Positions 1 to 64,000 of a DNA stretch of 64,000 nt are shown here, piece after piece. Origin of the DNA: Spelaeicoccus albus (GTDB lineage: Bacteria > Actinomycetota > Actinomycetes > Actinomycetales > Brevibacteriaceae); NCBI RefSeq assembly GCF_013409065.1, contig NZ_JACBZP010000001.1, positions 3,172,518 to 3,236,517 of the forward strand. The letters are read 5' to 3'. Every line of letters starts with the position of its first letter. The stretch's first letter is position 1. The position numbers and the translations under genes were made by a program. The notes below the pieces were generated by a model. That model was not told the DNA's origin. It ran no database searches and worked only from the letters and a program-made list of their open reading frames with translations.

Positions 1-371
1 CGGGGGCCTTGGCGACTCCGCTCCTGCACATCCTGGTACCGGGCGGCAAGCGGCACCGGCGCTTCCGCCCGGACTGCCTCGTGCACGAATCTCGCGCTCG
101 CGGCGACGAGATCATCACCCTTGCCGGTCTGCGCTTGACCACCGTGCATCGCAGTGTTTACGACGTCTGCGCCGGCGACCTGACGAACGTCGACAACCTC
201 CTGGAGTCGATCGGCTCCGCTCTCGATTGGGCCGACTTCGACGACTATCTGGTCCGGCGAGGGCCGGTGCCGGGACGCGCCAGAATCCGCGCCGCCGTGC
301 AACGCCGTCTCGGCGGTGGATCAGCTCGAATCGAGGCGCCGACGGTCCCGACGGCGGTTAGGCTCCGGTGA
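1..371 (+). CDS. C-terminal part of a putative AbiEi/DUF559-type protein (5' end outside window)
   Basis: The frame is open from the window edge to a TGA at 369-371, so the true start lies upstream. The visible ~120 residues resemble the C-terminal half of actinobacterial AbiEi-like (type IV antitoxin domain) proteins: a basic stretch ([10 protein letters not shown]), a short beta-rich section with a GLRLTT motif, and a helical tail. The HTH half would be upstream and cannot be seen. The last 14 nt overlap the 3' end of the convergent rel gene. The family assignment rests on overall pattern only, so the function is uncertain. The TTG at 9-11 is probably internal. Confidence 0.5.
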
Positions 372-2667
372 TCCGGTAGACGTCGAAGACGCCGTCGATG
401 CGCCGCACGGTGGCGAGCACGTGGTCGAGGTGGCCGGCGTCGCCCATTTCGAACACGAACCGGGAAATGGCCACCCGGTTCTTCGAGGTGGCCACCGTCG
501 CCGACAGAATGTTCACGTGGCTATCGGACAACACCCGCGTGACGTCCGAGAGCAGACGAGACCTGTCCAGGGCCTCCACTTGGATCTGCACGAGGAACAC
601 GTTGTTCTTGGCCCCGGACCATTCGACGTCGATCATCCGCTCGGGCTGAGTACGCAAGCCTGCCACATTGCTGCAATCGGCCCGGTGCACGCTCACACCG
701 GAGCCGCGCGTGATGAAGCCGACTATGTCGTCGCCGGGCACCGGCGTGCAACAGCGGGCCAGCTTGACCAGGACGTCGTCCACGCCCTTGACCGCCACGC
801 CGGAATCCGGACCGCGGCCGGCGCGCGGCCTGTTCGTCGGGATCTCGTCCGGCCCGTCGATGTCGTAGTCGGAACCGCCCAAGCTCTGCGCCAGCAAGTC
901 GACGACGTGCTCGGCCGACACCTTGCCGTTGCCGACGGCCGCGTACATGGCGGACACATTGGCAAACCGCATCTCGGTGGCGATCGCCACCAGCGATTCT
1001 TGCGACATGAGCCGTTGCAACGGCAGGTTGTGTCTGCGCATCGCCTTGGCGATGGAGTCGCGTCCGTTCTCGATCTGCTCGTCGCGGCGTTCCTTCGAGA
1101 ACCACTGCCGGATCTTGTTGCGGGCGCGCGGGCTCTTCACGAATGTCAGCCAGTCGCGGCTGGGTCCGGCGTTCTCGTCCTTCGAAGTGAAGACTTCCAC
1201 CACGTCACCGTTGTTCAACGTGCTGTCCAGTGAGATCAGCCTGCCGTTGACGCGCGCGCCCATGGTGTGGTGCCCCACCTCGGTGTGCACGGCGTAGGCG
1301 AAATCGACGGGGGTGGATCCGGTCGGCAGCGAGATGACATTGCCCTTCGGAGTGAACACGTACACCTCGCTCGTGCTCATCTCGAAGCGCAGGCTGTCGA
1401 GGAACTCTCCCGGGTCCTCCGTCTCCTTTTGCCAGTCGAGCAGCTGACGCAGCCAGCCCATATCGTTGATGGACCCGGTGTCGTTGACCGTCAGGCTCGG
1501 AGCCGTGCCGGCATTGACGTCGTCCTTGTACTTCCAGTGCGCGGCAACGCCGAATTCGGCCCGCCGGTGCATTTGGTGGGTGCGGATCTGGATCTCCACC
1601 GGTTTGCCGCCGGGGCCGATGACAGTCGTGTGCAACGACTGATACATATTGAACTTCGGCATCGCGATGTAGTCTTTGAACCTGCCGGGCACGGGGTTCC
1701 ATTTTGCGTGCACGGCACCGAGTACCGCATAGCATTCGCGTACGGTGTCCACCAGTACGCGCACCCCGACCAGGTCGTAGATGTCGGCGAATTCGTGGCC
1801 GCGCACTATCATCTTTTGATAGATCGAGTAATAGTGCTTGGGCCGGCCCGTGATGGTTGCCTTGATCTTCGAACCGCGCAGATCGGTGTCGATCTCACTG
1901 CGCACGACCGACAGGAATTCCTCGCGTTCCGGCGTGCGCTCGGCGACAAGGCGCACGATCTCGTCATACACCTTGGGATACAACGTGGCGAACGACAGGT
2001 CTTCGAGTTCCCACTTGATCGTGTTCATGCCGAGCCGGTGGGCCAGCGGCGCGTAGATGTCGAGCGTTTCCTTGGCCTTGGACGCGGACGACGACGGCGA
2101 CACGTAGCGCCACGTGCGCGCGTTGTGCAGGCGGTCGGCCAGTTTGATGACCAGCACGCGAATGTCCTTGGCCATCGCGACGATCATCTTGCGCACGGTT
2201 TCGGCCTTGGCGGCGTCGCCGTAATTGAGCTTGTCGAGCTTTGTCACGCCGTCAACCATCATGGCGATCTCGTCGCCGAAGTCCCGCCGCAACGCGTCAA
2301 GCGTGTAAGTCGTGTCCTCGACGGTGTCGTGCAGCAGTGCGGCAGCCAACGTCTCGACCGTCATGCCCAGTTCGGCGAGAATCGTCGCGACTGCAACGGG
2401 ATGCGTGATGTACGGATCGCCGCTCTTACGGCGTTGCTCGCGGTGGGCGTCGTCCGCCACCTCGAAGGCGCGGCGCAATATCGACACGTCCGCTTTCGGG
2501 TGGCTGGCGCGAACGGCGCGCACCAATGGCTCGAGCATTGGCGCGCCGGTGGCGTGCGTGCGTCCGGCCAGGCGTGCAAGCCTGGCCAAGGCGCGGTCCC
2601 GTCGTCCCGGCGAGTACTGGCGCACAGGTGTCTTGTCCGGTGCGGACTGCGAAGTGTCTTCCGCCAT
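358..2667 (-). CDS. rel: Bifunctional (p)ppGpp synthetase/hydrolase Rel
   Basis: Makes and degrades the alarmone (p)ppGpp, setting the stringent response to amino-acid starvation on the ribosome. An N-terminal HD hydrolase domain carries LLHDTVEDT (about residue 115). It is followed by the synthetase domain with RFKD near residue 330, the RxKD form typical of bifunctional Rel enzymes, then TGS, helical and C-terminal ACT regions ([13 protein letters not shown], then [15 protein letters not shown]). Length (769 aa) fits the actinobacterial family. The ATG at 2667 is preferred because GGGAGG lies 5 nt upstream; the GTG two codons earlier sits on that SD itself. It is downstream of secF in the conserved relA-secF-secD order. 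Confidence 0.95.
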
Positions 2668-2714
2668 CGTCACCTCCCGCGGCGCCCGTGGATAGTCGTG
2701 CCTATCTCTCCAGT

Positions 2715-4052
2715 CTACCCACGGCCGCGGCGGGAACCGCCCTTGCGCCGCCTACGCGGGGCAGGCGTCCGGCCGGACTGGCCGCCCGCGGATCGACTCG
2801 CGCCGGAGTTCGAGCTGCCGGTCGTGTCCGAGCCGGAGCGGCCGGTACGCTTAGCGGTCTTTTGCTGCGTGATGGTGCCGCGACCCGAGGCACCGGGCGA
2901 CGAGTCGTCGTCCTCGGGCGGCGTTTCGAATTCGACACCCTCGAGTTCCCAGGGGCGACTGCGCGCCGGCGCCGGTTTTTCGTCGGCCTTGTCTTCGCGC
3001 TCTTGCTCTTCTGGATCGATCAGTTCCAGCATCGACTTGTCGTCTTCCATCACGGGAGGCGCCGTAATGCCTTCCTTTTCGCGCAAATGCCGGATCTTGT
3101 GCCGTTGTTTGATCACTGCCGGCTCGGATTGCCGCAGCCAGGCGTACATCGGCGTCGCGACGAACAAGGTTGATGCGGCTGCCACGATGATGCCGATGAA
3201 CAATGACAACGAGATGTCGGTCAGGGTGCCCGCACCGAGCCAGATGGTGCCGATGAACAAGATGGCGGCAACCGGCAGGGCGCCGACGACTGCCGTGTTG
3301 ATGGAGCGCACAGTCGTCTGGTTCGCGCCGAGGTTGACGAGTTCCAAGAACGTGAAGTGCCGGTTGCGTTCAAACGACGTCGTGTTCTCGCGGATCTTGT
3401 CGAAGACGACCACCGTGTCATAGAGCGAAAAGCTCAAAACCGTCAGGAAGCCGACGATCGTCGTCGGGCTCACTTCGAACCCGGTGACGGCGTAAATGCC
3501 CGCCGACACGACCATCACCTGGAACACCGAGGCGATGGCGGAGACGGACATCTTCCACGTTCGGAAGTAGAGCGCCATGCCCGCGGCGGCCAGGACGACG
3601 AAGATGATCAGCGCCCGCAACATCTTTGCCGTGACGTCGCTGCCCCAAGTGGGGCCGATGAAGTTCGACGTCACGTCCTTGCTTTTGACGTGGTAGGCGT
3701 CCATCAGGGCGTCACGAACGCGCTCGGTCGCGCTATCGCCCAGCTGGTTCGTCTCGATCCGGACGCCGGACTGACCGGCACGGGCCACGCGCGGGTCGGC
3801 GTTCTTGGCCGCCGATTTCACCGCCTTGGTGCCGATCGACTCGGAATTGTTCGACACGTTCGAGATCTGGAATTCGGATCCGCCCTTGAAGTCGATGCTC
3901 AAGTTGAACCCGCCGCTGATGATCGGCACCAGGATCGACGCCACCACCGCGATGATGCTGATGGTGAGCCAGAGCTTTCTGCGGCCGACATATGGAATTG
4001 ATCGTTTGCCGCTGTGCAGGTCGTTGCCCCACGAGGCGAAATTTGCAGCCAT
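2715..4052 (-). CDS. secF: Protein translocase subunit SecF
   Basis: Inner-membrane partner of SecD; the pair uses the proton-motive force to help release exported proteins on the outer face. The first transmembrane segment ([19 protein letters not shown]) precedes the family motif [11 protein letters not shown]. Five further membrane segments follow, including [17 protein letters not shown]. After the last helix there is a ~120-residue hydrophilic cytoplasmic tail that starts acidic and ends strongly basic (ending GGSRRGRG), far longer than in enterobacterial SecF. The ATG shares one base with the secD stop (TGATG), so translation is probably coupled. Confidence 0.95.
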
Positions 4053-6040
4053 CAGTCGTCCTTCGCATTCGTGGTCGCGTGGGATTCTTGTCGCTCGTCC
4101 GACTTCTTGTTGAACTCCGCTTCCTGCTCGGCGGCCTTGCGCTCGGCGATCGTCATCCGCCTGCGCGCCTCGCCTTCGGCGGCGGCGTTCTTCTTTCCGC
4201 CCTTCTTTTTGCGGCCCGAGGCGTCCCGTTTACCGAGGTCCAGATTGAGCGCTCCCCGGTACGTCGCCTTGCTGACTCCGAGGCGGCGCGGGTCGAGGCC
4301 GGACAACGGATGTCCCTTCCAGAAGAATCGGGTCTGGGACAGCAACTGCAAGGTCGGGTGCGTGAACAACACGACGATGATGACGTCGACGATAGTGGTC
4401 AGGCCGAGCGTGAAGGCGAATCCGCGCACGCTGCCGACGGCCAGCAGATAGAGCACCACGGCACTCAAGAAGTTCACGGATTTCGAAGCGTAAATCGTGC
4501 GTTCGGCACGGAACCAGCCGGTATCCACGGCAGCGGACAAGGATCTGCCGCTGCGTAACTCGTCTCTGACGCGTTCGAAGTACACGATGAACGAGTCGGC
4601 CGTCATACCGATGGCCACAATGATGCCCGCGATACCGGACAGCGATAATCGGTATCCGTAGTGCCAGCTGACCAGGCCGAGCAACAGATACGTCATGATG
4701 CCGGCCACGACAAGGCTGGCCACCGTGACGAAGCCGAGCACTCGGTATTGCAGCAGCGAGTACACGACGACGAGCAAGAGTCCGATCACGCCGGCCAGCA
4801 TCCCCTTGGCCAGGTAGCTCGATCCCAATGTCGCCGAAATGGTCTGCTCGGTCTGCACTTGGAAGGAAATCGGCAGCGCGCCGTTCTTCAGCTGGTTGGC
4901 CAGGGTCGTCGCGCTGTCCTGGGTGAAGTTGCCGCTGATCTGCGCGTGGCCGTCGGAGATGATCGCCTGCGACACCGGAGCCGAGATCACTTGCCCGTCG
5001 AGGACGATGGCGAATTGGTTGCGGGGCTGCTGCAGACCCGTGATGCGCTGCGTCACTTTGCGGAACTTCGAGGTGCCGTCGGAGTTGAACGTCAGGTTGA
5101 CGGCCGGTTCGGAGGTTTGGGCACCGTTCGATCCGGTCACGTAGCCGAATTCGGCGTCCTTCACGTCCTGTCCCGGCACTTCGACGGGACCCAGGATGAA
5201 CTTCGACTTGCCGTCATCGGAGCAGGACACGGTTGCCTTGTTCGGGTCGGCCACCGTGCTGCTCGATCGGTTCTTGGCCTTTGTACAGTCGAGCTTCGCG
5301 TATTTTTTCGCCACCGACGGCGTGATCCAGGCCGGATCGCTTGGGTTCTTCGGCTTGGACGTGGGCGTATCGTCGGACGCCGACTTCTTGCCGGAGTCGG
5401 CACCCGACTTGTTGGCGGAGTCCTTGTTCTTCCCCGAGTCCGGAGTCTTCTTTGCCGCCGGTATCCGGTGGGCTACTCCGCCGCCGTGACCCGTCGACTT
5501 GTCGCTGCTCTTTTTGTCCTTGGAACCGCTGTCCTTGGAACCGCTGTCGCCGTTGAGCCGGTTCAGCTTCTTTTGTTCGGCCTTCGAGATTCCCGGCGAC
5601 TTGGTTTGCTTTTGGGACGGCTGCTTGTTGACCGGCGCCGGCTGCCCCTGCACGAGTACGGGGCGGAACTCCAGTTGCGCTGCGGCCTCGATCAGCTGGC
5701 GCGTGTGCTTGTCGGGGTGGCCGGGCAGATTGACCACGATATTGCGGCCGGCCGACGTCGAGATCTCCGCCTCCGACACGCCCGTCGAGTCAACACGCTG
5801 CCGAATGATCGACACGGCCTGTTGCAGTTGATCCTTGTTGATCTGCTGACTATGGCCGGCGGAGACTTTCGGTTCGAGCACTATCGAAGTGCCGCCGGCC
5901 AAGTCGATGGCCAGGCCGGGCTTCCAAGCGGCCTTACCCCATTGAACTCCGGAGAACAGCACTCCCGCCATGACCAGCGTGATGACTCCGAGCCAGACAA
6001 GGCGACGCACAGGATGTCCACTGAGGTTAGATCGTGCCAA
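4052..6040 (-). CDS. secD: Protein translocase subunit SecD
   Basis: Large-periplasmic-domain component of the SecDF auxiliary complex. It has an N-terminal membrane helix, the family motif LDLAGGTSIVLEP, a P1 head with a low-complexity Lys/Ser/Asp/Gly insertion (about residues 145-240), and six C-terminal membrane helices containing GMTADSFIVYFERVRDE. A ~90-residue Lys/Arg/Glu-rich cytoplasmic tail ends the protein. The start is a TTG (6038-6040) behind AGTAGG; no better start lies nearby. It is followed directly by secF, and yajC lies 76 bp upstream in the same direction. Confidence 0.94.
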   Translation of the reverse strand: MARSNLSGHPVRRLVWLGVITLVMAGVLFSGVQWGKAAWKPGLAIDLAGGTSIVLEPKVSAGHSQQINKDQLQQAVSIIRQRVDSTGVSEAEISTSAGRNIVVNLPGHPDKHTRQLIEAAAQLEFRPVLVQGQPAPVNKQPSQKQTKSPGISKAEQKKLNRLNGDSGSKDSGSKDKKSSDKSTGHGGGVAHRIPAAKKTPDSGKNKDSANKSGADSGKKSASDDTPTSKPKNPSDPAWITPSVAKKYAKLDCTKAKNRSSSTVADPNKATVSCSDDGKSKFILGPVEVPGQDVKDAEFGYVTGSNGAQTSEPAVNLTFNSDGTSKFRKVTQRITGLQQPRNQFAIVLDGQVISAPVSQAIISDGHAQISGNFTQDSATTLANQLKNGALPISFQVQTEQTISATLGSSYLAKGMLAGVIGLLLVVVYSLLQYRVLGFVTVASLVVAGIMTYLLLGLVSWHYGYRLSLSGIAGIIVAIGMTADSFIVYFERVRDELRSGRSLSAAVDTGWFRAERTIYASKSVNFLSAVVLYLLAVGSVRGFAFTLGLTTIVDVIIVVLFTHPTLQLLSQTRFFWKGHPLSGLDPRRLGVSKATYRGALNLDLGKRDASGRKKKGGKKNAAAEGEARRRMTIAERKAAEQEAEFNKKSDERQESHATTNAKDD

Positions 6041-6116
6041 GGAACCTACTCTTCTCGTGTTTTCGGACAGGCGAGGTCATCGGAACGGGCGTGTGCGCCG
6101 CGAACCGGGTGAGAGC

Positions 6117-6704
6117 CTACTGCGATTCGTTGCCGCGGTCACGCACTTCGGCGTCGACCGGCTCGTCGGAAGAGCTCTCCGAGTAGCCTTCGGCCGAGTC
6201 GTCGTCGGTACTCTCGTCGACGTCCTCGTACGATTCCTCGTTCTCGTCGATCGGCTGGGCGTCGACGGCTTCTTCCTCGTACTCCGCGTTCCGGTCGTAC
6301 TCGTCGTCGTAGGTTTCGTCGTCATCGCGGCGGGCCTGCGCATCGACCGCTTCGCCGTAAGTGCCGTATTCGGCAACGTGCCCGTCATCGGTGAGCGATG
6401 AAGCGTCATCGGGCACATCGATATCTTCGTCGCCGAATTCGGACGACGGCGCGGCTTCCAAGATCTTGCCGACGGCCTGCTTGTGCACCGTCAGCTGCGT
6501 TCCGGGAGTCGTCTCCAAGACGACGCGGTTGTCCGTGTCGTCCATTGACACGACTGTGCCGAACACGCCGAACGTCGTCATGATCTCGGCGCCCGGGCCC
6601 AACTTCGTCGCCATCTCCTGCTGTTGTGCCTTGCGCTTGCGGCTCGAGTTGAACATCATGAAAATGAGCAAGCCGCCAAGGACGACCACAAGAATGATTG
6701 ACAT
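6117..6704 (-). CDS. yajC: Preprotein translocase subunit YajC with long acidic tail
   Basis: Small single-span membrane protein that associates with SecDF. The N-terminal helix SIILVVVLGGLLIFMMF is followed by a basic stop-transfer (RKRKAQQQ) and the conserved core GAEIMTTFGVFGTVV...TVHKQAVGKIL. Beyond the core there is an ~110-residue extension extremely rich in Asp and Glu, making the protein (195 aa) about twice the E. coli length. The ATG at 6704 is chosen because an AGGGA lies upstream at suitable spacing. An ATG five codons earlier (6719) has no visible SD but remains possible. Confidence 0.88.
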   Translation of the reverse strand: MSIILVVVLGGLLIFMMFNSSRKRKAQQQEMATKLGPGAEIMTTFGVFGTVVSMDDTDNRVVLETTPGTQLTVHKQAVGKILEAAPSSEFGDEDIDVPDDASSLTDDGHVAEYGTYGEAVDAQARRDDDETYDDEYDRNAEYEEEAVDAQPIDENEESYEDVDESTDDDSAEGYSESSSDEPVDAEVRDRGNESQ

Positions 6705-6878
6705 ACCGTTTCCCTGCATTTAGAAATATTGTCTTCCGGTTCCGGTTGAACGCGTGTGTTCCGTTCACCGGCTTAAAGTTTTCTGGTGGCACCGAAAAAT
6801 CGACCCACACAGCCAGTCTAGGTGACGGTGGTCTCTGCCGCACGTTTGACGGTTCCTCTGGTAGCTGAATAGCACGGC

Positions 6879-7958
6879 TCAGATCGGCAGAGCGCCGTCG
6901 CCGGGAGGCGGTGCCATGCCCAGGTGGTGCCATGCGGCGGGCGTGGCAATTCTCCCGCGCGGCGTGCGGGAAATGAACCCCTCCCGCACCAGGTACGGCT
7001 CGGCGACGGTCTCCACCGTCTCCGGTTCCTCGCCGACCGACACGGCAATCGTGGTCAGGCCGACGGGCCCGCCGTTGAAGCGTCGACACAGGGCCTCGAG
7101 CACTGCACGGTCGAGCCGGTCGAGACCAAGCTCGTCGACCTCGTACACGGTTAACGCGGCGCGTGCGGCCTTCAGGTCGACGACGCCGTCGCCGCGGACT
7201 TGTGCCCAGTCGCGTACGCGCCGCAGCAGCCGATTGGCAATTCGCGGCGTCCCGCGGGAGCGTCCGGCGATCTCGTCGGCCCCGGAAGAGTCGATCTCGA
7301 TGCCGAGCAGCCCGGCCGATCGGTGGATCACCCGGGCCAGGTCGGTCGAGGAATAGAAGTCGAGGTACCCGGTGAAGCCGAACCTGTCGCGCAGCGGCGC
7401 CGGCAGCAATCCGGCGCGTGTCGTGGCGCCGACCAGCGTGAACGGCGGGAGGTCGAGCGGCAGAGCAGTGGCGCCCGGCCCTTTGCCGACCATGACGTCC
7501 ACGCGGAAGTCCTCCATCGCGACGTACAGCATTTCCTCGGCCGCGCGCGCCATCCTGTGCACTTCGTCGACAAACAGCACTTCCCCGGGTTCCAGGGACG
7601 ACAAGATGGCGGCCAGGTCGCCGGCGTGCTGCACGGCCGGGCCCGCCGTCAGCCGCAACGGCGCGCCGAGTTCGGAGGCGATGATCATGGCCAGCGTGGT
7701 CTTGCCGAGGCCCGGCGGGCCCGACAACAGCACGTGGTCGGGCGCGCGTCCGCGGCCCATGGCGGCTTGCAGCACTAAGGACAGCTGGTCGCGGACCGTT
7801 GACTGCCCGACGAACTCGCCGAGTCCTTTCGGACGCAGCGCGGCTTCGGCAGCGCGTTCGACGTCGTCGGCGCCGGCCGCCGTCAGCTTCTCGGCTTCCG
7901 CTCCGGTCGGCCCGAGCTCCGGGGCGCCGACTTCGAACGAACCGTCGAATTCGGTCAT
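6879..7958 (-). CDS. ruvB: Holliday junction branch migration ATPase RuvB
   Basis: Hexameric AAA+ motor that with RuvA drives branch migration of Holliday junctions during recombinational repair. It shows Walker [10 protein letters not shown], Walker [11 protein letters not shown], sensor-1 region [20 protein letters not shown], and the C-terminal winged helix ending in [18 protein letters not shown]. The length of 359 aa is normal. The ATG overlaps the ruvA stop by 4 nt (ATGA), indicating translational coupling in a ruvC/ruvA/ruvB arrangement. Confidence 0.97.
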
Positions 7959-8563
7959 GACCGGCGTCCCATTTCACGCAAGACCTCCCGCAGCAGGTCG
8001 GCCACGGGCTTATCGGTGCCCGTGACCGCCAGCACGGCTCGAGTGCCGTCGGTGGCCTGCTTCCGATTCCACCCCAGGCCGACAAGCGCTTCGATGACTT
8101 GGTCTTCGGCGCCGGACGCCGGAGTCTCGGCGGGCCCGGGTGCGCCGGCTCCCGCTCCCGGGGCCGCGCCGAGCTTGCCGCCCAGTTCGAGGACGAGCCG
8201 GCCGGCGCCCTTCTTGCCGACGCCGGGCACCTTCGTCAGCGCCGTGATGTCCTCGTCGGCCACGGCGGCCCGCAAGCCGTCGGGACTGTGCACGGCAAGC
8301 ATTGCCAGCGCGAGCCGCGGGCCGACGCCGGAGACGGTCTGGAGTTTCTCGAACACGTCCCGAGCGTCTTCGTCGGCGAAACCGTACAAGGTCAGCGAGT
8401 CCTCGCGGACAACCAGTGAGGTGGCAAGCGTGGCCTCCTCCCCCGCCGTCAGACCGGCCAGCGTGTTCGGTGCGGCGAGCACGTGCAGACCAATGCCCCC
8501 GACGGTCACGACGGCCGAATCCAGCCGCACTCGCTCCACTCGACCCGTCAGCAGTGAAATCAC
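7955..8563 (-). CDS. ruvA: Holliday junction branch migration protein RuvA
   Basis: Tetrameric DNA-binding protein that holds the Holliday junction and loads RuvB. It begins with the family signature MISLLTGRV and contains two helix-hairpin-helix repeats ([16 protein letters not shown] and [19 protein letters not shown]), then a Pro/Ala-rich linker and the RuvB-contacting domain III ([13 protein letters not shown]). The start is GTG. A 69-bp gap separates it from ruvC, so it may have its own promoter (see the finding on a possible LexA site). Confidence 0.96.
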
Positions 8564-8632
8564 CGGTGCGCCCCTACTCGCTTCAAGAAATACGTGAACA
8601 TGTGTACTAATAACACTACATGGCGGGGGTGA

Positions 8633-9229
8633 CTATCCGTGTTTGCCCTTCAGCGCGTCGGCCCAGGTTTGCTGCGCAGCCGTGAGGCCGGAACCCTGCC
8701 GTCCGCGTGCCGTCCGATCGGAGAAATCGGCCGGCCCGGTCGTGGACGTGCCGGTTCCGGCTCCGCGCCAGAGGTGGCAGATCGCCAACGCCAGCGCGTC
8801 CGCGGCATCGGCCGGTTTGGGCGGCGTGTCCAGGTGCAAGATGCGCGTGACCATGGCGGTGACCTGCTTTTTGTCGGCACGGCCATTGCCCGTGATCGAC
8901 GCCTTGACCTCGCTGGGCGTGTGCATGGCAACCGGGATGCCGCGCCGCGCCGCAAGCCCGATGGCGAGCCCGGATGCCTGAGCCGTGCCCATGATCGTCG
9001 ACACGTCATGGCGGGCGAAGACCCTCTCGACCGATACGACGTCCGGACGGCACTCGTCCAACCACGCGTCCAGGGCATCGGCCAGCACGCCGAGCCGCAC
9101 GTCGACGGACGCGGCGGAATCAGTACGTTCCACCCCGACGGCGACCATCTCGGCACGCCTGCTGCGCAGCGAGTCGATCACTCCGAGTCCGCAGCGTGTC
9201 AGTCCGGGGTCGATGCCGAGCACGCGCAT
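8633..9229 (-). CDS. ruvC: Crossover junction endodeoxyribonuclease RuvC
   Basis: Resolves Holliday junctions by symmetrical nicking. The RNase H-like fold begins [14 protein letters not shown] with the first catalytic Asp at residue 7. [14 protein letters not shown] carries the conserved Glu, and the C-terminal [14 protein letters not shown] carries the last acidic pair. A short extension beyond the core gives 198 aa. The ATG follows the yebC stop with no gap (TGA then ATG), so the two are cotranslated. Confidence 0.95.
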
Positions 9230-9991
9230 TCAGTCGTCGTTCTCCAGTTCGGCCAGGACCTCGTCGGTGACATCGGCGTTCGAGTACACGTTTTGCACGT
9301 CGTCGCTCTCTTCGAGCGAATCGATCAAGCGGAAGACCTTGCGAGCGCCGTCCGCGTCCAGCTCGATTTCGGTGGCCGGGAGGAACCTGGCCTCGGCCGT
9401 GTCGTAGTCCATTCCGCCATCGACGAGAGCGGTGCGCACGTCGACGAGATCGGTGGCCTCGCAGATCACCTCGAACGTGTCCCCTTCATCGGTGACTTCT
9501 TCGGCTCCCGCATCGACGACGGCAAGCAGCACGTCCTCGTCGGTGACGCCGTCGGTCTTGGGCACCTCGATCACTCCCTTGCGAGTGAACAGATACGACA
9601 CGCTTCCCGGGTCGCCCATGCTGCCGCCGCCGCGGGTGACTGCCACGCGCACGTCGGACGCCGCGCGGTTGCGGTTATCGGTGAGGCACTCGATCAGCAG
9701 GGCCACGCCGCCGGGCGCATACCCCTCGTACATGATCGTTTGATAATCGGCGCCACCGGCATCCTCACCCGAGCCGCGCTTGACGGCACGGTCGATGTTG
9801 TCGCCGGGCACCGACGATTTCTTTGCCGTTTGAATTGCGTCGTACAGCGTCGGATTACCGCTCACGTCACCGCCGCCGGTGCGGGCCGCCACCTCGATGT
9901 TCTTGATGAGCTTGGCGAACAGCTTGGCGCGCTTGGCGTCGACGGCCGCCTTCTTGTGTTTCGTGGTGGCCCATTTAGAGTGTCCCGACAT
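9230..9991 (-). CDS. yebC: YebC/PmpR family transcription/translation factor
   Basis: Member of the widespread YebC/TACO1 family, known as a DNA-binding regulator in some bacteria and as an aid to translation of proline-rich stretches in others. The signature start [21 protein letters not shown] is complete, and the three-domain length (253 aa) is normal. The motifs YEGYAPGG and [14 protein letters not shown] are present. A strong SD (AGGAGATCT) lies immediately upstream of the ATG, marking it as the first gene of the yebC-ruvC pair. Confidence 0.95.
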
Positions 9992-10066
9992 AGATCTCCT
10001 TCATAGATTGTCTTTTCCGAGTCTAACGACACGCGACGACGGCCGGCATCCGCTCGGCGCGCGCCG

Positions 10067-11230
10067 TCAGCTGATCCGGCGGCAGGATCCGTCCCATTCG
10101 CCGCGCGCCGCGGTTTCGACGACCTCGGCGAGCTGCAACGGGTACACGGTCTCCCGCGACGACCTGATCTCCTCGACGGTCCACCATCGAACGTCGTCGA
10201 GCGTTTGTTGCTCGAGCGCCGTCCACCCGGCGTTGCTGAGCCTCACATCGGCAGGAACGCGGGCACAGTAGAACTCTTCGTGCTGGCGGACCGTCTTGGT
10301 GGCGAATTCGAATTCGGCGCTGCGCCGGGCCACCGGCCCGACCAGGTCCGACGGGACAAGGTCGATCCCCGTTTCTTCGCGCAATTCGCGCGCAGCCCCG
10401 GTGCGCGAATCCTCGCCGTCCTTCAATCCCCCGCCGACGGTGAACCACCAGCGGTGGTCGGCGTCGTCGGTGTCGTGTCCCTTGATCAGCAACGTCCGAT
10501 AGTCGTCGTCGAGCACTATCACCCGAGCGGCATGACGGCTCAACATTCCGTCGGGCTCCGGCTGCCATTCGTCCCACCTGTCGGCCAAGTCGTCCTTGCC
10601 GGCCTTTGCGGCCTCGGACTGCTGCGCCAACACGATTTGTCCGCGCACGCGGGACATGCGCTGCCAGATGGTGAACATGCTGGCCAGCGCCAACAGGGCC
10701 AGCACCACCGTGAGGAAAATGCGCGGCAAGCCCATTCCGACGAAGCCCGTGAAAGTCAGCGTCAGCAGCAACCGGTCGGCGCGTTCGGCGATACCGCCGG
10801 CGGCTTTCAATCCGAGACCTTCGGCCCGTGCCCGAGCGTAGGAGACGATGCTGCCCAGGATCAAGCACGCCAGCGCCAGCATCGCCGTATACCGGTTGTT
10901 GCCGCCAAAGAAGTACCACAGCGCGATGCCGCAAAAGACCGCCGAATCGCCGAAGCGGTCAAGCGTCGAGTCGAGGAATGCTCCCCATACCGACGAGCGA
11001 CCCGACTGCCTGGCCATGATGCCGTCGAGCATGTCGGAGAGCACAAAGACCGTGATGACTATCGTGCCGATGAGCAGATGACCTGTCGGATACAGCACCA
11101 GCGCGCCGATGCACACGCCAATGGTGCCGATGATCGTCATGGCGTCCGGCGTGATGCCGATTCGGAGGAGGAACGCCGCGATCGGCGTGAGCAGGCGAGT
11201 GAAAATCGCGCGGGCAAATTTGTTCAGCAT
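10067..11230 (-). CDS. Phosphatidylinositol phosphate synthase-like CDP-alcohol phosphotransferase fused to a Nudix hydrolase
   Basis: Two enzymes in one frame. Residues 1-~200 form a polytopic CDP-alcohol phosphotransferase with the complete catalytic motif D66-x2-D69-G70-x2-A73-R74-x8-G83-x3-D87-x3-D91, plus SYARARAEGLG and GGIAERADR, which fit the actinobacterial PIP synthase PgsA1. Residues ~230-387 are a Nudix domain with an intact box (G267-x5-E273-x7-RELREETGI). Joining is by a ~30-residue polar linker. The SD GGGAG is 5 nt before the ATG. In the usual actinobacterial order the synthase follows the HIT gene; here three genes intervene. The substrate of the Nudix part cannot be read from sequence. 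Confidence 0.88.
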   Translation of the reverse strand: MLNKFARAIFTRLLTPIAAFLLRIGITPDAMTIIGTIGVCIGALVLYPTGHLLIGTIVITVFVLSDMLDGIMARQSGRSSVWGAFLDSTLDRFGDSAVFCGIALWYFFGGNNRYTAMLALACLILGSIVSYARARAEGLGLKAAGGIAERADRLLLTLTFTGFVGMGLPRIFLTVVLALLALASMFTIWQRMSRVRGQIVLAQQSEAAKAGKDDLADRWDEWQPEPDGMLSRHAARVIVLDDDYRTLLIKGHDTDDADHRWWFTVGGGLKDGEDSRTGAARELREETGIDLVPSDLVGPVARRSAEFEFATKTVRQHEEFYCARVPADVRLSNAGWTALEQQTLDDVRWWTVEEIRSSRETVYPLQLAEVVETAARGEWDGSCRRIS

Positions 11231-11307
11231 CGTGTCTCCCAGGGTAATCCAGCGCCGGACGCGCCTCGCGCCTGCCGCGCCGAATCCATCGTGCGATACT
11301 CGAACCC

Positions 11308-11793
11308 ATGCCGAAATCAGTCATGCTCTCGCGCCGCGCCCTGGCGTGGCGGGTCGGCGTGTTCGGCGTCCTGTTCGCGCTGACCGCGCTCGGCTCGGTG
11401 GCGCTGACCGATCCGTGGTGGCCGATCGGCCCGCAAAAGCAGTACGCCACGGGAATCGACGTCAACGGCACGATTCATTCCACCTACGCGGTGGCAAAGA
11501 ACGAGAACGGCAAAAAGGTCCGGATTCCGTGGGGCATTCACGGCGTGGGTATCGGCCGCGCCGAGATCGAGGGCCAGTTGCAGCGCTTCATCGACCATCC
11601 CGCGCTGTTGCAAGCTCTCGCGATCGGTCACGCCCGCAGCATGCCCGGCGACTCGCCGTACACCACCATCTTTTTGATGCAGACGCAGACCAAATTGAAG
11701 AACGCGGTCGATCAGAAGACCGTCACGGTGGTCCTGGCCACGTGGCACGTGCACGACCCGGAGCACCCGCAGAACGCGGAGCAACGGCAATGA
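11308..11793 (+). CDS. Membrane-anchored protein of unknown function, partner of the HTTM protein
   Basis: 161 aa with one N-terminal hydrophobic segment (VGVFGVLFALTALGSVAL) after a basic leader, consistent with a signal anchor. The rest is predicted extracytoplasmic. I do not recognise a named family. Its stop overlaps the start of the next gene by 4 nt (ATGA), a strong sign that the two work together; similar small proteins accompany HTTM-domain proteins in actinobacteria. No clear SD is visible before the ATG at 11308; the ATG at 11323 is an alternative. Confidence 0.75.
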   Translation: MPKSVMLSRRALAWRVGVFGVLFALTALGSVALTDPWWPIGPQKQYATGIDVNGTIHSTYAVAKNENGKKVRIPWGIHGVGIGRAEIEGQLQRFIDHPALLQALAIGHARSMPGDSPYTTIFLMQTQTKLKNAVDQKTVTVVLATWHVHDPEHPQNAEQRQ

Positions 11794-12668
11794 GCGTGGA
11801 CACCGCACCGGCTCCCCCGGCGCGCACCCGCTTTCGCGCCTGGGCGGCCCCGCTGGTTCCTCGGGAGCGGATCTTCATCTTCCGCGTGATCATTTACCTC
11901 TTCGCAATCGCCGACACCCTGTGGATCTGTAATGATCCGCCGGCGCTGGCGAGAATCCCGTCCTCGCTCTACCGGCCCATTCTGCTACGCGACGTGCTGC
12001 ACCTGCCGGCGCCGAATCCGGCCTATGTGGCGGTACTGCACATCGTGCTCATCACGGCTGCTTTGCTCGCGGCGTCCGGCTATTTGTCACGCATTGCCGG
12101 GATCGTCGTGTTGCTGGCCTTCGTGGACTGGGTGACAATCGGGTACAGCTTTTCCAAGGTCGACCACGACCAGTACGCGTTTTTCGTGGCGTTGCTGGCG
12201 CTGCCGTTTGCCGGCAAGGCCCGCTGGGGCGACAGCACGCACAGCGAAGCCGCCGGGTTTGCTATCCGCTGCATTCAAATCGGCGCCGTGTGCTGTTACT
12301 TCCTGTCGGCGGTGACCAAGGTGCGCTTTGGCGGGTGGGGCTGGGCCAACCGGGTGGTTGTCGGCTGGGCGTTCGCCCGACGCGGCACCCCGTTCGCGCA
12401 CTGGCTGCTCACCATCCCGCATTTCGCGCGCATGAGTCAGTGGCTGATGATCCTCGCCGAAACCGCGTCGCCGGCGCTCTTGTTCTTACGCCGGACGCCG
12501 TTGGCGGCCTTCGTCTGCTTCTTTTGCCTCTTTCACGCCATCACCTGGGCGACGCTCGGGATCTCGTTCTTCCCGCTGATCGTGTGCCTGCTGGCCTTTG
12601 CGCCCTTGGAGAAGGTGTTCGGCGCCGATTCCCCGCTTGGCCGCCGTGTGCGCCGACGCTCCCGCTGA
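11790..12668 (+). CDS. HTTM-domain integral membrane protein
   Basis: 292-aa polytopic protein with about seven hydrophobic segments. The pattern, including YSFSKVDHDQYAFFVALLALPFAG and SAVTKVRFGGWGWANRV, matches HTTM (horizontally transferred transmembrane) proteins, which share ancestry with vitamin-K gamma-carboxylases. The enzymatic role in bacteria is unestablished. The ATG at 11790 overlaps the stop of the upstream anchored protein by 4 nt. The pair is inserted, on the opposite strand, between the PIP synthase and HIT genes. A hairpin follows at 12688-12711. Confidence 0.75.
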   Translation: MSVDTAPAPPARTRFRAWAAPLVPRERIFIFRVIIYLFAIADTLWICNDPPALARIPSSLYRPILLRDVLHLPAPNPAYVAVLHIVLITAALLAASGYLSRIAGIVVLLAFVDWVTIGYSFSKVDHDQYAFFVALLALPFAGKARWGDSTHSEAAGFAIRCIQIGAVCCYFLSAVTKVRFGGWGWANRVVVGWAFARRGTPFAHWLLTIPHFARMSQWLMILAETASPALLFLRRTPLAAFVCFFCLFHAITWATLGISFFPLIVCLLAFAPLEKVFGADSPLGRRVRRRSR

Positions 12669-12687
12669 CGGGGTGCTTTGCCCTTCC

Positions 12688-12711
12688 CGGGGTGGTAAAT
12701 ACCGCCCCGGC
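12688..12711. terminator. Hairpin between convergent genes, possible bidirectional terminator
   Basis: Arms CCGGGGTGG and CCGCCCCGG (one G-U type mismatch) around a 6-nt AT-rich loop, in the 93-bp space between the convergent HTTM gene and S9 peptidase gene. There is no clear U-tract on either side, so it may only slow polymerase. Confidence 0.4.
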
Positions 12712-12761
12712 GGCGACAAACCACCCCACGGCCGCTGCTACTGCCGGGACGTTCGCCGCCG

Positions 12762-14762
12762 TCAGCCGGGCAGCTGCATGTTCCACCAGCGAAGGATGTG
12801 CTCGAAGCGAGCCTGGCGATGCCGGGGCCTGCCGGACCGGCTGAGTTCGTGGTTCTCGCCGGGGAACACGAGGAATTCGGTTTCGACGCCGCGGCGGCGC
12901 AGCGCCCCGAAGTACCGCTGACCTTGTTCGAGCGGGCAGCGCAGGTCCTGTTCGGAATGCACCACGAGAGTCGGCGTGCGCACGTCGTCGATGTGCGCAT
13001 ACGGCGACTGGGCGGCGACCTGTTCCGGCGTCGTCCCGACGTATTCGAATCCGAAGAACGATCCGATGTCCGAGGTGCCTGCGAACGATTCCGGCTCGAG
13101 CATGCCGCGTTCGACGATGGCTGCGGAGAATCTGTGGTCGTGCGCAATGATCCATGCCGTCAAGTAGCCGCCGTACGAGCCGCCCATCACTCCGAGTCGT
13201 TCGGCGTCCAGAGCGTCGTCGTCCAGGGCCGCGTCCAGGAACGCCAGCACGTCGGCCATGGCAGGAGCGGCAAGATCGCCCTTGACTGCGCGGCCGTGCG
13301 CTCGGCCGTATCCGGCCGATCCGCGCGGATTGCACATGACGACGGCGTAGCCGGCGTTGGCGTACACCTGCGCTTCGTCGAAGTAGCCCCACGAATACCC
13401 GGCGAACGGTCCACCGTGAATCATCAGCAGAACCGGATGGGGCCCCGGGCCCTCGGGTACGACAGTCCAACCGTGCACCGGATAGCCGTCCGGGGCGGTC
13501 GCCGTGAGCTCGCGCGCCGGTAGGACTGTCGTGCTGTCCCGAAGCCGCCGGGAGAAATCGGTCACCGGGTTCACTTCGCCCCCTCGCACCACTCCGACGT
13601 CCCCGGACGTCGTCGGCGACGTGAAGCCGACAACGATGACGTCGCCGGTCGCGTCCGCGCCGGTCACGACGATTCCCGCAGGGGTGAGGGTGTCAACGGC
13701 GCCGGACGCGTCGATCCGCACCAGACGGACGGCGCCCCGCTCGGTCAGCCCGCACAATACTGCTTTGCCGGGCAGCACGGTCAGCCCCACGGCCCCGTCG
13801 AGATCAACGGTTTCCGGGTCGGTGAGGCGCACGGCGGGCCGCCCCGGCGATTTTCGGTAGAGTCCGCCGGTGGCAGCCACGAAGTCCGTGCCGGACTCCC
13901 CGAGCTCGCCGGCCAGCATGACCAGGTCGTCGCCGTCGAAGCGCACGGTGCCGATCGACAAATCGGTAGCGGTCAGCAGTTCGGGTTCGGCCGGACGTTC
14001 GGGCTGCCGGGCCCCTTCCCGGCCGGGGTCGGGGTCTTCGGCGGACGGCTCGGCGGCTGCCGGCACCCGGGCCGCATACACGTCGGTGTACAGGTCGTGG
14101 TCGCGGCCGGGGTGGCGGGAGGCCAGGAAAGCCACGCGGCCGCCGTCCGGCGTAAATACCGGCTCGGAATGATCGACGATGCCGTTGGTGATCCGGATGC
14201 TTTCCGGTACCGGCTCGCTGTCCCCCGGTGCGCCGTCCAGATCGGGCAGATCGACCACGAACACGTGCTGCGGCTTGTCGCCGACATAGCCGAGCCCGTT
14301 GCTTTGGTATTTCGCCGTGTCGATGAGCCGGGGCGGCTCGGCGCCGGGAGCGACGTCCTCGTCGGTGCCGTAGCGTCCGTGTTCGGGCACGCGCGCCGTA
14401 TACGCCAGCCGGCGGCCGTCCGGCGAAAACGACGGGGACCCGGCTCCCAAGTCGGCGTCGGTCAGTTGGACCGGTTCGCCGCCGGCGGACGCCGTCACGA
14501 ACAATTGCGGCTTACCGCCCTTGTCGGCACGGGAGAACACGACGAGCGAACCGTCCGGCGAGACGACCGGGGCGCCGTCACGGTAGCCGCGGGTGAGGCG
14601 GTGCGGCGCGGACCGACCGGTCAGGTCGACGGTGAACAGCTCGCCGCGGTACTCGTCGTCGGCCAGGTCGGGGCGCGTGGCGGCCACTATCGCGGTCCGG
14701 CCCCCCGGCAACACTGCCGGCGCGGACACTGTGACGAGCAGATCGACCTGATCGGGGCGCAT
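12762..14762 (-). CDS. S9 family serine peptidase (prolyl oligopeptidase/acylaminoacyl peptidase type)
   Basis: Cytosolic peptidase, 666 aa, no signal peptide. The N-terminal ~370 residues have WD40/beta-propeller-like repeats (VVSPDGSLVVFSRAD, SFSPDGRRLAYTAR, VFTPDGGRVAFLAS) that gate access. The C-terminal alpha/beta-hydrolase carries the nucleophile in GGSYGGY (about residue 528), Asp in SEQDLRCP (about 607) and His in GENHELS (about 637). AGGAG precedes the ATG. It is placed 24 bp downstream of the HIT gene, probably in one transcript with thrS and HIT. The substrate is unknown; such enzymes trim short peptides. Confidence 0.88.
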   Translation of the reverse strand: MRPDQVDLLVTVSAPAVLPGGRTAIVAATRPDLADDEYRGELFTVDLTGRSAPHRLTRGYRDGAPVVSPDGSLVVFSRADKGGKPQLFVTASAGGEPVQLTDADLGAGSPSFSPDGRRLAYTARVPEHGRYGTDEDVAPGAEPPRLIDTAKYQSNGLGYVGDKPQHVFVVDLPDLDGAPGDSEPVPESIRITNGIVDHSEPVFTPDGGRVAFLASRHPGRDHDLYTDVYAARVPAAAEPSAEDPDPGREGARQPERPAEPELLTATDLSIGTVRFDGDDLVMLAGELGESGTDFVAATGGLYRKSPGRPAVRLTDPETVDLDGAVGLTVLPGKAVLCGLTERGAVRLVRIDASGAVDTLTPAGIVVTGADATGDVIVVGFTSPTTSGDVGVVRGGEVNPVTDFSRRLRDSTTVLPARELTATAPDGYPVHGWTVVPEGPGPHPVLLMIHGGPFAGYSWGYFDEAQVYANAGYAVVMCNPRGSAGYGRAHGRAVKGDLAAPAMADVLAFLDAALDDDALDAERLGVMGGSYGGYLTAWIIAHDHRFSAAIVERGMLEPESFAGTSDIGSFFGFEYVGTTPEQVAAQSPYAHIDDVRTPTLVVHSEQDLRCPLEQGQRYFGALRRRGVETEFLVFPGENHELSRSGRPRHRQARFEHILRWWNMQLPG

Positions 14763-14786
14763 ATTTCTCCTTTGTCGGGCTTTCGG

Positions 14787-15362
14787 TCACGGCCAGGCGT
14801 CCGCCAACGCCTTCCGGACGTCGGCGTGCACCTGCGGGAGTGCTTTGGTCTGGGCCACGACCGGCAGAAAATTCATGTCGCCGGCCCAGCGCGGCACGAT
14901 GTGTTCGTGCAGGTGGGCTGCAATTCCGGCACCCGCCACGTCTCCCTGATTGATCCCCAAGTTGAACCCGTGCGGCGCCGACACCTTCCGGACGACGCTC
15001 ATGGCCGTCCGGGTCAGGGTGCCGATCTCGAAGATCTCGTCGTCGGTCGCCTCGGTGTAGTCGGCGACATGCCGGTACGGGCACACGAGGAGGTGGCCGG
15101 GGTTGTACGGGTAGAGGTTCAGGACGACGTAACAGCCGCGGCCGCGGTGCACGATGAGGCCCTCCTCATCGGACTTGTCCGGGATCGTGCAGAACGGGCA
15201 TTCCGCCCGGCTGGAATCCTTCGGCTTGTCCGCGCCGTCGATGTAGACCATCCGATGCGGGGTCCACAGGCGGCCGAAGCCGTCCGGGACGCGCGCAAAT
15301 CCGTCCGGCGATTCGGCAGCGGCCTCCTCGCGAATCTCGGGGGCATCGGGGGCATCCGCCAC
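14787..15362 (-). CDS. HIT-family protein (AP4A phosphorylase/hydrolase-like)
   Basis: 191-aa histidine-triad nucleotide-binding protein. The triad HLHEHIVPRW lies near residue 150, with the N-terminal Cys pair CPFCTI and GLIVHRG typical of the actinobacterial group related to mycobacterial Rv2613c, an AP4A phosphorylase. The family cleaves or phosphorolyses dinucleoside polyphosphates and other nucleotidyl esters. The GTG start is 2 nt after the thrS stop, with GGAG inside the thrS 3' end. The thrS-HIT adjacency is the standard actinobacterial arrangement. Confidence 0.88.
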   Translation of the reverse strand: MADAPDAPEIREEAAAESPDGFARVPDGFGRLWTPHRMVYIDGADKPKDSSRAECPFCTIPDKSDEEGLIVHRGRGCYVVLNLYPYNPGHLLVCPYRHVADYTEATDDEIFEIGTLTRTAMSVVRKVSAPHGFNLGINQGDVAGAGIAAHLHEHIVPRWAGDMNFLPVVAQTKALPQVHADVRKALADAWP

Positions 15363-15364
15363 TC

Positions 15365-17368
15365 TTACACCTGCTCCTTCGCGTCGATGGCCGCCACGAT
15401 ACGGTCGACTGCCTCATCGACCGGGATCCCGTTGTCTTGATGCCCGTCCCGATAGCGGAACGAGACGGCGCCGGCGTCCTGATCCTCGCCGCCGGCAATC
15501 AGCAAATACGGGATCTTGCGTTTGGTGTGCGTGCGGATCTTCTTTTGCATCCGGTCGTCCGAGTCGTCCACTTCGACGCGGACGCCGCGAGCGCGCAGCT
15601 TGGCGGCGACGTCATGCAGATAGGGTGCGAAGTCACCGGCCACCGGCACGCCGACCACTTGCACCGGCGCGAGCCAGACCGGGAACGCGCCGGCGTAATG
15701 CTCGAGCAGGACCGCAAAGAATCGTTCGATCGATCCGAACAGCGCCCGGTGGATCATCACGGGCCGCTGATGAGAGCCGTCCGACGCCGTGTAGTCGAGT
15801 TCGAACAATTCGGGTTCGAAGAAGTCGAGCTGGATCGTCGACAGCTGCCACGTCCGGCCAATGGCGTCCTTGGCTTGAACGGAAATCTTCGGCCCGTAAA
15901 ATGCCGCGCCGCCCGGATCGGGAACGAGTTCGAGCCCGGATTCCACTGCAACTTCCTCGAGCGTGCGCGTCGCCGCCTCCCAGGTCTCGTCGTCGCCGAC
16001 GGATTTCTCGGGATCGCGCGTCGACAGCTCCAAGTAGAAGTCGTCGATGCCGTAGTCGCGCAGCAGGTCGAGGACGAAGGTCAACAGGCGGGCGAGCTCG
16101 TCGCGCATGCCTTCGCGCGTCGTGTAGATGTGAGCATCGTCCTGGGTGAAGCCGCGTGCGCGGGTGAGACCGTGGACGACGCCGGACTTCTCGTACCGGT
16201 ACACGCTGCCGAACTCGAAGAGCCGCAGCGGCAGTTCACGGTAGGACCGGCCGCGCGCCCGATAGATCAGGTTGTGCATCGGACAGTTCATCGGCTTGAG
16301 GTAGTAGTCCTGGCCGGGCTTTTTGATGCTGCCGTCGGCGTTCTTCTCCTCGTCGACGTGCATGGGCGGGAACATCCCGTCGGCATACCACTCGAGGTGC
16401 TTCGACGTCTCGAACAATTGTTTTTTCGTGATGTGCGGCGTGTTGACGAACGAATATCCCGCCTCGATGTGTCGACGGCGCGAATAATCTTCCATTTCGG
16501 TGCGGACGATTCCGCCGTTCGGGTGGAAGACCGGCAGCCCGGATCCGAGTTCGTCCGGGAACGAGAACAAATCGAGTTCGGCGCCCAGTTTGCGATGGTC
16601 GCGCCGTTCGGCCTCGGCCAGGCGTTCTCGGTAGGCGACGAGCTCGTCCTTGGTCGGCCATGCCGTGCCGTACACGCGTTGCAGCGACTCGTTTGCCTGG
16701 TCGCCGCGCCAATAGGCGGCCGATGACCGGGTGACGGCGAATCCGTTGCCGATGAGCTTCGTCGACGGCAGATGCGGTCCGCGGCAGAGATCCTTCCAGA
16801 CCGTCTCCCCCGACTTCGGGTCGACGTTGTCGTACATGGTGAGGCCGCCAGAGCCGACTTCGACCGAGGAGCCGTCGTCGTCCGACGCGCCCCCCTTGTC
16901 GGCGATCAGCTCGAGCTTGAACGGTTCGTCGGCGAGTTCGGCGCGTGCCTCGTCGTCGGTGACCTCGCGGCGCACGAACTTCTGTCCGCGCTTGACTATC
17001 TCTTTGGCCTTCTTTTCGATCTTCTTCAGGTCGTCGGGCGTGAGCGCCTCCGGAACCGCGAAATCATAGTAAAAGCCGTCTTCGATCGGCGGGCCGATGC
17101 CGAGCTTGGCGTCCGGGATGATGCTTTGCAACGCTTGCGCCACCACGTGGGCCGCCGAGTGCCGCAAAATGCCCAGCCCGTCGGCCGACTCGATGGTGAC
17201 CGGTTCGACGACATCGCCGTCGCGCAAGGCGTGCGCCAGGTCGACGAGTTCGCCGTTCACGCGCATGGCCACCACATTGCGACGGCCGTCGAAAGCCTCG
17301 GTTCCCGTCGTGCCCGGCGCGGCCACGGAAGAAGTTCCTTCGATGGTCAACGTCAATTCTGCGGGCAC
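15365..17368 (-). CDS. thrS: Threonine--tRNA ligase
   Basis: Class II synthetase charging tRNA-Thr. In order it has a TGS domain (residues 1-~65), the SAD editing domain ([13 protein letters not shown] ... YYDFAVPE), the catalytic core with motif 2 around [19 protein letters not shown], the zinc-site Cys in MNCPMHNL, motif 3 ([20 protein letters not shown]), and the C-terminal anticodon-binding domain. The start is set at the GTG at 17368 because AGGAG lies 5 nt before it; the GTG at 17374 abuts that SD. Length (~667 aa) is normal. It heads the thrS-HIT-S9 transcript. Confidence 0.96.
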
Positions 17369-17460
17369 TGTCACTCCTGAGCTTTCTGTCGATTGCGGCG
17401 GCGCCGGACGCGCCCGCCACCCTCGATGGTATCCCGCGGTTCACTGCCCGGCGCGACCGG

Positions 17461-17883
17461 TTACGTGCCGAGAGCCGGCAATCGGAACTCGCTGGCGATC
17501 AGTTTCAACTCGTCGCGGTGCATCTCGCTCAGCTCTTCGAGGATCTCGTCGCCGGACGCCGTCAACACGACCCGTGCGACCCGGGCGTCGGCGGGGTCCG
17601 GCTCACGGCGCACCAAGGCGCGGTCGGTGGCCCGGTTCACCAGCTCGACAACGCTGTGGTGGCGAAGTTGCAGCCGGCCGGCGAGCTCTTGAATTGTCGC
17701 CCAATCCTTGCCGGGGTACCCCTTGAGGGCGAGCATCAGCTGATATTGCTGCGATGTGAGGCCGCGTTTGCGCACCGTCTCTTCACTGAACCGGAGGTAT
17801 CGGCGGATGCCGAATCGGAACCTGGCCAGCTCTTCGAAGTCGGTTTTGCTCAAGGGCACCGCGTGGTCGGACGTCACGTCCAC
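17461..17883 (-). CDS. MarR family transcriptional regulator
   Basis: 140-aa winged-helix repressor-type protein. The recognition region reads TIQELAGRLQLRHHSVVELVNRATDRALVRREPDPADARV, followed by the wing and C-terminal dimer helix, as in the MarR family. It is divergent from the DUF3040 gene; an imperfect 19-bp palindrome lies between them (17936-17954). The ligand is unknown. The GTG start at 17883 has no strong SD; the N-terminus is slightly uncertain. Confidence 0.85.
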   Translation of the reverse strand: MDVTSDHAVPLSKTDFEELARFRFGIRRYLRFSEETVRKRGLTSQQYQLMLALKGYPGKDWATIQELAGRLQLRHHSVVELVNRATDRALVRREPDPADARVARVVLTASGDEILEELSEMHRDELKLIASEFRLPALGT

Positions 17884-17935
17884 AGCTCATCACTTCTCTC
17901 GCGGAACTACCGGTTACGACACTCTTTTTCCATGA

Positions 17936-17954
17936 TATCTCGTGTTACGATATA
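17936..17954. promoter_or_regulatory. Candidate MarR operator overlapping a -10 element
   Basis: TATCTCG and CGATATA form an inverted repeat (6 of 7 positions match) with a 5-nt spacer. The right arm overlaps TATAAC (17951-17956), a plausible -10 box for the DUF3040 gene; its -35 (around 17928) is weak. The size and position suit repression by the divergent MarR protein. Confidence 0.4.
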
Positions 17955-18007
17955 ACTTAGACGGTGCCCGAACATCAGGCATCGGCGGAGCACCAGGGAG
18001 GTGCATC

Positions 18008-18310
18008 GTGTTAAGCAAAGACGAACGTCAACGGCTGCATGAAATTGAGCGGCAATTCGCCGGTGAAGACCCCCAGCTCGCTCATGAATTCGCCAAGGCC
18101 CCGATTCCGGGACGTTTCCGCCGCATCCTTGCGTGGATCTTCTTCGCCCTCAGTATGTTCGTGATGACTTTGGCGGCAGGCTTGTACGGAGCAATAACGG
18201 TTCTCGTCGTCACGTTCGCCGTGATCGCTTTGGCTCCGGCATGGCGGCGTCATGTGGCACGGGAACAGCAGCTGAGCCGGACCGATTACGACAATCGGTC
18301 GTTCCACTGA
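18008..18310 (+). CDS. DUF3040 membrane protein
   Basis: 100-aa protein starting at GTG 18008 behind a strong AGGGAGG. The N-terminus LSKDERQRLHEIERQFAGEDP is the DUF3040 hallmark, followed by two hydrophobic segments (ILAWIFFALSMFVMTLAAGLYG and TVLVVTFAVIALAP) and a short basic tail. DUF3040 proteins are confined to actinobacteria and have no established function. It is divergent from the MarR gene, which may control it. Confidence 0.85.
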   Translation: MLSKDERQRLHEIERQFAGEDPQLAHEFAKAPIPGRFRRILAWIFFALSMFVMTLAAGLYGAITVLVVTFAVIALAPAWRRHVAREQQLSRTDYDNRSFH

Positions 18311-18368
18311 AGTCGCTGCCCGAAATCGCTGCACTGAAATCGCTGCACTGAAGTCGCTGCACTGAAGA
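18305..18368 (+). repeat. 14-bp tandem repeat upstream of the slipin gene
   Basis: About four and a half copies of CACTGAARTCGCTG (copy 2 lacks one base and begins CCC), running from the stop codon of the DUF3040 gene to 32 bp before the slipin ATG. Confidence 0.8.
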
Positions 18369-18399
18369 GGACGCGGTCCACTAACTGCTGGAGGCGGTC

Positions 18400-19212
18400 A
18401 TGGAACTCCTGATCGGCATCATCGCGGCGCTGGTCATTGCCGGACTCATCGTGATGGGCAAGAGCTTTCGCGTCGTGAGCCAATACGAACGCGGCGTCGT
18501 GATGCGTTTCGGCAAGGTCCAAGACCCGGTGCGCCCGCCCGGCTTCACGGCGATCGTGCCGGGCATGGACACATTGCAAAAGGTGAGTATGCAGGTCATC
18601 ACCATGCCGGTGCCGGCCCAGGAGGGCATCACCCGCGACAACGTGACGGTGCGGGTGGACGCCGTGATCTACTTCCGCGTCGTCGACCCGGTGCGGGCCG
18701 TCGTCGATGTCGAGGACTACCGGTCGGCGGTCGGGCAGGTGGCGCAAACGTCTCTCCGGTCCATCATCGGCAAGAGCGATCTGGACGATCTGTTGACCAA
18801 TCGGGAAAAGCTCAACCAAGGTCTTGAGCTGATGATCGATAATCCGGCTGTCGAGTGGGGCGTGCACATCGACCGGGTGGAGATCAAGGATGTGGCATTG
18901 CCCGAATCGATGAAACGGTCGATGTCGCGTCAGGCCGAGGCCGAACGCGAGCGCCGGGCACGAGTCATCACGGCCGACGGCGAACTACAGGCCTCGGAAA
19001 AGCTCTCGCAGGCCGCCACCGCCATGTCGGACACGCCCGGCGCTCTGCAGTTGCGGCTGTTGCAAACGATCGTCGAAGTGGCCGCCGAAAAGAATTCGAC
19101 GCTTGTCCTGCCGTTCCCCGTCGAGTTGTTGCGCTTCCTCGAACGCTCCACTCCGGCGGAAAAGGAAGCAGTCAGCAGCGCCATCGAGGGGATCATGTCG
19201 CAAGGCCGCTAG
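18400..19212 (+). CDS. Slipin (SPFH/band 7, stomatin-like) protein
   Basis: 270 aa: an N-terminal membrane segment (LLIGIIAALVIAGLIVMG), then the SPFH domain starting VVSQYERGVVMRFGKV and LPESMKRSMSRQAEAERERRARVI, then a helical C-terminus. This is the stomatin/slipin layout. These proteins oligomerise on the cytoplasmic membrane and organise membrane microdomains or associated proteases. No NfeD-type partner is adjacent, as is common in the plain slipin group. The ATG has GGAGG upstream (ctgGAGGcggtcATG). Confidence 0.9.
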   Translation: MELLIGIIAALVIAGLIVMGKSFRVVSQYERGVVMRFGKVQDPVRPPGFTAIVPGMDTLQKVSMQVITMPVPAQEGITRDNVTVRVDAVIYFRVVDPVRAVVDVEDYRSAVGQVAQTSLRSIIGKSDLDDLLTNREKLNQGLELMIDNPAVEWGVHIDRVEIKDVALPESMKRSMSRQAEAERERRARVITADGELQASEKLSQAATAMSDTPGALQLRLLQTIVEVAAEKNSTLVLPFPVELLRFLERSTPAEKEAVSSAIEGIMSQGR

Positions 19213-19259
19213 CCCGCCTGCCCCTCGTCCGCAACCTGCGGGGTCACTATCATCGTGGG

Positions 19260-20183
19260 GTGACTCACGATCCCGGCCCCGAGCGCCGACTGATGCTCGT
19301 TCATGCCCACCCCGACGACGAGTCGAGCTCCACCGGCGCCACCATGGCGCGATATGCCGCGCAAGGCGACGGCGTCACGCTCGTCACCTGCACCCTGGGC
19401 GAACTCGGTGAGGTCGTCGTCCCCGAACTCGAACATCTGAGCGCCGACCGCGACGACCAGCTCGCACCCCGACGTCTCGAGGAGCTCACCCGGGCCATGG
19501 CCGAGCTCGGCGTGCACGACTTCGTCCGGCTCGGCGGCGACGGCCGCTGGCGCGATTCCGGAATGGCGTACGACGAAAAGCGCGGCGTGGTACCGGCCCC
19601 CGATCTCCACGACGACTCGTTCTGGCGCGCCGATCTGCGCGCGGCCGCCGATGAACTCGTCGCACTGATCCGCGATCGCCGTCCCCAGGTACTCATCACC
19701 TATGACGAGAACGGCCACTACGGTCACCCCGACCACATCCAAGCGAACCGCGTCTCCACATATGCCGCGTCGCTCGCCGCCGTGCCGTCCTACCGACGCG
19801 ATCTGGGCCGGCCGTGGACGATCCAGCGCACGTTGTGGATCGCCATGCCCGAATCGGCGATCCGCACCATGGTCGAACAAGCCAGGGCTTCCGGCCAGTC
19901 GAACGAATTCTTGGACTCCGTCGATCTCGACTCGAGCCGGCCGCCGTTGATGAGCGTGCGCGATGCCGACATTGCAGTGCGCGTCGACGGCTACCCGTTC
20001 GCCGCACGCCGATTTGCCGCCTTGCGGGCTCACGCCACCCAGATTCGTGCCGATGAATTCTTCTTTGCACTGGAAGGCGCGCCGCCCGGGCCGCTGTGGG
20101 ACGAATGCTTTCGCTTTGCCGGCGGCGTGCCGTTCGACGAGCCTGCCGACGACGTGTTTGCCGGCCTCGACTCACGCCGGTAA
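19260..20183 (+). CDS. mshB: N-acetyl-GlcN-Ins deacetylase (mycothiol biosynthesis), MshB-like
   Basis: PIG-L family zinc deacetylase; MshB removes the acetyl group from GlcNAc-inositol, the second committed step to mycothiol, the actinobacterial glutathione substitute. The metal and catalytic motifs HAHPDDE (near the N-terminus) and GHPDH (about residue 160) are both present, and the length (307 aa) suits MshB. The GTG at 19260 is chosen because the homologous N-terminus (LMLVHAHPDDE) starts soon after; the ATG at 19293 would lose residues before it. The related amidase Mca cannot be fully excluded. Confidence 0.85.
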   Translation: MTHDPGPERRLMLVHAHPDDESSSTGATMARYAAQGDGVTLVTCTLGELGEVVVPELEHLSADRDDQLAPRRLEELTRAMAELGVHDFVRLGGDGRWRDSGMAYDEKRGVVPAPDLHDDSFWRADLRAAADELVALIRDRRPQVLITYDENGHYGHPDHIQANRVSTYAASLAAVPSYRRDLGRPWTIQRTLWIAMPESAIRTMVEQARASGQSNEFLDSVDLDSSRPPLMSVRDADIAVRVDGYPFAARRFAALRAHATQIRADEFFFALEGAPPGPLWDECFRFAGGVPFDEPADDVFAGLDSRR

Positions 20184-20206
20184 AAGCGGGGAATGGCGGA
20201 AGTTGC

Positions 20207-20281
20207 TGGTGGGCGATACTGGGTTCGAACCAGTGACCTCTTCCGTGTCAGGGAAGCGCGCTACCGCTGCGCCAATCGCCC
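20207..20281 (-). tRNA. tRNA-Val (GAC)
   Basis: Cloverleaf on the minus strand: acceptor GGGCGAT/ATCGCCC, anticodon stem CTTCC/GGAAG with loop CTGACAC (anticodon GAC), T-loop TTCGAAC, discriminator A and an encoded CCA. It is the last of a Gly-Cys-Val cluster and 72 of 75 nt identical to tRNA-Val (CAC) at 25505-25579. Confidence 0.96.
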
Positions 20282-20324
20282 AAACGGGATAAAATCCCGC
20301 AGGTTTTTCACTTATAGCCTTACG

Positions 20325-20395
20325 AGGTGGAGATGGGATTCGAACCCACGTATACGGCTTTGCAGGCCGCTGCCTCGCCTCTCGGCCACTCCACC
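20325..20395 (-). tRNA. tRNA-Cys (GCA)
   Basis: Minus-strand cloverleaf: acceptor GGTGGAG/CTCCACC, anticodon loop CTGCAAA (anticodon GCA), T-loop TTCGAAT, discriminator U as expected for tRNA-Cys. CCA is not encoded. Confidence 0.95.
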
Positions 20396-20419
20396 GCGAG
20401 GCGACACGATGTGCCTCCG

Positions 20420-20491
20420 AGCGGACGACGGGATTCGAACCCGCGACCCTCACCTTGGCAAGGTGATGCTCTACCACTGAGCCACGTCCGC
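20420..20491 (-). tRNA. tRNA-Gly (GCC)
   Basis: Minus-strand cloverleaf: acceptor GCGGACG/CGTCCGC, D-loop with CAGTGGTAGAG, anticodon loop TTGCCAA (anticodon GCC), T-loop TTCGAAT, discriminator U. No encoded CCA. It is the first gene of the Gly-Cys-Val cluster. Confidence 0.96.
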
Positions 20492-20548
20492 ACACGTCAC
20501 CGGCAAGCGATTTCGCTTTATCCCGATTTGTCGGTGCGAGAAACGACT

Positions 20549-21910
20549 TTACCTTGGGCGGGCGCCCGAATCAAAATCGCCCCCGGAACCCCCGCCGGCT
20601 TCGGCTTTCGTACCCGCTCCCCGGCCCGGCATGTCACCGCCCAGCACCACGTCGATACGCGCTCCGCCGGACGTCGACTTGCCAATAATGACGTGCCCGC
20701 CGCAATCGACGGCCGTGCGTTTGACGATGTCAAGACCGAGCCCGCTTGACCGGTCGTATGACACACCACGATCCAGTACACCGGGGCCGCTGAACCCCGC
20801 GCCGTCATCCCAGACCGTGAGAACCGGATGGCCGGACCGATTCGTCGACACGGCCATTCCGAACCCCACGTGTTCGTCCGTGTGTTGGAAGACGTTGCCA
20901 ATCAGCGCGTCCAGTGCCACGTCCAAGTTGTCCGGCGAGATCGGCACCATGACGGCGTCCGAGCCGATCCGGTCGGTGATGGTGCGACCTTGATCCTCGG
21001 CAAGCGGCCGCCAGAATTCGAGTCGCTCGCGCGCTGCCGCGGCCAAGTCGGCACCGTCAACAGCCCTGTCGCGCGCGCCGCGGCGCGCGGTGGCGATCAC
21101 GTCGTTGACCATTGTCTCGACGGCGTCCACGTCGCCGGCGATCCGGTCCTTGTCCTCCCCGGCCGGCAAGGCCTCCACATCTAACCGCAGAGCAGTGATC
21201 GGCGTTCGCAGCCGGTGGGACAGGTCGGCGACTTCTTCGCGTTCATCCGTGATGAGCTTCGACACGCGGCCGGCCAGTTTGCCCAGTTCCTCGCCGACCC
21301 GACGCACTTCCGGAGGCCCCTGCGGTGCGGCCCGTGCGTCCAGATCACCGCGGGCCAGGCGGTCGGCCGTCTCCGCCACGTTGGCGACCGAGGCGACAAG
21401 CGAGCGGCCCAGTCGGTCGGCGAGCAGCATGCCGACCGCGAGCAGGATCACGCTTACCAGCGCCAACACCAGCCAGGCCGATTTCACACCGCTGTGCAGC
21501 GCTTGATCGGGAACGTCGACCCGGATGACGGCGGTCCCGCTCCGGATGCCCTGAACCGGCACCAGCACGGCTTTGCCGCTGTCGTATTCCGCTTCGAATG
21601 CCTCCCCACGGCGTGCCAGCCGAACGGCGTCGTCCACCGGCGCATCGGTGCCGAGCGTCCGTCCTCCTGGCAGGAACACCGTGACGATGCGGTCCGGCGA
21701 GCCGCCCAAGCGCTGGACGGCAAGCCGAACGCCGTCCGGCGAGTCGTCGTAGGTGCCGACGACCGGTGCCAGCGCTTGCGCCTGCAACGTCGCCTCGGCC
21801 ATGGCCCGGTTTTCCGCCTGGCCGCGAAGCAGCAGAGCCAGCGGCAGCACGAGAGCGACCACGATCAGCGTCGTGGCGGCAAAGACAGTTGTCATCAATC
21901 GTCGGCGCAT
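20549..21910 (-). CDS. Two-component sensor histidine kinase
   Basis: 453-aa membrane kinase. TM1 (VFAATTLIVVALVLPLALLL), an extracytoplasmic loop of ~130 residues, TM2 (AWLVLALVSVILLAVGMLLA), HAMP, HisKA with phospho-acceptor His in DLSHRLRTPI (about residue 231), and an HATPase with N box (ALIGNVFQHTDE), WDDGAGF and SSGLGLDIV. It starts at ATG 21910, 4 nt after the response-regulator stop, so the regulator and kinase form one operon. The divergent genes (secreted protein, DUF4956, VTC) are the obvious candidate targets. Confidence 0.9.
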   Translation of the reverse strand: MRRRLMTTVFAATTLIVVALVLPLALLLRGQAENRAMAEATLQAQALAPVVGTYDDSPDGVRLAVQRLGGSPDRIVTVFLPGGRTLGTDAPVDDAVRLARRGEAFEAEYDSGKAVLVPVQGIRSGTAVIRVDVPDQALHSGVKSAWLVLALVSVILLAVGMLLADRLGRSLVASVANVAETADRLARGDLDARAAPQGPPEVRRVGEELGKLAGRVSKLITDEREEVADLSHRLRTPITALRLDVEALPAGEDKDRIAGDVDAVETMVNDVIATARRGARDRAVDGADLAAAARERLEFWRPLAEDQGRTITDRIGSDAVMVPISPDNLDVALDALIGNVFQHTDEHVGFGMAVSTNRSGHPVLTVWDDGAGFSGPGVLDRGVSYDRSSGLGLDIVKRTAVDCGGHVIIGKSTSGGARIDVVLGGDMPGRGAGTKAEAGGGSGGDFDSGARPR

Positions 21911-21914
21911 AGTG

Positions 21915-22595
21915 CTACTCCGGGGCGTCGATGCGCACGCCGACGCCGCGGACGGTGTGGAGGTACACCGGACGCTGCGCGGTCTCGCCGAGTTTCCGTC
22001 GTAGCCAGGACAAGTGGACGTCAAGCGTCTTGTCCGCCGTCGAATACGGCAGCTGCCAGATATCGGCCAGCAAATCGCGCCGGGGCACGACGGCGCCGGG
22101 GCGCTCCATCAGATACCGCAGCAGTTCGAATTCCTTGCGCGACAAGTCGACCGGCTGGTCGTCCAGGGTGACGGTGCGCCGTGTCGGGTCGAGCGCGATT
22201 TGCCCGACCGTCAGGGTGTCCGGGCCGTCGTCGGAGTCCAATCGCCGCAAAACGGCTCGGATACGGGCCGCAAGTTGCGCCGCACCGAACGGTTTGACCA
22301 AATAGTCGTCGGCACCGGTGTCCAGAGCCTTCACGATGTCGGGCTCGTCATCGCGAGCGGTCGCGACAACCACCGGGACGGCGCTGACGGCGCGAAGCAT
22401 GCGCAGCACCTCGACTCCGTCCACGTCCGGCAGGCCGAGATCGAGTACGACGACGTCGGGCTGATCGGCGAGCGCCGATTGGAGCCCTTCCATGCCCGCT
22501 GCCGACGTGCGCACGGCGTGCCCCATCTCGGTCAGCGCCCGGGCAAGCGCGCTGCGTACCCGCGCGTCGTCCTCAATCACCAGTATTTCCGACAT
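21915..22595 (-). CDS. OmpR-family response regulator
   Basis: 226-aa two-domain regulator. The receiver has the acidic pocket IEDD, phospho-acceptor Asp in VVLDLGLPD (about residue 51) and the conserved Lys in DDYLVKPFG. The C-terminal winged helix reads LSRKEFELLRYLMERPGAVVPR and TLDVHLSWLRRKLG. The start at MSEILVIEDD (ATG 22595) matches the family; an ATG 12 codons upstream is in frame but adds residues not seen in homologues. The gene lies 104 bp from the divergent secreted-protein gene, and the gap contains 11-bp-phased TTAA repeats. Confidence 0.92.
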   Translation of the reverse strand: MSEILVIEDDARVRSALARALTEMGHAVRTSAAGMEGLQSALADQPDVVVLDLGLPDVDGVEVLRMLRAVSAVPVVVATARDDEPDIVKALDTGADDYLVKPFGAAQLAARIRAVLRRLDSDDGPDTLTVGQIALDPTRRTVTLDDQPVDLSRKEFELLRYLMERPGAVVPRRDLLADIWQLPYSTADKTLDVHLSWLRRKLGETAQRPVYLHTVRGVGVRIDAPE

Positions 22596-22660
22596 ATGCC
22601 GAGCGTAGCGGGATTTTTCGAGTTTCCGCATGTGCGCGAGGAGGCGACGACGGGGCGTTT

Positions 22661-22675
22661 TAACCCGCGCTTAAG
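22661..22675. promoter_or_regulatory. Candidate response-regulator box (two TTAA half-sites 11 bp apart)
   Basis: TTAA at 22661 and 22672, one helical turn apart, in the intergenic region between the response regulator and the divergent secreted-protein gene. OmpR-family regulators typically bind direct repeats with 11-bp phasing. Further TTAA motifs occur at 23228, 23249 and 23272 before the next gene. Confidence 0.4.
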
Positions 22676-22698
22676 GCAGTACCTGTCATGCTTGCGGC

Positions 22699-23211
22699 AT
22701 GCGGTCGATAATTGCCGGTACAACGATTTGGGTGCTGCTGGCCGGGGCAGCGGTCGTCGGCGTGTTCAGCGTGCTGTCCGGTATCGGCGCGGACACCGAA
22801 GGGTCCCAGCCGCGTCCGATGTCTCAAGACGAGATTTCGCGGGAACTCGCGTCGCCGACCGAGCCGCCGGACACCACTCCCCCCGGCCACACTCCCGCAA
22901 CGGGCAAGGCGACAACCGCTGCGCCCGGGGCCCAAACACCATCCGATGCACACAGCTCGCCCGCCCGGAAGAAGCACCACCGCGTCGCCAAGCAAACCAC
23001 CGGCGGTAGCGTCGTAGCCTCTTGCAAACCGGGCGGGGCGTATCTGGAATCGTGGAGCCCGGCACCCGGATACGACACCGACGATGTTCACCGAGGCCCG
23101 GCACGCGTCGCCTCGATCGAGTTCGAGGGCGATGACCGACCCGACTACCTCGTCTCAGTGCAATGCAAAAACGGAAAGCCGACCATTCACTCCGTGATGA
23201 CCGACGATTGA
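22699..23211 (+). CDS. Secreted or membrane-anchored Thr/Pro-rich protein of unknown function
   Basis: 170 aa. An N-terminal hydrophobic segment (IIAGTTIWVLLAGAAVVGVFSVL) acts as a signal anchor. It is followed by a ~70-residue Pro/Thr/Ser-rich linker with a basic patch (RKKHHR), then a ~60-residue C-terminal domain with two cysteines (SCKPGG and VQCKNG) that could form a disulfide. No family is recognised. It is divergent from the two-component genes and upstream of DUF4956 and VTC, so a role in that system is likely but unproven. The SD is weak. Confidence 0.65.
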   Translation: MRSIIAGTTIWVLLAGAAVVGVFSVLSGIGADTEGSQPRPMSQDEISRELASPTEPPDTTPPGHTPATGKATTAAPGAQTPSDAHSSPARKKHHRVAKQTTGGSVVASCKPGGAYLESWSPAPGYDTDDVHRGPARVASIEFEGDDRPDYLVSVQCKNGKPTIHSVMTDD

Positions 23212-23227
23212 GAAGCCGTCCGCCGGG

Positions 23228-23275
23228 TTAAATTTTCGGCTCGAACTCTTAACCGTGGAGCCAACTCCGGCTTAA
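23228..23275. promoter_or_regulatory. Phased TTAA repeats before the DUF4956-VTC operon
   Basis: TTAA occurs at 23228, 23249 and 23272, spaced 21 and 23 bp (about two helical turns each), 55-102 bp before the DUF4956 start. The same motif with 11-bp phasing precedes the divergent secreted-protein gene, suggesting a shared regulator, most simply the OmpR-type protein next door. Confidence 0.4.
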
Positions 23276-23329
23276 CGCGGCCGCCGATAGCTTCGATACG
23301 TAAGCAATCGAAGTTGAAGGAGAAGAACG

Positions 23330-24082
23330 ATGTCGCTTAACTCTTTGGCGGGTCTCGGCTGGTCGCTCGGCGTGGATATCCTGATCGTCACTTTGCTCGC
23401 GTTCGGCTTGTACTACCGACGAAACCGCAAGCTCGACCTGGCCGGCTCGTTCATCGCCGTCAATATCGGAGTGTTCGCTCTTGTCTCCTTGCTGGCCGGC
23501 ATGCCGTCGGCCGCAATGGGCTTGGGCTTCGGGCTGTTCGGTATTTTGTCGATCGTCCGCCTGCGCTCGGCGGCGATCCGGCACGACGAGGTCGGCTACT
23601 ACCTGGTCGCGCTGGTCCTCGGCCTGGTCAACGGCATGGCCCCGAACATGCCGCTGGCGGCCATTTTGCTCGACGTGGGACTGCTGGCCGTCATGTTTTT
23701 CGTCGATCATCCGCACTGGCGCAAAGGCACCCAGTGCTCGAGCGTCATGCTCGACCGCGTCATCATCGATCAGGAGGAGCTGGTCGACGAGTTGGCCGTG
23801 CGGCTCGATTCGGAGATCCGGCGGTGCGAGACGGAAGCCGTGAACTACGTGCAGGACACGACGCTCGTGACGGTGTGGCACCGGAAGAACGCTGCAGTGC
23901 CGGCTAAGCGCCCACGCGCAGCGCGAGCCGGGCGCCGAGACGTCCGGGCGGGTCGGCAGTCTGCGGTCGCCGCCACACCGGATCCTGCCGCCCCGGCCGC
24001 GGCCGGCGGCACGGGGCCGCACGTGGAACCGGTTCCGGCCGGACGTCGCGAGCCGGCTTCCGTCATGGAGGCCGGACGATGA
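23330..24082 (+). CDS. DUF4956 membrane protein
   Basis: 250 aa with four hydrophobic segments in the first half (including LGVDILIVTLLAFGLYY and FGILSIVRLRSAAIRHDEVGYYLVALVLGLVNG), characteristic of DUF4956. A cytoplasmic C-terminal region follows, and an Ala/Pro/Arg-rich tail of ~60 residues beyond the family core. DUF4956 genes are commonly found beside VTC-domain genes; the function is unproven. A strong SD (AGGAG) lies 7 nt before the ATG. Its stop overlaps the VTC start by 4 nt (ATGA). Confidence 0.88.
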   Translation: MSLNSLAGLGWSLGVDILIVTLLAFGLYYRRNRKLDLAGSFIAVNIGVFALVSLLAGMPSAAMGLGFGLFGILSIVRLRSAAIRHDEVGYYLVALVLGLVNGMAPNMPLAAILLDVGLLAVMFFVDHPHWRKGTQCSSVMLDRVIIDQEELVDELAVRLDSEIRRCETEAVNYVQDTTLVTVWHRKNAAVPAKRPRAARAGRRDVRAGRQSAVAATPDPAAPAAAGGTGPHVEPVPAGRREPASVMEAGR

Positions 24083-24870
24083 CGTGGCGCAGCACTCTCG
24101 ACAAGGCGGATCCCATCGGGCTGGACGAGGTCAACGCTCAGGCCGGCCTGATGGCCCGCGTCGACAGCAAGTACTTCGTACCCGTCGAAGTCATGCAAGA
24201 ACTCAGCAGCGAGCTCTTCGCCGGGCACCGGGTGACGCAGATCAATGGGGAGCGCGAATTCTTGTACGAGTCGATGTACTTCGACACGCCCGATCTGCGC
24301 TGCTTTCGCGATCATGCCCAACGGCGACGACACCGGGCCAAGGTCCGCACCCGCACCTATGTCGACTCCATGCTGACCTTCATCGAGGTCAAGCTGTCGG
24401 GTGCCCGAGGGACGACGGCGAAAACGCGTACCGAGTACGGATACGACGACAGATTCGCATTGACGCCCGGAGGCCGTCGATTTGCCGCAGATGTGCTGTC
24501 TCGCGGCGGCGTACCACTCGATACGGATGTCCTGAAACCGTCCATGCTCACCACCTATCGACGATCGACGCTCGTGGACGCCGTCCGCGGCGTGCGAATC
24601 ACCGTCGATGCGGACTTGGCGTGGCGCACGCCGTCCGGAGCCGAATTGCGCGCACGCAGCGACATGCTTCTTCTCGAGGTCAAATCGGCACGCGGCCGGG
24701 CACCGGCCAACCGGCTGCTGCACGGCCACGGCATCCGTCCGGTCCGCATGAGCAAGTATCCGGCCGGCATCGGTGCTTTGCACCCCGACCTTCCGGCGAA
24801 CAGCTGGCACCGTGCACTTCGCACGTACGCCGCAAACGCACCGCGCTTCCTGACCTCCTATTCAGCTTGA
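24079..24870 (+). CDS. VTC-domain (polyphosphate polymerase-like) protein
   Basis: 263-aa tunnel-fold (TTM) protein related to the catalytic domain of yeast Vtc4, which polymerises ATP gamma-phosphate into polyphosphate. The tunnel residues are evident: RVDSKYFVP, YFDTPDLRCF, a run of Arg/His in RRRHRAKVRTRTY, FIEVKLSG, KTRTEYGY, LLEVKSARG and MSKYPAG. No membrane segment is present, so the DUF4956 partner probably supplies membrane attachment or export. It is translationally coupled to DUF4956. Activity of bacterial stand-alone VTC proteins is inferred, not shown here. Confidence 0.87.
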   Translation: MTWRSTLDKADPIGLDEVNAQAGLMARVDSKYFVPVEVMQELSSELFAGHRVTQINGEREFLYESMYFDTPDLRCFRDHAQRRRHRAKVRTRTYVDSMLTFIEVKLSGARGTTAKTRTEYGYDDRFALTPGGRRFAADVLSRGGVPLDTDVLKPSMLTTYRRSTLVDAVRGVRITVDADLAWRTPSGAELRARSDMLLLEVKSARGRAPANRLLHGHGIRPVRMSKYPAGIGALHPDLPANSWHRALRTYAANAPRFLTSYSA

Positions 24871-24989
24871 CCGGATAGATTTATTAGAGAGGATCCGTGC
24901 TCCCCCTCTCGCTGAGCGCGGATGGCAGAATTGATTCAGGGCGCGGAAGCCGGGTGATCGCGTTGGTACACACGACGGAGCGGGAGGTC

Positions 24990-25460
24990 ATGAGCCAGGC
25001 ACACAATCATTGGGCTGCCGCTCATCGACATTGGCCGCGCTGGTTCCGGATGCTGCGGCTGCAATGGTACCGCTGGCGGACCGTCATCCATTCCAATGCG
25101 CACGTTTGGTTCGCTTATCGGGTGATGGTGGCCGTAGTCGGCGGCGCCATAGTCGTTGCCGGACTGGCGTTGGTTCCGCTCCCCGGGCCCGGCTGGTTGA
25201 TCGTCTTCATCGGATTGGCGATCCTTGCCACTGAGTTCCATTGGGCCAACAGGCTATTGCGACGCGGCGGCGTTCTGCTGCGCATTTGGCGCGATTGGCT
25301 GATGCGTCAACACATGGCCGTGCGCATCCTGTTGGGAGCGGCGACCTGTCTCTTCGTGTGTGCGATCGTCTACGGGATCCTGCTGCTCACGGGCCTTCCC
25401 AGCTGGACGCCGACCTGGGCCGCACCCCCCTGGTTGGGAATTCCGGTCAACGTCGCGTAA
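24990..25460 (+). CDS. TIGR02611-type (PGPGW) transmembrane protein
   Basis: 156 aa. The segment VPLPGPGWLIVFIGLAILATEF carries the PGPGW signature of a small actinobacterial membrane family, with a further helix near the C-terminus (RILLGAATCLFVCAIVYGILLL). The function is unknown. The ATG at 24990 has GGGAG close by; an in-frame GTG at 24954 is an alternative start. It lies between the VTC gene and tRNA-Val (CAC). Confidence 0.75.
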   Translation: MSQAHNHWAAAHRHWPRWFRMLRLQWYRWRTVIHSNAHVWFAYRVMVAVVGGAIVVAGLALVPLPGPGWLIVFIGLAILATEFHWANRLLRRGGVLLRIWRDWLMRQHMAVRILLGAATCLFVCAIVYGILLLTGLPSWTPTWAAPPWLGIPVNVA

Positions 25461-25504
25461 AGTGTTTTTTCGTTGCCGGGATTCCTTCCGCGAAGACCGG
25501 ACAC

Positions 25505-25579
25505 GGGCGATTGGCGCAGCGGTAGCGCGCTTCCTTCACACGGAAGAGGTCACTGGTTCGATCCCAGTATCGCCCACCA
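25505..25579 (+). tRNA. tRNA-Val (CAC)
   Basis: Acceptor GGGCGAT/ATCGCCC, anticodon loop TTCACAC (anticodon CAC), T-loop TTCGATC, discriminator A with encoded CCA. It differs from tRNA-Val (GAC) at 20207-20281 by only three bases (two in the anticodon loop, one in the T-loop) and points the opposite way. A 78-nt hairpin follows. Confidence 0.96.
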
Positions 25580-25613
25580 TTTCCTTTCGCAATCCACGGC
25601 GCCTTCCCCTCCC

Positions 25614-25691
25614 TTCCGCAAAACGCGCATTGGCGTATAGAGCGCGCCGTCATGACGGCGCGTTCTATACGCGCAGCCGCGTTTTGCGGAA
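25614..25691. repeat. 78-nt near-perfect palindrome downstream of tRNA-Val
   Basis: Two 39-nt arms meet at a perfect centre (CCGTCATGACGG at 25647-25658). The outer 14 nt of each arm (TTCCGCAAAACGCG and its complement) pair perfectly, then a 5-nt mismatched bulge, then ~20 nt with one further mismatch. It lies between the tRNA-Val 3' end and the 3' end of the convergent BrkB-like gene. It may terminate both, or be a mobile palindromic element. Confidence 0.85.
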
Positions 25692-25712
25692 AGCGCACGG
25701 AGAGCGGGGTCC

Positions 25713-26624
25713 TCACGAGGGGGCAGTGGGTGCGGGCGGCTGGCGCGGTAATTTCCGGGTCACCAGCGAAGGCGTCGCGGTGGCGGCCGATTCACGCGGC
25801 CAGACCTTTTCAATGCCGGCGTTCAGCGCCGCACCGATCAACACCGCCACCGCTATCAGGTACAGCCAGATCAGGACGACGATCGGCGCGGCCAGTGGGC
25901 CGTATATGGACGTTCCGCCGATTGACAGCGCCAAGACGAGCCGCATCACGACGCTGGCGCCGAGCCAGATGGCCAGAGCCAGCAGCGCGCCCGGCAGATT
26001 GAACAACCACCTGGTCTTGACCGGCACCGCAACGTGATAGAGCACCGTGAGCAACAGCGCCGTCGACAGTGCCACGACCGGCCAGTACACGCCGAGAATC
26101 CATTCGAACCCGTCCGGCAGCCACCCGGACAACGTTTGCGGGCCTATCACCAGCAATGGGACGGCGATAGTCCCGGCGCCCAAAGCCAGCAAGTACATGG
26201 CGAACGCCAGCGCGCGTTGGCGGAAGAAACCCCGCTCCCCGCCGAGCCCGTACATGATGGTGATGGTGTCGACGTAGGTGTTCATGGCGCGCGAGCCGGA
26301 CCACAGCGACAGCACGAACCCGACGGAGATCAGCCCGTAATGGTTTGCCGAGACGGCTTGATGGAATGTCGGCACAATCACGGAGTCGACGACATCCGCC
26401 GTCAAAAACGGCTCGACCAAGCCGATCAGCCCTGCCTCGAGTTCATTGCGATCGGACAGGCCGAGTTGGCCGGTGACAAGGCCGGCCACTGCGGCAAGAC
26501 CTAGAACGAGCGGCGGCAGCGCCAAGAGCGTGAAGAACCCGACTTCGGCAGCCAAACTCGTCACCCGGTATTTGAAGATGATCCGCAACGTCGTCTTCAC
26601 CAGCCGCCAGAACTTGCCCACCAC
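25713..26624 (-). CDS. YihY/BrkB-family inner membrane protein
   Basis: 303 aa, about six membrane helices. The N-terminal signature TSLAAEVGFFTLLALPPLVLGLAA and the central SLWSGSRAMNTYVDTITIMYGLGG are typical of the YihY/BrkB family (once mis-annotated as RNase BN). The physiological role is uncertain; transport functions have been suggested. It starts at the GTG at 26624 behind a G-rich stretch. It is divergent from the MgtC-like gene. Confidence 0.87.
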   Translation of the reverse strand: MVGKFWRLVKTTLRIIFKYRVTSLAAEVGFFTLLALPPLVLGLAAVAGLVTGQLGLSDRNELEAGLIGLVEPFLTADVVDSVIVPTFHQAVSANHYGLISVGFVLSLWSGSRAMNTYVDTITIMYGLGGERGFFRQRALAFAMYLLALGAGTIAVPLLVIGPQTLSGWLPDGFEWILGVYWPVVALSTALLLTVLYHVAVPVKTRWLFNLPGALLALAIWLGASVVMRLVLALSIGGTSIYGPLAAPIVVLIWLYLIAVAVLIGAALNAGIEKVWPRESAATATPSLVTRKLPRQPPAPTAPS

Positions 26625-26744
26625 TCCCCCGTCCCGAGCCGCGATCTGGATCTCGCGGTAATGACTCTATGCCAGAATCGGGCCCGGGCTCGGTAGGCGG
26701 CGGCCGCAAATACGCTAAGTTTGGAAGCCAGGGAGGGAAGCTTT

Positions 26745-27473
26745 GTGGCGATGATCGATGCGGCCGGTGTGTGGAGCGTCGGCGCGGAGACTCATAATCT
26801 CGAAGCAATCGGGCTCCTGGCCGAGGCGTTCGTGCTGTCGAGCATCATCGGACTCGAACGCCAGCTGCGCCAGAAATCGGCCGGCCTGCGCACGCATGCA
26901 CTCGTCGGGATGGGCGCGGCGCTGTTTGCACTGGTCTCCGGTTACGGCTTCTCGACGCTGCTCGGCGACCACGTCATCCTCGATCCCTCGCGAATTGCGG
27001 CGCAAATCGTCAGCGGCATCGGTTTCCTGGGCGCCGGCGTGATCTTCACCCGCGGGGACGTCGTTCGCGGGCTCACCACGGCCGCGGCCATTTGGGTCAC
27101 GGCGGCTGTCGGGATGGCCTCGGGCGCCGGCCTGCCGTGGCTGGCCCTGGCCGGAACGATCTTCTACCTCATCACCACCGCCGTCATCACACCGCTGCTG
27201 GCGCGCCTTCCCGGAGCCTCGGCCCGCGAGGTCATCATGCTGCGCTATGAGGACGGCAAGGGCGTGCTGCGCGACGTACTCGCCGAATCGACGTCCCTCG
27301 GCTTTGCGGCCGAAGTGCTCTCGACCGACAAGACCGACAAATCCGAAGTCACGATGCGCGCGCGCTTTCGCGGCAGGCCGCCGCTGCCTGCCCTGATCGC
27401 CTCGCTCACCGAGATCGACGGCGTCATCTCGGTACGCACGGCTCGGCAAGACACCGATCAGGACGACGATTAG
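26745..27473 (+). CDS. MgtC/SapB family membrane protein
   Basis: 242 aa. The hydrophobic N-terminal half carries the family signatures [30 protein letters not shown] and [33 protein letters not shown]. The soluble C-terminal half resembles the ACT-like domain of the larger MgtC relatives. MgtC proteins affect magnesium-limitation growth and F-type ATPase activity in pathogens; the role here is unknown. The GTG at 26745 lies 7 nt after GGAGGG. Its 3' end is only 5 bp from the convergent SulP gene. Confidence 0.87.
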
Positions 27474-27478
27474 TCGCC

Positions 27479-28981
27479 TCAGCCACCCAGGTGCCCGGCC
27501 AGCCGGGAGTGCATGGCGGTGCTTGCCGCGTTCAGGCCCGCGATGCTGACTGTTTTGCCGTGTCCGGCGTACTTCGCTTCGATCGAATCGAGCGCTGCGA
27601 TCGTCGAAGCATCCCACAAATGCGATTCGCGCATGTCGATGACGACCTGACCGGGGTCGCCGGCATAGTCGAACTGGGTGTAGAGGTCGTTGCTGGAGGC
27701 GAAGAACAATTCGCCCACGACCGTATAACGGGCCACCGCGTCGTCCCCGTCGCCCGTGACGGTTCGCTCCACGCCCACCAAGTGCGCGACCCGCCGGGCG
27801 AACAGCACCATTGCGACAACGACTCCGGACAGTACGCCGATTGCCAGGTTATTCGTGGCAACGACGACTACGACGGTGATGATCATGACCGACGTTTCGC
27901 TTTTCGGCATTCGCCGCAAAGTCGCTGGCCGGATGCTGTGCCAATCGAAGGTGCCCACCGACACCATGATCATGACCGCGACGAGGGCCGCCATGGGGAT
28001 CGTCGCCACGAAATCGCCGAGCCCGACCACGAGCACAAGCAAAAACACCCCGGCCAAGAACGTGGAGATCCGGGTGCGGGCACCCGCACCCTTCACGTTG
28101 ATCATCGTCTGGCCGATCATGGCGCACCCGCCCATGCCGCCGAAGAAGCCCGTGATGATGTTGGCGGCGCCCTGTCCCCAGGCTTCTCTGGTGGTGTGGG
28201 ACGTCGTGTCGGTCACGTCGTCCACGAGCTTGGCGGTGAGCAACGTCTCCAGCAGACCGACAAGCGCCATGGCGACGGCGTAGGGGCCGATGATTTCCAG
28301 AGTGTGCCAATCGAGCGGCACGTGCGGGATGAACAGCGAGGGCAAGCTGGACGGAAGCTTGCCCTCGTCGCCGACCGTCGGCACGTGCAGGCCGACGCTC
28401 AGCACTATCACGCAGACCACGATGATCGCGACCAGCGGTGCCGGCACGATTTTGGTCAGCCGAGGGAAGAACACGATCACGGCGACGCCGACCGCGACGA
28501 GCGGGTACACCAGCCAGGGAACTCCGATCAAATGCGGCAACTGCGCCAGAAAAATCAGGATGGCCAGCGCGTTGACGAACCCGATCATGACGCTGCGGGG
28601 CACGAACCGCATGAGCTTTGTCGCTCCCAGCAACGCCAGCACGATTTGGAGAGCGCCGGCCAGGATCACTGTGGCGATGAAGTAGTCGATGCCGTGTTCG
28701 CGGACGAGTGGGGCGATGACGAGAGCGACGGATCCGGTCGCTGCCGAGATCATCGCCGGACGCCCACCGAGGATCGAGATCGACACCGCCATGGTGAACG
28801 CCGCGAACAATCCGACCCTGGGGTCGACGCCGGCGATTATCGAAAACGAAATGGCCTCCGGGATGAGGGCCAGCCCGACGACTATCCCGCCGAACACCTC
28901 GGTGCGCAGGCGTCGCGGCGACTTCAACGTCCCAAGGACCGATTGCAGTTCCTTCGGGGTCGGTTCGGCGGTCGTCGTCAC
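27479..28981 (-). CDS. SulP family anion permease with STAS domain
   Basis: 500-aa inner-membrane transporter of the SLC26/SulP type (sulfate, bicarbonate or other anions). The N-terminal signature EVFGGIVVGLALIPEAISFSIIAGVDPRVGLFAAF is followed by ~12 membrane segments and a C-terminal STAS domain (residues ~400-500, with ESHLWDASTIAALDSIE). The GTG start at 28981 has AGGAG 6 nt before it. No carbonic anhydrase or sulfur gene is adjacent, so the substrate is open. A dispersed palindrome lies in its upstream region. Confidence 0.9.
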   Translation of the reverse strand: MTTTAEPTPKELQSVLGTLKSPRRLRTEVFGGIVVGLALIPEAISFSIIAGVDPRVGLFAAFTMAVSISILGGRPAMISAATGSVALVIAPLVREHGIDYFIATVILAGALQIVLALLGATKLMRFVPRSVMIGFVNALAILIFLAQLPHLIGVPWLVYPLVAVGVAVIVFFPRLTKIVPAPLVAIIVVCVIVLSVGLHVPTVGDEGKLPSSLPSLFIPHVPLDWHTLEIIGPYAVAMALVGLLETLLTAKLVDDVTDTTSHTTREAWGQGAANIITGFFGGMGGCAMIGQTMINVKGAGARTRISTFLAGVFLLVLVVGLGDFVATIPMAALVAVMIMVSVGTFDWHSIRPATLRRMPKSETSVMIITVVVVVATNNLAIGVLSGVVVAMVLFARRVAHLVGVERTVTGDGDDAVARYTVVGELFFASSNDLYTQFDYAGDPGQVVIDMRESHLWDASTIAALDSIEAKYAGHGKTVSIAGLNAASTAMHSRLAGHLGG

Positions 28982-29027
28982 GCAGGGCTCCTATGAGTTG
29001 GGCACAATTTGGTCGGGGCCCCGGCAC

Positions 29028-29120
29028 GCCGAGTGGCGGCGAGCGGCTGCGAAATCAACGATTTCGCCGCCACTCGCCGCCACTCGGCGAGATGGATGAG
29101 CCATTCGCCGCCACTCGGCG
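29028..29120. repeat. Dispersed palindromic element, copy 1
   Basis: 29-nt arms (29028-29056 and 29060-29088, two mismatches) around a 3-nt loop, with a further half-copy at 29103-29120. The arm core matches the element at 46246-46302 (CGAGTGGYGGCGA, then GGCTGCRAAATC). It sits between the 3' end of pdhC and the start of the SulP gene, both on the minus strand. Confidence 0.8.
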
Positions 29121-29128
29121 ACGGACGG

Positions 29129-30475
29129 TCACACGACGATGCGCAGCGGGTCTTCCAAGATGGCACGCAGATCACTGAGGAACAGTGCGGCCTCCGCACC
29201 ATTCACGACTCGGTGATCGACGGTCATGGTCATCGTGATCGTGCTGCGCTCGGCGAGCTTTCCCTCGTGCACGTACGGCACGCTCGCGGCCGCCCCAACG
29301 GCAAGGATAGCAGCCTCGGGCGGGTTGATCAGCGCCGTAAAGTGGTCGATGCCGTACATGCCCAGATTGCTGATGCTGAACGAGCCACCCTTGAACTCTT
29401 CGGGGCGCAGCTTGCCGTCCTTGGCCCGCCCGGCCAGTTCGCGAGCTTCACCGCTGATCTCCGTCAGGGTCTTGCGATCGGCATTCTTCACCACCGGCAC
29501 GATGAGGCCGCCGGACAATGCGACGGCAATTCCGACGTTGATCTCGCCCCTGCGGATGATTTTGTCCCCGCCCCACGACGAGTTGATCTCCGGGTGGTCC
29601 TTCAAGGCACGCGCGCACGCCTTGACGAACAAGTCGTTGACGCTCACTTTCGTGTCGTCGAGCCGCTCGTTCAAGGTCTTGCGGAAGGCCAGCAGGTCAT
29701 CGACCCGCACCGACACCGTTTCCTGGAAGGTCGGCGCGCCGACGTTACCGGCAAGCCGCTCCGCAGTGATGCGCTGGTTCGCGGTCAGCTTGACGTCCTG
29801 GTCGGCGTCGCCCGTTTCTGCTTGCGTCTGCTGTGCGGCCGGCGTCTCGGACGGCGCGCTGCCGCCCTTCTTTTGCTCGGCCACCACCCGCTCGACGTCG
29901 GTGCGGATGATTCGCCCGCCGGGCCCCGTGCCTTCCACCTGCGACAGGTCGATGCCGTGTTCGCGTGCCATACGGCGGGCCAACGGCGACCGGCGCACTC
30001 CGGAATCGTCGTCCTGCGTCTCCTGCCGTGCCTCAGCCGCCCGGCCGGCATCGCCGGACGACGTGTCGTCACCGGACGTCTCACCGGACGCGTCGTCGTT
30101 TGCGGCCTCGTCTTCCGTGTCCTCGGAGTCCGATTCACCGTCGTCGCCGGAGGAGACATCCTCGCCCGAGCCCGCGTCCTCGCCGGACGACGCGTCCTCA
30201 CTCCGACCGGAACCGCCGCCGGATTTCGCGGAGCTGCCGGAGCCGTCGCCCAGCACCGCGATCGGTTCGCCGATGGCCACCGTGCCGCCCTCGTCCACGA
30301 GGATCTCCTCGAGGACTCCCTCGTCGTAGGCTTCGAGGTCCATCGTCGTCTTGTCGGTTTCGATCTCGCCGATGACGTCGCCCTTTTTAATGGCGTCGCC
30401 GATCTTCTTCGACCAACTGGCGACGACGCCTTCCTCCATGGTGTCCGACAGCCGGGGCATCAGAATGTCCGTCAT
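29129..30475 (-). CDS. pdhC: 2-oxo acid dehydrogenase E2 (dihydrolipoamide acyltransferase), probably of pyruvate dehydrogenase
   Basis: 448 aa. One lipoyl domain (residues 1-~75, lipoyl-Lys 42 in ETDKTTMDLE), a long Asp/Glu/Ser-rich linker (~80-170), a peripheral-subunit-binding domain (SPLARRMAREHGIDL) and the catalytic core. The active-site motif reads DHRVVNG, with Asn where most E2 enzymes have Asp (HxxxDG). The ATG overlaps the E1-beta stop by 4 nt and has GAGGAG upstream. E3 is not in the window. A branched-chain or acetoin enzyme is possible, but the E1 sequences favour pyruvate. Confidence 0.9.
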   Translation of the reverse strand: MTDILMPRLSDTMEEGVVASWSKKIGDAIKKGDVIGEIETDKTTMDLEAYDEGVLEEILVDEGGTVAIGEPIAVLGDGSGSSAKSGGGSGRSEDASSGEDAGSGEDVSSGDDGESDSEDTEDEAANDDASGETSGDDTSSGDAGRAAEARQETQDDDSGVRRSPLARRMAREHGIDLSQVEGTGPGGRIIRTDVERVVAEQKKGGSAPSETPAAQQTQAETGDADQDVKLTANQRITAERLAGNVGAPTFQETVSVRVDDLLAFRKTLNERLDDTKVSVNDLFVKACARALKDHPEINSSWGGDKIIRRGEINVGIAVALSGGLIVPVVKNADRKTLTEISGEARELAGRAKDGKLRPEEFKGGSFSISNLGMYGIDHFTALINPPEAAILAVGAAASVPYVHEGKLAERSTITMTMTVDHRVVNGAEAALFLSDLRAILEDPLRIVV

Positions 30476-31470
30476 GATTTGCTCCTCATCCCCGTTGCAT
30501 CGAGTTGTTCACGGATCACTTTCCGCAAGGCATCGGCCCCGGGTAGTGCCGCACTCTCGAGTGGTTTGGCGTACGGCAATGATATTTCGGCAGCCGCGAC
30601 CCGGCGTACCGGCGCGTCCAGATAGTCGAAGGCTCCTTCTTGGACGGATGCGGCGATTTCGGCGCCCACTCCGTAGCTGAGCCAGTCATCTTCCATCACC
30701 ACGGCACGCGTGGTCTTCCGTACCGACTTGCAGAACGTCTCGCGGTCCAGCGGACGCAGGCTGCGCAAGTCGATCACTTCAACGCTCACGCCGTCCTTCG
30801 CCAACTCGTCGGCGACCCCGACCGCGACGTTGACGCCGCGCGAATAGGCGATCACCGTCAGGTCCGTGCCCTCTCGCGCAACTGCGGCCCGGCCGATCGG
30901 AACTTCCGGCCCGTCGTCCGGAACCTCGCCCTTCGTGTTGTACAAGCCGAGGTTCTCCAAGAACAGCACGGGGTCGTTGTCCCGGATCGATGTCGTCAAC
31001 AATGCTTTGGCATCGGCCGGATTGGACGGGGCCACGACCTTCAAGCCGGGAAGGTGGGCGTACCAGACTTCGATGTTCTGCGAGTGGGTGGCGCCGAGCT
31101 GCTGGCCGCCTCCTCCCGGCGTGCGGAAGACTATTGGAATCGCCGTCTGCCCGCCGAACATGGTGTAGATCTTCGAGGCGTGGTTGACGATCTGATCGAA
31201 CGCCAGCACGCTGAAGTTCAACGTCATGAATTCGACGACCGGACGCAAACCGAGCATTGCCGCGCCGATACCGACGCCCGCGAATCCGTTCTCGGCAATC
31301 GGCGTGTCACGCACGCGTTTCGGCCCGAACTCGTCGAGCAGCCCCGCCGTGATCTTGTACGATCCCTCGAATTTGCCGATCTCTTCGCCGAGAAGCAGCA
31401 CCTTCTCGTCGCGCGTCATTTCGGCGCGCAGCGTGTCGTGAAGGGCCTGCCGGTAACTGATCACAGCCAT
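30472..31470 (-). CDS. pdhB: 2-oxo acid dehydrogenase E1 component, beta subunit
   Basis: 332-aa transketolase-like subunit that completes the thiamine-diphosphate site with E1-alpha. Key stretches are LLGEEIGKFEGSYKIT, VRDTPIAENGFAGVGIGAAM (with the TPP-activating Glu), TPGGGGQQLGATHSQ and the C-terminal region VMEDDWLSYGVGAEIAA. It is the middle gene of pdhA-pdhB-pdhC, 30 bp after pdhA and overlapping pdhC by 4 nt. The conserved actinobacterial E1 is usually the fused AceE; a split E1 operon is an additional enzyme in many of these genomes. Confidence 0.93.
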   Translation of the reverse strand: MAVISYRQALHDTLRAEMTRDEKVLLLGEEIGKFEGSYKITAGLLDEFGPKRVRDTPIAENGFAGVGIGAAMLGLRPVVEFMTLNFSVLAFDQIVNHASKIYTMFGGQTAIPIVFRTPGGGGQQLGATHSQNIEVWYAHLPGLKVVAPSNPADAKALLTTSIRDNDPVLFLENLGLYNTKGEVPDDGPEVPIGRAAVAREGTDLTVIAYSRGVNVAVGVADELAKDGVSVEVIDLRSLRPLDRETFCKSVRKTTRAVVMEDDWLSYGVGAEIAASVQEGAFDYLDAPVRRVAAAEISLPYAKPLESAALPGADALRKVIREQLDATGMRSKS

Positions 31471-31500
31471 TGGTTAATATCCCGAGCCTTTCGAAAAATC

Positions 31501-32580
31501 TTAGAACGTGATGAGCGGATCGCCGGGCATCTGCTTCGGTGCCCCGGCCACCGCCGTCGAATAGTCGTTGTCGAAGAGTTGCTCCGGTTTCGGCGACGGA
31601 CTCTTGTCGGCAAACGCGACCGCGTCGTCGACGATGCGTTCCGCCTCGTCGTCGATCTCTTGTGCCTGCTTCTTCGTCATGGCGCGGCTCTTGATGAGCG
31701 TGGAACGGTACAGGGGCACCGGATCGTTTTCCTTCAGTTCCTTGTTTTCCTCATCGGTCCGGTATTTCGCCGGATCGACGACCGAATGACCCTTCAGCCG
31801 CTCGCTCGTCGTTTCCAACAGGTACGGACGGCGATCTTCTCGCGCCGACTTCAACGCCTTTTCGGCCGCCTTGCGCACCGTGTCCGGATCGTTGCCGTCG
31901 ACTCGCGTACTCGGGATCCGGTAAGCGGCGCCGCGCTTGTAGAGATCGGGTTCGGCGGACGAGGCATCAACGGTGGTGCCCATGCCCAGGCCGTTGTTGA
32001 TGATGACGTACACGATCGGCAGGTTCCACAGTCCGGCGATGTTGAGTGATTCGTGGAAAGCGCCAATGGCCGTCGTTCCGTCGCCGAGCAGGCACATCAC
32101 GGCGTCCGACTTGTCGTCGGCCTTTTGCTCGTAGTCGATTGCCAAGGCCGCTCCCGTCGCCGGCGGCAACTGCCCGCCGACGATGCCGTAGCCGCCCATC
32201 AGCCGCACGCCCTCGTCGAACAAGTGCATCGAGCCGCCCCAGCCTCCCGAGACGCCGTCGGTACGGCCGAACAGTTCGGCCATCACCTCGCCGGGGTCCA
32301 GTCCGCGCGTGATGGCGTAACCGTGGACGCGGTAGTTCGCAAACAGATAGTCCTTGGCGCGCAGCGCGCTCATCAGGCCCACGACCGTGGCTTCCTCGCC
32401 GAGGTTCAGATGGCAGTATCCGCCGATCTTCGCGCGCTGGTACATCTCTTGCGCCCGAAGTTCGAACGCCCGGATGAGCGCCATCTGCCGATAGTAGGAC
32501 CGCTTCGTGTCGGCCGAAGCGCGCGATCCGGTCGACCGCGTGGTGGGCTGCGATTTTGTCGATCGAGACTTTGTCGCCAC
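31501..32580 (-). CDS. pdhA: 2-oxo acid dehydrogenase E1 component, alpha subunit
   Basis: 359-aa thiamine-diphosphate-binding subunit. The TPP motif runs from GDGTTAIGAFHESLNIAG to NN (IINNGLGMGT). HLNLGEEATVVGLMSAL, FANYRVHGYAITRG and GGSMHLFD are family signatures. It has a Ser/Thr/Lys-rich N-terminal ~25 residues. The GTG at 32580 follows GAGGTGA at 7 nt. It heads the pdhABC operon, with a 131-bp leader region behind it that contains the 6-bp inverted repeat GCCAAC/GTTGGC (32611-32626). Confidence 0.93.
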   Translation of the reverse strand: MATKSRSTKSQPTTRSTGSRASADTKRSYYRQMALIRAFELRAQEMYQRAKIGGYCHLNLGEEATVVGLMSALRAKDYLFANYRVHGYAITRGLDPGEVMAELFGRTDGVSGGWGGSMHLFDEGVRLMGGYGIVGGQLPPATGAALAIDYEQKADDKSDAVMCLLGDGTTAIGAFHESLNIAGLWNLPIVYVIINNGLGMGTTVDASSAEPDLYKRGAAYRIPSTRVDGNDPDTVRKAAEKALKSAREDRRPYLLETTSERLKGHSVVDPAKYRTDEENKELKENDPVPLYRSTLIKSRAMTKKQAQEIDDEAERIVDDAVAFADKSPSPKPEQLFDNDYSTAVAGAPKQMPGDPLITF

Positions 32581-32711
32581 CGAATCATCACCTCTATTTG
32601 AGCCGTTACCGCCAACTGTCGTTGGCCGGTATCTCCAACCCTAGCCCCTCGCGTGCCGCCGGAGGATGTGGGTTATGACACCCATAGGCGCGGTATTCCG
32701 GCTCGGCAAGT

Positions 32712-33779
32712 TCAGCGCAAGGACGTCTCGCCCTCCCGAACGAGGGCCGTGAGCCGCGAGATCGCGCGCAGATATTTCTTCTTGTACCCGCCGGCCAGCA
32801 TCTCGTCGGTGACCAGATGGTCGAGCGAGTCGCCGGTCGCGATGACCGTGACTTCGCGGTCGTACAGCCGGTCGATCAAAACCACCAGTCGCAGCGCGAC
32901 GGCCTCGTTGTCCACCGTGTGCACGCCGCGCCACAGGACGGTGCGCACGCCGTCCACCAGCGCCCGGTAGCGGCTCGGGTGGATCTGCTCCAACACGCCG
33001 AGGACGCCGTCGAATTCGTCCACCGCGACTCCGTTCCGCTCCTGCGGCAGGCGCCGAGCCAGCCGGCCGAACTCTTCCGGCGTGGGCGGGTCGGGCGGCG
33101 AGGGGAGCCCGCGATGACGGTAATCGTCACCGTCGATGTGCAGCACCTCGAATTGGCTCGACAGCACTTGGATCTCGCGGAGAAAGTCCTGTGCGGCAAA
33201 GCGGCCCTCTCCCAAAGCGTCCGGGAGGGTATTGGACGTCGCCGCCAGTTTCACCCCGGCGTCGGCCAGTTCGCGCATGAGACGGGACATCAGCACCGTG
33301 TCGCCGGGGTCGTCGAGTTCGAACTCGTCGACGCAGACGAGGCTCATTTCCGACAGCGCCTCCAGTGCCTGGTGGAATCCGAGCGCGCCGACGAGGTTCG
33401 TGAACTCGACGAACGTGCCGAACGCGGCGGGTTTCGGCGCAGCGTTCCACAGCGATGCCAGCAAGTGGGTCTTGCCGACGCCGTAGCCGCCGTCGAGGTA
33501 CACGCCGGCCTTGCCGTCGTTCTTCCTGGCACCAAACAGTTTGCCGAACAAGCCCGGCTTGGCGCCGATCGTGCCTTCGAACCTTCGCAGGGCGTCGACG
33601 GCCGCAGCCTGCGTCGGTTGCGCCGGATCGGGACGGTAGCTGTCAAAGGACACGTCGGTGAAATGCGGCGGCGGCACGAGCTCGGCAATGAGCTTGTCCG
33701 GCGCCACCCGCGGACGACGGTCCACGAGGTGGATCGCGGCATCGGCGGGCGCCTGGGCGTTCGCACTCAAATCTGACAA
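32712..33779 (-). CDS. zapE: Cell division protein ZapE (AFG1-like ATPase)
   Basis: 355-aa AFG1-family P-loop ATPase; in E. coli ZapE binds FtsZ and is needed for division under stress. Walker A is GGYGVGKTHL, Walker B is LVCVDEFELDD, and sensor region KLAATSNTLPD follows. DFLREIQVLSSQFEVLHIDGDDYRHR is the family signature. The start is TTG (33777-33779) preceded by AAGGA at 4 nt. It is transcribed alone; the 90-bp gap behind it separates it from era. Confidence 0.9.
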   Translation of the reverse strand: MSDLSANAQAPADAAIHLVDRRPRVAPDKLIAELVPPPHFTDVSFDSYRPDPAQPTQAAAVDALRRFEGTIGAKPGLFGKLFGARKNDGKAGVYLDGGYGVGKTHLLASLWNAAPKPAAFGTFVEFTNLVGALGFHQALEALSEMSLVCVDEFELDDPGDTVLMSRLMRELADAGVKLAATSNTLPDALGEGRFAAQDFLREIQVLSSQFEVLHIDGDDYRHRGLPSPPDPPTPEEFGRLARRLPQERNGVAVDEFDGVLGVLEQIHPSRYRALVDGVRTVLWRGVHTVDNEAVALRLVVLIDRLYDREVTVIATGDSLDHLVTDEMLAGGYKKKYLRAISRLTALVREGETSLR

Positions 33780-33869
33780 AGCGTCCTTCTCATTCGGTTC
33801 GGCTCGTGTTCCTCGGCCGCTGACGGTTCATTTGCGTTCCGTGCCCGGTCTCGTCATCCGGACCCTGCC

Positions 33870-34778
33870 TCAAAAGCCAAGGCGACCCAATTGTTTCGGA
33901 TCGCGTTGCCAATCTTTCGCCACTTTGACGTGCAAGTCCAAATAGACTTTGGTGCCCAACAGCCCTTCAATGCCGTGGCGGGCGGTGCTGCCGATCGTCT
34001 TCAACCGGGATCCGCCGCGGCCGATGATGATTGCCTTTTGCGAATCACGCTCGACGAAGACGTTCACGCGCACGTCCAGCAGCGGCGCGGAATCCGGACG
34101 TCCGTCACGCGGAACCATCTCATCGACCACCACGGCCAGTGAATGCGGAAGCTCGTCACGCACCCCCTCCAAAGCCGCTTCGCGGATCAGTTCGGCCACC
34201 ATGACGGCCTCGGGCTCCTCGGTCAGGTCGCCGTCGGGGTAAAGCGGCGGCGATGCGGGGAGCTTTGACGCGAACACGTCGGCAACCGTCTCCACCTGGA
34301 AGTCGCTCACTGCCGACACCGGCACGATGTCGGACCAGTCGCCGAGCGCTTCTGCGGCCACGAGTGCTTCGGCCAGCCGGCCCTTGTCGACGGTGTCGGC
34401 TTTAGTGACGAGGGCCACCACCGGCGTACGGCCGATCTCTTTCAATTGCTCGGCGATATGCCGGTCCCCCGGGCCGATCTTCTCGTTGGCCGGCAGGCAC
34501 AGGCCGATGACGTCGACCTCGCTCAGCGTGCCGGCGACCAAATCGTTGAGCCGTTGGCCGAGCAGGGTGCGCGGCCGATGCAGGCCGGGAGTGTCGACGA
34601 GGATGAGCTGATAGGCGTCGCGGTGCACGATACCTCGGATGGCCCGCCGGGTCGTTTGCGGCTTGGACGAGGTGATGGCCACCTTTGCGCCGACCAGCGC
34701 GTTCGTCAGCGTCGATTTGCCGGCGTTGGGGCGGCCCACCAGGCACGCGAAGCCGGCCCGGAATTCGGTATCGGTCAT
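33870..34778 (-). CDS. era: GTPase Era
   Basis: Essential GTPase that binds 16S rRNA and checks 30S subunit assembly. G1 is GRPNAGKST, G2 region QTTRRAIRGI, G3 DTPGLHRP, G4 TKAD; the C-terminal KH domain carries GRGGSRLKTIG. The normal bacterial length of 302 aa. Last gene of the phoH-ybeY-CNNM-era chain; its ATG overlaps the upstream stop by 4 nt. Confidence 0.96.
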   Translation of the reverse strand: MTDTEFRAGFACLVGRPNAGKSTLTNALVGAKVAITSSKPQTTRRAIRGIVHRDAYQLILVDTPGLHRPRTLLGQRLNDLVAGTLSEVDVIGLCLPANEKIGPGDRHIAEQLKEIGRTPVVALVTKADTVDKGRLAEALVAAEALGDWSDIVPVSAVSDFQVETVADVFASKLPASPPLYPDGDLTEEPEAVMVAELIREAALEGVRDELPHSLAVVVDEMVPRDGRPDSAPLLDVRVNVFVERDSQKAIIIGRGGSRLKTIGSTARHGIEGLLGTKVYLDLHVKVAKDWQRDPKQLGRLGF

Positions 34779-36085
34779 TCGTGCTCCTTGTCGTTCGTCT
34801 CGTCGTCTCCGTGCCGGGCCGGCACTTTCGAGACGAGAAGCGTGCTAATTGTATGACGACGTCCGACCCCGGGCTCGGCTTCGAGCCGCAGGCCGTGGAT
34901 CTCCGCGGCAGCCCCGGGAACCGGGACCTGTCCGAGTGCCTTGGCGAGCAGTCCGCCGACCGAGGTCACCTCATCGTCTTCAAGATCAAGATCGAAAAGC
35001 TCACCGGCGTCTTCGACCGGCAACCGGGTGGATACGCGTTTGACCCCGCCCGGAAGGTCCTCGACCTCGACGCTGGACCTGTCGTACTCGTCATCGATCT
35101 CGCCGACGATTTCTTCGAGGATGTCCTCGATCGTCACGAGTCCGGCCGTGCCGCCGTATTCATCGATCACGATTGCCACGTGCGTCGATTCGAGCTGCAT
35201 TTGTCGCAGCAGATCGTCGATCGGCTTGGTTTCGGGCACGAAGACCGGCTCGCGGGCGATTTGTGCGACGGTGGTGCCCGTGCCCGATTCCGGGTCGGCC
35301 TGCATCCGCCGGGCCACGTCCTTCAAGTACACGACGCCGCGGATGTCATCCTCGCTGGAGCCGATGACGGGTGCCCGGGAGAAGCCGGTCAGCAAAAACC
35401 GGTCCATGGCCTTCGTGAGCGTCGTGTCGCGCGTCAGGCATTGGAGGTCGGTGCGCGGCACCATCACGGATTTGACCATGGTGTCGCCGAGTTTGAACAC
35501 CGACTGGATCATGTCGCGTTCGCCTTCTTCGAGCTCGTCCGTATCGCCGGCGCGGTCAACGAGGTCCTGCAGTTCTTCGGACGTGACGAACGGACCCTGC
35601 CGGTACCTGCGCGCCGGGGTCAGCGCATTGCCGAACCACACCAGCAGGCTCGCCACGGGGCCCAGCAATACCCGCATCCCGTGCAGGAACGGGGCCGTGA
35701 GCCGGGCAGTGGTGCCGGCATGGCGGCGTCCCACCGTGCGCGGGCTGACGGTGACGAGGATGAATGACAGGACGGCGGCCGACGCCACCGCGACGATGAC
35801 GACCACCCACCAGCTCGGCAGGAACTCGGCCACGACAAGGGTGATGCACACGCCGACAGCCGCTTCCGAACAAATCCGGACGAACGTGGACACGTTCACG
35901 TGCGAGGGCAAATCCTCCAGCGTCAATTCCAGCGACCGGCTACCCCGCCGCCGCGTAGCGATGATGTCGGAAGCCTCGCTGCGCGGCAGGAACGACATGG
36001 CCGTCTCGGCAGCCGTCAACAAGCCGGCCAGCGCCAACAGCAGCACGGCTGCCACGATCAAACCCGCAGTGGGTACGTCGATCAC
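34775..36085 (-). CDS. Hemolysin-family CNNM/CorC protein (DUF21 and CBS domains)
   Basis: 436 aa. An N-terminal DUF21/CNNM membrane domain (about four helices, residues 1-~190), a CBS pair ([14 protein letters not shown] ... [17 protein letters not shown] ... [25 protein letters not shown]) and a C-terminal CorC/HlyC domain. Members are linked to magnesium or cobalt efflux. It starts at a GTG overlapping the ybeY stop by 4 nt and ends overlapping era by 4 nt, the standard actinobacterial arrangement. Confidence 0.93.
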
Positions 36086-36549
36086 GTGGCGTCTCGACCC
36101 CTACCCGCCAGATAGGTCAGCAATAACTTGCGCTGCAACCCGAACATCTCGCGTTCCTCGTCCGGCTCGGCGTGATCGTACCCGAGCAGATGCAGGATTC
36201 CGTGCGTGGTGAGCAGCAAGATCTCCTCCATGGTGGAGTGACCGGCTGCACGCGCCTGCGTGGCGGCGACCTCGGGGCACAACACGATATCGCCGAGGAG
36301 CCCCGGATCGCTCGGCGTCTCGGCCGTGCCGGGGCGCAGTTCATCCATCGGGAACGACAGAACATCCGTCGGGCCCGGCTCGTCCATCCAGTCGACGTGC
36401 AATTTCTCCATCTGCAAGGGGTCGACCAGCACGATGGCCAGATCGGCCTGCGGGTGCACGTGCATGGCGTCGAGCACGAATCCGGCAAGCTCCGAAATTT
36501 CGAACTCTTCGCAGTCGCTGCCCGACTCGTTGTTGACTTCGATGCTCAT
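36082..36549 (-). CDS. ybeY: Endoribonuclease YbeY
   Basis: 155-aa zinc-dependent rRNA maturation and ribosome quality-control RNase. The metal site [11 protein letters not shown] (H-x3-H-x5-H) is complete near the C-terminus, and [16 protein letters not shown] is the family signature. It is coupled to phoH upstream and the CNNM gene downstream by 4-nt overlaps. Confidence 0.95.
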
Positions 36550-37574
36550 ACGCCTGCGTCCCAGCGTCCGTAGGCATCGACGATCGCGGACACCAGCTGA
36601 TGGCGGACCACATCGGCCGACGTCAGTTCTTGGAACGAGATTTCATCGAGATCTTGGAGAATAGTGCGCACCACTTTCAATCCGCTGGGGGCCCGGCCGG
36701 GAAGGTCGACCTGCGTCACGTCGCCGGTGATCACCATCTTCGAGTTGAATCCGAGCCGCGTCAAGAACATCTTCATCTGCTCGGGAGTCGTGTTTTGTGC
36801 TTCGTCCAGGATGATGAACGCGTCATTGAGCGTCCGGCCGCGCATATAGGCAAGCGGTGCCACTTCCAGCGTGCCTGCTTCGAAAAGCTTCGGCACGCTG
36901 TCGGCGTCCAGCATGTCGTGCAGCGCGTCGTACAAAGGCCGCAGGTACGGGTCGATCTTCTCGCTCAACCCGCCCGGCAGATAACCGAGCCGCTCGCCGG
37001 CCTCCACGGCCGGCCGCGTCAGGACTATCCGGTTGACCTCCTTGCGCTGGAGCGCTTGAACGGCCTTGGCGACCGCCAAGTAGGTCTTGCCCGTTCCGGC
37101 CGGTCCGATGCCGAATACGACTGTGTCGTCATCGATCGCATCGACGTAATCCTTTTGTCCGAGCGTCTTGGGGCGGATGGAGCGGCCACGCGACGACAGG
37201 ATGTTCGTCGTGAGCACATCGGCCGGACGTGCCCGCCGGGGCCCGCTGAACATGGTGTCGGCGTGCCGGACGGCGTCGGCCGTCAACGGCTGGCCCGACG
37301 CCACGACGGTGCGCAGCTGGCCGATCAGGTCCTTGACGGCTCGAACCGATACGGCCGGCCCGGTCAGGGTGATCTCGTTGCCGCGGACCATGAAATCGAC
37401 GTCCGGATGCGCTCGTTCAAGCGCTTTCAACGATTCGTCGTGCGCGCCCAACAGCGCGACCATGGAGGTGTCGATCTCGATCAGTTCCGTCGTCGCCGGC
37501 TCGTCCGGCTGCCGTCCGGCGGCCATGCCGCCGGTCCCGGCTGCGGGATGATTTTCGGGTGTCGGTGAGGCCAT
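36546..37574 (-). CDS. phoH: PhoH family ATPase
   Basis: 342-aa cytosolic P-loop protein (Walker [17 protein letters not shown], Walker B region [25 protein letters not shown]). The N-terminal KH-like part contains [12 protein letters not shown]. PhoH-like proteins are probably RNA helicases acting with YbeY. The first gene of a four-gene coupled run. Its SD (AAGGAGA, 37602-37608) lies ~27 nt from the ATG, with a perfect 7-bp stem-loop (37580-37597) between; folding would restore a normal spacing. Confidence 0.92.
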
Positions 37575-37579
37575 GGTGG

Positions 37580-37597
37580 GGTCCGCGCGTGCGGACC
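37580..37597 (-). promoter_or_regulatory. Stem-loop between SD and start codon of phoH
   Basis: GGTCCGC and GCGGACC pair perfectly around a 4-nt loop, lying between AAGGAGA (37602-37608) and the phoH ATG (37572-37574). Looping it out leaves an effective SD-to-ATG spacing of about 10 nt. It could be a translational switch. Confidence 0.5.
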
Positions 37598-37782
37598 GTT
37601 ATCTCCTTGTACGTCGAATCCGTTTTGCGATAAGTCTACGGCAGCGCGCCGACGCGCGCCCGATCGCCGGCGGCCGCGAACCCCGAAGATGCCGATTTGG
37701 TAAAGACCCGGTCACGACAGCGGTTTTGAGGCGACTTACCCGGTCACCGTGTGGAAAACTCAAATGGTTTGATACTGAACTA

Positions 37783-37797
37783 CATGGCATAGCCATG
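37783..37797. promoter_or_regulatory. Perfect palindrome upstream of the GerMN lipoprotein gene
   Basis: CATGGC-ATA-GCCATG, 39 bp before the lipoprotein ATG. Two copies of ACCCGGTCAC (37706 and 37758, 52 bp apart) lie further upstream in the same 261-bp gap. These could be operator sites; no regulator is encoded beside them and no strong promoter match was seen. Confidence 0.3.
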
Positions 37798-37835
37798 GGC
37801 AAAAGTCAGTACCGTCTACGCACAAGGGATCGTCC

Positions 37836-38855
37836 ATGCCGCCAGTTTCAGGATCGCCGCACGCGCGATTTTGGTATTTGGTGATCGGTGCCATTTGCGT
37901 GATAGTGCTGTCCGGCGCCACCTTGGTGGCCTGTACGGGGCCGTGGGGCGCATCTCAGGAATCGACGACCCCGACCCCGACGCCCACCACCGCCGGTACC
38001 GTGAATTCGCCGGTGTATTTTCTCGGCTCGGACAAGAACAACGACAAGCTGTACCGGGAGTTCCGCAACGCACCGAGCTTGGACGACCCGGTGGCCACCG
38101 CGGTGTCCGCGATGACGAAACTGCACCCGCTCGACGATTCGTACCAGAATTTCTGGCGGCCGGCCAGGTCGGTGACGTCGAGTTTGCAGGACAACACGAT
38201 AACCGTCGACATCTCGTCGGATGCGTTCAATTCGCACCCGACGAAGTTGCAGGCCAAGCAATCGATTCAGCAGCTCGTGTACACGGCCACGGCCGCCGCT
38301 GCTCAAGCCAAGCTCGCCGACGGCATCGTGGCCGTCACCATCCTTGTCGACGGCAAACCCAATTACTCGGCGTGGGGCGACGTCAAACTCGGCAGGGCCA
38401 TCTCGCGCGACGCCGACGCCCGCTCGCCGGTCTGGTTGATCGACCCGGGCGAGGGGCAGATTTTCACCACGGGCGCCGTGACAATCAACGGCAACGGCGC
38501 ATCGGCCGACGGGACCCTCATGTGGCAGGTGAAGAACGCTGCAGGCAAGATCGTGCGCCGCGAGCCCATCCCGGTGTCGACCGATCCGTCCAATCCGACG
38601 AGTTTCAGTTTCGTCATTGAATTGCCCAATGGCATTTACACGGCGTCGGCGTTCGAGACTGACTCGGAAAAGACTCCGAATTCGACAAAGATGGCAAATG
38701 TCAGGTACGTCGACAAGAAGACTTTCACCATCGACAAACCGTCACGGAAGCACGGGAAGAAGTCGGCCAAGAAGACTCCGGCACAGCGACACTCGCACGG
38801 CGGGGGCATTGGCACGGATCCCCGAGACTTCCGACCCGGGACGCCGTCCGACTAA
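37836..38855 (+). CDS. GerMN/Gmad2-domain lipoprotein
   Basis: 339 aa. A lipobox L30-V-A-C33 ends a long hydrophobic leader, so Cys33 is probably lipidated and the protein sits outside the membrane. Then a Pro/Thr linker, a GerMN-type domain (VYFLGSDKNNDKLYREF ... LDDPVATAVSAMTKL) and a Gmad2 immunoglobulin-like domain (IDPGEGQIFTTGAVTINGNG), ending in a Lys/His-rich tail. GerMN domains occur in sporulation germination proteins and in actinobacterial LpqB. It is monocistronic, between phoH and rsmE. Confidence 0.8.
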   Translation: MPPVSGSPHARFWYLVIGAICVIVLSGATLVACTGPWGASQESTTPTPTPTTAGTVNSPVYFLGSDKNNDKLYREFRNAPSLDDPVATAVSAMTKLHPLDDSYQNFWRPARSVTSSLQDNTITVDISSDAFNSHPTKLQAKQSIQQLVYTATAAAAQAKLADGIVAVTILVDGKPNYSAWGDVKLGRAISRDADARSPVWLIDPGEGQIFTTGAVTINGNGASADGTLMWQVKNAAGKIVRREPIPVSTDPSNPTSFSFVIELPNGIYTASAFETDSEKTPNSTKMANVRYVDKKTFTIDKPSRKHGKKSAKKTPAQRHSHGGGIGTDPRDFRPGTPSD

Positions 38856-39613
38856 GCCCGATCCCAGGCTCCGCGCGCGGTTTGGACGACGCTGAGCGCA
38901 ACCGGGCCGGCGGTCGACGAGCGCAACACGTGCGGGCCTATCCGCGCCGCGCGCGCCCCGGCCGCGGTCAGCATGTCCAGCTCGCGCTCGGCAATGCCGC
39001 CCTCCGGGCCGACAATGAGCATGATGGCTTTCCCCGCGTCGACGGATCGGGCAATTGAGGCGAGCGAGTCCGCGGCGTCCTCGTGCAGCACGATGGCCAC
39101 GGTGTCCGGATCGGCGCCGATCGATGCGGCAAGCTGCCTGCTCGTCACCGGTTCACCGAGGCTCGGCTGCCGGGCGCGTCTGCTTTGCTTACTCGATGTC
39201 AGAAGCGTCGAACGCCATTTGCGCAGAGCCTTGTCGGCCCTCCCCTCCCGCCAGACGACGACGCTTCGCTCGGCGGACCACGGCACGACCTCATCGACGC
39301 CGATCTCGGTGGCCGCTTCAATCGCCTGGAGGTCGCGATCGCCCTTGGCCAGAGCCTGTACGAGCACGAGCCGTGTGGCCGGAGGCGGCTCGTACCGCGT
39401 GTCGTCGACGACCATGACCAGCCGTTCCCCGTCGATCGAGGCGACCCGGCCGTAGGCGACGAACCCGTGCCCGTCGGAGACGCTGAGCTCTTCACCGACC
39501 TTCAGCCGCATCACCCGCACGGCATGGTGGGCTTCCGCGCCGTCCAGAGTCACAGTGGCGCCTCGGCACGTGCCGGGGTCGAGCCCCGGCGAAAAGAACA
39601 GCGGCGCCGTCAC
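38852..39613 (-). CDS. rsmE: 16S rRNA (uracil-1498-N3)-methyltransferase RsmE
   Basis: 253-aa SPOUT methyltransferase. An N-terminal PUA-like domain ([19 protein letters not shown]) precedes the trefoil knot with [26 protein letters not shown] and the SAM-binding loop [17 protein letters not shown]. The GTG start overlaps the dnaJ stop by 4 nt, the common actinobacterial hrcA-dnaJ-rsmE order. Confidence 0.94.
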
Positions 39614-40728
39614 CGCCCGGCGAACCGGTCGCGCAGTTTGGAGAACACGCTGTGGCCTTCGGAGGCAAGCTTCGCTTCGGGAGCCGTTTCGCTACGCAGC
39701 GACGCGAGCTTGCGCAACAGCTCGGCTTGCTCGTCGTCCAGCTTGACCGGAGTGACGACGTGCAACGTCACCTTCAGGTCGCCGCGGCCGGACGAACGCA
39801 GCTTGCCGACGCCGAGATCCCGCAACGTGATGACGTCGCCGGCCTGGGTGCCTGCCGGTACGTCGATTTGTTTCGTGCCGTCCAAAGTTTCCAGCGGAAC
39901 GTTCACGCCCAGGGCGGCCGCCGTCATGGGCAGCTCGAGCGTGGCCAGCAGATCGTCGCCGCGCCGCGTGAACGTGGGGTGCCGGCGAACCTCGATCTCG
40001 ACGTAGATGTCGCCGGGAGGCCCGCCGGCCGTGCCGACTTCGCCTTGCCCGCCCAGCTGAATGCGGGTACCGGAATCGACACCCGTGGGCACCTTGATGG
40101 TCAGGGTACGGCGGTGCCGCACGCGTCCTTCGCCCTGGCAGTCCTGGCAGGGGTCCGGGAGGGTCGTGCCGAAGCCATGGCACACATTGCACGGCGACGT
40201 GGTCATCATCTGCCCGAGGAGGGTGCGCGCGACACGTTGAATTTGTCCGGTTCCGTGGCAGATGTCACAAGTCTTCGGGCTCGTGCCGGGTCGGGTGCAG
40301 CTGCCCTTACACGTCTTGCACAGAATTGCCGTGTCGATCTCAATCTGCTCGGTGCCGCCGAAAACGGCGGTCGACAAGTCGATCGCAAGCCGAATCAGGG
40401 CGTCTTGACCGCGTTGCGTGCGCGACGCCGGTCCTTGGGCGCGAGCGCTGGTGCCTTGGAAGAAGCTGTCGAAGATGTCCCCGAATCCGCCGCCGAACGG
40501 ATTGCCTGCGTATGCGCCGGCGCCGTTCGAGTCGCCGTGCATATCGTAGTTGCGGCGCTTTTCCGGATCGGACAACACTTCGTACGCGTGCGAAACCGCC
40601 TTGAACTCGTCCTCCTGTCCCGGATTGACGTCCGGGTGAAGCTTGCGCGCAAGCTTGCGGTACGCCTTTTTGATTTCCTCGCTCGAGGCATCCCGGGGCA
40701 CCCCGAGTACATCGTAGTGATCACTCAC
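39610..40728 (-). CDS. dnaJ: Molecular chaperone DnaJ
   Basis: 372-aa co-chaperone of DnaK. J domain with HPD (KLHPDVN), a Gly/Phe-rich segment ([16 protein letters not shown]), four zinc-binding CxxCxGxG-type repeats (starting [32 protein letters not shown]) and the two substrate-binding beta domains. Linked to hrcA it is the DnaJ2-type gene of actinobacteria. The GTG start lacks a clear SD. It is controlled from the hrcA promoter with its CIRCE element. Confidence 0.95.
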
Positions 40729-40760
40729 GAAGTAAGTCGCTTCCTGTGTTGAGACATCGT

Positions 40761-41771
40761 TTAGTTGAGAATGCGCGACACGTACCGGGCGACGGCACGT
40801 ACTGCGGCCATGGTCGTCGGATAGTCCATCCGGGTCGGGCCGAGCACGCCGAGCGTCGCCGACACGTCACCGCCACTGGCATAGCCGGTCGCGACCAGCG
40901 AGGCTCCCGCCAATGACGAGTGCGAATTCTCGTGCCCGATCCGTACCGTCACCTCGTGGGAATCCTCGCCCATCGTCGACAAAAGCTTCAATAAGACGAC
41001 CTGCTCCTCGATTGCTTCGAGAAGCGGGCCGATCGATTCGCCGAAATCGGTTCCGGCCCGCGCCAAATTCGCGGTGCCGGCCATCACGATCCGGTCTTCC
41101 CGGTTGGCCTCGGCCAAGTCGCCGACCACGCGGAGAACCGCCTCGAAAGCCGGCAGTTCCACTTCCGGGAGCCCGACGCGCAGCGAATCGAGCATATCCG
41201 AGACATCGGTGATGCGCACATTGACAAGTGCCGTGTTCAGCCGCGCCCGCAAGTCGGCCAGATCGTTCTCGCCGAGCCCCTCCGTGACGACGACCGACTG
41301 CTCGACACGGCCGTTGTCGGTGATCAGGACGACGAGCGAGCGGTCCGCGGCAAGGGACACCAGTTCAATGTGCCGAATGCGTGAGGCGCTCAGCTGGGGG
41401 TATTGGACGACGGCGACCTGCCGGGTCAGTTGCGCCAGCAGCCGCACTGTCCTCTCCAGGGTGTCGTCGAGGTCCATCGGACCGTCCAACAGCATCGTGA
41501 TGGCATTGCGTTCGGCTTGCGACAACGGCTTGAGGCCCGAGATTCGGTCGACGAACGTGCGGTACCCCAGATCGGTGGGCACGCGACCGGCGGACGTGTG
41601 CGGCTGAGCAATCAGCCCCTCGTCTTCAAGAGCCGACATGTCATTGCGGATTGTCGCCGACGACACGCCGAGCCGGTGCCGTTCGACAAGAGCCTTCGAT
41701 CCGACCGGTTCGCGAGTGGCCACGTAGTCCTCGACGATTGCCCGTAGTACTTCCAGGCGTCGATCCGACAT
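40761..41771 (-). CDS. hrcA: Heat-inducible transcriptional repressor HrcA
   Basis: 336-aa repressor of class I heat-shock genes; binds CIRCE operators and is kept active by GroEL. An N-terminal winged helix ([25 protein letters not shown] ... [19 protein letters not shown]) is followed by the dimerisation and insertion domains. The ATG at 41771 is preferred because the family starts here and a G-rich SD lies ~7 nt upstream. A CIRCE element 75-101 bp upstream indicates autoregulation. Confidence 0.95.
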
Positions 41772-41845
41772 TTCCGTCCCCCTCTCGCGTCGCCGCCTCG
41801 GTACCTGCGGCGGCCTCGGCAATCAATTCTCGCGCGATGGTCCCG

Positions 41846-41872
41846 CTGGCACTCAATACCGTAGAGTGCCAG
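41846..41872 (-). promoter_or_regulatory. CIRCE operator
   Basis: CTGGCACTC and GAGTGCCAG form a perfect 9-bp inverted repeat with the classic 9-nt spacer. The core matches the CIRCE consensus (TTAGCACTC-N9-GAGTGCTAA); only the outer bases differ, and symmetrically. It lies upstream of hrcA and 69 bp before the divergent DUF3097 gene. Confidence 0.9.
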
Positions 41873-41941
41873 TCTACTCTCCGACGGCGACTCGCGGCGC
41901 GTAACCGACGTTCGCGCTCGGCAAACAGATAGCGTTGAGGG

Positions 41942-42865
41942 GTGACTTCCTACTACTCTCCGTCGGATCGTTACGGTTCGGACGTGCTTGCCGCCTCATC
42001 GCCGGCCTCCCATCGGAGGAAACCATCCGAGCAGGTACCCGCTACGCCCGGTCTGGTTGTCGAGGACCCGCAGACCGGGTGGGTCGGCGCCGTCGTTCGG
42101 GTGGAGAAGATGGGCGGGGTACACGTCGTCGCCCTCGAAGACCGCCGCGGCAAGCTGAAGAGCTTCGAGCTCGGGCCGGGGTTCCTGATCGACGGCCGAC
42201 CGGTCGTCCTGGTACCTGCCGCGCGCGGCGGCCGCGGTACGCGAAATCCCGGTGTATCGAGCGTCGGCGCGTCCGCGGCGGGCACCTCGCCCGCGGGAGC
42301 AAAGCGGACGGCGTCCGGCTCGATCGCGGTGGAGGGCGCCCGCGCGCGGGTCGCACGCGGATCGCGCTTGTGGGTCGAGGGCCGCCACGATGCAGAGCTC
42401 ATCGAGAAGGTCTGGGGCGACGATCTTCGGATCGAGGGAATTGTGGTCGAGCCTCTCGGCGGCTTGGACGTGCTGCCGGAGAAACTCGCCGAGTTCAAGC
42501 CGACCGCCGGCAGGAAGATCGGCGTCCTTGCCGATCACCTGATCGCCGGCACCAAGGAGACCCGCCTTGTCGACGGCCTGGCCGACCGGCATCCCGGCGC
42601 GTTGTTGGTCCTCGGACACCCGTACGTGGACATCTGGGCAGCCGTGAAACCTGCAGTCGTGGGGATCGACGCGTGGCCGGACGTTCCCAAGGGCGAGCCG
42701 TGGAAGGAAGGTACGCTGGCGCGGCTGGGCTGGCCGCATCGCACGCCGTCCGACGTTCGGGCCGGCTGGCAGCGCATTCTGGGCTGCGTGAAAACGTACG
42801 CCGATGTCGAGGCCACGTTGTCGGGCCGTGTCGAGGAACTCATCGATTTCGTCACTGTCGACTAA
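41942..42865 (+). CDS. DUF3097 family protein
   Basis: 307-aa soluble protein matching the actinobacterial DUF3097 family: N-terminal SSY-like YYSPSDRYGSDVLA, then LWVEGRHDAELIEKVWGDDLR, a Toprim-like stretch, and VLADHLIAGTKETRLVDGL ... VLGHPYVDIWAAVKP. The function is unestablished. It starts at the GTG at 41942 and is divergent from hrcA; the shared region contains the CIRCE element. Confidence 0.88.
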   Translation: MTSYYSPSDRYGSDVLAASSPASHRRKPSEQVPATPGLVVEDPQTGWVGAVVRVEKMGGVHVVALEDRRGKLKSFELGPGFLIDGRPVVLVPAARGGRGTRNPGVSSVGASAAGTSPAGAKRTASGSIAVEGARARVARGSRLWVEGRHDAELIEKVWGDDLRIEGIVVEPLGGLDVLPEKLAEFKPTAGRKIGVLADHLIAGTKETRLVDGLADRHPGALLVLGHPYVDIWAAVKPAVVGIDAWPDVPKGEPWKEGTLARLGWPHRTPSDVRAGWQRILGCVKTYADVEATLSGRVEELIDFVTVD

Positions 42866-42954
42866 GCTGGCACACAGCCAGTCCCTGCGGACCCGGCACA
42901 GCCGAAGATCCCACTGCCGCCCGATGCAGTGCAGCGTTGATAGGAGCGCGCACC

Positions 42955-43437
42955 ATGTCTGATCAGAATCCACCGGAGCCCGGCAATCAGCAGCAGCCGC
43001 AGCAGCCCGGCACTCCCGAGCAGCCCGGCAATCAGCAAGGCCCGCCGCCCGAATATCGGCAGGCTCCGCCGCCGGGATACCAGCCGCCTCCGCCCGGCTA
43101 CCTCCCGGCGCCCGTGACTGCGGACGACGAACGCACTTGGGCGACGCTGGCACACGCCGGCGGCATCATCCTGGGCTGGATCGCACCGCTCATCATTTGG
43201 CTTGTGTACAAGGAGCGGTCGCAGTTCATCACCGGAAATACCAAGGAAGCTTTGAATTTCCAACTCACGGTATTGATCGGAACGATCATTTCCGCACTTC
43301 TCACGTTCGTCTTCATCGGCGCAATTCTGTGGCCGCTCGTCTGGATCGCGAACATCGTGTATTGCATCCTGGGAGCGGTCGCGTCGAATCGCGGCGAGGC
43401 ATACCGGTATCCGATCACTATCCGGATGATCAGCTAG
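42955..43437 (+). CDS. DUF4870-type membrane protein with Pro/Gln-rich N-terminus
   Basis: 160 aa. About 50 residues rich in Pro, Gln and Gly (repeats of PPPGYQ type) precede three hydrophobic segments with ATLAHAGGIILGWIAPLIIWLVYKERSQFITGNTKEALNFQ, the DUF4870 signature. The function is unknown. AGGAG lies 9 nt before the ATG. It lies 89 bp after the DUF3097 gene, possibly in the same transcript, and ends 3 bp from convergent hemW. Confidence 0.85.
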   Translation: MSDQNPPEPGNQQQPQQPGTPEQPGNQQGPPPEYRQAPPPGYQPPPPGYLPAPVTADDERTWATLAHAGGIILGWIAPLIIWLVYKERSQFITGNTKEALNFQLTVLIGTIISALLTFVFIGAILWPLVWIANIVYCILGAVASNRGEAYRYPITIRMIS

Positions 43438-43440
43438 CCA

Positions 43441-44667
43441 TTAATCGACGAGCGTACGCACGACGGCATCGGCCAATAGTCTGCCGCGGTCGGTCAGGAC
43501 GATCCGGCCGGTCGCGGCGGCGCCGGCGTCGATCAAGCCGTCCTCGACGAGCGACGGTACTGCGGCCCGCCGCCCTTCCGACACGGCCTCGACGTCCAGC
43601 CCCGAATTCAGCCGTATCTCGAGCATGATCTTTTCCATCCGCCGAGTCGATGCATCGAGGATCTCACGCCCGGCTGCCGGACTGGTCCCGGCAGCCAGCC
43701 GGGCCGCATACGGCCGGGGGTGTTTGACGTTCCACCAGCGCACGCCGCCGACGTGGCTGTGAGCGCCCGGGCCGATCCCCCACCAGTCGGCTCCCAGCCA
43801 ATAATTGAGATTGTGCCGACACTCTTGGCCGGGTTCGCGAGCCCAATTGCTCACCTCGTACCACTGCAGGCCGTCCAACCGGAACGCGGCGTCGGCCAGC
43901 TCATATTTGACCGCCAGATCGTCCTCGTCCGGCGCCGGTACGACGCCCCGACGGACGTCGCGGCCGAGTTTCGTGCCTTCTTCGACGATCAGCGAATAGG
44001 CCGAAATATGGTCGGGCCCGCAAGCCAACGCCGCATCAATGCTCCGCTGCCAATCGTCGACCGACTCCCCCGGAGTGCCATAGATCAAGTCGAGGCTGAC
44101 GTTGAGGCCGGCCTCGCGCGCCCACCGTACGACGTGCGGGATCCGATCCGGGTCGTGCGTGCGGTCGAGCGTCTTCAGCACGTGCCGGACCGCCGATTGC
44201 ATGCCGAACGAGACTCGGGTGAACCCGGCGTCCGCCAGTTCGCGCAGCGACTCGGCAGTCACCGAATCGGGGTTCGCCTCGGTAGTGATCTCGGCCTCCG
44301 GAGCAAGCCCGAATCGCCGGCGCGCGACGCCGAGCAGCCGGGCCAGATCCGCAGTCGGCAGCAGCGTCGGGGTGCCGCCGCCGAAGAACACGGTATCGAG
44401 ACTGCGACGCGGGATTCCGGCGGCGGTCAGGACGCCGTCGGCGAAGACGATTTCGCCGGCAGCCGTGTCGGCGTATTCATTTTGACTGGCGCCGCCGCCG
44501 AGCTCGGCGGCCGTGTAGGTGTTGAAATCGCAGTATCCGCACCGAACTGAGCAAAACGGAATGTGCACGTACAAGCTCAGCGGCCGGGACGACGCGCCCT
44601 CCGCCGCACCCGGCGGCAGAGCGCCGTCGTCCGGAACCGGCAAACCGTCGGGCAGGCTGGGTGACAT
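43441..44667 (-). CDS. hemW: Heme chaperone HemW (radical SAM, coproporphyrinogen oxidase-like)
   Basis: 408-aa radical SAM protein of the HemW group, which binds and delivers heme and is distinct from HemN. The cluster motif is CSVRCGYCDF (CxxxCxxC) after YVHIPF; FFGGGTPTLL, TTEANPDSV and NVSLDLIYGTPGES follow. Its C-terminal HemN domain has LNYWLGADWWGIGPGAHS. It is the usual neighbour of lepA and hrcA in actinobacteria; here a carboxylesterase gene intervenes. Confidence 0.92.
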   Translation of the reverse strand: MSPSLPDGLPVPDDGALPPGAAEGASSRPLSLYVHIPFCSVRCGYCDFNTYTAAELGGGASQNEYADTAAGEIVFADGVLTAAGIPRRSLDTVFFGGGTPTLLPTADLARLLGVARRRFGLAPEAEITTEANPDSVTAESLRELADAGFTRVSFGMQSAVRHVLKTLDRTHDPDRIPHVVRWAREAGLNVSLDLIYGTPGESVDDWQRSIDAALACGPDHISAYSLIVEEGTKLGRDVRRGVVPAPDEDDLAVKYELADAAFRLDGLQWYEVSNWAREPGQECRHNLNYWLGADWWGIGPGAHSHVGGVRWWNVKHPRPYAARLAAGTSPAAGREILDASTRRMEKIMLEIRLNSGLDVEAVSEGRRAAVPSLVEDGLIDAGAAATGRIVLTDRGRLLADAVVRTLVD

Positions 44668-44734
44668 GTGTTCAATCGTGTCATGCTGGAACTATGCGTG
44701 ACACGTCGGTAACGGCATCGATAACGGTCCGCGT

Positions 44735-46171
44735 ATGAAGACCGAAGTATCAACTCATCGCGGCCGGGTGGCGGGCCTGCGCGACAACGGAATCGTGTCG
44801 TTCCGGGGAATCCCGTACGCCGCGGCACCCACTGGACGGCGCAGGTTCGCCGCCCCGGTCGGGCATGCCGGCTGGGTGGGAGTCCGCGATGCAACGCGGT
44901 TTGGCGCGACCTGCACGAGACGTCCGTATTCGGGGGCCCTCGGCGCCATCTTGCCGGACCCCGTGATTGCCGGCGACGATACGCTCAACGTCAACGTCTG
45001 GGCCCCTGCCGACGCCGAGCCGGGGTCGCTTCCGGTGCTGGTGTGGTTTCACGGCGGCTCGCTCGTGCACGGGTCGAACGCCGTGCCGATTTACGACGGA
45101 ACCGCCTTTGCAGCGTCCGGAATCGTGTTCGTGTCCGTCAATTACCGACTCGGCGTCGACGGTTTCGGCCAGCTGCCCGATGCGCCGGCCAACCGCGGTC
45201 TTCTCGACCAGCTCGCTGCTTTGCAATGGGTGCAGGTCAATATCGGTGCGTTCGGCGGCGACCACGACCGGGTCACGATTGCCGGCGAGTCGGCGGGAGC
45301 CTATAGCGTCGCCGCATTGATGGCCACGCCGCTCGGTGCGGGGTTGTTCCATCGCGCGGTGATGCAGAGCGGGCCGACTGCCGCAGCATCGTCCGATCAC
45401 GCCGCAGCCGTCACCGAGCGACTTGCCGGGATCCTTGGAGTGCCGCGCACGGCCGCCGCGCTGTCCGAGATCGACCTGCCGACTCTGGACGACGCACAGG
45501 AAGAACTCTTGGCCGACGGCTCGCCGTTGACCGGCGGACCGGCGTTCACCTTCGTCGTCGACGGCCACTCGCTGCCGGAGGGCCCCGACCGGCTGCTGGC
45601 CAAGGGCGCCGGCGGCGCCGTGCCGTTGCTGCTCGGGACGAATCGGGACGAATACCGGCTGTGGACGGTGCCCGGCGGCCGGACCGGCACCGTCTCGGAG
45701 GCCGCGTTGGCCCGCTCCGCCGAGCAGCTGGGCGTGCCGGATGCCGTCCTGCATCGCTACCGGGACCGGCCCGACAATTCGCCGGGTGAGATTTTGGGCC
45801 GGATCGCATCGGACCGGCTGCTGTGGCTACCGACCATGCGACTTGCCCGGGCACGGCGGAAGAACAGATCGGCCGCCACGTTCATGTACCAGTTCAATTG
45901 GCCGGCCGGCGAGCTGGGTGCCTGCCACGCGCTCGAGTTGCCGTTCGTGTTCGGCACCCACCGGGCGGCGTCCTCGCTGGTCGGCGCCGATGCGCCGGAC
46001 GATTTGCATCGGGCCATGCACGGTGCATGGGTGGACTTCATCAATTCCGCCGATCCGGGCTGGGCGCCGTGGAGTGCCGATCAGCCCACGATGGTCTTCG
46101 ATTCACCGGTCTCCGACGTGACCGACGGCCCGCGTGCCGCAGACTTCGAGGCCTACGGCGACTGGCGCTGA
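44735..46171 (+). CDS. Type-B carboxylesterase/lipase family protein
   Basis: 478-aa alpha/beta-hydrolase. The nucleophile motif is GESAGAYSV (about residue 186), the oxyanion hole WFHGGSLVHGS, and the signature FRGIPYAAAPTGRRRFAAP marks the carboxylesterase type-B family. No signal peptide, so it is cytosolic. It is a single gene inserted between hemW and lepA on the opposite strand, followed by a repeat-rich 244-bp gap, which suggests an insertion into this otherwise conserved block. The substrate is unknown. Confidence 0.88.
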   Translation: MKTEVSTHRGRVAGLRDNGIVSFRGIPYAAAPTGRRRFAAPVGHAGWVGVRDATRFGATCTRRPYSGALGAILPDPVIAGDDTLNVNVWAPADAEPGSLPVLVWFHGGSLVHGSNAVPIYDGTAFAASGIVFVSVNYRLGVDGFGQLPDAPANRGLLDQLAALQWVQVNIGAFGGDHDRVTIAGESAGAYSVAALMATPLGAGLFHRAVMQSGPTAAASSDHAAAVTERLAGILGVPRTAAALSEIDLPTLDDAQEELLADGSPLTGGPAFTFVVDGHSLPEGPDRLLAKGAGGAVPLLLGTNRDEYRLWTVPGGRTGTVSEAALARSAEQLGVPDAVLHRYRDRPDNSPGEILGRIASDRLLWLPTMRLARARRKNRSAATFMYQFNWPAGELGACHALELPFVFGTHRAASSLVGADAPDDLHRAMHGAWVDFINSADPGWAPWSADQPTMVFDSPVSDVTDGPRAADFEAYGDWR

Positions 46172-46198
46172 CCCGACGTCCCGGATTCACGCCGTTTT

Positions 46199-46260
46199 GG
46201 CTCCCCCGGCCCGCCGAGTGGTGGCGAATGGCTCCCCCGGCCCGCCGAGTGGTGGCGAAT
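46199..46260 (+). repeat. Two perfect tandem copies of a 31-bp unit
   Basis: The units at 46199-46229 and 46230-46260 are identical. Each contains CCGCCGAGTGGTGGCGAAT, the left arm of the adjoining palindrome, so the duplication arose from the palindromic element. Confidence 0.9.
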
Positions 46261-46302
46261 GGCTGCAAAATCGGCGATTTTGCAGCCATTCGCCACCACT
46301 CG
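46246..46302. repeat. Dispersed palindromic element, copy 2 (perfect 27-nt arms)
   Basis: Arms 46246-46272 and 46276-46302 are perfectly complementary with loop GGC. The arms are the same family as 29028-29088. Placed between convergent carboxylesterase and lepA, it would form a strong transcript hairpin and could serve as terminator for either. Confidence 0.9.
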
Positions 46303-46304
46303 GG

Positions 46305-46360
46305 ACTCGGAATGCGGCACTCGGAATGCGGCACTCGGAATGCGGCAATCGGACTGCGGC
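46305..46360 (+). repeat. Four tandem copies of a 14-bp unit
   Basis: ACTCGGAATGCGGC is repeated exactly at 46305, 46319 and 46333, with a fourth, diverged copy at 46347. There are no spacers, so it is not a CRISPR array. Confidence 0.9.
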
Positions 46361-46415
46361 ACGCCGGAGCGAGGGCTCACCCCTGCCGGCATTGCCGCGA
46401 TAGTCGCCCGGCGTC

Positions 46416-48290
46416 CTACTTCTTGTCGCCCTTGCCGCCGCCGTCGTCGGAGGACAAGGCGGCGATGAAGGCCTCTTGGGGCACTTCGACCCGTCCGACC
46501 ATCTTCATCCGCTTCTTGCCTTCCTTTTGCTTTTCGAGCAGTTTGCGCTTGCGGCTGATGTCGCCGCCGTAACATTTGCTCAGCACGTCCTTGCGGATGG
46601 CGCGGATCGTCTCGCGGGCGATGATACGCGAACCGATGGCGGCTTGGATCGGCACTTCGAATTGCTGACGCGGGATCAGCTCCCGCAATTTGCCCGCCAT
46701 CATCACGCCGTACGCATACGACTTGTCCTTGTGCACGATCGCGGAGAATGCGTCCACTTGCTCGCCCTGCAACAAAATATCGACCTTGACGAGGTCGGCG
46801 CTTTGATCACCGGACGGTTCGTATTCGAGCGATGCGTAGCCGCGGGTCTTCGACTTGAGAATGTCGAAGAAGTCGAACACGATCTCGGCCAAGGGCAGCG
46901 TGTACCGCAGTTCGACCCGGTCCTCGGACAGGTAGTCCATGCCGATCATCGTGCCGCGCCGCGTTTGGCACAGTTCCATGACGGCGCCGACGAATTCGCT
47001 CGGAGTCAGCACCGTGGCCCGGACTATCGGCTCGCGCACGTCGGCGATCTTGCCGATCGGGTATTCACTCGGGTTCGTCACCACGAGTTCGGAGCCGTCT
47101 TCCATGGTGACGTCGTAGATCACGTTGGGCGCCGTGGCAATCAGATTCAAATTGAATTCGCGCTCGAGTCGTTCCCGGATGATCTCGAGGTGCAGCAGGC
47201 CCAGGAACCCGACGCGGAAGCCGAACCCCAGCGCGGCGGAGGTCTCCGGCTCGTATACCAGTGCGGCGTCGTTGAGTTTGAGCTTGTCGAAGGCATCACG
47301 CAACGCCGGGTACTCCGAGCCGTCGACGGGGTAGATTCCCGAGAACACCATCGGCTTCGGATCTTGGTACCCGCTCAGTGCATCGGACGCCGGCGCCGCA
47401 GCGGACGTCACGGTGTCGCCGACCTTTGACTGACGCACATCCTTCACACCGGTGATCAGGTAGCCGACTTCGCCGACGCCAAGCCCTTTCGAGGGTTCGG
47501 GTTCGGGCGAGCTGACGCCGATTTCCAATAACTCGTGCGTGGCGCGCGTCGACATCATGACGATCTTTTCGCGTGGAGTCAGCTTGCCGTCGACGACGCG
47601 GACGTACGTGACGACGCCGCGGTACGTGTCGTACACGGAGTCGAAGATCATGGCGCGTGCCGGCGCGTCCGGGTCGCCGTGAGGCGCCGGAATGTCGCTG
47701 ACGATGCGGTCGAGCACCGCCTCGACGCCTTCACCGGTCTTGCCGGACACCAGCAGACATTCCTCGGGTTCGCACCCGATCAAGTGGGCAAGCTCATCGG
47801 CATACTTCTCCGGTTGAGCCGCGGGCAGATCGATCTTGTTGAGCACCGGGATGATCGTCAGATCGTGTTCCATCGCCAAATACAGGTTCGCCAGCGTCTG
47901 CGCTTCGATGCCCTGTGCCGCATCGACGAGCAGCAACGTGCCCTCGCACGCGGCAAGGGAGCGGGAGACCTCGTAGGTGAAGTCGACGTGCCCGGGCGTG
48001 TCGATCATGTTGAGCGCGTACGGCTGGCCGTCGACCTGCCACGGCATCCGGACCGCCTGCGATTTGATGGTGATACCGCGTTCGCGTTCGATATCCATCC
48101 GGTCCAGGTACTGTGCGCGCATGCCGCGGGATTCGACGACTCCGGTCCGCTGCAGCATCCGATCGGCCAGCGTCGACTTGCCGTGGTCGATATGCGCGAT
48201 GATGGAGAAGTTGCGGATCAAATCGGCCGAAGTCGCCGACGGACGGATGGGCGACGCGGACTGGTGCGCGTCGGCACGCTGTGAAGACAC
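46416..48290 (-). CDS. lepA: Elongation factor 4 (LepA)
   Basis: 624-aa translational GTPase that acts on stalled or assembling ribosomes. G1 is [10 protein letters not shown]3 DTPGHVDF, G4 NKIDLP; the EF-G-like domains and the LepA-specific C-terminal domain ([25 protein letters not shown]) follow. It starts at a GTG after an acidic-poor leader ([13 protein letters not shown]) typical of actinobacteria. The divergent EEP gene starts within 132 bp. Confidence 0.96.
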
Positions 48291-48421
48291 AGTGAGAAGT
48301 ACCTCGTTCGTTGGTCGGGAGACTCCATCATCCCATGACGGCGGTCGCCCCGCGAAAACACGACGTCAATATGGAGGTGAGGGCCATCGGGTCTTCGACG
48401 GAACGGACCGACAATTCGTTC

Positions 48422-49240
48422 ATGCCCGCGCCGGCCGCCGGCGAGCTGTCCGTGATGTCATTCAATCTGCGTTATGCGGCAGCGCGCGACGGCCACCCGT
48501 GGAATCGGCGGTTGCCCGTGATGGCCGAACTCATTGCGCGCGAATCGCCGACAGTGATCGGCACGCAGGAGGGCCTTTTCGATCAATTGGGGTCGTTGCT
48601 TGCGCGCTTGCCGGCCCGCTACCAATGGACGGGTGACGGCCGGCTGGGCGGAAACGACGGCGAGTTCGCGGCGGTCATCTTCGACTCGACCCGGCTGACG
48701 GCTTCGGGCGCGGACAACTTCTGGTTGTCGCGCACCCCTGACGTACCGGGGTCGAAGGACTGGCACAGCAGCCTGCCGCGAATGGCCACGCGGGTGACGT
48801 TCGAGACGCCGGACGCCGGCCGGTTCACGTTCGTGAACACGCATTTCGACCATCGCTCGGCAGAGGCCCGGCGACAATCCGCCATGCTGTTGCGACGCCG
48901 TGCGGATGCCGAGGATTGTCCCGTGATCATGACCGGCGACTTCAACGCGGATGCCGGGTCCGACGAATACGCGCTTCTCACCGGACACCCGTCGCCGCTT
49001 GTCGATGCCTGGCCGCGCGCGCGCCGCATCGTCGGCAGCGACGTCGGCACATTTCACGGCTACCGCGGCCCGGTTCCGGGCGGCCCGCACATCGATTGGC
49101 TGCTCACGACGACGGACGTTTCGGTCGCAGCGGCCGGGGTCAACACTTTCCAGGTCGACGGCGACTATCCCTCCGACCATTTCCCGCTCCAGGCCGTCGT
49201 CGGGTTGCCCGGCCGGGGGCGAGACGGCCCGTTAGACTAG
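48422..49240 (+). CDS. Endonuclease/exonuclease/phosphatase family protein
   Basis: 272-aa member of the EEP (DNase I-like) superfamily: MSFNLRYA, GTQEGLFDQLG (metal Glu), FVNTHFDHRS, MTGDFNADAGSDEY and DYPSDHFPLQA (catalytic His) are all present. The substrate could be DNA, a phosphoinositide or another phosphodiester. No signal peptide. The start is uncertain: the ATG at 48422 gives the conserved N-terminus, but in-frame ATGs at 48335 and 48371 exist, the latter overlapping GGAGGT. Confidence 0.8.
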   Translation: MPAPAAGELSVMSFNLRYAAARDGHPWNRRLPVMAELIARESPTVIGTQEGLFDQLGSLLARLPARYQWTGDGRLGGNDGEFAAVIFDSTRLTASGADNFWLSRTPDVPGSKDWHSSLPRMATRVTFETPDAGRFTFVNTHFDHRSAEARRQSAMLLRRRADAEDCPVIMTGDFNADAGSDEYALLTGHPSPLVDAWPRARRIVGSDVGTFHGYRGPVPGGPHIDWLLTTTDVSVAAAGVNTFQVDGDYPSDHFPLQAVVGLPGRGRDGPLD

Positions 49241-49246
49241 GAGACC

Positions 49247-49879
49247 ATGGGAATCGGTGATTACGCCCGTCGGATGGCCGGGCGCGCTGTACGCAGCGGC
49301 GTGCGGAGCGTCGCCCGAGTGGCCTTGGACCGGTTGGACCGGGCCTCACAGCAGCGCGGCGGACCGTCGATCCCGATCCCGGAGGATCTGCGACGCAAGC
49401 CTCGGGCCGATCGGAGCCGATCGAAAGGGCCGATCGTCACGGGCGAAGTCATCAGCGATTATCCGGGCGATTTCACGGCACGGGTCAGCCCGCGTTACGC
49501 GCCCGACCCGGACGGCAAGCCGGATCCGGGTGAAATCGTGTGGGGCTGGGTCCCGTTCGAAGACGATTACTCTCGCGGCAAGGACCGGCCGGTGCTCGTC
49601 GTCGGACACGATGGACGGTGGTTGCTCGTGCTGATGCTGACGAGTCGCGACCACATCGACCCCTCGCACAACGGACTGCGCGCCGATCATGGCGACTATT
49701 GGTTCGATATCGGCTCGGGCCCGTGGGATTCACGCGGGCGCAACTCGGAGATCCGTTTAGACCGCGTCATACGCATGCAGGAGTCCGCGGTGCGGCGCGA
49801 AGGAGCGGTCATGCCGCGGCGGAGGTTCGATGCGGTGGTGCGGGCCATGCAGCACGCTCGATTCTCGGATCCGCTGTAG
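49247..49879 (+). CDS. PemK/MazF-like protein without adjacent antitoxin
   Basis: 210 aa. A basic ~60-residue N-terminal region rich in Arg precedes a PemK/MazF-like domain (PDPGEIVWGWVPFEDDYSRGKDRPVLVVGHDG ... LMLTSRDH). MazF toxins are sequence-specific mRNA interferases. No antitoxin gene is seen on either side; it starts 6 bp after the EEP gene and ends 68 bp before rpsT. Chromosomal actinobacterial members in this rpsT-lepA position are common, so a housekeeping role is as likely as a toxin role. Confidence 0.78.
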   Translation: MGIGDYARRMAGRAVRSGVRSVARVALDRLDRASQQRGGPSIPIPEDLRRKPRADRSRSKGPIVTGEVISDYPGDFTARVSPRYAPDPDGKPDPGEIVWGWVPFEDDYSRGKDRPVLVVGHDGRWLLVLMLTSRDHIDPSHNGLRADHGDYWFDIGSGPWDSRGRNSEIRLDRVIRMQESAVRREGAVMPRRRFDAVVRAMQHARFSDPL

Positions 49880-49889
49880 TTGCTGATAG

Positions 49890-49895
49890 TATGAT
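49890..49895 (+). promoter_or_regulatory. Candidate -10 box for rpsT
   Basis: TATGAT, 58 bp before the rpsT start, is the best -10 match in the 68-bp gap. No good -35 is apparent at 16-18 bp upstream. Confidence 0.35.
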
Positions 49896-49947
49896 CCGTC
49901 GGCACCCTCATGACCTTTGAATCAAAAATTTTACGAAAGAGTTCAAG

Positions 49948-50208
49948 TTGGCAAACATCAAGTCACAGATCAAGCGAATCGGCACAAACGAAAAGGCCCG
50001 TCAGCGCAACCGCGCCGTCAAGACCGAAGTGAAGACCGCGATTCGTGCATTCCGTGAGGCAGCTGTCGCCGGCGATAAGGATGCTGCTGCGGAAGCTCAG
50101 CGCGTTGCCGGGCGCAAGCTCGACAAGGCCGTCAGCAAGGGCGTCCTGCACAAGAACAACGCCGCCAACCGCAAGTCGTCGATCGCCAAGCGCGCCAACG
50201 CGCTCTAA
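49948..50208 (+). CDS. rpsT: 30S ribosomal protein S20
   Basis: 86-aa helical primary 16S rRNA-binding protein ([24 protein letters not shown], and C-terminal [23 protein letters not shown]). The only fitting start is TTG at 49948, giving the classic MANIKSQ N-terminus; the SD (AAAGAG) is poor. E. coli rpsT also starts at UUG and is autoregulated in translation. A strong terminator hairpin follows. Confidence 0.95.
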
Positions 50209-50224
50209 AGACTTTCCGACTTTC

Positions 50225-50254
50225 CAAACGGCGTCGCTTCGGCGGCGCCGTTTG
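50225..50254 (+). terminator. Rho-independent-type terminator hairpin after rpsT
   Basis: 13-bp stem CAAACGGCGTCGC / GCGGCGCCGTTTG with one G-U pair, closed by a TTCG tetraloop. It begins 17 nt after the rpsT stop. The following sequence is only weakly T-rich. Confidence 0.75.
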
Positions 50255-50296
50255 CGTTTGCCGGCATAGATTTCGCGCACGACCGGAAGGAATCGC

Positions 50297-50731
50297 ATGC
50301 GCCGCGTCCTCACTCCGCATTGGAGCATCGACCTCGACGAGTCCTTCGAATCTCGCGTCGTCGACGGCGACTTGAAAATGGTGTCGGCCGGGCCCCCGAT
50401 GCGTACCGTGCTGGTCTCCGTCCTGGTGCCGCCGGCATCGCTGGCCCCCTTCGAGGTGCTCTCGCAGGCAGGCGCCGCGCCGGACGGCGTCGAAGTGCTC
50501 GAGCGCATCGGCGGCGGCGACGACGATGAGGCGCGACTCGGGCATTGGTGCGCCGAGGAGGCCATGGACGGTTCAGCGACCCAGTATTCCCTTTATTGCT
50601 CGACGGCCCGGCGCGGACAACTGGTGCGGATCACTTTCGTCTCCGACGTGGCCGCGGACAAATCGTGGGCGCTCGATTCCTGGAACAGCCTGGAATTTCA
50701 GGTGACCCCGCATCCGGAAACGTTCGACTGA
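50297..50731 (+). CDS. Hypothetical protein
   Basis: 144 aa, soluble, not recognised. It is mostly beta-rich in appearance (DGDLKMVSAGPPMRTVLVSVLVPP ... GQLVRITFVSDV) with an acidic patch GGGDDDEAR. There is no signal peptide or membrane segment. The region GRKESHATG-like SD (GGAAGGAA) precedes the ATG. Codon use looks like its neighbours. It sits between the rpsT terminator and convergent holA. Confidence 0.7.
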   Translation: MRRVLTPHWSIDLDESFESRVVDGDLKMVSAGPPMRTVLVSVLVPPASLAPFEVLSQAGAAPDGVEVLERIGGGDDDEARLGHWCAEEAMDGSATQYSLYCSTARRGQLVRITFVSDVAADKSWALDSWNSLEFQVTPHPETFD

Positions 50732-50742
50732 CGACGGGATAG

Positions 50743-51744
50743 TCACCGCGGACGGCGTGCGGCCGCCGCCACGGTGGTGAGCATCTTCTCCAATGCGTAC
50801 ACGGGGTCGCGGCCGGCCCCTTTGACGGCTCGGTCGGCTTCGGCCACCGCGCCGATTGCATCCGCCAGGCCGTCCGGCGTCCACCGGGCTACTTCACGTC
50901 GGGCGCGGTCCACTTGCCACGGTGCCATGCCCAGCTGGCCGGGCGAGGTGCCCCTGCCCAGCGCCGACACCTTGGCCATTCCGCGGAGTTTCATGGCCAT
51001 GGCGGCTACCAGCGGAACGGGATCGACGCCCGTCGCCACGGCATGGCGGACAAGGCTGAGCGCCTGAGCCGTCCGGCCGGCGACTGCCGCGTCGGCTACT
51101 TTGAATCCGGTCGCCTCGACTCTGCCGCCGTAATACAGCTCGACCTGACGGGCATCGATGGTCCCGCTGGTGTCTTCGATCAATTGACGGCATCCGGCGG
51201 CCAACTCGCCCAGATCGGCGCCGACCGCGTCGAGGAGCGCACGGAGAGCCGCGGGACGGATCGTGCGGCCCGCGCGCCGGAACTCGCCGGCAGCGAAGTC
51301 GCTGCGCTCGGATTCCTTCTTCAGCGGCTGGGCTTCGATGACGGGCGCCCCACTGGCCTTGACGGCGTCCAGAAGTTTTTTGCCGCGCACTCCCCCGCCG
51401 TGCCGCAGGACAAGCGTGACGTCGCTTTGAATATCTTCCAGATAGTTCACGGCATCGGTGAGGAATGCATCGTTGGTGGCCTCGACGCCGTCCACGATCA
51501 ACAGTTTGGTCTCGCCGAACAAGGACGGCGAGGTGAGAGTGGCAAGCTGTCCCGACTCGTAGCTGGAGGCCTCCAGATTCGTCAGTTCGATCGCGGGGTC
51601 GGCTTCCCTGGCCTGATCCTGGATCGAACTCACCGCCCTGTCGGCAAGTACCGATTCGCTGCCGGTCACCAGCACGACCGGCGCCGGGGCGGCCCGGTGC
51701 CACGGGACGAGGTTGGCCTTGGCGGCCTTCTTGTTGGGGCTCAC
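50743..51744 (-). CDS. holA: DNA polymerase III subunit delta
   Basis: 333-aa clamp-loader subunit that opens the sliding clamp. It matches the delta family in the N-terminal part (VVLVTGSESVLADRAVSSI, LFGETKLLIVDGVE, LVLRHGGG) and the C-terminal collar (AAMAMKLRGMAKVSALGRG). No Walker motif, as expected for delta. The GTG start at 51744. Its position beside rpsT is the standard actinobacterial arrangement (comEC-holA-rpsT); comEC itself is not present in the window. Confidence 0.93.
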   Translation of the reverse strand: MSPNKKAAKANLVPWHRAAPAPVVLVTGSESVLADRAVSSIQDQAREADPAIELTNLEASSYESGQLATLTSPSLFGETKLLIVDGVEATNDAFLTDAVNYLEDIQSDVTLVLRHGGGVRGKKLLDAVKASGAPVIEAQPLKKESERSDFAAGEFRRAGRTIRPAALRALLDAVGADLGELAAGCRQLIEDTSGTIDARQVELYYGGRVEATGFKVADAAVAGRTAQALSLVRHAVATGVDPVPLVAAMAMKLRGMAKVSALGRGTSPGQLGMAPWQVDRARREVARWTPDGLADAIGAVAEADRAVKGAGRDPVYALEKMLTTVAAAARRPR

Positions 51745-51786
51745 CCTTATACTGTGCCATGCCGGGCCGACATCCGCACCGCCGCC

Positions 51787-53835
51787 TCACAGTGACAGGC
51801 TCGGGTGCAGTTTGCCGACGGTCCACATCCGTCCTCGATGGCTTGCCGCGATGGTAGCGAGCAGGGCGAGGCAGGTGGTGACGACGAGCACGAGCACGCA
51901 GCCGCCCACGATCGCGCCGTCTCCACCCGCCGTGAGAATACGCAAGCCGCGCACCGCGTAGGTCATCGGCATGAACGGCGAAATGGCCTGGAAGAATCCC
52001 GGCGACGTCGCGACCGGATAGGTGCCGCCCGCCGACGTCAATTGCAAGACGAGCAGGATGAGGCCGAGTAGCCGGCCGATGGCCCCGAAGAGGGCAACGA
52101 GGGCCTGATGGACTGCCGCAAAGCACACCGCCACCAATACTCCGAACCCGAGAACCGCCGGAATGCTGGGCGCCGACAAGCCGACGAAAAGGAACAACAC
52201 CCCAAAGAGCACCAACGCCTGCACTACCCCCAGTGCCGCACCCGGAAGCCAACCGGCCAGCATAATCCGCCACGATCGGACAGTCGACGCCAGCGCCCGC
52301 ACCGGCACGGCTTTCAAGAGCATGAACGTGACCATGCCGCCGATCCAGAGCGCAAGCGGCACGAAGAACGGCGCAAGCCCCTCCCCGTAGTGGTCGACGG
52401 CGTTCAGCGTCGTTTGCGTCGCGTTCACCGGCGATGCCGCCACGTCGCTGCGGGTTGCCCTGTCGGATTTGGAATAGGTCGGGATCTGCTTGACGCCTTT
52501 GTCCAGACCGGCCGACAGGTCGACGATCCCGGAGTACAGTTTGTCGGAACCGTTATCGATCTTTCGGGCCCCTCGTACGGATTTCCCGACGCCGGCGTGC
52601 AGTTGGTTCGCTCCGCCTGCCAGCCGCGCCGCGCCCGTTGACAGCGTCGTCAATCCGGTGTGCAGGCGCGCGGCGCCGGACGACACCTTCCGCGCGCCGT
52701 CATTGAGGGAATTGACCTTCCGATCGACAGTCCTGGCGGTGGCGACAGCCGAGTTCGCCCTCTCGCGAAGCTGCTGATCGATGCGTGCCGCGCGGCTTTC
52801 GTGCTGCGCAGCACGCGCGGAGGCGTCGTCGAGCCGCGACTCGGCGGTATTCAACGTCTTGGCGAGCCGGACGATATCCGGATCGTGCGGATATTTCTTT
52901 TGCAGGGCGGAAATTTCCGATCGGCTGGATTGACGGATCGTCGTGCCGGTCTTGTCAAAGTCGCTTTTTGCCTGACGTGCAGTGGTCCGGGCGGAATCGG
53001 CAAGCGTCGCGGCCTTGGCGCGCACTTGCTCCACGCGCGAGGTTGCCGAATCGGCGCCGGCGGCCAGCCGGGAGGTTCCTTCGGCCACTTGGCCGGCGCC
53101 ATCGGCCAATGTCGCACTGTTCGAAGCCGCACTGCGCGCGCCGTCATTGACGTCGTCGGCGCCGTCCGCGAGTTTTCCGGACGCCGTGTCGAGCTTCGTC
53201 AGGCCCGTGACGAGACTGCCAGTGGCGTCGCGCAAGTCGGACGATCCCGAATTCAGCCGGTGCGCGCCGGATGCTGCCTTCGACGTCTGTGCGTGGATGT
53301 CGTTGAAACCGACGTACATTTTGCTCAGATAGTTGGCGGTGGTCGTATGGTCCAGACTCGTTCGGATGCCCGATAGCACCGTGGACGAGAGCTGCCCGAC
53401 GACGAAATTGTTCGAGTCGTTGGTCGTGAAGGACAGTTTTGCGCGGTGCGGATCTTTCCCGCCGGTGCTCACGAGCGATGACGAAAAACCCGGCGGTATC
53501 GTGAGCACTGCGTAATAGGATCCATCCTTGAGCCCCGCTTTTGCCTTCTCGGCCGAGGTCGCAGTCCAGTCGAAGCCGGCCGCGCCCTTTGCGGTCACCG
53601 AATCGACAAGGTCGTCGCCGGCGGTGAGCCGCTCGGACGATTGCGGCTGCACCGCACCGCGATCCTCGTTGACGACCGCGGCGTGCAGCCGGCCCAGATG
53701 CTCCGTCGGCTTCCAGTTGGCCGACAGGTACAGGCCGCCGTAGATCGTCGGCACGATCAGGATTGCCGCCACTGCGGCTTTCGTCAGCGACGTGCGCTTG
53801 AACCGGGAGAGCTCGAGCCATGAAAGGGAGAACAT
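51787..53835 (-). CDS. YhgE/Pip-family membrane protein
   Basis: 682 aa. One N-terminal membrane helix (AAVAAILIVPTIYGGLYL), a ~450-residue extracytoplasmic region with long heptad-like repeats of LxxGAxxLxxG type (two blocks around residues 150-240 and 340-430), and five to six C-terminal membrane helices of the ABC-2 permease type. This is the YhgE/Pip layout (phage-infection protein; in other species linked to export of small WXG/LXG-type cargo). SD AAGAG precedes ATG 53835. It is paired with the ATPase-like gene upstream, 26 bp away. Confidence 0.88.
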   Translation of the reverse strand: MFSLSWLELSRFKRTSLTKAAVAAILIVPTIYGGLYLSANWKPTEHLGRLHAAVVNEDRGAVQPQSSERLTAGDDLVDSVTAKGAAGFDWTATSAEKAKAGLKDGSYYAVLTIPPGFSSSLVSTGGKDPHRAKLSFTTNDSNNFVVGQLSSTVLSGIRTSLDHTTTANYLSKMYVGFNDIHAQTSKAASGAHRLNSGSSDLRDATGSLVTGLTKLDTASGKLADGADDVNDGARSAASNSATLADGAGQVAEGTSRLAAGADSATSRVEQVRAKAATLADSARTTARQAKSDFDKTGTTIRQSSRSEISALQKKYPHDPDIVRLAKTLNTAESRLDDASARAAQHESRAARIDQQLRERANSAVATARTVDRKVNSLNDGARKVSSGAARLHTGLTTLSTGAARLAGGANQLHAGVGKSVRGARKIDNGSDKLYSGIVDLSAGLDKGVKQIPTYSKSDRATRSDVAASPVNATQTTLNAVDHYGEGLAPFFVPLALWIGGMVTFMLLKAVPVRALASTVRSWRIMLAGWLPGAALGVVQALVLFGVLFLFVGLSAPSIPAVLGFGVLVAVCFAAVHQALVALFGAIGRLLGLILLVLQLTSAGGTYPVATSPGFFQAISPFMPMTYAVRGLRILTAGGDGAIVGGCVLVLVVTTCLALLATIAASHRGRMWTVGKLHPSLSL

Positions 53836-53861
53836 CGACGACTCTTTCGTTGTGTCGGGGA

Positions 53862-54704
53862 CTACAGATTGACGCGGACGACGGTCCCCGCGTCCGGGGC
53901 ACTGTCCAGATAGGCGGTGAGTTCGCGGTCGTCCTGGCACGTGACGATCAGGGTGATTTCCCTGTCGGCCCGGCGCACGAACGTTGCCAACGCCGACCAG
54001 GCGAGGTAACGGTCGGCCGATTCGCCGAGACTGTCAATGTTGTCGATGACGACGACGGGGGCAGACCCCATGACCGCCAGCGCGGTGCTCACGGCGAATT
54101 TCTGCAACTGTGTCAGGTCTCCGATGAAGCTCTTTTGGCCGAGACGACGGACGAACGCCGTCCCGGGGTCGGGATCGTCATCGGTCGTCGGCCATGCGTC
54201 GGCGATGGCGTCGGTGACGATGTTGCGCGCGCGGATCAGGACGTCTCGCACTGCCGTGCGAGACGCAAACGGCTTGTACCAGGGTCGCAGCAGGATGAGA
54301 CGTTCGGCCACGTGCTGCTCGACCGTCAAGTCGCTGTCGAGGTCGTTGACGCCGGGCGATTCGCCAAGCGAGGTGAGAGCCCGCACCTTCGACGGCTTGT
54401 CGGTGATCGGCACACCGAGAACGCGGGCGGTTCCGGCGGTGGGTTTCATCCGCCCCGACAGGGTCAGCGCCAGAGACGTTTTGCCGGAGCCTGCCGGGCC
54501 CTTGATCACGAGAATTCCCCCGGCCGGAACTTGCACGGAGATGTCGTGGAACACGCTCGAGCCGCCCGATGAAACGCTGAGCCGGTACGCATCGATGGCC
54601 GGCTCGGGTGCGGATTCCTTATCGGATGCGCTCTCCTCGACGGGCTCCTCGGGGGCCTTCGGCGCCTCGGGGCCGGCGGATGCGCTCGCATGTTCCTCTG
54701 CCAT
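53862..54704 (-). CDS. Degenerate ABC-type ATPase partner of the YhgE/Pip protein
   Basis: 280 aa. An acidic Pro/Glu-rich N-terminal ~35 residues, then an ABC nucleotide-binding fold. Walker A is intact (GPAGSGKTS, residues 69-76). The signature is replaced by DLTQLQ (about 196-201), and Walker B reads VVVID with Asn222 instead of the catalytic Glu. It may bind ATP but hydrolyse poorly, or work as half of a heterodimer. The ATG at 54704 is preferred over an upstream in-frame ATG. Immediately upstream of the YhgE/Pip gene in the same direction. Confidence 0.82.
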   Translation of the reverse strand: MAEEHASASAGPEAPKAPEEPVEESASDKESAPEPAIDAYRLSVSSGGSSVFHDISVQVPAGGILVIKGPAGSGKTSLALTLSGRMKPTAGTARVLGVPITDKPSKVRALTSLGESPGVNDLDSDLTVEQHVAERLILLRPWYKPFASRTAVRDVLIRARNIVTDAIADAWPTTDDDPDPGTAFVRRLGQKSFIGDLTQLQKFAVSTALAVMGSAPVVVIDNIDSLGESADRYLAWSALATFVRRADREITLIVTCQDDRELTAYLDSAPDAGTVVRVNL

Positions 54705-54775
54705 GCGTACACTGTGGCACAACCGGCGGCGCGCATGGCGGAAATCGGGCAGCCGCCCGGCTCCGGGCCATTACG

Positions 54776-55132
54776 TCACTCGGCGGTTTGCAAGACGACG
54801 AGCAGCCGCGACTCGGCAAGGGCAGTCACGGCGTGCGGTGCGCCGCCGGACATGTAGACGACGGCACCGGGAAGCAATTCATCCCGATGCCCGTCGGCGT
54901 CGAAGAGGACGCGGCCGGAGATCACGTGCAGCATCGCGGGCATCGGAGTGCGATGCTCCTTCAGCGATTGGCCGACGGCAAAGGTCAGATGGATAACGCG
55001 CACTCCCTCGGCCTTGAACACATTGGTGGGCGCCACCCGGCCCGGCCGAATCGGATACTGCTCGTCGAACGAGGTGGCCGACCGTCCGAGGATAGTGATC
55101 GTGGACGGTTCGGGGGCGGCTTCCGCGCTCAT
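54776..55132 (-). CDS. Cupin-domain protein
   Basis: 118-aa small beta-barrel: VIHLTFAVGQSLKEHRTP ... MLHVISGRVLFDADGHRDELLPGAVVYMSGGAPHAVTAL. Only one clear metal-type His in the first motif (EHRTP) and one in the second (PHAV), so metal binding may be reduced. The function is unknown; such proteins often bind a small ligand. The ATG at 55132 has AAAGG upstream. Divergent from the AhpD-like gene across a 77-bp gap. Confidence 0.78.
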   Translation of the reverse strand: MSAEAAPEPSTITILGRSATSFDEQYPIRPGRVAPTNVFKAEGVRVIHLTFAVGQSLKEHRTPMPAMLHVISGRVLFDADGHRDELLPGAVVYMSGGAPHAVTALAESRLLVVLQTAE

Positions 55133-55209
55133 CGGAGGACCTTTCGGCTGCAGCAGAGAATAAAACTGATATTGTTCATTTATAATCTCTTCCAGGAAGA
55201 AGGTCAAAG

Positions 55210-55662
55210 ATGAGCCACGACGAACGACTGTCCGTTCAACAGGTGGACGAAGCCGCCTACAAGCCGATGTACCAGATGGAGAAGTATATCCATTCCGGCG
55301 TGCTTGATGAGGGGCTCCTCGGAATCGTCAAGATCCGCGCATCGCAGATCAATGGATGCGCGTTCTGCCTTGACATGCACGCGCGGGAAGCGCGCTCGGC
55401 CGGCATCGATCAGCGCAAGCTCGACGTACTCGCCGGGTGGCGGGAAGCACCGGACCTTTACACCGAACGCGAACGGGCTGCCCTGGCGCTGACCGAATCG
55501 GTCACGCTGATCGGTCAGGACGGCGTGCCGGACGACGTATGGCGGACGGCGTCGAGCACATTCGACGATCAAGAGCTCGTCACTGCTTTGATGGCGATTT
55601 CGGCAATCAACGTGTGGAACCGGTTGGCCATCGCAACCCGACAGAGCCTGCCGGACGCCTGA
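55210..55662 (+). CDS. Carboxymuconolactone decarboxylase (AhpD-like) family protein
   Basis: 150 aa. The active-site pattern CAFCLDMHAREAR (CxxC-x3-H) near residue 50 is that of AhpD-type peroxidase-linked thiol proteins. The rest is the helical CMD fold (TERERAALALTESVTLI). A role in disulfide or peroxide handling is likely. Strong SD (AGGAAGAAGG) before ATG 55210. First of two CMD-family genes in tandem, 45 bp apart. Confidence 0.87.
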   Translation: MSHDERLSVQQVDEAAYKPMYQMEKYIHSGVLDEGLLGIVKIRASQINGCAFCLDMHAREARSAGIDQRKLDVLAGWREAPDLYTERERAALALTESVTLIGQDGVPDDVWRTASSTFDDQELVTALMAISAINVWNRLAIATRQSLPDA

Positions 55663-55706
55663 ACCCGGCGTCCGGGCTCACCATCGAATCGTCAGGAGAA
55701 CTATCC

Positions 55707-56054
55707 GTGTCAGACAATCTGTATCCCAAAGCCACCGCCGAGATGTCCGCTCGCCGCAAGGAATTGGCGCCGAAGACGCACGACGCATTCACCGAATTCA
55801 GCAAGCAGGTCTTTGCCGACGGCGCACTTGACGAAAAGACCAAACAGCTCATCGCCGTTGCGGTTGCGCATGTGACCCAGTGCCCGTATTGCATTGACGG
55901 GCACACCAAGTTGGCCTCGCGCAAGGGCGCTACCGACAACGAAGTGATGGAGGCCATCTGGGTCGCCGCCGAAATGCGAGCCGGCGGAGCCTACGCCCAC
56001 GCAGCGCTGGCGCTGGGCGCGCTCGGCCATGAGAGCAGCAACCACTCGCACTGA
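55707..56054 (+). CDS. Second carboxymuconolactone decarboxylase (AhpD-like) family protein
   Basis: 115 aa. CPYCIDGHTKLA (CxxC-x3-H) matches the small AhpD-like group (PTNDEVMEAIWVAAEMRAGGAYAHAALA-like tail). The GTG at 55707 lies 8 nt after AGGAGA. Distinct from its upstream neighbour in length and sequence, so it is not a recent duplicate. Ends 63 bp from the convergent DedA gene. Confidence 0.87.
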   Translation: MSDNLYPKATAEMSARRKELAPKTHDAFTEFSKQVFADGALDEKTKQLIAVAVAHVTQCPYCIDGHTKLASRKGATDNEVMEAIWVAAEMRAGGAYAHAALALGALGHESSNHSH

Positions 56055-56117
56055 CCGGCTTCCCCGCCCGCCGCTCCGACCCGGCCCGCCGTTCCGCGTG
56101 CGGACACCGACGCGGAA

Positions 56118-56720
56118 CTACCGCAGGGACACCGCTCGTCGACGGCGATTGCCGAGATATCGGGTGAGTTTATCGATGACGGCACCGACCACGAGCGCGA
56201 GCCCGACGGCAACGGCTATGCCGAGAAGTGGTTTGTCCGAAAGCCACGGGCCGACGGAAATTCCGATGACTGTCGTGTACACGGCCCAGCACGCCGCCGA
56301 AAAGGCGACGATCGGCACGAATCGGCGCAGCGTCAGCCCGAGCGCGCCGGCCCCGAAGTTCGCCACGATACGCCCGACCGGGATGAACCGCGCCGTGAGC
56401 AGGGCCGATACGGTGCGGTGTTCGAGACCGTCGGCGGTCCGGTCCAGCAGCGCCTCGATCTTCGACCAGCGTCGAAGTCGCTGCAGCCCGCTGAATCGGC
56501 CGATCGCATAGGCGGCCAGATCGCCGGCAGCCGCACCGACCGCCGCGCAGATCATCACGACGGGGAGGTTCGGGTGGCCGACCGTCGCCGCCAATGACGC
56601 GGCCGCGACAACGAGGATCTCACTGGGTACCGGTGGGAAGACGCCGTCGATCAGACACAGCACCGTGATCAACGGATAGAGCCAGATTGACGACGCGGCC
56701 GCCGCCACCAATTCGTTCAT
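56118..56720 (-). CDS. DedA family membrane protein
   Basis: 200-aa SNARE-associated/DedA protein with four to five hydrophobic segments. PLITVLCLIDGVFPPVPSEILVVAAASL and GDLAAYAIGRFSG and ARFIPVGRIVANFGAGALGL carry the conserved Glu and Arg-Pro-type motifs. Family members are undecaprenyl-phosphate or lipid flippases. The ATG at 56720 gives the usual short N-terminus; no good SD is seen. Confidence 0.87.
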   Translation of the reverse strand: MNELVAAAASSIWLYPLITVLCLIDGVFPPVPSEILVVAAASLAATVGHPNLPVVMICAAVGAAAGDLAAYAIGRFSGLQRLRRWSKIEALLDRTADGLEHRTVSALLTARFIPVGRIVANFGAGALGLTLRRFVPIVAFSAACWAVYTTVIGISVGPWLSDKPLLGIAVAVGLALVVGAVIDKLTRYLGNRRRRAVSLR

Positions 56721-56817
56721 ACTCTCGACGTTATTGTTCGTGCGCGACGGCGTCTGCCCGGACAACCTCCGCCATCGGTGGGGACAACCCGATAGTCGAT
56801 CCCGGCGCAGCGGCGAC

Positions 56818-57408
56818 CTACCCTTCGGCGCCGTCCAAATCGTCGATCAACTCGAGTCCCCGACGAGCCCATCCGATCTCTTGCTCGGCTCTGGCGATGA
56901 GACCGGCGTACGTGTGCTGTTTGAACGCGATAGTACGACGGCGCCGAGAAACCGGAGTGACCGCGAGACGGCTGTTCAGCATGTCCGATTCGTTATTCTC
57001 GATCTGCCGGGCCTGCTCGCGCCACTGCTGCAGCTCACCGGTGAAATGGTCGATATGTGCCCGGAAGAACTCCCGCGCGGAGTCCGGCTCGGCCCATTCG
57101 AGATAGCTGGCCTTCAAATGCGCCGGATCGCGCACGCGCCGGTAGTCCGGCGGCTCGTTCATCCAGCGCCGGAACTCTGCAGCCCCGTCGTCCGTGATCC
57201 GGTACCAACGCTTTTGCCCGCGTTCACCGCGCGCCACCGAAGAACTGATCAGAAGTCCGGCCGATTCCATCTTGCGAAGCTCGGGGTAAATCTGCGAATC
57301 GGGGGCATGCCAGACGTGGCCGACCGAGGATTCGAAACGGCCACGCAAGTCGTACCCGGTCATCGGTTCAACGCTGAGGAGCGCCAATATGGCATAACGC
57401 AGACTCAC
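56818..57408 (-). CDS. PadR family transcriptional regulator
   Basis: 196 aa. The N-terminal winged helix (LRYAILALLSVEPMTGYDLRGRFESSVGHVWHAPDSQIYPELRKMESAGLL) is the PadR hallmark, followed by a ~110-residue C-terminal helical dimerisation part. PadR itself responds to phenolic acids. The GTG at 57408 overlaps the stop of the MTHFR-like gene by 4 nt (GTGA), so it is cotranscribed with the MTHFR-LigM genes it probably controls. The gene is the last of that operon. Confidence 0.9.
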   Translation of the reverse strand: MSLRYAILALLSVEPMTGYDLRGRFESSVGHVWHAPDSQIYPELRKMESAGLLISSSVARGERGQKRWYRITDDGAAEFRRWMNEPPDYRRVRDPAHLKASYLEWAEPDSAREFFRAHIDHFTGELQQWREQARQIENNESDMLNSRLAVTPVSRRRRTIAFKQHTYAGLIARAEQEIGWARRGLELIDDLDGAEG

Positions 57409-58268
57409 GGTTCGGATGCCCCGAATTCGGCAATCCAATCGGCGGTGCGGGCAAGCCCGCCAAACGTGTAAAAATGCAGGCGGACCTTTTCCCGTTCAGC
57501 CGGAGGGAGCTCCGCGGCAAGGTCGCGGACGAAGTGATCGGGACCGGCCGTGCCCAACAGGTTCGTCAGCGAAAAGCCGTATTTGCGCGCGATGCCGGCG
57601 CTGGAAGCCACTCCGAACCGTTTGGCGTACGACAGTAGCCGCCTGATTCCGGCGGGACCGGGAACACCGATCCGGAGAGTGGCGTCAATCCCCCTCGCCC
57701 GCACACCGGCGACCCATTCGATGACGCGCCCCGTGTCGAATCCGAACTGGGTAATCACCGAGACTTCGTGCCCGACGTCCGCCACTGCCCTGGCTTTATC
57801 GGTCAAGGCCTGCCACAGCGCCTCGTCGCGAATATCGGGGTGCCCTTCCGGGTACCCGCCGATTCCGACCTTGGTGATGCCGTACTCGGCCAGGACGCCC
57901 GACCGGATGACCGCCAGCGAATCGGCGTACGGCCCCGCCGGCGTTGCAGGGTCGCCACCGACGACCAGCACGCTGTCCACCGCCGCACGCTCGACGAGGG
58001 AGTCGAGGAACTTCCGCAATTCGGCTTCGGATTCGAGTCGGCGTGCCGAGATGTGCGGAACGGGCGTCAAGCGGAACGAACGGACGGCCGCGGCCGCGGA
58101 CACGCGCATCGGCATGTCCTCATTGCCCAGAAATGTCACGTTGACGCGCGTGCCCGGCGGAATCGACTCGTGCGCCTCTATCAGCCCCGGCACGTCCTTG
58201 CCGGTCATCTCGAGCGAATAGTCCTCAAGCAATTCCGCAACACTGATCGCGTCGTCCGCATTTGTCAT
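57405..58268 (-). CDS. Methylenetetrahydrofolate reductase-like protein
   Basis: 287-aa TIM-barrel protein of the MTHFR family: NVTFLGNEDM, VPHISARRL, VVGGDPATPAGPYADSL, KVGIGGYPEGHPDI and VITQFGFDTGRVIEW. These are the flavin- and folate-binding positions. In the LigM context it would oxidise 5-methyl-THF made by demethylation back to methylene-THF. It lies 34 bp after ligM in the same direction and overlaps the PadR gene by 4 nt. Confidence 0.87.
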   Translation of the reverse strand: MTNADDAISVAELLEDYSLEMTGKDVPGLIEAHESIPPGTRVNVTFLGNEDMPMRVSAAAAVRSFRLTPVPHISARRLESEAELRKFLDSLVERAAVDSVLVVGGDPATPAGPYADSLAVIRSGVLAEYGITKVGIGGYPEGHPDIRDEALWQALTDKARAVADVGHEVSVITQFGFDTGRVIEWVAGVRARGIDATLRIGVPGPAGIRRLLSYAKRFGVASSAGIARKYGFSLTNLLGTAGPDHFVRDLAAELPPAEREKVRLHFYTFGGLARTADWIAEFGASEP

Positions 58269-58302
58269 GACCGCACATCCCGTCGTTCTCGAGCCAGTCG
58301 TC

Positions 58303-60567
<2,265 letters not shown>

Positions 60568-60585
60568 TAGGAAGGGCGAATAACA

Positions 60586-61725
60586 ATGAAAGCTGTCGTT
60601 TATCACGAACCCTATGAGGTGAGCGTCGAAGACGTCGACGATCCGAACATCGAGGATCCGACGGATGTCATCATCAAGGTCTCCTCGTCTGCAATCTGTG
60701 GCTCCGATCTGCACATGTACGAAGGACGCACCGGGGTCGACACCGGTACCGTTTTCGGCCACGAGAATATGGGCACTGTCGTCGATGTGGGGTCCGGCGT
60801 AGCTCGCTTGAAAAAGGGCGACCGCGTATCGGTCCCTTTCAATGTCGCGTGCGGCTTTTGCCGCAACTGTCTCGCCGGCAAGACCGCTTTTTGCCTCACC
60901 GTCAATCCAGGATTTGCCGGCGGTGCCTACGGCTATGCAGCGATGGGTCCGTATTCGGGCGGACAGGCAGAATTTCTCAGAGTTCCGTTTGCCGACTTCA
61001 ATTGTCTGCAACTACCCGCCGGTGACGATTTTGAAGACGATTTTGCGATGCTTGCCGACATATTCCCAACCGGATATCACGCCACGACTCTTGCGCAAGT
61101 CGCACCGGGTGAAACCGTCACAGTGATGGGCGCCGGACCCGTCGGACTGATGGCCGCATACTCCGCCGTCATCAAGGGCGCCTCCCGGGTCTTCGTTGTC
61201 GACAAGATCAAATCGAGATTGCAGCTGGCCGAATCCATCGGAGCGATTGCCGTGGACTTCAGCAATGACGACCCCGTCGAACAGATTACGCATGCGACGG
61301 ACGGCAGCGGGACGGATACGGGAATAGATGCCGTCGGGTACCAGGCAACGGCCGCGAGTGGTGAAGAGCAGCCGGCCACCGTTCTGAACACCCTTGTCGA
61401 CGTGGTTCGCCCGACGGGACGCATTGGCGTTGTCGGGCTATACCTACCGGAAGACCCCGGCGCGCCGGACGAGCATTCCGCACACGGCGAACTGCTCTTC
61501 AAGATCGGCCGCTTCTTTGAAAAAGGTCAAAAAATCGGCACGGGCCAGGCCGATGTCAAAGCCTATAACCGACAGCTTCGCGACCTGATCGTCGCCGAAC
61601 GCGCAAAGCCGTCATTCGTCGTCAGTCAAACGCTACCGCTCGCCGATGCCTCTGACGCGTACCGACGCTTCGACAACCGCGAAGACGGATATTCGAAAGT
61701 CGTGCTCAAGCCACACGAACAGTGA
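60586..61725 (+). CDS. Zinc-dependent alcohol dehydrogenase, glutathione-independent formaldehyde dehydrogenase type
   Basis: 379-aa medium-chain dehydrogenase. Catalytic zinc ligands appear in AICGSDLHMYEGRTG and the following GHENMG; the structural zinc loop is CGFCRNCLAGKTAFC. The Rossmann motif is VMGAGPVGLMAAY. The central YGYAAMGPYSGGQAEFLRVPFADFN is characteristic of Pseudomonas-type formaldehyde dehydrogenase (FDH). AAGGG precedes ATG 60586. Being beside ligM suggests one-carbon or aldehyde handling, but the exact substrate is not shown. Confidence 0.88.
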   Translation: MKAVVYHEPYEVSVEDVDDPNIEDPTDVIIKVSSSAICGSDLHMYEGRTGVDTGTVFGHENMGTVVDVGSGVARLKKGDRVSVPFNVACGFCRNCLAGKTAFCLTVNPGFAGGAYGYAAMGPYSGGQAEFLRVPFADFNCLQLPAGDDFEDDFAMLADIFPTGYHATTLAQVAPGETVTVMGAGPVGLMAAYSAVIKGASRVFVVDKIKSRLQLAESIGAIAVDFSNDDPVEQITHATDGSGTDTGIDAVGYQATAASGEEQPATVLNTLVDVVRPTGRIGVVGLYLPEDPGAPDEHSAHGELLFKIGRFFEKGQKIGTGQADVKAYNRQLRDLIVAERAKPSFVVSQTLPLADASDAYRRFDNREDGYSKVVLKPHEQ

Positions 61726-61840
61726 GCGCGGGGCGGACCCGCCGCCGAGCCGCTGGCTGCTTAACGTCACTCGACGACGGGCGTTCGGGCCTGGATCGCG
61801 ACGCCAGGCAGCTAGAGGGCCCCGTCTCCGGGATTCGGCG

Positions 61841-62254
61841 TCAGGAATTCATCTGAGGGATCCAATTTGTCCATCCCGGCATGTTGATGAATGTGGCGAC
61901 CCCGATGATTTCGAGGATTGCCAGCACCAACGCGATGATGGACAGGACGAGACCGGTCACGGCGATGCCGTGACCGGCCAGGCCGAAATGTCTCGCCTTG
62001 CGCATGCCGATCACCGCCATGATGATGCCGACGATTCCCAGGACGACGGCCACCGGCGACAGCACGACGGCTAACACAGCGCACAGAGCCACGACGCCGA
62101 GTACCAATGAGAATGCGGCAGCGACACTTGTCTTGACGTCGCCCACGGTCGCGCCGCCGCGAGAATAGTGGGGCCGTGCCGCATCGTCGGACACTGCGTT
62201 GTTCCTCGATGGCTGTGCTCGATGTTCGGCAAAGTGGTTTGACTCGTTCGTCAT
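61841..62254 (-). CDS. DUF4190-type membrane protein
   Basis: 137 aa: a polar ~45-residue N-terminus (His/Asn/Arg-rich), then two hydrophobic segments (AAFSLVLGVVALCAVLAVVLSPVAVVLGIVGIIM and GIAVTGLVLSIIALVLAILEIIG) with the GMRKARHFG linker common in DUF4190 proteins. The function is unknown. The ATG at 62254 has AAAGGTG upstream. Divergent from the Dps gene. Confidence 0.8.
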   Translation of the reverse strand: MTNESNHFAEHRAQPSRNNAVSDDAARPHYSRGGATVGDVKTSVAAAFSLVLGVVALCAVLAVVLSPVAVVLGIVGIIMAVIGMRKARHFGLAGHGIAVTGLVLSIIALVLAILEIIGVATFINMPGWTNWIPQMNS

Positions 62255-62484
62255 CGTCGTCACCTTTCGATACAACCGGCGCATGTGCGTTTCAGTGCTC
62301 CGGCGGCTTCTGCAGGCAACTGCTTTACCTCTTTCCACCGTAAATCGAACCGAGCCGACCCGCAATGCACCTCTTCGTCCGGTTGTCTGTCGTCCGCGGC
62401 GGAACTATTGTGAAGATCAGTCAAGCAATCGGCTGCCAATCACAACTTCGTGGATGAATACACGAACGACGTAAGGACAGTCTT

Positions 62485-62928
62485 ATGAAGGCGAGCGATA
62501 CATTAGCCGAGAACTTGCAGAAAGTTCTCGTGGACTTGATCGAACTCCATATTCAAGGCAAACAGGCGCACTGGAACGTGATCGGTAAGAATTTCCGAGA
62601 TCTGCATCTGCAGCTGGACGAGATCATCGCCTCAGCCCGGGGTTTCGCCGACACGATCGCCGAACGGATGCGTGCTTTGCACAGCATTCCGGATGGCACG
62701 AGCCAAACCGTCTCGTCTGCCACGACCTTGCCGCAATACCCCAAGGGCGAGGTACAAACTGCCGAGACCGTCGATCTGATCACGGAGAGGCTGGATGCGA
62801 CAGTCGACACCATTCGGCAGGTGCATGATCAAGTAGACGAGGAAGATCCGACGACCGCCGATCTATTGCACGAGGTGATCCATATTCTGGAGCAGCATTC
62901 GTGGATGGTCAGAGTCGAAAATCGCTAG
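62485..62928 (+). CDS. dps: Dps family ferritin-like DNA-protecting protein
   Basis: 147-aa ferritin-like dodecamer subunit that stores iron, scavenges hydrogen peroxide and protects DNA. The ferroxidase region HWNVIGKNFRDLHLQLDEI and DTIAERMRAL are intact. It lacks the Lys-rich N- or C-terminal tail used by E. coli Dps for DNA binding, so it may act mainly by iron oxidation. AAGGA 7 nt before ATG 62485. The 230-bp gap upstream is shared with the DUF4190 gene. Confidence 0.91.
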   Translation: MKASDTLAENLQKVLVDLIELHIQGKQAHWNVIGKNFRDLHLQLDEIIASARGFADTIAERMRALHSIPDGTSQTVSSATTLPQYPKGEVQTAETVDLITERLDATVDTIRQVHDQVDEEDPTTADLLHEVIHILEQHSWMVRVENR

Positions 62929-62958
62929 CGTCGCCTGAAGGCGGGGCGTTTCGCCGGC

Positions 62959-63114
62959 CTAGGATTCGCCATACTCGTCATTGACTTCCGTCGATGGGAA
63001 TTGTGGATCCAGCTCGCTGTAAATTTGCGACGCCTCTTCTTCATCGAGATCGAGTTCGTCGATGACTTCGTCCGGTTCAATGCCGGAAATCGACGTTTCT
63101 TTTTCGCCTGTCAT
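62959..63114 (-). CDS. Small acidic protein of unknown function
   Basis: 51 aa, of which 18 are Asp or Glu and only one is Lys. ATG 63114 has GGAG 5 nt upstream. It follows the SDR gene by 31 bp in the same direction, so they are probably cotranscribed. No family recognised; no membrane segment. The composition suggests an intrinsically disordered or protein-binding role. Confidence 0.65.
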   Translation of the reverse strand: MTGEKETSISGIEPDEVIDELDLDEEEASQIYSELDPQFPSTEVNDEYGES

Positions 63115-63145
63115 CGCATCTCCATGGTCGACTGACGGTGAGATA

Positions 63146-63985
63146 TCACAGCATTGGCTTTCCGCCCGTGACGGCAACTCGGGCGCCCGAGACGTAGCTC
63201 GCCTCGTCGGTTGCGAGCATGACGTAGACGGGCGCAAGCTCGGCGGGCTGCCCGGCCCGGCCGAGCGGCGAGTTGTCGCCAAATTTTTCGATAGCCTCCG
63301 GCGGAAACGTCGAGGGAATCAGCGGCGTCCAAATCGGCCCGGGCGCGACGCTGTTGACTCGTATCCCCCTGTCCCCGAGTAGTTGGGCCAAACTTGCCGC
63401 GAAGTTGGCTATCGCCGCTTTCGTCGCGGCGTACGGCGCCAGGTTCGGACGGGGCATATCGGAATTGACCGAGGAACTCGCGATGATCGTCGACCCCGGC
63501 CCCATGTGCGGCAGCACCGCTTTCGTCAGGCGGAACATCGCCGAAATATTGAGCCCGAACGTGTAATCCCATTCCTCATCGGAGATTTCTTCGATGGTTT
63601 CATGGTTCATTTGGAATGCCGCATTGTTGACGAGGATGTCAACGGTGCCGAATTCGTCCACCGCGCGATCGATGACGTCGCGGCAATGCTGCGACTCCGA
63701 TAAGTCCCCCGGTATCAGGACGGCTCGTCGTCCGGCTTCTTCGACGTAGCGCGCGGTTTCCCGGGCGTCCGAATGCTCGTTCAAATAGCTGATCACCACG
63801 TCGGCGCCTTCTCGAGCGTAGGCAATCGCGACGGCGCGTCCGATACCGCTGTCCGCTCCGGTGATGACTGCCTTTTTCCCTTGCAGCCTGCCGGAGCCTG
63901 TGTAGCTCTCCTCGCCGCAGTCCGGCACGGGCGTCATCGCTGATTGGATACCCGGTACATCTTGCTGTTGAGCCGGCTTGCCCAT
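63146..63985 (-). CDS. Short-chain dehydrogenase/reductase (general-stress type)
   Basis: 279-aa SDR. The long N-terminal leader MTPVPDCGEESYTGSGRLQGKKAVITGADSGIG is typical of the YhdF/YdaD stress group. The nucleotide motif is TGADSGIGRA, NNAAFQ follows, and the catalytic Tyr-Lys is YAATK with a Ser upstream (SSSVNSD). The ATG at 63985 follows AGGAG at 7 nt. Its 5' region runs to the window edge. Substrate unknown. Confidence 0.9.
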   Translation of the reverse strand: MGKPAQQQDVPGIQSAMTPVPDCGEESYTGSGRLQGKKAVITGADSGIGRAVAIAYAREGADVVISYLNEHSDARETARYVEEAGRRAVLIPGDLSESQHCRDVIDRAVDEFGTVDILVNNAAFQMNHETIEEISDEEWDYTFGLNISAMFRLTKAVLPHMGPGSTIIASSSVNSDMPRPNLAPYAATKAAIANFAASLAQLLGDRGIRVNSVAPGPIWTPLIPSTFPPEAIEKFGDNSPLGRAGQPAELAPVYVMLATDEASYVSGARVAVTGGKPML

Positions 63986-64000
63986 CGTCGCGCTCCTTCC

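Follow-up and report, generated by a model that had tools for sequence, protein, structure and literature searches.

The metal-binding and inositol-phosphate-binding residues of solved PIP synthases (PIPS, PgsA1) are given in two papers (PMC4634129, PMC6506517). The former, published in 2015, places the PIPS active site on the cytosolic side, calls the PIP phosphatase as yet unidentified, and mentions an extramembrane domain in AF2299. In many actinobacteria, the gene lies in a thrS-HIT-PIPS-acyltransferase-pimA-...-yebC locus with a Nudix gene downstream of pimA. The preliminary description of the DNA analysed here had drawn a comparison with the mycobacterial PIM locus, and this comparison holds, as a review, in its account of the mycobacterial cluster (PMC3229680), lists Rv2609c as the sixth ORF, with a mutT domain and a putative GDP-mannose (GDP-Manp) hydrolase activity.

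We analysed a stretch of 64,000 nucleotides of the Spelaeicoccus albus genome (hereafter, the window), in which a PIPS domain and a Nudix domain share one gene of the thrS locus. The features of the locus are as follows.

9230..9991, minus strand: yebC, syntenic anchor downstream
10067..11230, minus strand: fused gene, PIP synthase (residues 1-205) and Nudix hydrolase (about residues 217-387), 387 aa
10070..10582, minus strand: Nudix domain with N-terminal extension and C-terminal WDG (residues 379-381), placed by the box at 267-289 and by synteny
10544..10546, minus strand: in-frame ATG (M229), candidate internal start, with GGAG 9 nt upstream
10583..10615, minus strand: junction, about residues 206-216, placed by poor conservation and the model
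10616..11230, minus strand: PIP synthase domain, residues 1-205, a CDP-alcohol phosphotransferase, identified by NF045883, PDB relatives and pocket residues
11308..12668, plus strand: two genes pointing away from the fusion, for a 161-aa protein that matches no family and a weakly HTTM-like protein
12762..14762, minus strand: S9 prolyl-oligopeptidase family gene between HIT and PIPS, present in 52 of 58 family loci
14787..15362, minus strand: HIT-family gene
15365..17374, minus strand: thrS, syntenic anchor upstream

The fused gene and its two halves

On the minus strand, from 11230 to 10067, the window holds a single open frame of 387 codons plus a stop, and its Nudix half lies immediately upstream of yebC. 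The preliminary description had read a complete CDP-alcohol phosphotransferase motif (residues 66-91) and a complete Nudix box (residues 267-289) in one uninterrupted frame, and both were found exactly at those positions. A stop or frameshift between the domains, looked for as a refutation, was found neither here nor in the one two-domain homologue that a search recovered. This homologue, in genome G003 of a sister genus, is the same fusion (385 aa, no stop) with 61% identity over residues 1-386, the same neighbours and both active-site motifs retained. A neighbouring genus has separate, overlapping PIPS and Nudix genes, as would be expected if a sequencing or assembly error had joined two genes here, but the G003 fusion runs without a stop, its linker is similar in length, and its Nudix part carries the same extension at the N-terminus. 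Thus, the probability of such a slip is practically negligible.

Identity between the two fusions was 71% in the PIPS part (residues 1-200), 38% in the junction (residues 201-226, where 9 of the 24 aligned positions agree) and 53% in the Nudix part. By the NG86 method, dN and dS were approximately 0.22 and 1.18 for the PIPS part and 0.42 and 1.61 for the Nudix part, the dS values being near saturation. With dN below dS, both parts look constrained at the sequence level.

The PIPS half matched the NCBIfam model PIPSynth (NF045883) over residues 5-198 at 254.7 bits (cut-off 170), and the fusion matched Pfam CDP-OH_P_transf at 47.9 bits (cut-off 22). Solved relatives of this half are Renibacterium RsPIPS (E 8.4e-65) and M. 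tuberculosis MtPgsA1 (E 1e-44). The signature D1xxD2G1xxAR...G2xxxD3xxxD4 is intact, with the metal-site aspartates at D66, D69, D87 and D91, and the equivalents of the inositol-phosphate pocket are R92, S130, R133, R135, R150, R153 and R191. As read from the alignment, R94, S132, K135, R137, R155 and R195 of MtPIPS correspond to R92, S130, R133, R135, R153 and R191, so that R133 is an Arg where MtPIPS has Lys135.

A genome-wide check found no separate PIP synthase, and the fusion carries the sole one found in this one-contig genome. There were three CDP-OH_P matches in all, the other two being PgsA-like. One of these, considered as a redundant PIP synthase, was rejected as PgsA (TIGR00560 124.1 bits against a cut-off of 109.1, and absent from the matches listed for PIPSynth); the other, rejected likewise, is PgsA/ClsA-like, with 102.8 bits for TIGR00560, below the cut-off, and 25.3 bits for PIPSynth (cut-off 170).

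Residues 232-355 match Pfam NUDIX (PF00293) at 61.6 bits (cut-off 21.1), and the Nudix box GX5EX7REUXEEXGU is canonical, while every match of the fusion to the NCBIfam Nudix models lay far below the cut-off. The domain carries an N-terminal extension, EWQPEPDG (residues 221-228). Its pattern, (E/D)W....DG, is common to the fused Nudix and all six outgroup proteins, five of which also have the C-terminal WDG; both are absent from the aligned Nudix proteins of the neighbouring genus. Since the fused Nudix keeps both, the fusion appears to be end to end: a whole PIPS, a short junction and a whole Nudix. Identity of the fused Nudix to the separate Nudix proteins of the order outgroups was 46-49% (L079-L083) and 43% (L084).

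Structure models were folded from trimmed (A3) and Nudix-only (A2) alignments. The AlphaFold model of the whole fusion had a mean pLDDT of 91.8 and a pTM of 0.67, with an unreliable mutual placement of the halves, and the Nudix-alone model had a mean pLDDT of 92.9. The junction was modelled as an extension of the last transmembrane helix (residues 170-221), with a block mean pLDDT of 61 at residues 211-220. The fusion model found its best PDB matches among PIP synthases for one half and among Nudix hydrolases for the other. The Nudix half shares its fold with MutT-like Nudix hydrolases, namely 2PQV (VIA Z 15.8, 146 residues, rmsd 3.1), E. coli YmfB 4NFX (VIA Z 15.5, 138 residues, rmsd 2.8) and 3GRN (VIA Z 15.1, 134 residues, rmsd 2.6), at only 16-18% identity. 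Reading a substrate from the fold was tried and given up, as many Nudix entries tie.

The gene might also yield two products, the full fusion and, by initiation at the internal ATG, a Nudix protein on its own. In the alignment, M229 coincides with the start inferred for the free Nudix proteins of relatives, and it has the GGAG upstream of it, but G003 has GTG and no GGAG at this position, and we regard a second product as unlikely.

Overlap, fusion and loss at the locus

The seven order outgroups (L079-L085) all have thrS followed by PIPS, acyltransferase and pimA, the query sequences for the latter two having come from L079. Toward yebC, pdxS (6/7), Nudix (6/7) and pdxT (5/7) follow in varying order; the L083 stretch ends before the pdxT position, L084 has Nudix and neither pdx gene, and L085 has both pdx genes and no Nudix. 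Among six genomes of the class (L144-L149), PIPS was present in all, acyltransferase with pimA in five and Nudix in three; for example, in L144 and L145 a matching Nudix follows PIPS, acyltransferase and pimA. Four named loci (L004-L007) have PIPS, acyltransferase and pimA throughout and Nudix in none, though two of them end at pimA. Nudix adjoins pdxS or sits between pdxS and pdxT in L079-L083 and L149, an adjacency that might tie Nudix to vitamin B6 metabolism instead of inositol lipids.

Within the family, 60 genomes were searched with a PIPS match threshold of E<=1e-10, and PIPS matched in 23 and not in the other 37. The locus was examined in all 58 genomes with any match; G039 and G021, which gave no match, were left unplaced. 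All 58 loci have PIPS, Nudix or both upstream of yebC, and acyltransferase, pimA, pdxS and pdxT had no match in any of these stretches. The claimed absence of acyltransferase and pimA from the window locus was thus borne out, and no true PimA was found elsewhere in the genome. PimA was found at E<=1e-25 in none of the 60 family genomes, while the search controls, six of six outgroups, matched at E<1e-130, one of them being the query's own genome. The best matches to the PimA query, in four family genomes, reached only 1e-9 to 1e-14 and look like ordinary GT4 enzymes, and a PimA elsewhere in the window genome, which has nine PF00534 matches, was rejected.

Two of the 23 genomes with PIPS have it fused, 14 have a separate adjoining Nudix gene, and seven have no Nudix, judged by the lack of a second match at E<=1e-10. 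Nudix was found at the locus in 35 of the 37 genomes without PIPS, the other two matching neither gene, and in 51 family genomes overall. Taking the inferred Nudix start, all 14 pairs of separate genes overlap (4 nt in eight of them, 14 nt in six), with Nudix in another frame. Such overlap at the sequence level suggests co-translation, so that fusion would be only a small further step. In 16 of the 35 loci with Nudix only (L074, L115, L116, L120, L125, L127, L129 and L131-L139), part of the C-terminal end of PIPS (within about residues 151-206) survives as a short stretch ahead of an intact Nudix. The association of the two genes in the family is negative: 16 genomes have both, 7 have PIPS alone, 35 have Nudix alone and 2 have neither (Fisher p 0.02, with species not independent). 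The proposal of the preliminary description that the genes in between were lost and the outer ones then fused is well supported by these states in relatives, where the genes are separate, overlapping, fused or lost.

A five-marker tree built from 27 loci pairs the window genome with G003 as its sister, at a support of 0.97. In the single-gene trees the fused copies are successive branches and not sisters (support against sisterhood 0.99 for PIPS and 0.71 for Nudix). One fusion in the common ancestor of the two genomes is favoured; since the single-gene trees do not pair the fused copies, a fusion at the base of the family with later splitting is possible. Among the 58 family loci, only the window and G003 have the two plus strand genes that separate the S9 peptidase gene from PIPS. 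Homologues of the first gene stand inverted between HIT and PIPS in the outgroups L083 and L085, so the pair may be ancestral, and we dropped it as proof of sisterhood. The PIPS genes of G006 (L070, 8482-9093) and G007 (L111) diverge much more strongly than those of other family members, with 48-49% identity to the fusion and a long branch in the PIPS tree, while occupying the same locus, which makes replacement by a foreign copy possible on sequence grounds.

Likely function and rival explanations

Judging from the sequence, we believe that the gene is probably an end-to-end fusion of two PIM-locus genes, whose product would be an active PIP synthase tied to a cytosolic housekeeping Nudix pyrophosphohydrolase. 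Because acyltransferase, pimA, pdxS and pdxT are missing from the family locus, PIPS lies directly against Nudix, and overlap or a single frame would have followed. The N-terminal half would work as a PIP synthase at the inner membrane face, converting CDP-DAG and inositol phosphate to PIP and CMP. The C-terminal half, with its MutT-like fold, would be a working cytosolic pyrophosphohydrolase that the last PIPS helix anchors to the membrane. Its substrate would be a nucleoside di- or triphosphate compound with no connection to the reaction of PIPS. The fusion would then mainly fix 1:1 co-production and location, and would not add a new pathway step.

Three observations stand against this reading: the trees do not group the fused copies as sisters; the persistence of a fusion in two genera would usually be taken to hint at a functional link; and the window genome has no recognisable inositol-1-phosphate synthase. 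This enzyme was found in 58 of the 60 family genomes, and a PF01658 search found none in the window genome (one contig, 98.9% complete) or in an 86%-complete draft. A full-length query also recovered nothing from the window genome, while it matched G003 at 6.2e-206 with 82% identity. The window genome has an MshA-like gene scoring 417 bits, below the cut-off of 462.5, which none of seven genomes tested passed. Our guess is that the PIPS substrate is obtained from inositol that is imported and then phosphorylated.

The preliminary description had suggested that the Nudix part sanitises a CDP-lipid or regulates inositol-lipid synthesis. In a functional coupling of this kind, Nudix would act on the PIPS reaction, for example by membrane-side hydrolysis of CDP-DAG or surplus CTP/CDP compounds, and the fusion would channel or regulate inositol-lipid synthesis. 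Such coupling would fit the retention of the fusion in two genera with both active-site motifs intact, the overlapping and possibly co-translated genes of all 14 other pairs, and the cytosolic side of the PIPS active site, where Nudix would be (PMC4634129). The distribution of the genes speaks against it. Nudix appears independent of PIPS in the family, being retained in 35 of the 37 genomes that lack PIPS, and PIPS appears independent of Nudix, since seven of 23 PIPS genomes do without. Nudix even persists where most of PIPS has been deleted. This retention of Nudix without PIPS speaks against a function confined to inositol-lipid synthesis, and the negative association counts against Nudix as a PIP phosphatase or a regulator of PI synthesis. 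We therefore find coupling improbable, and a role in inositol-lipid synthesis gained on fusion is possible for the fused form. That the Nudix half processes a substrate or product of PIPS itself, for example as a CDP-DAG hydrolase or by a PIP to PI activity, strikes us as highly unlikely; if true, it would make the protein a self-contained PI-synthesising enzyme and give a handle on the missing PIP phosphatase. A further explanation takes Nudix as a GDP-mannose hydrolase that acted on the PimA donor and was retained after PimA loss. It draws on the locus place, similar to that of Rv2609c, and on the putative GDP-Manp hydrolase activity proposed for that protein in the review's account of the cluster (PMC3229680). 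The GDP-mannose mannosyl hydrolase 2i8t is among the fold matches (Z 13.9), but it ranks only 37th among many similar folds, and the 51 family genomes that keep Nudix at the locus do so with PimA found in none of the 60. Moreover, the Nudix box of GDP-mannose mannosyl hydrolases is altered and lacks one catalytic Glu, and the box of the fusion is canonical. This explanation is thus distinctly unlikely.

The probable reading, in which a PIP synthase was joined to a housekeeping Nudix, makes the locus a clear example of an operon decaying to the point of gene fusion, and the likely intermediates can still be seen in one family: separate genes (in the outgroups), overlapping genes, fused genes and loci that lost either partner, some with scars. 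It also puts to the test the inference that domain fusion means a shared pathway, as close relatives can do without either partner while keeping the other. We caution that the fusion is no ground for assigning the PIM-locus Nudix to inositol-lipid synthesis. At the same time, it is a natural two-enzyme protein with which to test whether that Nudix could be the PIP phosphatase.

Rarity and comparison with known systems

No other fusion was found among the matches listed in overlapping samples of the order (396 genomes), the class (394) and the phylum (396), a search that scored at most four candidates per genome and in which a long-linker fusion could appear as two rows and be missed. A collection of named genomes gave separate domains only, at 12 loci (4 PIPS, 8 Nudix), and searches of open-licence PMC papers found no report of a PIP synthase or CDP-alcohol phosphotransferase joined to Nudix. 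The joining of PIPS and Nudix is rare, being found in two genera of the family.

Compared with PIP synthase (PIPS, PgsA1; NF045883; PDB 5D91/5D92, 6H53/6H59/6H5A and 6WM5), the fusion is alike in its family match, signature motif, pocket arginines, and neighbours thrS and HIT, and differs in having a C-terminal Nudix domain, no adjoining acyltransferase or pimA, and no inositol-1-phosphate synthase found in the genome. Its Nudix half resembles the PIM-locus Nudix of the Rv2609c type in its place in the thrS...yebC locus, Rv2609c being likened to it by locus place and description, but it is joined to PIPS instead of free. In the archaeal AF2299 and IPCT-DIPPS (PDB 4O6M, 4MND), a CDP-AP membrane domain is likewise naturally joined to a soluble domain. 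That domain has a fold other than Nudix and stands at the N-terminus, whereas the Nudix of the fusion is C-terminal. Both families are thus already known, as are fusions of CDP-alcohol phosphotransferases with soluble domains such as these two, and what is new is the combination.
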